32,840 nt of DNA, taken from positions 1 to 32,840 of the forward strand of contig JACZWL010000037.1 in the NCBI GenBank assembly GCA_022572185.1, written 5' to 3'. Both the position numbers and the translations under genes were made by a program. Each line of letters starts with the position of its first letter. Position 1 is the first letter of the stretch. The notes under the pieces were generated by a model, which did no database searches, was not told the DNA's origin, and worked only from the letters and a program-made list of their open reading frames with translations. Shown piece by piece: positions 1 through 32,840 of the stretch. The DNA is from Pseudomonadota bacterium. Lineage in GTDB: Bacteria; Pseudomonadota; Gammaproteobacteria; Steroidobacterales; Woeseiaceae.

Positions 1-1181
1 AACCGTTCTCCGGCAATCTCAGCGGCAACCGCGAAACCGTCAATTGGGCGCTGGTCTGGCAAACCGAGGCGGGACAAACCGTCACGGAAAGTTACGTCAA
101 CCTGATTCCTACGCCGCAGGGCGGCACGCACGTGAATGGCCTGCGGACGGGCTTGACGAATGCGCTGCGTGAATTCTGCGAATTCAGGAGTCTTTTACCG
201 CGCGGCATTCAGTTGTCGCCCGAAGACGTGTGGGATGGCTTGAGTTTCATACTCAGTGCGAAACTCGAGGATCCGCAATTTTCCGGTCAAACGAAAGAAC
301 GCCTGTCGTCGCGCGAATCGGCCGCGTTCGTTACGGGCGTCATCAAAGACAGCTTCGTCTTGTGGCTCAACCAGCACCCGGAGTCAGGCGATGCGATTGC
401 GCAGCTGGCGATCAGCAAAGCGCAGTCCCGCATAAAGGATGCCAAGAAAGTCGTTCGCAAGAAAGTGGTCGCCGGCCCGGCGCTACCCGGCAAGCTTGCT
501 GATTGTACTTGTCAGGAACCGGAACTCTGCGAGATCTTCCTCGTGGAAGGGGACTCGGCCGGCGGCTCGGCAAAGCAGGCGAGGGATCGGAGAACGCAGG
601 CCATCATGCCGCTGCGCGGCAAGATCCTGAACACCTGGGAGGTGGACACCGCCGAGATCCTGGCTTCGCAGGAAGTGCACGACATCAGTATCGCGCTCGG
701 CATAGACCCTGCGACCAACGACATCGAAAGCTTGCGTTATCACAAGATCTGTATTCTGGCCGACGCGGATTCCGATGGAGCGCATATTGCGACCCTGCTC
801 TGTGCTCTTTTCCTCAGGCATTTTCGCGAGCTCGTGCTTGCGGGGCATGTCTATGTCGCCATGCCACCGCTGTACCGCATCGATGCGGGCAAGGAGGTCT
901 TCTATGCGCTCGACGACGCCGAACGCAAGGGCATACTCGACCGCATCGCAGCGGAAAATATCAAAGGCAAGGTAGGCGTGACCCGCTTCAAGGGGCTGGG
1001 TGAGATGAGCCCGCCGCAATTGCGCGAAACGACGATGAATCGGGATACCCGGCGTCTCGTGCAACTTACGATCAGCGCCAAAGACAAAACGGATCAGCTC
1101 ATGGACATGCTTCTGGCCAAGAAGCGCTCCGCGGACCGGCGTAGCTGGCTCGAAAGCAAGGGCAATCTGGCCGAAGTCTGA
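1..1181 (+). CDS. parE: DNA topoisomerase IV subunit B, 3' part
   Basis: ATPase subunit of topoisomerase IV, which with ParC decatenates daughter chromosomes. The gene enters from the left edge; the reading frame is open from base 3, giving about 392 residues, so roughly the first 240 residues of a normal 630-residue ParE are missing, including the GHKL ATP site. The visible start has SYVNLIPTPQGGTHVNGLR, the transducer-domain signature. The TOPRIM domain follows with EIFLVEGDSAGGSA (catalytic Glu), PLRGKILN and the metal-binding DADSDGAH. The C-terminus has RFKGLGEMSP and ends RRSWLESKG. ParE rather than GyrB is indicated by the missing GyrB insert and by parC following after 18 nt. An internal ATG/GTG near 132 is not a start, because the conserved sequence continues upstream. 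Very likely co-transcribed with parC. Confidence 0.95.
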   Translation, partial: PFSGNLSGNRETVNWALVWQTEAGQTVTESYVNLIPTPQGGTHVNGLRTGLTNALREFCEFRSLLPRGIQLSPEDVWDGLSFILSAKLEDPQFSGQTKERLSSRESAAFVTGVIKDSFVLWLNQHPESGDAIAQLAISKAQSRIKDAKKVVRKKVVAGPALPGKLADCTCQEPELCEIFLVEGDSAGGSAKQARDRRTQAIMPLRGKILNTWEVDTAEILASQEVHDISIALGIDPATNDIESLRYHKICILADADSDGAHIATLLCALFLRHFRELVLAGHVYVAMPPLYRIDAGKEVFYALDDAERKGILDRIAAENIKGKVGVTRFKGLGEMSPPQLRETTMNRDTRRLVQLTISAKDKTDQLMDMLLAKKRSADRRSWLESKGNLAEV

Positions 1182-1199
1182 CAATCAGCGAGACAAACG

Positions 1200-3452
1200 A
1201 TGCAAAACCAATTGAATCTGGATGGCGTCGAACAAATTCCTTTAAGGGAGTTCACGGAGAAAGCGTATCTCGACTACTCCATGTACGTCATCCTCGACCG
1301 CGCGCTGCCGCAGATCGGCGACGGTCTGAAGCCCGTACAGCGCCGCATCATTTATGCGATGAGCGAACTCGGATTGTCGGCAGGACAGAAACCCAAGAAG
1401 TCTGCTAGGACAGTTGGCGATGTCATCGGCAAGTATCATCCGCACGGCGACTCGGCCTGCTACGAAGCGATGGTCCTGATGGCCCAGGACTTCTCTTATC
1501 GCTACGCCATCATCGATGGCCACGGCAACTGGGGCTCGACAGATGATCCGAAATCATTTGCCGCCATGCGATACACCGAATCGCGTCTTATGCCTTATGC
1601 CAGGAGCCTGCTCGCCGAACTCGGTGATGGCACCGTCGACTGGGCGCCGAATTTCGACGGCACGATGGAAGAACCGGTCGTATTGCCAGCCCGGCTGCCA
1701 AACTTGTTGCTCAACGGCACGACCGGTATCGCCGTCGGTCTGTCCACGGATATTCCGCCACACAATCTGCGTGAGGTTGCGAGTGCTGTTATCCACCTGA
1801 TCGACAATCCGAAGGCGACGGTCGCGCAGTTGATGAAACACATCAAAGGCCCGGACTTTCCAACTGGCGGCGAGCTCATTACACCGCGAAACGAGATTAA
1901 ACAGATCTATCTCAAGGGGCATGGCACGCTGCGGCTGCGTGCCTCGTACAAAAAAGAAAACGGTGACATCGTGATTACAGCACTGCCGTACCAGATTCCG
2001 GGCAGCAAGGTTCTCGAACAGATTGCCATGCAGATGCGCAACAAGAAGCTGCCGTTGGTGGAAGACCTTCGTGATGAATCGGATCACGAAGAACCGATTC
2101 GTCTCGTCATTACGCCGAAATCGGCGAAGGTGGATGTCGATGAACTGATGTCGCACCTGTTCTCGACCACATCGCTGGAACGCACTTGCCGCGTCAACAT
2201 GAACATCGTTGCCCTCGATGGCCGGCCAAAGAATTTCAGTCTTGTTGCATTGTTAAGCGAATGGATCATATTCCGCAAAGACACCGTCAAGCGGCGACTC
2301 CGGCACCGCTTGCAGATCGTCACAGATCGCCTGCACATTCTTGACGGTCTGCTGGTCGCCTATCTCGACATCGACAAGGTCATTGCAATCATTCGCACGC
2401 AAGACGAGCCGAAGCCGGCCCTGATGAAACGCTTCAAGCTGTCGGACATTCAGGCCGAAGCGATCCTCAATCTTCGCTTGCGCAATCTGGCGAAGCTCGA
2501 GGAAATGAAGATTCGGGGCGAGCAGGAAGAGCTCAATGAAGAGCGCGACGGGCTCGACAAGACCCTGAAGAGTGCGTCACGCCTGAAGACTATGATCAAG
2601 AATGAAATTATTGAAGACGCCGAAGCCTATGGTGATGAGCGGCGGACGACGCTCGTCGAACGTGAAGCAGCTCAGGCCCTCGACGAGACCCAGCTGGTCG
2701 CCAATGAGCCCGTTACGGTGGTCTTGTCGCAACGGGGATGGGCCCGGGCCGCAAAGGGACATGAGATCGATCCGCTGGCACTGAGCTACAAGTCAGGCGA
2801 CAGTTTCCTGGCCGCCGCACAGGGCAGGAGCAACCAGCTGGCGATGTTCATCGACAGCACAGGGCGTGTCTATAGCGTTATCGCCCACACGCTGCCATCG
2901 GCGCGCGGGCAGGGCGAGCCTCTCTCCGGCCGGTTCAAGCCGCCTGATGGCGCCGAGTTCTGCGGCACCATGATTGGCGACCCCGATTCACAGGTTTTGT
3001 TGGCCAGCGACGCGGGCTACGGTTTTATTGCGACGCTGAGTGACCTCATATCGCGAAACAAGGCTGGAAAATCCATCTTGAGGGTGCCACCAGGCGGCAG
3101 GGCGGTGGTGCCCGCGCCGGTGCCGGCCGACTGTGAATGCCTGATCGCGGCAGTGACTTCGATTGGCAAGCTACTCGTATTCGAGGCGGAAGAATTGCCG
3201 GAACTCACCAAAGGCAAGGGCAACAAGATCATCGGCATACCGTCCAGAAAATATAAAGAGGGCGAAGAAAAACTGGTGGCGGTGGCCGTGATTGCCGAAG
3301 AAGGCAATCTGCAGGTTCTTAGCGGCACTCGCCGCATGACGATCAAGTGGGACGACCTGGACGACTACTATTACGAACGTGGCAGGCGCGGCAATCTGTT
3401 GCCGCAGGGCTGGCGCAAGGTAGAAGGCCTGGTTGCCGAACAAGACCGCTGA
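1200..3452 (+). CDS. parC: DNA topoisomerase IV subunit A
   Basis: DNA-breaking subunit of topoisomerase IV, 750 aa, full length for the family. The winged-helix/tower region holds the active-site tyrosine at about residue 125 in [10 protein letters not shown]. The quinolone-resistance region reads [10 protein letters not shown], so Ser85 and Glu89 (equivalent to E. coli Ser80 and Glu84) are wild type. The C-terminal beta-pinwheel is recognisable in segments such as [12 protein letters not shown], and the protein ends with an acidic/aromatic stretch ([15 protein letters not shown]) typical of gammaproteobacterial ParC. The ATG at 1200 is the only reasonable start, with [18 protein letters not shown] matching ParC N-termini. 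It lies 18 nt after parE and is convergent with the FimV-like gene downstream. Confidence 0.97.
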
Positions 3453-3497
3453 TCCTGACGAACTGCAACAACGTTTCTATTGCCATTTGCAGCTGCT

Positions 3498-3535
3498 GTC
3501 CGACCGCCATGATGGCGGGAGTGCAGGTCAGGACG
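3498..3535. repeat. Partial copy of the dispersed hairpin repeat, between convergent genes
   Basis: The 75-bp gap between parC and the convergent FimV-like gene contains GTCCGACCGCCATGATGGCG followed by GGAGTGCAGGTCAGGAC. It shares the GTCCGACCGCCATG-ATGGCG core with the repeats at 12453-12639 and 29412-29480. CCGCCAT/ATGGCGG can pair as a hairpin, and GTCC/GGAC frames the copy. A run of T follows on the plus strand (it encodes the Lys run at the end of the minus-strand gene), so this may serve as the parC terminator. That role is inference. Confidence 0.6.
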
Positions 3536-5639
3536 CTTTTTTCTTCTTCTTGGTATCGATCCTGCCGGACTCGATTAACATGTCGACTGTCACATCATCA
3601 TCGTTGGCAGGCATCACCACAGTGACATCAAAGTCCGCTGTCGGCATTTCCGTGGTCGGCCCTTCCTGGATGGCCGTCTTGTCAAGATCGCTGATGTCGT
3701 CATTTTGAGCCGGCGTATTTTTCGGTAGCTCGGCCGTAATTTCACCGCTCCCGTCCTTGTCCATACGCGCGGCCAACTCGGTGGCCGCTTTGGCGATTTC
3801 TTCGTTCAGCGCCTGGGTCGCCGTAAACTCCTCTTCGTAATCCTGTTCGAGAATCTGGTAATCGACTTCCTGGCGCAGCGTCGAATCCTCGGACTCCGTG
3901 ATGTTGTCGATCTCGACCAGAACGGCTTGCAAGTCCTTCGTCGTGGAATCCAACTCACCCAGATTCTGTTTCGTTGCGTCGACGATCATCGACAGGTCAT
4001 ACTGGCTGTCGTCGTCACTCGGCGGTATTTCCTTGTCGAGAATGGCGTTTTTGTCTTCACGCTCGGGCGGCGGGATCATATCCGTTTCCGAAGAGTCTTC
4101 CTCTTCGGCCGCCGACTCCGGCAGCACCATGTCCAGTTCGTCTTCGAAGTCGGTTGATGCAGAGAAGCCGAAATCCTGTGCAACATCGATATCCGAGCTG
4201 TCCTGCAGTCCCGTGCCGTCGTCAAAATCAGCATCGAGCGTGATCGACGACGAATGCGGTGATGAAACCGGTATCTCAAAGTCAACGTCGGTGACGGCCA
4301 TGGCTTTGGCTTCCTGCCGCACAGGATCTGTCCTGCGGCGGTTGGGGCGCGGCTCCAGCGGCGTTGCAATGGCCACGGAGCCAAATCGTTGCCTGAATCT
4401 CTGACCGAACAGCAGGAGACCGAGAATCAGCGCAAGACCGCTGCCGCCAAGCCACATCAACCATGACCAGGAACCGCTGGTGCCACCTGCGGTTTCACCG
4501 TCCTGACTGGTTTCGCCAGCGGCGACCGGCTGAACCAGTCGCGGATCTGTGAGTTCGGCGTCGGCCAGAGGCCCGATCGGAGATACGAACGGGCTGTCGT
4601 CACCGAAAACAATGTCTCCGGGCCGCAGGTTGGCAAATTCAGAAACGCCTGTGTCGGGTTCCGGGACTGACAACGCCTCGGTCTCTGGCGCGTCTACTAC
4701 AATGGCTGCCGGCACTTCATCCGGTACAAAAAATATCTCTTCGGTCTCGAGTACGGCCGTCGCCTCATAACCGGTATAAGCTTGCGTATAGCCGGGCTCA
4801 CTTGCCGTTGTCATAACAGCTTCGGCAACAGTCGGTTGCGATGCCGCGACAGACAGGTCCGGTATCTCGAGCCAGCTGCCGGCTTTCAGCCAGTTCCGGT
4901 CGCCGTCGACAAACGCACCCGGGTTTGCGGTAAATATCCGCTCGACGGCCGGCCACAGTGCGATCGAACGATCGGCTATGCGCGAGGCAATTTCCGACAA
5001 TGAATCTCCGCGCTGCACCAGGTAGCGGCTGTTTTCGGAGATCGGCGAGCGATCCCCAAGCCTGCTCCGCCCGGCCCGTGCCTGTGGTTTCGCTGCCTCG
5101 GCCACGGCGGTGGAGGTCACCGCTACGGAACGCCAGGCAGCGGAAGATTCGACCACTACAGGCGCATCTGCTACAGGCGCATCTGCTACAGGCGCCTCTG
5201 CGACGGTCTGCGCGGGGTCTATCATCAGCGTAAATTGACGGCTGATGTGTGCCGTATACGGACAGTCGACTGAAACCTGCATGGTCAATAATGGTTCCCG
5301 AATAGCACGATTGCCCGCCAGGAGAATCATGCCATCGGCAATGCTGACCGTCGCCCGGCTGACAGAGGGCAGGCCATTGGCCGCAAGGCCGGGCTGCAGA
5401 TAGACACAATAGTCATAAATCGCTTCATGCGGGTTTAACGCGAATGCAATGCTTGCGCGTAACGGCTGTCCCAGGGTCGAGTTGATTTTCAATTCGCCGA
5501 GTTCGACAGCCGAAGCCGAAACGGCCATCATGCTGCATGCACCGCCAACGACCATCAGTGCAGGCAGCAGCTGCTTGCGGCTGTTTCTGCATTTGCCGGT
5601 GGTCCTGTTCTTTTTGTTATTTCCTTTTGATGCTTTCAC
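3528..5639 (-). CDS. FimV/HubP-like LysM inner-membrane protein (second FimV paralogue)
   Basis: Predicted cell-pole/peptidoglycan-associated protein of the FimV/HubP type, about 703 aa from the GTG at 5639. Order: a basic N-terminus and signal peptide ending near SASA; a FimV N-terminal domain starting VELGELKINSTLGQPLRA; an Ala/Pro/Val/Asp linker; a LysM module near residues 200-255 (YLVQRGDSLSEIASRIADRS); one membrane segment near 393-415 (WLMWLGGSGLALILGLLLF); then a long acidic cytoplasmic tail ending in a Lys run. The tail lacks the clear C-terminal TPR motif seen in the fimV at 16136. The start is uncertain: the frame stays open to a TTG at 5702, and GTG 5639 was chosen because it gives a basic n-region before the hydrophobic core. 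It follows the FimX-like gene on the same strand, with a 321-bp leader holding a CRP/Vfr-type operator. Role in type IV pili or polarity is inferred. Confidence 0.82.
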   Translation of the reverse strand: MKASKGNNKKNRTTGKCRNSRKQLLPALMVVGGACSMMAVSASAVELGELKINSTLGQPLRASIAFALNPHEAIYDYCVYLQPGLAANGLPSVSRATVSIADGMILLAGNRAIREPLLTMQVSVDCPYTAHISRQFTLMIDPAQTVAEAPVADAPVADAPVVVESSAAWRSVAVTSTAVAEAAKPQARAGRSRLGDRSPISENSRYLVQRGDSLSEIASRIADRSIALWPAVERIFTANPGAFVDGDRNWLKAGSWLEIPDLSVAASQPTVAEAVMTTASEPGYTQAYTGYEATAVLETEEIFFVPDEVPAAIVVDAPETEALSVPEPDTGVSEFANLRPGDIVFGDDSPFVSPIGPLADAELTDPRLVQPVAAGETSQDGETAGGTSGSWSWLMWLGGSGLALILGLLLFGQRFRQRFGSVAIATPLEPRPNRRRTDPVRQEAKAMAVTDVDFEIPVSSPHSSSITLDADFDDGTGLQDSSDIDVAQDFGFSASTDFEDELDMVLPESAAEEEDSSETDMIPPPEREDKNAILDKEIPPSDDDSQYDLSMIVDATKQNLGELDSTTKDLQAVLVEIDNITESEDSTLRQEVDYQILEQDYEEEFTATQALNEEIAKAATELAARMDKDGSGEITAELPKNTPAQNDDISDLDKTAIQEGPTTEMPTADFDVTVVMPANDDDVTVDMLIESGRIDTKKKKKAS

Positions 5640-5832
5640 AAATTCATACCCCGGTACTGGTATTGCCCCAATCGGCAGTTTCGACCGTCCGGTCCATATC
5701 AATCACCGAGTAAGCGGCAAAATCCCGGACTAGCAAAGAGATACGGCAGATTAGAGCGGCCCGAAAAAGCTGTAAACGCGCCTTTTCTATGTTTCGGGAA
5801 ATTACTTCCCGTGAAGGGCTTTTTGAGGGCAA

Positions 5833-5854
5833 AAGTGTGACGTAAGTCACACTT
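5833..5854. promoter_or_regulatory. CRP/Vfr-type operator (perfect palindrome)
   Basis: A perfect 22-bp palindrome whose core is TGTGA-N6-TCACA, extended to AAGTGTGAC-GTAA-GTCACACTT. This is the CRP/Vfr consensus spacing. It lies about 200 bp upstream of the GTG start of the FimV-like gene and beyond the stop codon of the FimX-like gene. No convincing -10/-35 pair was found near it. Regulation by cAMP-CRP/Vfr is inferred from the motif alone. Confidence 0.65.
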
Positions 5855-5960
5855 CTCCTGCCGCGTAAATTGGCGACCCGGTATTCGGCGCGGACTGCAG
5901 TTGAGCGCGCCGGGTGCCGCCATGGTTGGTAAAGCGGGATGCGTCTCCGATTTGACGGAT

Positions 5961-8042
5961 TTAACCGGTCCTGGCCGGTCCGAACTCGGCTTCCTGTAGC
6001 ACGACCTCCGGCTCGTGGACATAATGTCCCTGCATGAAATGCACGCCAAGCTGGAACAGTACTGCCATTGCGTTCGCGTTTTCGACGCGCTCGGCAATGG
6101 TTTCTATATTTCTCTGGTCTGCGGCGGCCGCCACTTTCTGGACGCTGTCCTGCATCTTCGTGTCGGTGGTTAACGTGTGCATGAGTTCGCCGTCGATCTT
6201 GATGTAGTTCGGTTTCAGAATGTCGAGTATCTGGAAGCGGTCCTTGTCGATACCATAGTGCTCGAGCGCAAAGCGCACGCCGAGCTTGCGGAGTTCGTCG
6301 ACGACTTTCTTGGTCTGTTTGATGTGCTTCGCTGCTTCTCGTTCGGGGACCTGCAGGCAGAGCCTGCCGGGATCCATCTGGCGTTTTTCGAGCTCCTTGG
6401 CCATCCAGGGAATCAGCGATGAGTCCTGCATCGAATGCTTGGACAGCCGCACAAAGACCTGTGTCGCGGCACCGTCATTACAATAGTTCATCGACGCTGC
6501 AATAATCCAGCGGTCGATGTTCTGCATCAGGTTGTTTCGTTCGGCGGCCGGCAGAAATTCGGATGGCAGAATTGCGCTGCCTTGTTCATCGATCATGCGC
6601 ACGAGCATGTCGTACATTCCAGCCGACTCACTTCGCAGGCCTGCGATGGGTAACTGGGCAAGGCGAAATCGGTTTTCCATGAGGGCGGCCTTGATACGCT
6701 TGACCCAGATCGCATCGTATTTCCTGAGTCGAGTGCTCTCGTCGGTTGACTCGCTCAAGTACACGGAATTGCCGCCACTCTGTTTGCCCTGGTCGTGTGC
6801 ATTCGCGACCGCGGAGATCAACTGTTCGAAGCTGGAATACACGCCGCTGACTGCACAGACCCCGACCGTGCAGGTCAATATCACACTCTGATCGTCAACC
6901 TTGAATTCATATTTTTCGATGTGATCACAGAGCTGCTGTGCCCAGACCACGGCGTCGCGTTCATTGCCACGTTCGAGCAGGGTCATAATGACGGTCCCTT
7001 CGAATCGCCCCGCCACATCGCGTGGATGCAGGCGCTTCCGGACCTCCTCGGCGAACTGCGCCAGAACCTCTTCGGTATTCAGGATCCCGACATCGCTGCG
7101 GACCTCGGAAAAATCGTCGGGCTTGATGTAGGCAAGCAGATGCAGCCCGGACTTCGGGCTGTTTTTGAGACGTTTCTGAATACGCTCCAGGAATTGTGCG
7201 CGGTGATACAACAAGGTTGTCGGGTCGCGCTGGAGGGCCTCGTGGACCAGTTTCGTCGGCTCCTCCGGCTTTTTCTCCGGGGGGGCAATGCGGATCTGCA
7301 CGTATGAGCCGTCATCAAATTCGACGAATTGAAAGCCGAGCTCGAGCGTATCAGGCTCGGTTCGCCCGAGGCTGGATTTCGCGACCAGTTTTTCACCTGC
7401 TTGCCACTTCCCTTTCTCGGTGGCAATAATGGCGCCCTTCACCGCGGCCTGACTTTCCGCTGCAAAGTAATCCATGATCGTCAGGCCAACGACCTCGTTC
7501 TTGTTAGCCGATTTAAACAACTTCAGCCAGGCCTTGTTGACTTCCGTGATAATGCCTTCCTGAACGTTCGCAATCGCACTTGTAGATCCCTGCATGTAGT
7601 TGTTTAACTGACGCCGGTACTCTGTCGCCGAGTTGAGGGTCGAGTTCAGGGCGCGCTCGACACGGAACGCACGGAGTTCCCGCGCCACAACCGCCTGAAG
7701 CCTGCCTTTTCTCCCGACCGAAACGAGATCGCAGGCCCCGGCCTGCATCGCTTCCTGAATGCCGGCCTCGTCGACGGTTTTCCGGACCGCGATAACCGGT
7801 ACTTCAGGCTGGTAGGCGTCTTTGTGTTTGATTACCTGTCGAATTGCGTCCGGGTAGCCTTCACTGTTGAGAATGATCAGGTCGATGCGCTCGGCACTCA
7901 GCGTCTCGTCGAATTTCCCCGGACTATCGATCCAATGGCAGTGCGCGACGTGCCCAGCATCGCGCAGAGTGCTGTTTACTCGCTCGACGTCGTCCTGATT
8001 TTCAGTCAGGACGGCAATCGATATGAATTGTCGCTTGTTCAA
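5961..8042 (-). CDS. fimX: FimX-like degenerate REC-PAS-GGDEF-EAL c-di-GMP effector
   Basis: About 693 aa from the TTG at 8042, almost the length of Pseudomonas FimX (691 aa) and with the same architecture. A receiver-like domain (residues ~1-125, SIAVLTENQDDVERVNSTLRD) is followed by a PAS domain (~150-265). A GGDEF-like domain comes next, where GGDEF is replaced by FEGTV in VAGRFEGTVIMTLL. The EAL-like domain has MYDMLVRM where active enzymes have an EAL motif, and the usual DDFGTG loop is replaced by HYGIDKDRF. Neither cyclase nor phosphodiesterase activity is expected; the family acts as a c-di-GMP receptor at the cell pole controlling type IV pili. The start is uncertain: TTG 8075 and GTG 8063 are also open, but 8042 (MNKRQFISIAVL) matches the family N-terminus best. 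It is divergent from efp and upstream of the FimV-like gene. Confidence 0.85.
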   Translation of the reverse strand: MNKRQFISIAVLTENQDDVERVNSTLRDAGHVAHCHWIDSPGKFDETLSAERIDLIILNSEGYPDAIRQVIKHKDAYQPEVPVIAVRKTVDEAGIQEAMQAGACDLVSVGRKGRLQAVVARELRAFRVERALNSTLNSATEYRRQLNNYMQGSTSAIANVQEGIITEVNKAWLKLFKSANKNEVVGLTIMDYFAAESQAAVKGAIIATEKGKWQAGEKLVAKSSLGRTEPDTLELGFQFVEFDDGSYVQIRIAPPEKKPEEPTKLVHEALQRDPTTLLYHRAQFLERIQKRLKNSPKSGLHLLAYIKPDDFSEVRSDVGILNTEEVLAQFAEEVRKRLHPRDVAGRFEGTVIMTLLERGNERDAVVWAQQLCDHIEKYEFKVDDQSVILTCTVGVCAVSGVYSSFEQLISAVANAHDQGKQSGGNSVYLSESTDESTRLRKYDAIWVKRIKAALMENRFRLAQLPIAGLRSESAGMYDMLVRMIDEQGSAILPSEFLPAAERNNLMQNIDRWIIAASMNYCNDGAATQVFVRLSKHSMQDSSLIPWMAKELEKRQMDPGRLCLQVPEREAAKHIKQTKKVVDELRKLGVRFALEHYGIDKDRFQILDILKPNYIKIDGELMHTLTTDTKMQDSVQKVAAAADQRNIETIAERVENANAMAVLFQLGVHFMQGHYVHEPEVVLQEAEFGPARTG

Positions 8043-8293
8043 ATGACCGTCTCTGTGTTGCACCCCTGGCGCCAATACGCCCGTGGCAGCGAAGATGTGC
8101 CGATACCATGGAAAGGGCAGATGAGTCTAACCAAGACCCCCAGACTAGTCCCGGCCGCGACTCCAAAACCGTGACGGGTATCAAATTATGGCAACAAATG
8201 AAGGGCGCGCCCTGCATCCGGCCGTTTCGTCTTATGGCAACACCGACGTTTCGGCCGCTGTAAGCTGTTGTTTCGTGGGGGACTTGCAGCAGG

Positions 8294-8299
8294 TATAGT
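8294..8299 (+). promoter_or_regulatory. Candidate -10 box upstream of efp
   Basis: TATAGT lies 67 bp before the efp start, in the 324-bp divergent gap between fimX and efp. A weak -35-like TTTCGT sits about 18 bp upstream. The match is modest; it is listed because no better candidate is visible in this leader. Confidence 0.3.
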
Positions 8300-8366
8300 G
8301 GGCACGGACGTAGTGGGCAGCAACGATTGCGTGCCGCAAAGTCAACGGCAAACCACCACAAAGACA

Positions 8367-8933
8367 ATGGCCAATTACAGCACTAATGAATTTCGATCCG
8401 GACTCCGGATCATCATCGATGGCGATCCCTGCGTCATCGTGGAGAACGAATTCGTCAAACCCGGCAAGGGGCAAGCGTTTAATCGCGTCAGGATTCGCAA
8501 TCTAAAGACTGGCAAGATCGTCGACAAGACATTCAAGTCTGGTGAGAGCGTCGAAGCAGCCGATGTTCTGGAAACGGAAATGCAATTCCTGTATTCCGAT
8601 GGTGAGCACTGGCACTTCATGGTGCTCGACACATACGAGCAGTTTGCCGCCGATGAAAAGTGTGTCACCGAGGCAAAAAAATGGTTGACCGACCAGGATA
8701 TATGTCAGGTTACGCTCTGGAATAACAGGCTTTTGCTCGTAGACGCGCCCAACTTTGTCGAGCTCGAGATTACCGAAACTGACCCCGGTGTGAAGGGAGA
8801 CACTGCGAGTGGCGGCGTCAAGCCGGCGACGCTCGCAACTGGTGCGGTTGTTCGTGTCCCTTTATTTGTGGAGCAGGGTGAGGTCATCAAAGTTGATACA
8901 CGTTCCGGAGAATATGTCTCACGCGTCAAATAA
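8367..8933 (+). CDS. efp: Translation elongation factor P
   Basis: EF-P, 188 aa, enters the ribosomal E site and relieves stalling at polyproline motifs. The sequence starts [13 protein letters not shown] and carries the modification loop VKPGKGQAF, with Lys34 at the site lysylated by EpmA. Three beta domains are present, and the C-terminal signature [12 protein letters not shown] is intact. The ATG at 8367 fits the family exactly; the longer open frame to 8268 is untranslated leader. The EpmA gene lies 489 bp beyond its 3' end on the opposite strand, which supports the lysine-34 type of EF-P. Its stop overlaps the last codons of the convergent GAF gene by 8 bp. Confidence 0.97.
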
Positions 8934-9420
8934 ATTCAATTGCCGCGCCGTTCTTGCGCTCAAGACTTTTGATAAACAATTCACACAGTGATTCCACACC
9001 CTCCTGATCGTGATCGCTGAAGCGCGCTAATTGCGGGCTGTCTATATCGAGCACGCCCAGCAGTCGGCCGTCTGAGATCAGCGGTACGACAAGCTCCGAT
9101 CTCGATGCAGGGTCGCAAGCAATGTGCCCGTCGAAGTCATGCACATCGGACACCCTGAACGTCGTCATTTGCTCGGCGGCGCCTCCGCATACGCCTCGTC
9201 CCATCGGAATACGTATGCAAGCCGGCTTACCCTGAAACGGGCCAAGCACGAGTTCGTCGTCACGCAAAACGTAGATGCCCAGCCAGTTAGTATCGGGCAG
9301 GGCGTCGAAGACGAGCGCGACAAACATTGCCGCATTCGCAAGCGGGTCGGATTCATCTTTTAACAGGGCATCGAGTTGCTCGCCCAGCAAGCTGTAGTCA
9401 ACGGATTGATCGTCAGGCAT
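8926..9420 (-). CDS. msrC: Free methionine-R-sulfoxide reductase (GAF domain)
   Basis: 164-aa single GAF-domain protein of the fRMsr/YebR family, which reduces free methionine-(R)-sulfoxide in the cytoplasm. Diagnostic segments are [20 protein letters not shown], then [15 protein letters not shown] with two conserved Cys, then [16 protein letters not shown] with the third catalytic Cys, and LGVLDIDSP. The ATG at 9420 ([12 protein letters not shown]) follows the epmA stop after one nucleotide, so translation is probably coupled. It is the last gene of the minus-strand run sco1-pcuC-psd-epmA. Its stop overlaps the 3' end of efp on the other strand. Confidence 0.9.
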
Positions 9421-9421
9421 T

Positions 9422-10405
9422 TTACTTGCGCCCCTCAAAAGCAAAACTCAGCGCGTGGCGGATATCGTTGGCGCCTTCATTCAACATGTGCACGCGGTCG
9501 AACCCTACCGCAACACCCGCACAAGCCGGCAGCCCGGACTCCAACGCCGCGATAAACGCCCGGTCAATCGGCCGTCGCGATCTTCCGGCCTCATTGCTGG
9601 CGCTCCGATCGGCCTCAAACCGAGCGCTTTGTTCTTTCGCATCAACGAGTTCCACGTAGCCATTGGCAAGCTCAAGGTCGCCGGCAAAGACCTCAAACCG
9701 GTCGGCAACGGATGCATCGTCGGGGCAGATCCGTGCCAGTGCAGCCTGGCTGGCAGGATAGTGGCACAGTGCCGTGAGTCTGTCTGTTGGAAACCTGCGT
9801 GAGATTTTTTCAGCAAGGATCAGATCGAGCCAGTCATCGCGCCTGTCTCCGAGTAACTCTTTGAGTTGATCGTCCACGGTTGCTGCCTCCGCCAGGGTAT
9901 CGATGTCGGCTGCCGACGAATCGATGCCGGCAAACTCGGAAAATGCCTCCGCATAACTCAGCAGCATGGGTGCCTTGTCAAAGCGTTTCGCATCGACAAG
10001 GGTCGTGATGAATTCAAGCGTGTCCTGCATGATGTCGTGCAGGCCGAAGTTCAGTCGATACCATTCGACCATCGTAAATTCGGGTTGATGGTAACGGCCT
10101 GCTTCAGCGTCCCGGAATACTTTGCAAATTTCGTAAATGTCGGGATAGCCGGCGCTGAGGAGCCGCTTCATGCAATACTCAGGTGATGTCTGCAGAAACC
10201 AGGGCTTTCCAGGATCTAATTGCAGCGTTACTCCAATACTTTCGATCTGCGGATCGCTGGTGGCAAAACGGGACAGTATCGGTGTGTCAACTTCAAGAAT
10301 ATTTCTTTCTTCAAAAAAGATCCTGGCGCGTTTCAACATCGCAGCCCGGCGTGAAGTGGATGCAACACTTGATAACGGTTGCCAGTTTGCTTGTGTAGTC
10401 CTCAC
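9422..10405 (-). CDS. epmA: EF-P--(R)-beta-lysine ligase
   Basis: 327-aa class II lysyl-tRNA-synthetase paralogue (EpmA/PoxA/GenX) that attaches beta-lysine to Lys34 of EF-P. It lacks the anticodon-binding domain of LysRS, as the length shows. Class II motifs: motif 2 YEICKVFRDAEAGRYHQPEFTM, and motif 3 GVAVGFDRVHML near the C-terminus; the substrate loop has FLQTSPEYCMKRLL. The GTG at 10405 is used, 10 nt after the psd stop. Neighbouring efp is its target. The aminomutase EpmB is not in this window. Confidence 0.95.
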   Translation of the reverse strand: MRTTQANWQPLSSVASTSRRAAMLKRARIFFEERNILEVDTPILSRFATSDPQIESIGVTLQLDPGKPWFLQTSPEYCMKRLLSAGYPDIYEICKVFRDAEAGRYHQPEFTMVEWYRLNFGLHDIMQDTLEFITTLVDAKRFDKAPMLLSYAEAFSEFAGIDSSAADIDTLAEAATVDDQLKELLGDRRDDWLDLILAEKISRRFPTDRLTALCHYPASQAALARICPDDASVADRFEVFAGDLELANGYVELVDAKEQSARFEADRSASNEAGRSRRPIDRAFIAALESGLPACAGVAVGFDRVHMLNEGANDIRHALSFAFEGRK

Positions 10406-10415
10406 CAGCGGTCCA

Positions 10416-11294
10416 CTAGGTTTTTAGTTGCACAATTCGCCCCAGCGCTTCACCCATCCTGAGTGCTTCTCCGGATTCCAGTCCGGATCTCCAGTCGCAA
10501 ACGCCGGGCGGCAACAACAAGATGATCGTCGAGCCCATGTTGAACCAGCCAAGCAGATCGCCTTTGTTAACCGTTTTTGCTTGAGACGATGATTGCAAGT
10601 CGATGTTTTCGACCATGTTTCCCTTGCGTGGCCTTATTTCCCCGGTCCATGGCGTCGTAATGCTGCCGACATTCAAGGCGCCAACGAAGATCAGGACCAT
10701 CGGGCCGGCAGCCGTCCGGAAATGGCAAATGAGTCGCTCGTTTCGCGTGAAGAGCCCGCGAATGAATGACACGGTCGTCGGGTTGACGCTGAAAAGCGAT
10801 CCCGGGACAAAACGTGCGGCGACAAGCTCGCCTGCAAGCGGCGCATGCACGCGGTGATAGTTAAAGGGCGCGAGGTAAATAGTGGCAAACGAACCGTCAT
10901 AGTAGCGTTGCGCCTCATCGAGGTCTGTTGCCAGCAGTTCCTCAAGGCTGTAGTCAATCCCCTTTGCCTGCAGTACCGCATTCTTTTTGATGCTCCCTGC
11001 CGCACTGATGATTCCGTCTGCGGGAGACACGATCGAAAGATCCGATGAGTCGATCGGGCGCGAGCCGCGCTCCAGTTCCCGGGTGAAGAAATCATTGAAG
11101 CTTGTGAAACCGTCCGGCGCGGATTTTCGTACTTCATCCAGGTTGACCTCATAGAACTTTACGAAACTGCGAATCAGGAAGTCCTTGATCAACCGCACTC
11201 GTATGCGCGCGAGTCGATGGACAATTGCCGTGATCAGACGCTTCGGCATCATGCGCTGCAAAAGCAAGAACAGTTGTGCGATAAAAACGGCCAT
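10416..11294 (-). CDS. psd: Phosphatidylserine decarboxylase proenzyme
   Basis: 292-aa membrane-associated enzyme making phosphatidylethanolamine from phosphatidylserine. The self-cleavage site is FNMGSTIILLLPP, a variant of the LGST motif with Met for Leu; cleavage before the Ser yields the pyruvoyl alpha subunit. Other conserved parts are FNDFFTRELERGSRP, VSPADG and PFNYHRVHAP. The hydrophobic/basic N-terminus (MAVFIAQLFLLLQRM) fits membrane attachment. The ATG at 11294 is preceded by an AGGG-like ribosome site and lies 25 nt after pcuC. Confidence 0.96.
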   Translation of the reverse strand: MAVFIAQLFLLLQRMMPKRLITAIVHRLARIRVRLIKDFLIRSFVKFYEVNLDEVRKSAPDGFTSFNDFFTRELERGSRPIDSSDLSIVSPADGIISAAGSIKKNAVLQAKGIDYSLEELLATDLDEAQRYYDGSFATIYLAPFNYHRVHAPLAGELVAARFVPGSLFSVNPTTVSFIRGLFTRNERLICHFRTAAGPMVLIFVGALNVGSITTPWTGEIRPRKGNMVENIDLQSSSQAKTVNKGDLLGWFNMGSTIILLLPPGVCDWRSGLESGEALRMGEALGRIVQLKT

Positions 11295-11319
11295 TATGAT
11301 CCCTGGTGATCCAACAAGC

Positions 11320-11763
11320 TTACATTCTGGTTTTGAGTTGCGTGTTTACGATGAGTATGGCGCCGCCGTTGTACTCGAATTCTAGCGTCACCGATTTCCC
11401 CGGAGCTAACTCGTTTACCGGTTCGATCAACATGAGGTGTTTGCCGCCCGAGACGAATTGCGCGCTGGTTCCTGCATCTAATGTTAATGAGTGCAGCCTG
11501 CGCATTCGGATCACGTCGTCAACGGTCATGCTTTCATGTATTTCAACTTTCGCGAATTCCGGACTGGACACATGCTGGATGGTTATCGCTTCTTGACTAT
11601 GGTTGTGAAGCGTCAGGTAGGCGGCCGAGAAGTCTCTGCCTGGCAGCGGGGCAAAGGCAACGACACCCGTCGCGGTCAGAGGCGGGCCTGATTCGCCGCA
11701 GCCTGAGACCAGTACCGCCAGATACCATACGAGGAGCATCGGTTTGCGAAAAAGCAAAGTCAC
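11320..11763 (-). CDS. PCu(A)C copper chaperone, lipoprotein
   Basis: 147-aa periplasmic Cu(I) chaperone of the PCu(A)C (DUF461) family, which delivers copper to the CuA centre of cytochrome oxidase, often with Sco. The signal ends in a lipobox LVSGC, so it is probably lipid-anchored. The copper ligands are seen as HESM...MRRL...GGKHLML. The GTG start overlaps the stop codon of the sco gene (GTGA), indicating translational coupling. Confidence 0.9.
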   Translation of the reverse strand: MTLLFRKPMLLVWYLAVLVSGCGESGPPLTATGVVAFAPLPGRDFSAAYLTLHNHSQEAITIQHVSSPEFAKVEIHESMTVDDVIRMRRLHSLTLDAGTSAQFVSGGKHLMLIEPVNELAPGKSVTLEFEYNGGAILIVNTQLKTRM

Positions 11764-12419
11764 TTCGATGCTGGTGGTCCATCAATATAGCCTTGTTGGA
11801 CTACTAGAATCAGCGGCAAGTCATGCAACAGGTTTGCCACGCTGTGCGGTGGGCTGAACAAAGCATGAAACTCGGCGGACGGGTTGATGACGAGCACGGC
11901 AGCAGAATGATCGACGTTGTAGCCGCCGTCATCGGCAGGGGACTTTGCAAAAAAGATGCCGAGTGGCTTTGTCAGTTTCTGCAGCTCACTCAAGTCACCC
12001 GTCAGGCCGATAATGTCTTTGCCGAAGTAAGAAACATAGGATTTCAGGACTTCGGTGCTGTCTCTTTCCGGATCGACACTTATCAATATGATTTTGGGTA
12101 AAGTCGCTGCGGGTTGGCCCTGGGCAGCCAACTTTTCCCTGGCAACAGCCAAACTTTGCAGGGTCGCGGGACAAATGTCGGGGCAGTGGGTAAAGCCGAA
12201 AAAGAGAAGGCTCCAGCTGCCTTTCAGTGATTCTCGCGTAAACGTGCTTCCGTTCTGGTCATTTAGCGTAAAATCCGGCAAAACCATCGGTGATGGCAGG
12301 ACTGTTGCGTATTCCGGCCGTGCGGCCGGCCCTGTGGTCGCGCGCATGAATAACCATCCGCCGCCGATCAAGGCAATCGCAATCAGGACGAACGCAGTAT
12401 TGTTTCTTGCATGGTTCAC
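11760..12419 (-). CDS. SCO1/SenC-type copper-binding thioredoxin-fold protein
   Basis: 219-aa membrane-anchored protein for cytochrome c oxidase CuA assembly. An N-terminal membrane anchor (FVLIAIALIGGGWLFM) precedes a thioredoxin fold. The copper site is complete: Cys-Pro-Asp-Ile-Cys in FTHCPDICPATL and the distal His in VDHSAAVLV. VDPERDS is a typical Sco segment. The GTG at 12419 gives a short n-region before the anchor. Together with pcuC it forms a CuA-assembly pair at the head of the five-gene minus-strand run. Confidence 0.92.
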   Translation of the reverse strand: MNHARNNTAFVLIAIALIGGGWLFMRATTGPAARPEYATVLPSPMVLPDFTLNDQNGSTFTRESLKGSWSLLFFGFTHCPDICPATLQSLAVAREKLAAQGQPAATLPKIILISVDPERDSTEVLKSYVSYFGKDIIGLTGDLSELQKLTKPLGIFFAKSPADDGGYNVDHSAAVLVINPSAEFHALFSPPHSVANLLHDLPLILVVQQGYIDGPPASK

Positions 12420-12452
12420 AGACCGTGCATTCTAACCTCTGTTGGAGCCTAT

Positions 12453-12639
12453 CCTGACGGCCGATGAGTAGACAATGGCAGGAATTGTCCGACCGCCATG
12501 GATGGCGGGGGTGCAGGTGTTGCAGGAGCATTCACCTGCCTGACGGGCGATGACTCGACAATGGGAGGAGATGTCCGGCCGCCACGGATGGCGGGGGTGC
12601 AGGTGTTGCAGGAGCATTCACCTGCCTGACGGGCGATGG
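12453..12639. repeat. Tandem two-hairpin dispersed repeat (86-bp unit, 2.2 copies)
   Basis: Units start at 12453 and 12539, with a partial third at 12625; each begins CCTGACGG(C/G)CGATGA and is 86 bp long. Each carries two hairpins: CCGCCA/TGGCGG (second copy has CACGG for CATGG) and GCAGGTG/CACCTGC around TTGCAGGAGCATT. Related copies lie at 3498 and 29412. The array fills the 227-bp gap between the divergent sco and prmB genes, so promoters of either gene must lie in or beside it. Confidence 0.85.
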
Positions 12640-12646
12640 CTTTTTG

Positions 12647-13582
12647 ATGCACCAGCATTTCAGCAACAGGCGCTTACAAACTGTCGCGGATTTCATCCGC
12701 CAGACGGCGGCTGCCTTCGAAAATGCCGGGCTGAGCTACGGACACGGCACCGACAATGCGCTTGACGAAGCGGCCTACCTGGTATTCGCGAAACTCGGCC
12801 TCGATCATGATCGGGCCGAGCAACACTATGCCCGGGAAATAGATAATAAAGAATCGGCACTACTTGCCTTACTGGTCGAAAAACGCATCCGCGATCGAGT
12901 GCCGGTGGCCTACCTGGTGAGGCAGGCCTGGTTCGCGAGCCTCGAGTTCTATGTCGATGAACGCGTTGTGATTCCGCGTTCTCCGCTGGCCGAAATCATC
13001 CTGAACCGCTTCGAGCCCTGGGTGGCTCCCGACAACGTCCGCCGTGCCCTCGACCTTGGCACCGGGAGCGGGTGCATCGCCATCGCGATGGCGATCGCTT
13101 TTCCCAATGCCGTGATCGACGCTGTGGATATCTCGCAAGACGCCCTGGCCGTGGCCGCGATCAATGTCGATCGTCACGCCCTGAACAGACGCATCCGGCT
13201 GATTCGATCCGGGTTTTTCAACAATCTGGAGCATATGCGCTACAACCTGATCGTCAGTAATCCGCCCTATGTCGATCGCCACGAGATGGACGATCTGCCG
13301 CCCGAATTCCGACACGAGCCGGCGGATGGGCTGGCTGGCGGTGATGATGGTCTGGATTCGCTTATAACGATCCTGCATGATGCGTCACGTTTCCTCGCTG
13401 AAGACGGATTACTTGTCGTTGAGGTAGGCAACAGCCAGGCGGCGCTCGAGCAACGGTTTCCGGAGATCGCATTCGTCTGGCTCGAATTTGAACAAGGGGG
13501 CAGCGGTGTGTTCCTGCTGACCCGGGACGAGCTTGATCGCCATCAGGATGCCATAGACAGGGCGGCATCCGAGCGGGTGTAG
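12647..13582 (+). CDS. prmB: 50S ribosomal protein L3 glutamine methyltransferase
   Basis: 311-aa class I SAM-dependent methyltransferase that methylates the glutamine of ribosomal protein L3. The N-terminal helical domain is followed by the SAM site [16 protein letters not shown], then [11 protein letters not shown] and the catalytic NPPY in [14 protein letters not shown]. PrmB rather than PrmC is favoured by the segment [21 protein letters not shown] and by position directly upstream of aroC, as in many gammaproteobacteria. The ATG at 12647 directly follows a TTG and is the likelier start; a dispersed repeat ends 8 bp upstream. The TAG stop at 13580-13582 shares its last base with the start of a palindromic element. 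Confidence 0.93.
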
Positions 13583-13841
13583 TACTCCGTCAAGGTGATA
13601 TTGATGGATTCAGAGCCACCCAGATGATCCAGGACAAGGCGCAGTCCGCAGGGAATGGCATGTTTGCAAGGACTGCAACGCCGTATTGGATCATCCGGGT
13701 AGCTCCCTTCGGGCGAGCCGTGAAGCGGTCGTCCGCGGTGTTGCGCCTCTTGGCAAGGACGCGCCATTACCGGCGAGGCGCGCCTGGCGGCCAACCGCTT
13801 CACGACTCGCTGAACCCATCAATATCACCTTGACGGAGTAC
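13582..13841. mobile_element. 260-bp palindromic MITE-like element
   Basis: Terminal inverted repeats of 32 bp (13582-13613 and 13810-13841) match at 31 of 32 positions and start GTACTCCGTCAAGGTGATAT. Between them are two large inverted repeats: 13623-13695, with arms GATGATCC/GGATCATC extending imperfectly inward, and 13713-13810, with arms GCGAGCCGTGAAGCGG / CCGCTTCACGACTCGC (one mismatch). There is no coding capacity. It occupies the whole prmB-aroC gap, begins at the last base of the prmB stop and supplies the GGAG at 13835-13838 upstream of aroC. No target-site duplication is obvious. Confidence 0.8.
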
Positions 13842-13849
13842 ACAGGTAA

Positions 13850-14950
13850 ATGTCGGGCAACAGCTTTGGAAAACTCTTCACGGTCACGACCTTTGGTGAG
13901 AGCCATGGGCGTGCGCTTGGCTGCATAATTGACGGCTGCCCGCCGGGCATGCCACTCGATGCATCGGACATCCAGGCCGATCTCGAACGCCGAAGGCCGG
14001 GAAAGTCACGGCACACCACCCAGCGCAACGAACCCGATCAGGTACAGATCCTTTCCGGCGTCTTCGAAGGACTGACAACGGGAACGCCGATCGGCCTGCT
14101 CATCGAAAACAAGGACCAGCGCTCGAAGGACTACAGCGACATCAAGGACAAGTTCCGTCCGGGCCACGCGGACTACACCTATCAGCAGAAATACGGCATC
14201 CGCGACTATCGGGGTGGCGGCCGCTCATCGGCCCGCGAAACGACCATGCGGGTGGCCGCCGGGGCAATCGCCCGGAAGTACCTGCGGCAACGGCTCGGGA
14301 TCGAGATCAAGGGCTACGTCTCACAGCTCGGACCGATCAAGCTCGAGGCCAAAGACCTGACGACTGTCGATGAGAATCCGTTTTTCTGCGCCGATCCGGA
14401 GAAAATTCCGGAGCTCGAGAAGTTCATGGACGAATTGCGCGAGGAGGGTGATTCGATAGGCGCCAGGATCAGCGTGCTGGCGACCAACATTCCGCCCGGA
14501 CTCGGAGAGCCTGTGTTCGACAAGCTCGAGGCGGACATTGCGCGTGGCCTGATGAGCATTAATGCAGTAAAAGGCGTCGAACTCGGCGCCGGTTTCGCCG
14601 CCGTGACGCAACGCGGCAGTCAGCATCGCGACGAGATGTCGGCGGACGGCTTTAATAAGAATGATGCCGGCGGCACGCTGGGTGGCATCTCGTCCGGCCA
14701 GGACCTGCTGGCCAGCATCGCGCTCAAGCCGACTTCGAGCATTTCCGTTCCCGGTGCCACTATCGACAAAAAGGGCAAAGCCACTGAGATCGTGACAACC
14801 GGCCGGCATGACCCCTGCGTGGGTCTGCGGGCGACACCGATTGCCGAGGCGATGATCGCGCTGGTGTTGATGGACCACTATCTCAGACATCGCGCCCAAA
14901 ACGCGGATGTCGAATCGGGTACGCCGGTAATTACGCGAAAAGCCAGGTAA
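13850..14950 (+). CDS. aroC: Chorismate synthase
   Basis: 366-aa FMN-dependent enzyme making chorismate from EPSP, the last common step to aromatic amino acids, folate and quinones. Signatures: [23 protein letters not shown] at the start, [30 protein letters not shown], and [18 protein letters not shown]. The C-terminal [17 protein letters not shown] is intact. The ATG at 13850 gives [10 protein letters not shown]. The best Shine-Dalgarno match, GGAG 11 nt upstream, lies inside the right end of the palindromic element. Confidence 0.97.
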
Positions 14951-15011
14951 TTCGTCGTACTCGCGTGCCGTTCGCAGATTAGAGTCAAGCTGAGAGGACA
15001 ATCGAAACTAA

Positions 15012-16034
15012 ATGTCGGAGTCATTTGATATCGCAGTCGTCGGCGCGACCGGTATGGTCGGCGAAAGCATGCTGGAGATACTGTCCGAGCGAAGATTTCC
15101 GGTCGGCGTCGTGCATGCACTGGCCAGCGAACGCTCAGCCGGCACAGATGTCAATTTCGGTAACCGCAGCCTGAATGTCGAAAACCTGGCGGACTTCGAT
15201 TTTTCGCAGGTGCAAATCGGGTTTTTCTCTGCCGGCGCATCCGTGTCGGACGAGTTCGTGCCCAGAGCAGCGGAATGCGGTTGCGTTGTCATCGATAACA
15301 CGTCCCGCTTTCGTTACGAAGATAATATTCCGTTGGTCGTTCCTGAAGTAAATCCGCAGAGGATTGCGGATTACAAAACAACGGGCATCATTGCAAATCC
15401 GAATTGCTCGACCATTCAAATGGTCGTTGCGCTAAAACCGATTTATGATGCAGTGGGCATCAGTCGAATCAATGTCTCGACCTATCAGGCGGTGTCGGGT
15501 GCCGGCAGAAGCGCTGTCGAAGAACTGGTTCGCCAGACCACGGCTCTTCTGAACGGCCAACCGATTGAAGTCGAAGGCAACGCAAAGCAGATTGCGTTTA
15601 ATGCAGTGCCGCATATCGATCAATTCGAGGATAATCGCTACACCAGGGAAGAAATGAAAATCGTCTGGGAGACGCGAAAGATTCTCGATGACGAAAAAAT
15701 TGCCATCAATCCGACGGCTGTTCGTATTCCGGCATTCTTCGGACACTCGGAAGCGCTGCACATCGAGACGGAACGCAAGATTTCGGCCGAAGAGGTCTGC
15801 GAACTGATGCGCGATGCCCCCGGCATAGAGCTCGTGGACGGCACGGAGGCCGGTGCGTACCCGACAGCCGTCACGGAAAGCGCCGGAAACGATCTGGTAT
15901 ATGTCGGACGAGTCCGCGAAGACATCAGTCATCCACTGGGAATCAACCTCTGGGTGGTGTCCGATAACATACGTAAAGGCGCTGCTCTAAATAGCGTCCA
16001 AATAGCTGAAATATTGGCGAAAAACTATTTATAA
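15012..16034 (+). CDS. asd: Aspartate-semialdehyde dehydrogenase
   Basis: 340-aa NADPH-dependent enzyme of the lysine/threonine/methionine/diaminopimelate branch. The Rossmann motif is VVGATGMVGESMLEIL; the catalytic cysteine is in IIANPNCSTIQMV, and the substrate region includes YQAVSGAGRSAVEEL and the active-site His in RIPAFFGHSEALHIE. The short form (about 340 aa) is as in Pseudomonas Asd. The ATG at 15012 follows aroC by 61 nt; fimV follows 101 nt downstream, the usual Pseudomonas order. Confidence 0.97.
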   Translation: MSESFDIAVVGATGMVGESMLEILSERRFPVGVVHALASERSAGTDVNFGNRSLNVENLADFDFSQVQIGFFSAGASVSDEFVPRAAECGCVVIDNTSRFRYEDNIPLVVPEVNPQRIADYKTTGIIANPNCSTIQMVVALKPIYDAVGISRINVSTYQAVSGAGRSAVEELVRQTTALLNGQPIEVEGNAKQIAFNAVPHIDQFEDNRYTREEMKIVWETRKILDDEKIAINPTAVRIPAFFGHSEALHIETERKISAEEVCELMRDAPGIELVDGTEAGAYPTAVTESAGNDLVYVGRVREDISHPLGINLWVVSDNIRKGAALNSVQIAEILAKNYL

Positions 16035-16135
16035 GCTATAGTTCGTTCCATACCTGACCGGCGTATTCTGCCAGCCAGAAGCAGGGTCGTGGACAATCAC
16101 ATCGTGCAGGTAGCTGAGAGCTGGAGAGGAACACT

Positions 16136-19100
16136 ATGTCGCGAAATCTGACCCGTATATGGCCGCTGCTTGTTTTGGCATTGACAGGCGAGGTCTGGGC
16201 ATTGGGCCTGGGAAATATACGGCTGAGTTCTGCGCTGAATGAGCCTCTGAGGGCAGAAATCGAGTTGCTGTCGGTGATGCCCGAGGAACTGGGCAACCTC
16301 GATGTATCGCTTGCCTCATCAGAGACTTTCGAAAGATATGGACTCCATCGCCCGTTATTTCTGCAGCAAATTGTTTTTAGAGTCGTCTCGAGCGGGCGTG
16401 TCGAAGGCAATGTCGTTACGATAACGTCGCTGGATCCGGTTACAGAACCCTTTATTACATTCCTGGTAGACGCAACATGGTCACGCGGCCGTTTGCTGCG
16501 CGAATACACACTTTTGCTCGATCCACCGACTTTTGCACCGCCGTCGGAGGCCGGGTCGACCACGGCCGTTGTCGCTCCGCGGCAATCGACGCAAGCTGAC
16601 AGCGGCAGAATCGAGCGCCCGTCGAGTTCGCAAACCGCGCCACCACCTTCGGGTCCCGCATCGTCAGGCTTGGCGCCGCCAGCGTCGGCATCGTTCGATA
16701 CGACCGGGGGCGGTGATTACTACGTGCAACGCGGCGCCACGTTGTGGACCATTGCGAAAAGTGTGAGACCCGACAGCCGGCTAACGATGAACCAAACAAT
16801 GCTGGCAATCTTCGCAGCGAACCCCGAAGCGTTCGCCGGCAATATCAACATCATGAGGGCTGGTGCCAGTCTCAGAATTCCGAGCGCCGACGATATTTTC
16901 AGGATAAGTCGCGGCAGTGCCCTCGACGAAGTCCGCCGGCAAAACGCAGCGTGGGGCGGCGTTACGCCTGACGCCGGCACCAAGCCGAGCCTGGTGCTTG
17001 TGCCGCCCGACGATGAGCAGACCGGTTACGACGGCGGCGTGCGGCCATCGGGCGCTGGCGCCGGTGATGCCGCGACAGCTGAACGCATCCGGCGACTCGA
17101 ACAACAGATTGAGGATCAGGATACCTTAATTGAAATCCGTGACGACGAACTTGCTGCGCTCCGGGAAGAATTGGCTCGCCTGCGGGGTCAGGAAATTCTC
17201 GAGCCGGATGCGGTGGAGGATGACGTAGGCGCAACGTTCGCTGACGAGGATGCGATGATCGATACCGAGCTCGAACCGATGGCGGATGATGATGCCATCA
17301 TGGCGGGCGATGACGGCGAAGAGTTTGGCGTTGAGGATGCCGAAGCGGTAGACGATGCGGAACCGGAAACCGCGACGACGGCACCGCCGCGCGTAGTGAC
17401 TGCACCGTCGCGAGACGAGGCGGGTATCGTCGAACGCGTCATCGATGCGCTGTCCGGGTTCTGGGGAATCCTGATAGGCGGTCTCTTGATCGTCCTCGGC
17501 CTGCTGGTCTGGTTTGCAAGACGTTCCGCTCGCAGTGACGATGAGGAATCGACCGGTGTGTGGGATGCACTCGATGCCGACGACCTTGATGGCGAATCAC
17601 TGGCCTCGACGGAAAGACTGCGCGCTCTCGCCCGCGAGGACGATACTGCGATTATCGTTGTAGAACAGGAAACTGCGCCGGCCCGGGACGAACGCGAAGA
17701 GGCGGAGACGGCCGAGACCATCGAGGCGCGTGCAGCACCAGAGGAGCCGGCCGCAGAGCCGGACCCGTTCGAGATGGCCGCAGCGCCGGAAGCGTTGGAG
17801 ACCGCGGCTGAACCCGTGTCGCTTGATGACTCGTTCAGTAGCGAAACCGCGATAAACCTTGATCAGTCCGATCCGGTGGCCGAAGCCGATTTCCACATGG
17901 CATACGGTCTGTACGACCAGGCGGCCGATCTGGTCAACGGCGCGCTCGCTATCGAGCCCGAACGCGAGGATCTCCTCAGCAAGCTTTGCGAGATTTACTT
18001 TGTCTGGGGTAACCAGGATGCGTTCGTCGATGCCGCGGGCCGTTTACGCACAGCCCTGGCTGGCGCTGCCAGTTCCGAGTGGGACAAGGTCATCATCATG
18101 GGTCAGCAGATAGCCTCTGACCATGAGATGTTTGCCGGCGCTTCCGCTGGCATGGCCGCGACACGCTCAGTTGACCTTTCATTGGATGGGGCGCTGGACG
18201 AGGCAAGCGAACTCGATATGGATTTCGCCGCTGGTGCCGCCGACGCTGCCGATGATGTCATCGATCTGGGCGAGGGCGCCGGGGATGAGGGCCTCGATCT
18301 GCTCCGCGACACCATGGGAACATCGGCTTTGCAAGAAGCGGACACGATAGAGTCGGGGCCTGAAGAGACGGCCCAGATGCCAGAGGTCGCAGGGATCGAA
18401 GAGACGGGTTCCACTGCTGAAATGCCAACGGCAGAAACGGATCTCGGCGGTGGCACGGCGGAGATGCCAACGGCAGAAACGGATCTCGGCGGTGGCACGG
18501 CGGAGATGCCAACGGCAGAAACGGACCTCGGCGGCGGCACGGCGGAGATGCCGACGGCAGAAGCGGACCTCGGCGGCGGCACGGCGGAGATGCCGACTGC
18601 TGAGACGTCGCTCGACGATACCGACGTCACGGCTGAATCGGCGCTCGATGATTTGGACGCCACGACCGAAACGCCGCTCGATGATGCGGGCGTCACAGCG
18701 GAAACGCCGACCATCGAACAACAATTCCAGACGCTCGAAGAGACGGGCGAATTGCCGTCGATCGCAGCCGACGAAGTAAGCAAAGTGACTTCGCTTGACG
18801 AAGAAGCAAAGCCGGTAGATGCGACGGCTGAAATTGATCTCGATGACCTGGGATTGGACCTGGAGGGCATTCCCGAAGCGAGTTTTGCGTCCGATCTGGA
18901 TGACACGACTGAACACGAAGCCCTCGCGGCGACAGGCAAGAATACGGAGCTGGATGATGATGCGGAATCCGGCACGGGTAGCTACCGAGGCCCGGAGATT
19001 GACCCGAGCCTGCTCGACGCTACCGGCCAGACTCAGATCCTGAGCGAGGATTATACTGTCGATACCGCAGCCGATGTCGGCGATGTTATTTCCGACCAGG

Positions 19101-19585
19101 AGAAAACATTGGTGGCGTCCGGACTCGATGACGACGAAACGGTGGACAGCCCGATCGGCGATGCCGAGACCTTGCTTGCGCCGATGGATGATGACTCGGA
19201 TGAATCAACGGTTCTGGTGGACATGGAAGGCGATTTCGACTTTGCAAAAACGGAGTCCCTGCCGCAGGACGCATTCACGGCCATGGGCGCGGATCTCGGC
19301 GACCTGACAGGCGCGTTCGGCATCATCGAAGATGGCGATACCGTCGATCAGCCCCGAGACGACGAAACTGTCGACCAACCGGGGCCCGGGCCTGCCGATG
19401 CGGCCGACCTGCATGATGATGCCCGCACGATGACGGAGGTTGGCACGAAACTCGACCTCGCGCGTGCTTACGTCGATATGGGCGATCCGGGCGGTGCCCG
19501 CAGCATACTGGAAGAAGTGCTCAACGAAGGCGATGATAGCCAGAAGCAACAGGCACAACAGTTGCTTGATGCGCTACCTGAATAA
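16136..19585 (+). CDS. fimV: FimV polar peptidoglycan-binding pilus-assembly protein
   Basis: 1149-aa inner-membrane hub protein needed for type IV pilus assembly and polar organisation. Order: signal peptide (residues 1-22, ending EVWA); FimV N-terminal domain (LGLGNIRLSSALNEPLRAEI); LysM-like module ~190-250 (YYVQRGATLWTIAKSV); coiled coil ~313-352; one membrane helix ~440-462; TPR-like segment ~581-640 (ADFHMAYGLYDQAADLVNGA); a very acidic tail with 14-residue tandem repeats at 760-824; and the conserved C-terminal TPR domain (KLDLARAYVDMGDPGGARSI). A GGAGAGG ribosome site lies 7 nt before the ATG. Its place between asd and truA is the canonical fimV locus. A shorter paralogue is at 3528. 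Confidence 0.95.
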   Translation: MSRNLTRIWPLLVLALTGEVWALGLGNIRLSSALNEPLRAEIELLSVMPEELGNLDVSLASSETFERYGLHRPLFLQQIVFRVVSSGRVEGNVVTITSLDPVTEPFITFLVDATWSRGRLLREYTLLLDPPTFAPPSEAGSTTAVVAPRQSTQADSGRIERPSSSQTAPPPSGPASSGLAPPASASFDTTGGGDYYVQRGATLWTIAKSVRPDSRLTMNQTMLAIFAANPEAFAGNINIMRAGASLRIPSADDIFRISRGSALDEVRRQNAAWGGVTPDAGTKPSLVLVPPDDEQTGYDGGVRPSGAGAGDAATAERIRRLEQQIEDQDTLIEIRDDELAALREELARLRGQEILEPDAVEDDVGATFADEDAMIDTELEPMADDDAIMAGDDGEEFGVEDAEAVDDAEPETATTAPPRVVTAPSRDEAGIVERVIDALSGFWGILIGGLLIVLGLLVWFARRSARSDDEESTGVWDALDADDLDGESLASTERLRALAREDDTAIIVVEQETAPARDEREEAETAETIEARAAPEEPAAEPDPFEMAAAPEALETAAEPVSLDDSFSSETAINLDQSDPVAEADFHMAYGLYDQAADLVNGALAIEPEREDLLSKLCEIYFVWGNQDAFVDAAGRLRTALAGAASSEWDKVIIMGQQIASDHEMFAGASAGMAATRSVDLSLDGALDEASELDMDFAAGAADAADDVIDLGEGAGDEGLDLLRDTMGTSALQEADTIESGPEETAQMPEVAGIEETGSTAEMPTAETDLGGGTAEMPTAETDLGGGTAEMPTAETDLGGGTAEMPTAEADLGGGTAEMPTAETSLDDTDVTAESALDDLDATTETPLDDAGVTAETPTIEQQFQTLEETGELPSIAADEVSKVTSLDEEAKPVDATAEIDLDDLGLDLEGIPEASFASDLDDTTEHEALAATGKNTELDDDAESGTGSYRGPEIDPSLLDATGQTQILSEDYTVDTAADVGDVISDQEKTLVASGLDDDETVDSPIGDAETLLAPMDDDSDESTVLVDMEGDFDFAKTESLPQDAFTAMGADLGDLTGAFGIIEDGDTVDQPRDDETVDQPGPGPADAADLHDDARTMTEVGTKLDLARAYVDMGDPGGARSILEEVLNEGDDSQKQQAQQLLDALPE
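18413..18607 (+). repeat. 42-bp in-frame tandem repeat in fimV
   Basis: Four and two-thirds copies of a 42-bp unit (starts 18413, 18455, 18497, 18539, 18581), each encoding TAEMPTAETDLGGG. Units 2 to 4 are almost identical at the DNA level, differing at a few third positions and one Thr/Ala change. The near identity suggests recent expansion by slippage or recombination. Confidence 0.92.
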
Positions 19586-19675
19586 GTAGAATCGTCTCCC
19601 AGGAAAAATCATTGTCGCGTCGCCTGTCGGCTGTCGCCTTCAGTTCTGCATGCCTGCTGAAATGTTCTTCGAATC

Positions 19676-20473
19676 ATGCGTATAGCCCTCGGTATCGAGT
19701 ACGACGGCACGGCTTATAACGGCTGGCAGCGCCAACGGCACGGTGTCGGCATTCAGACCGCCGTCGAAGACGCGTTGTCGAAAGTTGCAGACGAGCGGGT
19801 CGAAACAACATGTGCCGGGCGAACGGATGCCGGCGTGCACGCGCTGGCGCAGGTCGTTCATTTCGACAGTAAAGCAGAGCGCTCGACCCGCGGCTGGGTG
19901 TTCGGCGTTAACAGCAATCTTCCCGATGACGTAAATGCCTGTTGGGCAAAGGTCGTGAACGAAAGTTTTCATGCGCGCTTCTCAGCGACATCGCGAAGTT
20001 ACCGCTATTTGATTCTGAACAGGTTCGTTCGCTCTTCCCTGTACCGGAACAGGGCATGGTGCATACATCAACCGCTCAATGAAGCAGACATGCAGCAGGC
20101 GGCAGAGTGTTTGCTTGGCGAACACGATTTCTCGGCCTTCAGGGCCGCCGGTTGCCGGGCATCGACTCCGGTACGCGAAATAACCGGCATCCGGATCATC
20201 CGGGATGGAGATTGGATAAGTATCGACGTTACAGCCAACGCGTTTCTGCAGCACATGGTTCGCAACATCGCAGGACTACTGGCCACAGTCGGGCAGGGCG
20301 AAGAGCGCCCCGCTTGGGCAAAAAACGTACTCGAAAGTCGTGATAGAAGCAAGGGGGGAATTGCGGCGCCTGCACATGGATTAACCCTGATCAAAGTTGA
20401 CTATCCGAGTAGCTTTGATTTGCCAATCGCCCGTCAGAGAGAAATTAAAGATGGGCTCACTGCTGTCCCATAA
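19676..20473 (+). CDS. truA: tRNA pseudouridine(38-40) synthase
   Basis: 265-aa enzyme making pseudouridine at positions 38-40 of the tRNA anticodon arm. The catalytic aspartate is in TTCAGRTDAGVHALAQVVHF; other family segments are GIEYDGTAYNGWQRQ, ARFSATSRSYRYLILNR, DFSAFRAAGC and FLQHMVRNIAGLL. The ATG at 19676 fits. The last codons (LTAVP and the TAA stop) come from the left terminal repeat of a palindromic element that begins around 20456, so the native C-terminus has been altered. The catalytic core is untouched. Confidence 0.96.
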   Translation: MRIALGIEYDGTAYNGWQRQRHGVGIQTAVEDALSKVADERVETTCAGRTDAGVHALAQVVHFDSKAERSTRGWVFGVNSNLPDDVNACWAKVVNESFHARFSATSRSYRYLILNRFVRSSLYRNRAWCIHQPLNEADMQQAAECLLGEHDFSAFRAAGCRASTPVREITGIRIIRDGDWISIDVTANAFLQHMVRNIAGLLATVGQGEERPAWAKNVLESRDRSKGGIAAPAHGLTLIKVDYPSSFDLPIARQREIKDGLTAVP

Positions 20474-20684
20474 AGCCGGTACCACGACAAAGGACATGGG
20501 TTGCAAGGCTTGTCTCAGAGACACGCCGCAAGTACGTCCATGTAGGCTCGTGGCCCGCATCCCTGCGGGCCACGGTCTCTGAGACAAGCCTTGCAACCCA
20601 TGTCCGTAGCCTGACACTCCACCCGCACTCCATACAATCACTTCGTTCCAGCCGCTGCAACATTCGTTTATGGGACAGCAGTGG
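20456..20684. mobile_element. About 229-bp nested palindromic MITE-like element
   Basis: Outer inverted repeats CACTGCTGTCCCATAAA (20458-20474) and its exact complement (20667-20683) enclose a perfect 31-bp inverted repeat (20492-20522 / 20575-20605) and a central hairpin GTGGCCCGCA/TGCGGGCCAC (20550-20573). GATGGG occurs on both sides (20450-20455 and 20685-20690), consistent with a target duplication. There is no coding capacity. The ends resemble those of DDE-transposase insertion sequences (recollection, not searched), so this may be a non-autonomous derivative. It lies between truA and accD and overwrites the end of truA. Confidence 0.82.
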
Positions 20685-20731
20685 GATGGGCCCCGATTTC
20701 CGTCCCCAATTTTCGTTTATGATGCCGACCT

Positions 20732-21595
20732 ATGAGCTGGTTTGAAAAACTAATGCCGTCCAGGATCAGCACCGAGAAGCGCACGCGGTCGGTGCCCGAA
20801 GGCGTGTGGATCAAGTGCCAGGAATGCGATGCGCAGTTATATCGAACCGAGCTGGAACGCAACCTCTATGTTTGCCCCAAGTGCGATTACCACATGCGTA
20901 TCGGCGCCCGGCGCCGTCTTGAATACTTCCTGGACCCGGATTCACAGCAGGAGATCGCCGCATCACTCGAGTCGCGAGACCCGCTACGTTTCAAAGACAG
21001 CAAGAAATACAAAGACCGGATATCACAGGCACAGAAAAAAACCGGCGAAAAGGACGCGCTTGTCGCAGTTACCGGGACCTTGCACAGCCGGCCTGTGGTT
21101 GCCTGCGCGTTCGAATTCGCGTTCATGGGTGGGTCGATGGGATCTGTCGTCGGCGAGCGATTCTGCAGGGCGGCGCGACATAGTGCAGAGAACAAGATGC
21201 CCTTGATTTCCTTTTCTGCGAGCGGCGGTGCTCGCATGCAGGAGGCGCTTTTTTCTTTGCTGCAAATGGCAAAAACTTCGGCGGCATTGGCTGTACTCGG
21301 CGACATGCGCGTCCCGTATGTTTCTGTATTGACCGATCCCACGACGGGTGGCGTCTCTGCCAGTCTTGCCATGCTGGGGGACGTAAACATTGCCGAGCCG
21401 AAAGCGCTCATCGGATTTGCCGGTCCAAGAGTCATCGAACAGACAGTTGGCCAGAGATTGCCGGAGGGCTTTCAACGAAGCGAATTTCTGCTCGATCACG
21501 GTACTGTCGATATGATCGTCGATCGCCGCGAGCTTCGAGAGCAGGTTGCTGATCTGCTTGCGAAATTCGAACATCGTCCCAGGCCCGTCAGCTAA
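20732..21595 (+). CDS. accD: Acetyl-CoA carboxylase carboxyltransferase subunit beta
   Basis: 287-aa beta subunit of the carboxyltransferase that makes malonyl-CoA for fatty-acid synthesis, working with AccA. The N-terminal zinc ribbon has Cys pairs in [11 protein letters not shown] and [10 protein letters not shown]. The crotonase-like core follows, with [52 protein letters not shown] and [12 protein letters not shown]. The ATG at 20732 gives [12 protein letters not shown], the family N-terminus. The palindromic element ends 47 bp upstream, so its promoter lies in that element or beyond. Confidence 0.97.
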
Positions 21596-21614
21596 GAAAG
21601 TCGCCCTGATCACC

Positions 21615-22910
21615 ATGGACCGACTCGTTTTATCCAGCTCCACTTTTGCCTCACTCAACGACTGGCTTGGCTGGCTCGAGACGCTTTCACCCACTGAGAT
21701 TGATCTGGGGCTCGACCGGGTAGAGGAGGTCCTCGGGCGGCTTCAACCGTCCAGGCCGGGCCGCGTGATTCACGTTGCAGGAACCAACGGTAAAGGCTCG
21801 AGCGTTGCGATGCTCGAGGCCTTGTTCATCAATAGCGGCGAACGTGTCGGTGCCTACACCTCGCCCCACCTCAATGACTACAACGAGAGAATTCGGATGA
21901 ACGGCGTACCCGTCAGCGACGAAGAAATCATTGCCGCGTTCGAGTGCGTGGAAGCGGCAAGACAAAATGTTCCGCTGACTTATTTCGAGTTTGGCACCTT
22001 GGCCGCGCTCGTGACTTTCGAAACAAACAAGGCCGATACAATTATTCTTGAAGTCGGTATGGGTGGCCGGCTCGACGCTGTAAACGCGATTGAGCCCGAT
22101 GCCGGAATCATTACCAATGTCTCGCTTGATCATTGCGACTGGCTCGGCGAGGACATCGAAAGCATCGCGGCGGAGAAGGCCGACATAATGCGGAAAGACA
22201 AACCATTCGTTTTCGGCGCACCGGACGCACCGAATGCCATCCTGACCGCGGCGGAAAAGATCGGTGCCGATCTGTGTCGACGAGGTAAGGACTTCGACTA
22301 CGCAGCGGAATCCGATTCGTCAGGAACCTGGGCGTGGTCGGGGCGCCGCAGCAAACTCAGTTCGCTTGGGATGCCGGCCCTGGCCGGCAAGTTTCAGTTA
22401 CAGAACGCCTCGGCGGTCCTGGCGCTGATCGAAGCCATGCGTCTCGATGAGCTGCTGGATCGACAGGTGATCAACAAGGCCTTCGGTCAACTCGAACTGG
22501 CAGGTCGTTGCCAGCTCTTCCAAACAGACAGGAAATGGCTGCTGGATGTGGCGCATAACGCGGCAGCTGCCACCGCGCTGAGCGATTTTCTGGCTGACAT
22601 CGCGCCGGGTGGCAGGATTATCGCAATCAGCGGCATGCTTCGGGAAAAGGACCTGGGCGGCATCGTCTCGCCGTTGCTTGAATTTGTGGACACCTGGGTT
22701 GCGGTAAGGGCCGAGAGTGCCCGGGCGCTTGCAGCGAGAGAGCTGGCTGCAGGCATCGCGAACCTGTGTGACAAACCCTGTCTGGTCGCGGACAGCCTGT
22801 CCGACGCCATGCAATACGCCTGTAGTCGGGCCACGGCCAAAGACTTGATTCTCGTCAGCGGATCTTTCTATGTTGTCGGTCCGGCGCTGCAGTGGCTCAA
22901 GGGCATCTGA
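21615..22910 (+). CDS. folC: Bifunctional folylpolyglutamate/dihydrofolate synthase
   Basis: 431-aa Mur-ligase-family enzyme that adds glutamate to dihydropteroate and folates. The ATP loop is HVAGTNGKGSSVAMLEAL; further motifs are YTSPHLNDYNERIRMNG, ILEVGMGGRLDAVNAIEPD and the conserved LDHCDWLGEDIESIAAEKA. The C-terminal domain has LLDVAHNAAAATAL. The ATG at 21615 lies 19 nt after accD; a longer open frame to 21546 overlaps accD and is not needed. Confidence 0.95.
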   Translation: MDRLVLSSSTFASLNDWLGWLETLSPTEIDLGLDRVEEVLGRLQPSRPGRVIHVAGTNGKGSSVAMLEALFINSGERVGAYTSPHLNDYNERIRMNGVPVSDEEIIAAFECVEAARQNVPLTYFEFGTLAALVTFETNKADTIILEVGMGGRLDAVNAIEPDAGIITNVSLDHCDWLGEDIESIAAEKADIMRKDKPFVFGAPDAPNAILTAAEKIGADLCRRGKDFDYAAESDSSGTWAWSGRRSKLSSLGMPALAGKFQLQNASAVLALIEAMRLDELLDRQVINKAFGQLELAGRCQLFQTDRKWLLDVAHNAAAATALSDFLADIAPGGRIIAISGMLREKDLGGIVSPLLEFVDTWVAVRAESARALAARELAAGIANLCDKPCLVADSLSDAMQYACSRATAKDLILVSGSFYVVGPALQWLKGI

Positions 22911-23015
22911 CCTGTAAATATCGCCTGTACGGCGGACAAGCCACAAGCGAAGAATCGTTATCCACGTTAGGCTATACTCGCGCCGCACGGGAGCGCCCAG
23001 GCATTGAAACCACTA

Positions 23016-23603
23016 ATGGACAGATCGCTAAAGGAACGTATCATCGGTGCCGTCGTGCTCGTGGTTTTCGCGGTTTTGGTCGTCCCGGTATTCCTCGATG
23101 GCCCATCTACCAGTACCGAGATCATCACAGAATCGGTCTCACTGCCCGGTCAGAATGGTCAGATGCGAAAGACTCAGACGATCGTCCTCGAGCGTGACCG
23201 GACCGAACCCGTACCGGCACCGGGTAATACCAGCGGCGCCGACAACAAGCCCGCAGCAAGTGTTGCGAAGATAGACCAGCCGGTCGCTGACAGGAGCCCG
23301 GCGACGGGGCCCGTAAAAAGTCAGCCGAAGGCCGCCGACAATGCGAAACTGGTGCAGGCTATATCGCCGACCGGCATGTGGGCCGTCCAGCTCGGCAGTT
23401 TCTCGAATCAGGCCAATGCGGAACGCCTGGCAGCGGATCTCCGCAAACAGGGTTTCGCGGCTTTTCTGAGTCAGTTGCAGACCGGGTCCGGCCCGTTGCA
23501 CCGGGTCAGGATCGGCCCCCAGAAAAACCGCGAGGGGGCCGAATCGATGGCCGCCAAACTGAATTCTGTCGGCCATCAGGGACAGGTGGTGACACATCCG
23601 TGA
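23016..23603 (+). CDS. dedD: SPOR-domain division protein of the DedD type
   Basis: 195-aa bitopic inner-membrane protein. A short cytoplasmic start (MDRSLKERIIG) leads to one membrane helix (AVVLVVFAVLVVPVFL), a disordered periplasmic linker, and a C-terminal SPOR domain (~residues 115-195, WAVQLGSFSNQANAERLAADLRKQG...HRVRIGPQ) that binds denuded septal peptidoglycan. The ATG at 23016 was preferred over a TTG at 23004 because it matches DedD N-termini. A TATACT box at 22973 could be part of a local promoter. The folC-dedD-cvpA-purF order is conserved in gammaproteobacteria. Confidence 0.9.
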   Translation: MDRSLKERIIGAVVLVVFAVLVVPVFLDGPSTSTEIITESVSLPGQNGQMRKTQTIVLERDRTEPVPAPGNTSGADNKPAASVAKIDQPVADRSPATGPVKSQPKAADNAKLVQAISPTGMWAVQLGSFSNQANAERLAADLRKQGFAAFLSQLQTGSGPLHRVRIGPQKNREGAESMAAKLNSVGHQGQVVTHP

Positions 23604-23715
23604 TGGCCTGTGACGCCGAAAAAATATTCGGATGCGTTAGTTCTTTCTTCTGCTAGAATCCCGCCAAACGCTACACCGGAATTGTGCCGGCCACGCAAAT
23701 AGACACTCATTTCTG

Positions 23716-24255
23716 ATGCCAATCGCCGACATAGTCGTCTCTATTGCCATTGCAATATCTGTTGGCGTCGGGTTCATGCGGGGGTTTGTCAAAGAAGCTA
23801 TTTCTATCGCCGCGCTGCTGATCGCGATCTGGGCCGCGCTGCGTTTCGGCTTTGCCGCCGGGACACTATCTGCAGGCTGGTTGAGTTCTGCCGAGCTGCA
23901 ACTCTGGTTCGGCCGCATTCTTGTCTTCGTCGTGATACTGGCGTTTGGAGGTTTGCTCGGCTGGGGCATCTCGAAGATTATTCGCCTCTCGGCACTGAGT
24001 GGTACGGACCGGATTCTCGGCGGAATCTTCGGCTTTTGCCGTGGTGTCGTATTGATCGCCGTTTTTATCATCGGCGGGCAGTTTGCCGGCTTCGATAATG
24101 ATCACTGGTGGCTGAAGTCGAGGCTGATACCATACGGCAGCCATGTTGCCGACTGGATACGCGTGATGGCGCCGATAGGTGTCGAGCTTCTGCAGCCGGA
24201 CGAAGTGCCGAAAGAATTGCCGATCGATATTCCCGGTGTGGCCAGGGAGAACTAG
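23716..24255 (+). CDS. cvpA: CvpA family membrane protein
   Basis: 179-aa inner-membrane protein with about four hydrophobic helices (ADIVVSIAIAISVGVGF, ISIAALLIAIWAAL, ILVFVVILAFGGLLGWG, GVVLIAVFIIGG). It has the CvpA hallmarks GFMRGFVKEAISI and GTDRILGGIFGFCRGVVLI. Named for colicin V production in E. coli; its molecular role is unsettled, with links to envelope stress. It sits 3 nt before purF, so the two are almost certainly co-transcribed. Confidence 0.93.
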   Translation: MPIADIVVSIAIAISVGVGFMRGFVKEAISIAALLIAIWAALRFGFAAGTLSAGWLSSAELQLWFGRILVFVVILAFGGLLGWGISKIIRLSALSGTDRILGGIFGFCRGVVLIAVFIIGGQFAGFDNDHWWLKSRLIPYGSHVADWIRVMAPIGVELLQPDEVPKELPIDIPGVAREN

Positions 24256-24258
24256 AGC

Positions 24259-25842
24259 ATGTGCGGGATCGTCGCAATCGTCGGAAAGAAGCCTGTCAGC
24301 CAGGCGATTTACGATGCGCTGACCATATTGCAACATCGCGGCCAGGATGCCGCCGGCATAGTCACTTACGGTGAGGGCGGCCTGCATGTCAGGAAGAGTA
24401 CCGGCCTCGTACGCGATGTGTTCCATCAGCGGCATATGTTGCGCCTCACCGGCAACATCGGCATCGGTCATATTCGCTACCCGACCGCGGGTGGCTCGCA
24501 ACCCTTTGAAGCACAACCCTTTTACGTCAATTCACCTTACGGCATCTGCCTTGCCCACAATGGCAACCTGACGAACTACGACGAACTCGCCGAGCTCCTG
24601 ACCCGTCAGGACCGGCGCCATCTGAACACAGGCTCGGACTCGGAAGTGCTGCTGAACGTGTTCGCTCACGAAATCCAGAACAGTGCGGACGGTCGGCCGG
24701 TGCCAGAGCAGATTTTCGACGCCGTTGAGGCGGTGCACAGGCGCTGCCGCGGCGGCTATGCCGTCGTCGCACTGGTGATCGGCCATGGCGTTGTTGCGTT
24801 CAGGGATCCGAATGGTATTCGTCCGCTCATCATGGGCGAGAAAGAGACCGAAGCGGGCACCGAATACATGGTGGCGTCAGAAAGCGTGGCTTTGAACGTG
24901 CTGCAGTTCGGCAAAATACGGGATGTCCGGCCCGGAGAAGCTGTTTTCATCGATAAGGACGGCAATTTTTTCAGCCACGACTACAGCGGCGAAACAAGGA
25001 ATTCACCCTGCATATTCGAGTTCGTCTACTTCGCACGTCCCGACTCGATCATCGACAATCTCTCCGTCTATAAGGCGCGGTTGCGCATGGGCGAACAATT
25101 AGCGGGCAAAATCGTCCGTGAGTGGCCCGACCATGACATCGATGTCGTCATACCGATTCCCGATACGAGCCGGACATCTGCCGTGCAGGTTGCTTACCAC
25201 CTGGGTGTGAAATACCGGGAAGGCTTCATCAAGAACCGCTACATCGGCAGAACGTTCATCATGCCCGGCCAGGCAGAGCGCGCGTTGTCGGTCAGAAGAA
25301 AGCTCAATGCCATCGATCTCGAATTTCGCAACAAGAATGTGCTGCTCGTCGATGATTCGATCGTTCGTGGTACGACATCGAGGCAGATCATCAAGCTTGC
25401 CCGCGAGGCCGGCGCGCGCAAAGTCTATTTTGCGTCGGCGGCTCCCCCGGTACGCTATCCGAACGTCTATGGCATCGACATGCCGGCCGCATCGGAGCTC
25501 ATTGCGAACGGCAGGTCGACGGAAGAGATTCAGGAGATCATCGGCGCGGACCGCCTCATTTATCTGGACCTGCACGGCCTCATTCGTTCCGTGCGACATG
25601 ACAATTCGGACATCAGGGAATTCGACACATCCTGTTTCTCCGGCGAGTACGTTACCGGCGACGTCACGAAGGAATATTTGCTCGAGTTGGCGCAGGAGCG
25701 CAACGACCACGCCAAGGTCTTGCGCAATGCAAGCCTGCACGAATTGGCTGGCCTGGATATTATCGATGACGACGAGCAAGAAGCAGGCGCAGGAGGGGAC
25801 GAAGAATCGATGAGTGATCCCGGCACTGCAGTCGGGATGTAA
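24259..25842 (+). CDS. purF: Amidophosphoribosyltransferase
   Basis: 527-aa first committed enzyme of purine synthesis, converting PRPP and glutamine to phosphoribosylamine. The N-terminal Ntn glutaminase begins [11 protein letters not shown] with Cys2 as nucleophile, followed by [24 protein letters not shown] and [14 protein letters not shown]. The phosphoribosyltransferase domain has [19 protein letters not shown] and the PRPP loop [18 protein letters not shown]. There is no propeptide, as expected for the E. coli/Pseudomonas type. Confidence 0.97.
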
Positions 25843-25886
25843 GGGATCTGCCCGGCACAGGAAACGCCCGCAGCCCGACAAACGCT

Positions 25887-27101
25887 ATGAGCATCAAAGT
25901 CATGATCATTGACGGACAGGCCGAGTTCCGCAGCCTGCTCATACATCACGTTACCACTCACTGGCCTGATGCCATCATCTCCGCCTACGATCCCGTCACC
26001 GCCGGCCACCTGCGGGACGAATTCTCTGGCGCCGGCAACGACATCGTTCTGTTAGGCGACGAGCTCGGCAAGAAAGGGGGCCTGCAAGCGCTGAAACAGT
26101 TCCTCCAGACACCGGGGTTTCCACCGATCGTATATTTCAGCGGTGGTGACGAGAAAAAAGAAAAGCGCGAGGCCAAAAAACTCGGCGTGGACGGCTTCTT
26201 TTCCCGCGAGAACATCAGCCATGATGCCCTGATCGTCATGCTGGGCCGTATTTTACTCGCACAGCATCGCGTCGCCTCGACAGCTTCGCTTTTCGTTAAT
26301 GACCTGGCCATGGGTCTGCGCCCTCTGATCAAAGGCTATAGATTCATCGAGAAGCTTGCCGTCAGCGAACATTCCGCCGTTTACCTGGCTGAGAAGGAAT
26401 CAGCCGGCATCAAAGTTATTTTGAAAGTCCTGCGCCAGATACCGGATCTGACCGATGACATTGACGTGTTCGACCGCTTCCTGCAGGAATACGAATTGAT
26501 TGCCGATCTTAAGCACCCGAACATCGTCAAGATTTATGACCTCGGCGTCAGCGACGATCATGCGCATATCGCCATGGAGTACTTGTCGGGCGGTGATCTG
26601 AAACAAAAAATGAAGGAGGGCATCAGCCAGCAGGATGCCGTGGACTACCTCCAGCAGATCGCCAGCGCACTGGCAGAAATACACAAGGTGGGTATCCTGC
26701 ACCGGGACCTCAAACCCGGAAACATCATGCTGCGCGACGACGGCAACATCGTGTTAATCGATTTCGGGTTGGCCAAACGCATGCGTTCGAATCTGAAGAT
26801 GACCGACCAGGGCGAGATCTTCGGCACGCCCTACTACATGAGCCCGGAGCAGGGACATGCCAACGAGGTCGACGCGCGCAGCGATATTTACAGCCTCGGC
26901 GTTATTTTCTACGAGATGCTGACTGGCGAGAAACCCTTTTACGCCGCCAATGCCATGGGCATTATTTACAAACACAGCAACTCGCCGGTTCCTTTGCTGC
27001 CGATGCGCCTCGCGCAATACCAGGTCCTCATTAACCTGCTGCTTGCAAAAAAACCGGAAGACAGATTGCAGACCGCGGACGAGGTACCGGAGTGGCTTTG
27101 A
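25887..27101 (+). CDS. Pseudo-receiver fused to a Ser/Thr protein kinase
   Basis: 404 aa in two parts. Residues ~1-125 look like a response-regulator receiver, but the key sites are changed: the acidic pair is IIDG, the usual phospho-Asp position in DIVLLGDEL is Gly, and the conserved Lys is Arg (FFSREN). Residues ~150-404 form a Hanks-type kinase. Its glycine loop is degenerate (KLAVSEHSAVYLAE), while the catalytic parts are present: ILKVL (Lys), ILHRDLKPGNIML, LIDFGLAKRM, GTPYYMSPEQ and SDIYSLGVIFYEML. No membrane segment or sensor domain is visible, so it should be cytoplasmic. It starts 44 nt after purF, and its last codons overlap miaE by 10 bp (or 4 bp if miaE starts at TTG 27098). Substrate unknown. 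Confidence 0.85.
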   Translation: MSIKVMIIDGQAEFRSLLIHHVTTHWPDAIISAYDPVTAGHLRDEFSGAGNDIVLLGDELGKKGGLQALKQFLQTPGFPPIVYFSGGDEKKEKREAKKLGVDGFFSRENISHDALIVMLGRILLAQHRVASTASLFVNDLAMGLRPLIKGYRFIEKLAVSEHSAVYLAEKESAGIKVILKVLRQIPDLTDDIDVFDRFLQEYELIADLKHPNIVKIYDLGVSDDHAHIAMEYLSGGDLKQKMKEGISQQDAVDYLQQIASALAEIHKVGILHRDLKPGNIMLRDDGNIVLIDFGLAKRMRSNLKMTDQGEIFGTPYYMSPEQGHANEVDARSDIYSLGVIFYEMLTGEKPFYAANAMGIIYKHSNSPVPLLPMRLAQYQVLINLLLAKKPEDRLQTADEVPEWL

Positions 27102-27757
27102 CCGAACAGGTGCCGGAACCGATTGCGACATTCTTCGATACGCCGACACCGGCAGCATGGGTAGACGAAGCCTGCAAGCGCTTGCCGGAGTTGCTACTCG
27201 ATCACGCGAACTGTGAACTCAAGGCGGCATCGACAGCACTCGGCTTCATATATCGCTACCCGGAGCGCACGGTGCTTGCCCGCCGCATGTCGCGGCTCGC
27301 ACGAGAAGAACTCCGCCATTTCGAACAGGCGAAGAAACTCATGGACGACATGTCCGTGCCGTTTAGACGCCTCTCGGCGTCACGTTACGCCGGCCAACTG
27401 CGACAAGCGGTGAGACGGGAAGAGCCCGGCCACCTCCTTGACATGTTGCTGGTTGGTGCATTGATCGAAGCACGGTCCTGCGAACGGTTCGCAGCGCTCA
27501 TCCCACACCTGCCGGAAAACCTGAGCAAGTTCTATGCGGGACTGCTCGCCTCGGAGGCGCGGCATTTCGAACAATACCTGGCCTTCGCTAAAGAAGAAGT
27601 CTCTGGCAGAGAAGAGGAATTCGATGAGCGGCTTGAAGAGCTGAAAACCCTGGAAGCAAGACTGATTTCAGAACCCGATGACCAGTTCCGTTTCCACAGC
27701 GGACCACCCAGTCCGCCTGCCAATGATCGTAGTCGCGCCCCGACCGTTGCGGACTGA
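27092..27757 (+). CDS. miaE: tRNA 2-methylthio-N6-isopentenyladenosine(37) hydroxylase
   Basis: 221-aa diiron monooxygenase that hydroxylates ms2i6A37 to ms2io6A37 in tRNAs. The four-helix diiron ligands appear as LLLDHANCELKAAS (Glu), AREELRHFEQAKKL (ExxH), LIEARSCERFAAL (Glu) and LLASEARHFEQYL (ExxH). The GTG at 27092 lies inside the end of the kinase gene, so the two are translationally coupled; a TTG at 27098 is the alternative. The C-terminal ~20 residues are Pro/Ser-rich and probably disordered. Confidence 0.93.
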   Translation: MALTEQVPEPIATFFDTPTPAAWVDEACKRLPELLLDHANCELKAASTALGFIYRYPERTVLARRMSRLAREELRHFEQAKKLMDDMSVPFRRLSASRYAGQLRQAVRREEPGHLLDMLLVGALIEARSCERFAALIPHLPENLSKFYAGLLASEARHFEQYLAFAKEEVSGREEEFDERLEELKTLEARLISEPDDQFRFHSGPPSPPANDRSRAPTVAD

Positions 27758-27792
27758 CATTCGTTGCTTGAGTCAGATCGATTGCAACGATT

Positions 27793-28371
27793 TCAATCGT
27801 CGTACACAACCCTCGACACCTTCTTGATCACAACCGGCACGATCGGAACGTCTTTCCTGAATTTGCCAGCCGGACCCGTTTGACTTGCCGCTATCTTGTC
27901 GACGACTTCCATACCCTCAATGACGTAACCAAACACGGCGTATCCCCAGCTCCCCGGACTGGGATCCAATCGTGTGTTATCGGCGATGTTGACAAAGAAC
28001 TGGGCACTGGCCGAATGGGGATCTGACGTTCTCGCCATCGCAATCGTGCCGTAGGTGTTACTCAGCCCATTGCCGGACTCGTTCGGAATCGTGTTGGCAG
28101 ATTTCCTGGCCTTGAGGTCGGGCGTGTAGCCGCCCCCCTGAATCATGAAGTCAGGTATCACGCGCTGAAAGATCGTGCCGTCGTAATGACCGCTGTCGAC
28201 CAGGGACAGAAAGTTTCGAACAGTCAGCGGGGCACGCTTGCCCTCCAGTTCGAGAACGAAGGTGCCTTGCGTCGTTTCAATTCTGACATGCGGGTGCGCA
28301 GGCACACTGTCCTCGCCGTATGCAACGCCCCAGGCGGAAAGAAACAGCAGCATCAATACGGAATTTTTCAT
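27793..28371 (-). CDS. ppiA: Periplasmic peptidyl-prolyl cis-trans isomerase (cyclophilin)
   Basis: 192-aa cyclophilin with a signal peptide (MKNSVLMLLFLSAWGVAYG), so periplasmic. Family motifs are VRIETTQGTFVLELEGKRAP, FLSLVDSGHYDGTIFQRVIPDFMIQGGG (active-site FxR), TIAMARTSDPHSASAQFFVN and YAVFGYVIEGMEVVDKI. The start is the ATG at 28371; the longer open frame upstream runs through the tRNA-Pro gene and is spurious. It is convergent with miaE, with a 35-bp gap containing a weak CGATTG/CAATCG hairpin. Confidence 0.94.
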   Translation of the reverse strand: MKNSVLMLLFLSAWGVAYGEDSVPAHPHVRIETTQGTFVLELEGKRAPLTVRNFLSLVDSGHYDGTIFQRVIPDFMIQGGGYTPDLKARKSANTIPNESGNGLSNTYGTIAMARTSDPHSASAQFFVNIADNTRLDPSPGSWGYAVFGYVIEGMEVVDKIAASQTGPAGKFRKDVPIVPVVIKKVSRVVYDD

Positions 28372-28416
28372 CACAGCTCCAGACGAAAGATGTTCTATGC
28401 CCCTATTAAACCAAAA

Positions 28417-28445
28417 TTGACTGATTTCGGGGGCGCCCGTATGAT
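28417..28445 (+). promoter_or_regulatory. Strong sigma-70 promoter of the tRNA cluster
   Basis: TTGACT (28417-28422) and TATGAT (28440-28445) are separated by exactly 17 bp and lie 55 bp before tRNA-Pro. The stretch after the -10 box (CGTGCCCCGCC) is very G+C rich, the discriminator type of stringently controlled stable-RNA promoters. Confidence 0.8.
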
Positions 28446-28499
28446 CGTGCCCCGCCAGGTCCGGCTTAGACCGAACTTGGGCGGGTCTGGATCTGGCAG

Positions 28500-28576
28500 C
28501 GGGGCATGGCGCAGTCTGGTAGCGCATCTGCTTTGGGAGCAGAGGGTCGGGGGTTCGAATCCCTCTGCCCCGACCA
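28500..28576 (+). tRNA. tRNA-Pro(UGG)
   Basis: 77-nt tRNA with encoded CCA. Acceptor CGGGGCA pairs with TGCCCCG; the anticodon loop TTTGGGA on stem TCTGC/GCAGA gives anticodon TGG; the T arm is GGGGGTTCGAATCCCTC. First gene of the cluster after the promoter. Confidence 0.97.
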
Positions 28577-28626
28577 GCCACTAGATCCGGCGTGTTTTTT
28601 TGTGAGGAGAATGCCTATAAATTGTT

Positions 28627-29097
28627 GCGCCCGTAGCTCAACTGGATAGAGCATCGGCCTTTAAATCATGGAGCCTGCATCGGGAAACAGAACCGATGCA
28701 GTGGACTGCACCGTAACGGGGAAACCTTAACAGGTAATGCTGATGGCAATCCCGTGGAAACCTGTGGTCGACCCGTACGTCAGTGTAGACTGCGCTCATG
28801 AAGCGGTTGCATCAGATGTTAGCAAAGGGTGACCTGGGAGTCTTGAAGGCTCAGATCGACTTATTCGAGCAAGTTTCGTTCGAATGCGACGCTGAGGGTA
28901 AAGGCCCCCAAGAATAGTCAGGCTAAGCGTGTTAATTTCGCTGCCGATTATCGTAGGGCTCCGTAGAGACTATACGTGCAGCGCCTGAGATGGCGAAGAG
29001 ATAGTCCAGACCACAAACCCGTGAACTTGGGGCCGCGAAAGCGGTAGTTGGTAAGCTAAGCCGAGGGTTGCAGGTTCGAGTCCTGCCGGGCGCGCCA
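28627..29097 (+). tRNA. tRNA-Arg(UCU), interrupted by a group I intron
   Basis: The 5' exon is 28627-28661 and the 3' exon 29056-29097. Joining them gives a 77-nt tRNA: acceptor GCGCCCG/CGGGCGC, D arm GCTC...GAGC, anticodon stem TCGGC/GCCGA with loop CTTCTAA (anticodon TCT), a 5-nt variable loop, T arm GCAGG-TTCGAGT-CCTGC, discriminator G and encoded CCA. The interruption falls between positions 34 and 35, inside the anticodon. All stems pair perfectly, so the gene looks functional after splicing. Confidence 0.95.
28662..29055 (+). ncRNA. Group I self-splicing intron in tRNA-Arg(UCU)
   Basis: A 394-nt intron with the group I core. The 5' exon ends in U and the intron ends in G, as the class requires. 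Helices that pair by eye: P2 28675-28683/28693-28701 (9 bp); P3 CTGCAC 28706-28711/GTGCAG 28976-28981; P4 ACGGG 28716-28720/CCCGT 28751-28755; P5 ACCT/AGGT around TAAC at 28724-28735; P7 GACTAT 28968-28973/ATAGTC 29001-29006 (guanosine site); P8 CGCC/GGCG 28982-28995; P9 CCGC-GAAA-GCGG 29033-29044. P1 is weaker: exon GGCCTT with GGAGCC near 28670, with one C-A mismatch and two G-U pairs. The P6 region (~28756-28960) is enlarged. No convincing homing endonuclease is present. It resembles the small tRNA-borne introns of bacteria (subgroup IC3) by architecture; the subgroup is inference. Confidence 0.93.
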
Positions 29098-29195
29098 AAT
29101 TTTCCCTCGATTTCCGAGCAAACGAAAATGGCTTTGAAAATTTATCTTGAGTGAAGCGACGAAAGCAGAGTTAAGATACAAACAAAAGAACCGAT

Positions 29196-29272
29196 GGTGG
29201 GCGTAGCTCAGTTGGTAGAGCCCCGGGTTGTGATCCCGGTCGTCGTGGGTTCGAGTCCCATCGTCCACCCCA
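29196..29272 (+). tRNA. tRNA-His(GUG)
   Basis: Acceptor GTGGGCG pairs with CGTCCAC (one G-U), with the extra 5' G (-1) at 29196 opposite discriminator C73, the identity mark of tRNA-His. Anticodon loop TTGTGAT on stem CCGGG/CCCGG gives GTG; the T arm is GTGGG-TTCGAGT-CCCAT; CCA is encoded. A possible separate promoter (TTGAGT ... TAAGAT, spacing about 19) lies in the 98-bp gap upstream but is weak. Confidence 0.96.
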
Positions 29273-29411
29273 ATCCACCCTGACTTGCTGATCGTGAGGT
29301 GACGGCAGGGGAGGATTGATCTTTAGTCCCGATAACAAATAATTGCGGGAGCAAATGCAAAAAAAGGCGCCAACAGGAACACGGCAACGGGCAAAAAGTA
29401 AAATGCAGAAG

Positions 29412-29480
29412 CGGTCCGACCGCCATGGATGGCGTGACTGCAGGTGTTGCATGAGCATTCGCCTGCCTGACGGGCGATAA
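29412..29480. repeat. Single copy of the dispersed two-hairpin repeat
   Basis: Within the 234-bp gap between tRNA-His and tRNA-Lys, GGTCCGACCGCCATGGATGG starts a copy of the unit seen in tandem at 12453-12639. It has the same CCGCCA/TGG(C)G stem, the GCAGGTGTTGCA(T/G)GAGCATTC loop and the end CCTGCCTGACGGGCGAT. The rest of this gap (29273-29411) shows no gene; part of it is A-rich. Confidence 0.82.
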
Positions 29481-29506
29481 GTAAATTGCGTGTCAACAGA
29501 AACGCT

Positions 29507-29583
29507 GGGCCTCTAGCTCAACCAGGCAGAGCAACGGACTCTTAATCCGCAGGTTCGGGGTTCGATTCCCCGGGGGCCCACCA
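29507..29583 (+). tRNA. tRNA-Lys(CUU)
   Basis: Acceptor GGGCCTC pairs with GGGGCCC (one U-G), and the D arm is GCTC...GAGC. The anticodon loop CTCTTAA gives anticodon CTT; the stem ACGGA/TCCGC has an A-C mismatch at 27-43. The T arm is CGGGG-TTCGATT-CCCCG, discriminator A, encoded CCA. Last gene of the cluster. Confidence 0.94.
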
Positions 29584-29592
29584 ATTCAGAGG

Positions 29593-29665
29593 GGGGCAGA
29601 CCACGTTTTTCGGCATGCCCCTGGACCTCAAGAGGCCGAAATTCCCCATAAACGTGGGCTGTCCC
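29593..29665. repeat. Imperfect inverted repeat, probable decayed small element
   Basis: GGGGCAGACCACGTTT (29593-29608) and AAACGTGGGCTGTCCC (29650-29665) match at 14 of 16 positions when inverted, just after tRNA-Lys. The GGGNCAGNCCACGTTT end resembles ends of small palindromic elements linked to IS/REP-type transposases (recollection, not searched). It could instead act as a terminator of the tRNA cluster, since a T run follows the left arm. Confidence 0.45.
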
Positions 29666-30136
29666 TATTAGTTTTCCAATCGTTTTCAAATCGTTTTCCA
29701 ACTCCGCCAGCCACCCGCGAAAGCCCGGAATTACATAACATCTGCCCATGTTGTGAACCCGGTCACACTGTCGACCAGAACTAGCCCCACAACTGCCATG
29801 GCGTTCACATCCGCAACGCCGCTAACTCTCTAATATTTCCAAAGTTATCGTGTCTCGCGAGGGGTAGGCGAGCCTGGAAATCGGCGACCCTGACGCAACG
29901 GCACTTTCGCGAATTAGCAACGGGTCGATGGGCGACCTGTTTTCGCGTGCGTTATTGGTGCGGAAATCAATAGTTTGAATACCATGATGGTGACTACCGC
30001 GAAGCTCAACAATGCGAGGCCGGGCCACAGCCACGGGCGCGCTGACAAGCACTGCGGCCGGAGGAAAGCTTCATGCGTCACCACGCACCACCAGGCGGGT
30101 GCCGGGAACCGAACTCATGACGATGAGGCATCGCCG
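29666..30136. other. Intergenic region without a convincing gene
   Basis: About 470 bp between the tRNA cluster and the surface-protein gene. It holds a short direct repeat around 29676-29700 (AATCGTTTTC twice). The surface-protein frame stays open back to ATG codons at 29984 and 29987, and there are two tiny ORFs at 30073-30140. No strong promoter or terminator was seen; the minus-strand open frames here have no recognisable content. Confidence 0.5.
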
Positions 30137-30140
30137 GTGA
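30073..30140 (+). CDS. Two overlapping mini-ORFs leading into the surface protein (possible leader peptides)
   Basis: ATG 30073 is preceded by a strong GGAGGAA ribosome site (30060-30066, 6 nt spacing) and encodes 15 residues, MRHHAPPGGCREPNS, ending TGA 30118. Its stop overlaps the next start (ATGA) of a 7-codon ORF, MTMRHRR, whose TGA at 30138 overlaps the GTG start of the surface protein (GTGA). The arrangement suits translational coupling. The first peptide carries Pro-Pro-Gly, a known EF-P-dependent stall motif. Expression is unproven, and a frameshift error in the assembly could also produce this layout. Confidence 0.35.
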
Positions 30141-32840
30141 ACAACGATGGCATCCATAAGCCAAATCTGGCGCTACTAGCCGCCCTCCTGGTCTTCGTGT
30201 TTGTCCCCGGGATCTCGGCGGCGGCCGGGAGCTGTGTAGCCGCTGATGGTGCGGCTTCCACTGGAACCACAGTCGGTGGTACCAGTATGACAATCTCACA
30301 CACGACCTCGGGCACGGAGCGCCTGATGCTGGTCGGCGTCTCCTTCGGCTTGGGCAGCGGGGAGTCCGTCAACGAGGTCAGGTACAACGGCGATCCCCTC
30401 AACTTTGAGGGTGCTATAAATGGCCCCGGCAACGACTCCCGGATCGAGATCTGGTCGCGGGTCGCGCCGGACACGGGCACGCACAACGTGGTGGTGACCC
30501 TCAGCGCCGGCACCCACGACGGCGCGACAGCCGGGGTGATGACCTTCACGGAGGTCCACCAGGCGACTCCCCTGGGAACCTTCGCGTCGAATGCGGGCGA
30601 TTCCATGAGCGCTTCCACGACGGTCAGCTCCGCTGTGGACGAGTTGGTCTTCGGTGTGGTGGCCGTGGACGACACCAGCGACCGCGACCTGGTCCCCGGG
30701 GCGGGTCAGTCGCCGGAGCGCTGGGATATTCATGCAGACTCGGCCAACGGCGGAGGTAGTACCGAGGCAGGTGCGCCCTCGGTCGTGACGTCGTGGAGTT
30801 GGAGCCCTGTTGCCGATGACTGGGCCATCGGTGGCATTTCGATCAAGCCGGCGGTGAGTTGCGGCACTTCCACCATCTCCGGGACCGTCTTCGAAGATGT
30901 GAATTACGGTGGCGGCGTGGGCCGGGATCTCGCGATTGCCAATGCCGATGCGCCAGCCTTCACGATTGAACGCGACGGGGTCACGGTCGAACTCTACGAT
31001 GCGGGCGGTAACTTCATTAGTAACACCACCACGGCGGGCGGTGGTGTCTACAGCTTTGCCGCTCTGACGCCGGCGAACTATACCGTGCGCGTGGTGAACA
31101 CGACGGTGACCTCCACGCGGGTGGGCTCCACGGGCGCCGAGGTGGCGGTGCAGACCTATCGTATTGATGGCGACGGCGAGCCGGTGGGCACCGGCGCGAA
31201 CAAGGTCGGCGGTGAGCAGCCGATCGATCGCGATTCGCCCGCGAACGATACGACCCAGACCCTGGCCGATCTGCAGGCCCTGGCGAATCAGTTCACCCAA
31301 TCGATCGTTACCGTTGATGCCAGCGGCGGTGATGTCACGGGGGTCGACTTCGGCTTTAACGTCGACAGCATTGTTAATACCAACAATGCGGATCAGGGCT
31401 CGCTGCGGCAGTTCATCCTGAACGCCAATCTGCTGACCGATAACGCCGCACTGGCGCAAAACGGGCGCACCGCCGGCGTTGAGAACTCCATCTTCATGAT
31501 CCCGGGGACGGGGGATGCCCTGGGCCGCCCGGCGGATCCGAACTACTCCGCCGCGCCCTTGAGCTACACCATCACGCCGACAGCGGTGCTGCCAACCATC
31601 ACCGATCCGGTGGTCCTGGACGGTACGACGCAAGCAGATTTTCCAGGCACACCGATCATCCTCCTGGACGGTAACGATCTGGCGGCAAGCGGCTTGACGC
31701 TCGGTGGGACCGCCGACGGCAGCACTATTCGCGGCTTCGTCATTCGCGATTTCGGCGCGAACGGCATCCTCCTGCAGGCGGGATCGGACGGCCACCTCGT
31801 CGCCGGCAATTACATCGGCCGACTGACGACCGCGGGCACAGGCGCCGGAGCTGGGGAGGAGAACGCTGGACGTGGCTTCGAGGTCCTCTCATCGAACAAC
31901 ACGATCGGTGGCACGACCGCCGCCGACCGCAATGTGATCTCGGGGAACACTGGTGAGGGCATGATCATCCGCTCCGGCGCGGCCAACAACATCGTGCGCG
32001 GTAACTACATTGGCGTCGCGGCAAACGGCACCAGCGCCCTCGGAAACAGCCAGGAGGGGATCCAGATCGACACGGGTTCGCCAGGCACGATCATCGGCGG
32101 CTCCGCGGCGGGTGCCGGGAACGTCATCGGCGCCAATGGTATTACGAGCGGCGCCGCCATTTCGATCGGCGGCGATAACAGCGACAACACCGTAGTGCAG
32201 GGCAACTTCATCGGCACCGACGCGACCGGCACGGTGAACCTGGGCAACCTTCGGTCGGGCGTCGAGGTTCGCGGCAACAGCGTGGCCGCGACCAGCCCGC
32301 TGAATACACTGATTGGCGGGACCAACGCGGGCGAAGGAAACACCATCCGGTTCAATGCGCTCGATGGCGTGCGCGTACGCAACGTCGCTGTGGACGTCCA
32401 CATCGTCGGCAATGCGATCGACCAGAATGGCCAGCTCGGTATCAACCTCTGGCCCGACGGCGCCAACGACAGCGTCACGGCAAACGACGCGCTCGATGCC
32501 GACGCGGGGTCGAACGATCTGTTGAACTTCCCGGTCATCACTGCGGCCAGCGAGAACGCGGGCACGGTCGGTGTCTACTTCGACCTCGATCTCATTGCCG
32601 GGGATTATCGGATCGAGTTCTTCACAAACCCCTCAGGCGCGGATCCCACCGGCAATGGCGAGGGGGAGGTTTATACCTCGTTCGTCGTTATGGCTCACAC
32701 CGGTTCCGGCGTCGAGTCTTTTTTCCACAGCTTTGCCGGTTCCGCCGGCGACATCATTACCGCCACGGCGACGGAGCAATTGGGCGGGCCGACTTATGCC
32801 TCGACGTCGGAGTTCTCGGCTGCATTTACGGCGACCGCAT
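30137..32840 (+). CDS. Large secreted surface protein (SdrD/Cna-B plus beta-helix), 5' part
   Basis: The frame is open from GTG 30137 to the window edge, 901 codons without a stop. GAGG 8 nt upstream supports this start. A signal peptide (KPNLALLAALLVFVFVPGISAAAG) leads into a beta-sandwich-like domain (~residues 30-235). An SdrD/Cna-B-like domain follows at ~240-330 (ISGTVFEDVNYGGG ... VTVELYDAGGNF ... YSFAALTPANYTVRV). Then comes a right-handed beta-helix with repeats such as GNYIGVAANGT, GNFIGTDATGT, NTIGGT and GNVIGANG, preceded by the family segment NADQGSLRQFILNANL. The protein is probably exported and attached or secreted; adhesion is only inferred. Several long minus-strand frames here are its shadows. 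Confidence 0.88.
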   Translation, partial: MNNDGIHKPNLALLAALLVFVFVPGISAAAGSCVAADGAASTGTTVGGTSMTISHTTSGTERLMLVGVSFGLGSGESVNEVRYNGDPLNFEGAINGPGNDSRIEIWSRVAPDTGTHNVVVTLSAGTHDGATAGVMTFTEVHQATPLGTFASNAGDSMSASTTVSSAVDELVFGVVAVDDTSDRDLVPGAGQSPERWDIHADSANGGGSTEAGAPSVVTSWSWSPVADDWAIGGISIKPAVSCGTSTISGTVFEDVNYGGGVGRDLAIANADAPAFTIERDGVTVELYDAGGNFISNTTTAGGGVYSFAALTPANYTVRVVNTTVTSTRVGSTGAEVAVQTYRIDGDGEPVGTGANKVGGEQPIDRDSPANDTTQTLADLQALANQFTQSIVTVDASGGDVTGVDFGFNVDSIVNTNNADQGSLRQFILNANLLTDNAALAQNGRTAGVENSIFMIPGTGDALGRPADPNYSAAPLSYTITPTAVLPTITDPVVLDGTTQADFPGTPIILLDGNDLAASGLTLGGTADGSTIRGFVIRDFGANGILLQAGSDGHLVAGNYIGRLTTAGTGAGAGEENAGRGFEVLSSNNTIGGTTAADRNVISGNTGEGMIIRSGAANNIVRGNYIGVAANGTSALGNSQEGIQIDTGSPGTIIGGSAAGAGNVIGANGITSGAAISIGGDNSDNTVVQGNFIGTDATGTVNLGNLRSGVEVRGNSVAATSPLNTLIGGTNAGEGNTIRFNALDGVRVRNVAVDVHIVGNAIDQNGQLGINLWPDGANDSVTANDALDADAGSNDLLNFPVITAASENAGTVGVYFDLDLIAGDYRIEFFTNPSGADPTGNGEGEVYTSFVVMAHTGSGVESFFHSFAGSAGDIITATATEQLGGPTYASTSEFSAAFTATA

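Follow-up and report, generated by a model that had tools for sequence, protein, structure and literature searches.

The 394-nt insert that divides a tRNA-Arg(UCU) gene within the stretch of DNA analyzed here (32,840 nt, hereafter the window) is supported as a group I intron lying between positions 34 and 35 of the tRNA, because its flanking exons form a tRNA, its helices covary, it matches covariance model R1 and no second UCU gene was found in the 96%-complete genome. Judged from sequence, it is highly probable that this is a group I intron with a decayed endonuclease, which should self-splice and which is kept by descent. An earlier note on the same DNA had described a group I intron in this gene; the finding is real and that reading is confirmed.

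The split gene and its ribozyme

The 5' exon (28627..28661, + strand) ends in U34, the 3' exon (29056..29097, + strand) runs from C35 to the CCA, and the intron between them (28662..29055, + strand), placed by pair counts and covariance model R1, has G as its last base. The joined exons comprise 77 nt and form a complete cloverleaf with a UCU anticodon that ARAGORN types as tRNA-Arg(tct), and the insert thus occupies the bond between U34 and C35; the two halves around 394 nt given in the earlier note were exact in their coordinates. ARAGORN run on the genomic sequence reported no tRNA at the split gene, and a tRNA-Leu(taa) proposed there by its intron mode was ruled out for its poor cloverleaf. 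A splice point one base later, which gives the anticodon UUU, was rejected because the intron would then not end in G.

The split gene stands in a cluster (28417..29583 overall, + strand) in which ARAGORN called tRNA-Pro(UGG) (28500-28576) upstream and tRNA-His(GUG) (29197-29272) and tRNA-Lys(CUU) (29507-29583) downstream, all on the + strand, with a promoter-like site ahead of tRNA-Pro (28417-28445, + strand) proposed from a consensus match alone (10/12 matches). Just 3' of the cluster, a 955-aa open frame at 29975-32839, repeat-rich and secreted-looking by eye, runs off the end of the contig. Elsewhere the window holds an intergenic 86-bp tandem repeat (2.2 copies, 12453-12638), which a string near 29410-29460 resembles by eye; a large FimV-like protein, so named by eye, at 16136-19585, with an in-frame 42-bp tandem repeat at 18422-18594 (4.1 copies, 96% match); and a second FimV-like ORF at 3528-5702.

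A hand-written model of the ribozyme, consisting of P1, P2, P3, P4, P5, P6, P7, P8, P9.0, P9 and P9b with 56 pairs, found all 56 pairs standard in the window. We aligned the window intron with 31 distinct homologs no longer than 300 nt (32 introns, L115 being left out), and 99.3% of the 1,792 cells were paired, a value that fell to 33-43% when partners were slid by 1-3 columns. Changes on both sides occurred in 25 of the 56 pairs and in 192 cells, against a shuffled mean of 49.6, and none of 500 shuffles reached any of five covariation measures.

All helices lie on the + strand. P1 (28656..28675) pairs the exon end GGCCUU (28656-28661) with the guide GGAGCC (28670-28675), with a U-G at the splice site and one C-A mismatch; it is invariant in the 32 introns and therefore shows no covariation, and none was seen in P9.0 (29010-29012 with 29050-29052). 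Both-side changes were present in 8/8 pairs of P2 (28676-28683 with 28693-28700), 3/8 of P3 (28706-28714 with 28974-28981), 2/5 of P4 (28716-28720 with 28751-28755) and 2/5 of P5, which P4 encloses (28725-28733 with 28740-28746), in one pair of P6 (28756-28762 with 28956-28962), and in 1/6 pairs of P7, the guanosine site (28966-28972 with 29002-29007), 2/4 of P8 (28982-28985 with 28992-28995), 3/3 of P9 (29018-29020 with 29029-29031) and 3/4 of P9b, which has the GAAA loop (29033-29036 with 29041-29044). The window thus contains P3-P8 with the P3/P7 pseudoknot and P9.0, the elements of a group I core. Helices P2, P3, P4, P5, P7 and P8 and the GAAA-capped P9, which the earlier note had folded by eye, are all present and covarying, and the exon U and terminal intron G that it had pointed out are kept in all 32 aligned introns, with U34 opposite G in P1. 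The GAAA loop and the C-G pairs of P5 are only compatible with subgroup IC3. Minimum-energy folds of the whole precursor (z about -2.9 and -3.0) lacked the P3/P7 core and were set aside as proof of a group I structure.

The covariance search that the earlier note had proposed gave a divided answer, with no match of the window to Rfam RF00028 up to E 1 and a clear match to R1, a family model that draws on 13 minimal homologs, leaves the window out and omits P7 (180.5 bits at 28701-29055, E 1.7e-49, E values of this model being rough because its calibration was short). At the gathering score RF00028 accepted one of seven tRNA-Arg(UCU) intron loci, L115, which has another core; the minimal homolog L093 matched it with 39.5 bits (E 4.1e-7, model positions 1-253), under the 50-bit cut-off, and L064 and L068 gave no match at E 1. 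Because L093 matches below the cut-off and R1 matches the window, we rejected the RF00028 miss as a refutation of group I identity and attribute it to a gap in the Rfam model; a missing Rfam match is weaker as a test than structure.

RF00028 also brought up introns of other kinds. The L115 intron (L115:6314-6550, a Halothiobacillus sp. MAG), which scores above the cut-off, is a different-core group I intron at the same 34/35 bond of tRNA-Arg(UCU). Two further group I introns were found in the window's own genome, one (L001, G000:C24:87363-87601) with exons that fit tRNA-Ile(CAU) split after position 36, and the other (L002, G000:C17:117194-117400) in 23S rRNA by eye and preceded by a possible endonuclease remnant.

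Distribution among bacteria and apparent need for the split gene

Intron matches at E 0.01 were obtained in 69 of 396 genomes of the order, with strong matches (best E <=1e-15) in 41 of the 396. Of 30 loci fetched from the order, all but L038 and L046 have both tRNA-Arg(UCU) exons flanking the same bond (28/30), and the uninterrupted copies examined in relatives (4/4 loci) sit in the same Pro-Arg-His-Lys cluster. Counted by an exact anticodon-arm pattern, which undercounts, uninterrupted copies were present in 219/396 genomes of the order, but among strong carriers in 2/41 (G009, G248), versus 217 of the 355 others (Fisher P 5.5e-13, the genomes not being independent).

When named species genomes were scanned for the 3' junction, at least 117 stretches came up, from which 80 loci were taken. 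Among the matches listed, both exons were found in 73/80, the 3' exon alone in five (L079, L091, L095, L117, L137), and two were chance matches (L089, L097); the named carriers among these matches are mostly Gammaproteobacteria and include Woeseiaceae, Ca. Thiodiazotropha, Thiohalophilus thiocyanatoxydans and Thioalkalivibrio sp. XN8, and a Hydrogenimonas MAG (L098) among them also has both exons. In the class, ribozymes of this family or akin to it are common, with R1 matches at E 0.001 in 65/369 sampled genomes, other tRNA hosts included. For 30 R1 loci, cloverleaf fits made without a shuffled control, as were those of the viral loci below, placed 16 introns at the 34/35 bond of Arg(UCU), the window included, with one in Arg(UCU) at 36/37, five in Leu(UAA), two in Arg(CCU), one in Thr(UGU) and one in a CAU tRNA; no host could be fitted for four.

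The genome (3.14 Mb, 96% complete, 99 contigs) yielded 34 tRNA matches, 33 of which ARAGORN typed, the weakest (L025) remaining uncalled. No uninterrupted tct tRNA was present among the typed tRNAs of this 96%-complete genome, the other Arg anticodons being CCT and TCG, and a search with the joined tRNA gave perfect matches to the two window halves alone, followed at 88% by the gene with anticodon CCT. The earlier note had named an intact second copy of tRNA-Arg(UCU), together with a silent split copy, as evidence that would speak against it; no such second copy was found, although one could be missing from the data because the assembly is in 99 contigs and 96% complete. AGA occurs 39 times and AGG 54 times in the 7,517 codons of 17 window ORFs.

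These data bear on two rival explanations of the insert. It is very improbable that the split gene is a dead pseudogene whose AGA codons another tRNA reads, as the incomplete genome and the decayed endonuclease would allow, since the exons form a perfect cloverleaf, every core pair is kept, no other UCU gene was found, AGA is in use in the window ORFs, and the uninterrupted pattern is absent from 39/41 carriers of the order. An assembly error or chance insertion, for which the fragmented assembly of the window might speak, deserves practically no credence and is refuted by the homologs, which share structure and bond in many independent assemblies, among them those of the named isolates Thiohalophilus thiocyanatoxydans and Thioalkalivibrio sp. 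XN8.

In group I splicing a guanosine attacks the 5' splice site and the freed exon then joins the 3' exon. Applied to the intron in the window, a precursor probably transcribed together with the tRNA cluster would pair its last exon base, U34, with the guide G in P1; guanosine bound in P7 would attack after U34, and the freed U34 would join C35, which follows the last G of the intron. The mature tRNA-Arg(UCU) would then read AGA and AGG. What appears to be the sole AGA-reading tRNA of the genome would thus rely on a ribozyme that the Rfam group I model does not see, and because ARAGORN fails to see a tRNA interrupted by this ribozyme, carriers may seem to be without it.

Endonuclease remains and phage relatives

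The introns collected here (90 distinct, 101 with repeats) range from 202 to 690 nt, and 28 of them are longer than 600 nt. An ORF of 136-186 aa, as called, was found in 23 of these 28, an undercount because the filter missed two more long introns (L051, L052) with intact-looking ORFs of 149-154 aa; none was found in long introns L098, L140 and L144. The one ORF run against Pfam, that of L048, belongs to PF11645 PDDEXK_5 (E 2.8e-38), and a profile combining 17 intron-encoded proteins with one from a phage finds I-Ssp6803I, 2ost, at E 9.3e-9. Across the 23 proteins the median omega was 0.11 (range 0.02-0.21; 122 pairs with a synonymous difference <0.74).

In the window, tblastn located the remains of this endonuclease in the P6a loop (28763-28955, + strand). 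The N-terminal remains, matched by intact homologs, lie in frame 2 (28804..28872, + strand; intron nt 143-211) within a 39-codon ORF (28798-28917, + strand), and the C-terminal remains, which correspond to the last 31 residues, lie in frame 3 (28871-28963, + strand; intron nt 210-302; E 2.4e-16), so that the two ends stand in different frames and the middle is lost. The TAG stop of the C-terminal frame (28964-28966, + strand) is inside the ribozyme core, within the conserved string CCGUAGAG, and P7 as modelled begins its pairing with the last base of this codon, so that coding sequence and ribozyme core overlap. Compared with Pfam, the 39-aa ORF matched no family, and the window contains no intact PDDEXK_5 domain. 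The earlier note's account of the intron's content thus holds for the group I fold and had left the decayed endonuclease ends unlisted.

The long, intermediate and minimal introns would fit gain and decay of an endonuclease. In the past, P6a of the intron in the window probably housed a homing endonuclease of the PD-(D/E)XK type, from which we infer homing mobility at that time; as this endonuclease is now internally deleted and out of frame, the intron is presumably kept by descent and must still splice.

Relatives of both the ribozyme and the endonuclease were found in viral sequences, and the wider picture, above all this phage side, is of greater interest than the intron alone. A search of IMG/VR with the core string ATAGTCCAGACCACAAAC gave at least 120 stretches, from which 80 loci were taken, and the Arg(UCU) 3' junction added one further locus, L184. 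When a cloverleaf was fitted to these 81 loci (L184-L264) with a threshold of 19, a split tRNA was obtained in 50 of the 81 among the matches listed, and the anticodons of these 50 fits were UAA (33), CAU (10), UCU (4), GUU (2) and UUG (1), where those of the UAA fits that have a short variable arm are possibly not tRNA-Leu; some of the remaining loci lie in protein genes. The phage status of most of these contigs is that given by IMG/VR, genes having been viewed in L184, L207, L230 and L249. The 4.9-kb contig L249 has an intron-split tRNA-Arg(UCU) (R1 139 bits), a terminase large subunit (PHROG 38, E 2e-47) and, about 75 nt downstream of the split tRNA, a free-standing PDDEXK_5 protein (E 1.6e-17). 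No clear phage gene was seen among the genes viewed in L230 (83 kb), a contig on which 440 nt separate two group I introns (13030-13196, in tRNA-Arg(UCU), and 13638-13816) and which also has PP-loop (TilS-like) and SpoU methylase genes. Among named phages, the isolated Agrobacterium phage Atu_ph07 (L309) has a tRNA with anticodon UAA that is interrupted by 278 nt, in a region lacking any tRNA annotation, and Microcoleus phage My-WqHQDG has a 286-nt annotated tRNA-Arg adjoining a PD-(D/E)XK nuclease.

Relatives of the intron endonuclease with up to 59% full-length identity occur in 41 IMG/VR loci, in Synechococcus phage Sf-FR1 (58.7% full-length, 68 nt downstream of an uninterrupted tRNA-Arg(UCU)) and in Acinetobacter phage Herod (41.5%, just downstream of tRNA-Arg(tct)), which together make 43 free-standing loci (L344-L386). 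An uninterrupted tct tRNA is present in 37 of these 43, and such tRNAs make up 37 of the 154 tRNAs counted there in all. Where any tRNA was called (40 loci), the nearest one is tct in 30; these are not counts of independent events, because many of the contigs are near-duplicates. The arrangement varies, with the tct tRNA on the other side of the endonuclease ORF in L351-L354, L358 and L385 and about 420 nt from it in L371, a neighbor called as Pyl(cta) in L344 (whose loop also reads cttcta by eye), Ser(GCU) adjoining in L375 and L376, and no tRNA found in L381. L377 is the L249 contig, and in L378 the tRNA-Arg(UCU) is split and the endonuclease within it is broken. In many phage loci the end of the endonuclease ORF overlaps the adjoining tRNA by several bases. 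Among four more distant relatives, one in Salmonella phage vB_SenA_SM5 lies beside tRNA-Met-CAT, one in Streptomyces phage Navo overlaps tRNA-Ser(gct), a third has a tRNA-Ala about 200 nt away, and the fourth has no tRNA within the stretch viewed. In the endonuclease tree the 23 intron proteins are monophyletic (SH-aLRT/UFBoot 89.3/96), whereas their nesting among phage proteins is weak, with UFBoot of 22 to 69.

Origin and known systems

Our tentative reading of these relatives, to which we give a little less than even credence, is that the intron in the window is a decayed mobile element assembled at one tRNA-Arg(UCU) bond from two phage-carried parts, which would be a group I ribozyme of the anticodon loop and an endonuclease of the PD-(D/E)XK type that stands free beside the uninterrupted tRNA-Arg(UCU). 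The apparent stages would run from an endonuclease next to an intact tRNA in phages, through a split tRNA with an adjacent endonuclease in viral contig L249, to an endonuclease within P6a in bacteria, and then to the decayed endonuclease of the window, the minimal intron and the empty site, with phage tRNA arrays as possible carriers between species. With the phage relatives, the joining of a free-standing endonuclease and an intron into one mobile element can be studied at a tRNA gene.

A FastTree analysis of the cores groups the window-type bacterial Arg(UCU) introns with that of viral L249 and with L324, which sits at another site, the node that joins the two halves of this clade having a support of 0.00. 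The clade adjoins gammaproteobacterial Leu(UAA)/Thr introns, L115 and one L230 intron, and this union has a support of 1.00. The window clade does not include the Arg(UCU) introns of L115, L230, L184 and L207, which suggests that introns probably entered tRNA-Arg(UCU) more than once. The tRNA-Ile(CAU) intron of the same genome was ruled out as a direct source of the window intron, as it reaches 38 bits over part of R1.

Two other accounts of the intron's history were weighed. Derivation from a tRNA-Leu(UAA) intron through the shared 34/35 site, as the earlier note had suggested with the cyanobacterial intron in mind, draws on the fact that gammaproteobacterial and viral Leu(UAA) introns split the same bond and on the fully supported union of the window clade with gammaproteobacterial Leu/Thr introns, but we regard it as unlikely: the tree, which is without cyanobacterial sequences, gives no direction, and several of its deep nodes have support near 0; the cores differ, with R1 scores of at most 99.4 bits for Leu(UAA) introns against mostly 136-200 for Arg(UCU) introns of the window type whose match is undivided; and the position of L115, L184, L207 and L230 outside the window clade makes more than one donor likely. 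Somewhat less likely still is that the intron remains mobile here by means of a PDDEXK_5 endonuclease acting in trans, whether cellular or brought by a phage. Patchy presence at one site in the order and the free-standing relatives beside tRNA-Arg(UCU) in phages would agree with this, but the intron's own endonuclease copy is deleted, and its genome gave no match to PF11645, a weak negative because 14 control genomes also gave none.

The host tRNA is not new, since a part of PMC4853749 describes tRNA-Arg-TCT genes of Beggiatoaceae (BOGUAY and Ca. Thiomargarita nelsonii Bud S10) that contain putative group I introns. These resemble the intron in the window in host tRNA, in occurring in gammaproteobacteria and in a tRNA annotated as missing; in that part they are putative and come without structure or type. 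Missed tRNAs caused by fMet and Ile2 introns are described in a section of PMC8450103, and a passage of PMC4033280 lists group I tRNA introns for cyanobacteria and alpha- and betaproteobacteria. The viral split tRNA genes, Atu_ph07 included, counter a statement in a 2014 review (PMC3984707) that the phage introns observed to date were all in protein-coding genes. Our literature search, which left most subscription journals outside, found nothing published on phage tRNAs with group I introns, nor on PDDEXK_5 genes beside tRNA-Arg(UCU).

The intron in the window shares with the Azoarcus-type intron of tRNA-Ile(CAU) its group I class, its bacterial host and its place in a tRNA anticodon loop; the Azoarcus type, represented in the same genome by L001, differs in sitting after position 36 and in its other core, with a low, partial R1 match and a score above the RF00028 cut-off. 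Cyanobacterial tRNA-Leu(UAA) introns split the 34/35 bond. The tRNA-Leu(UAA) introns seen here in gammaproteobacteria and viral contigs share this split with the window but have another host tRNA and lower R1 scores. For the endonuclease, a close known system is I-Ssp6803I (PDB 2ost), a homing endonuclease of the PD-(D/E)XK type from the tRNA-fMet intron of Synechocystis; the two are alike in their PD-(D/E)XK profile match and in coming from a tRNA intron, whereas host tRNA differs, sequence identity is low and the copy in the window is decayed. Bonocora and Shub reportedly described in 2009 that gene 5.3 of phage T3, free-standing beside an uninterrupted gene, is homologous to I-TslI of the phage PhiI intron. 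The arrangement here is similar, with a free-standing endonuclease beside an uninterrupted gene and a homolog inside the intron of that gene; however, the T3 5.3/I-TslI pair are HNH enzymes at a polymerase gene, whereas those described here are putative PD-(D/E)XK enzymes at a tRNA gene.
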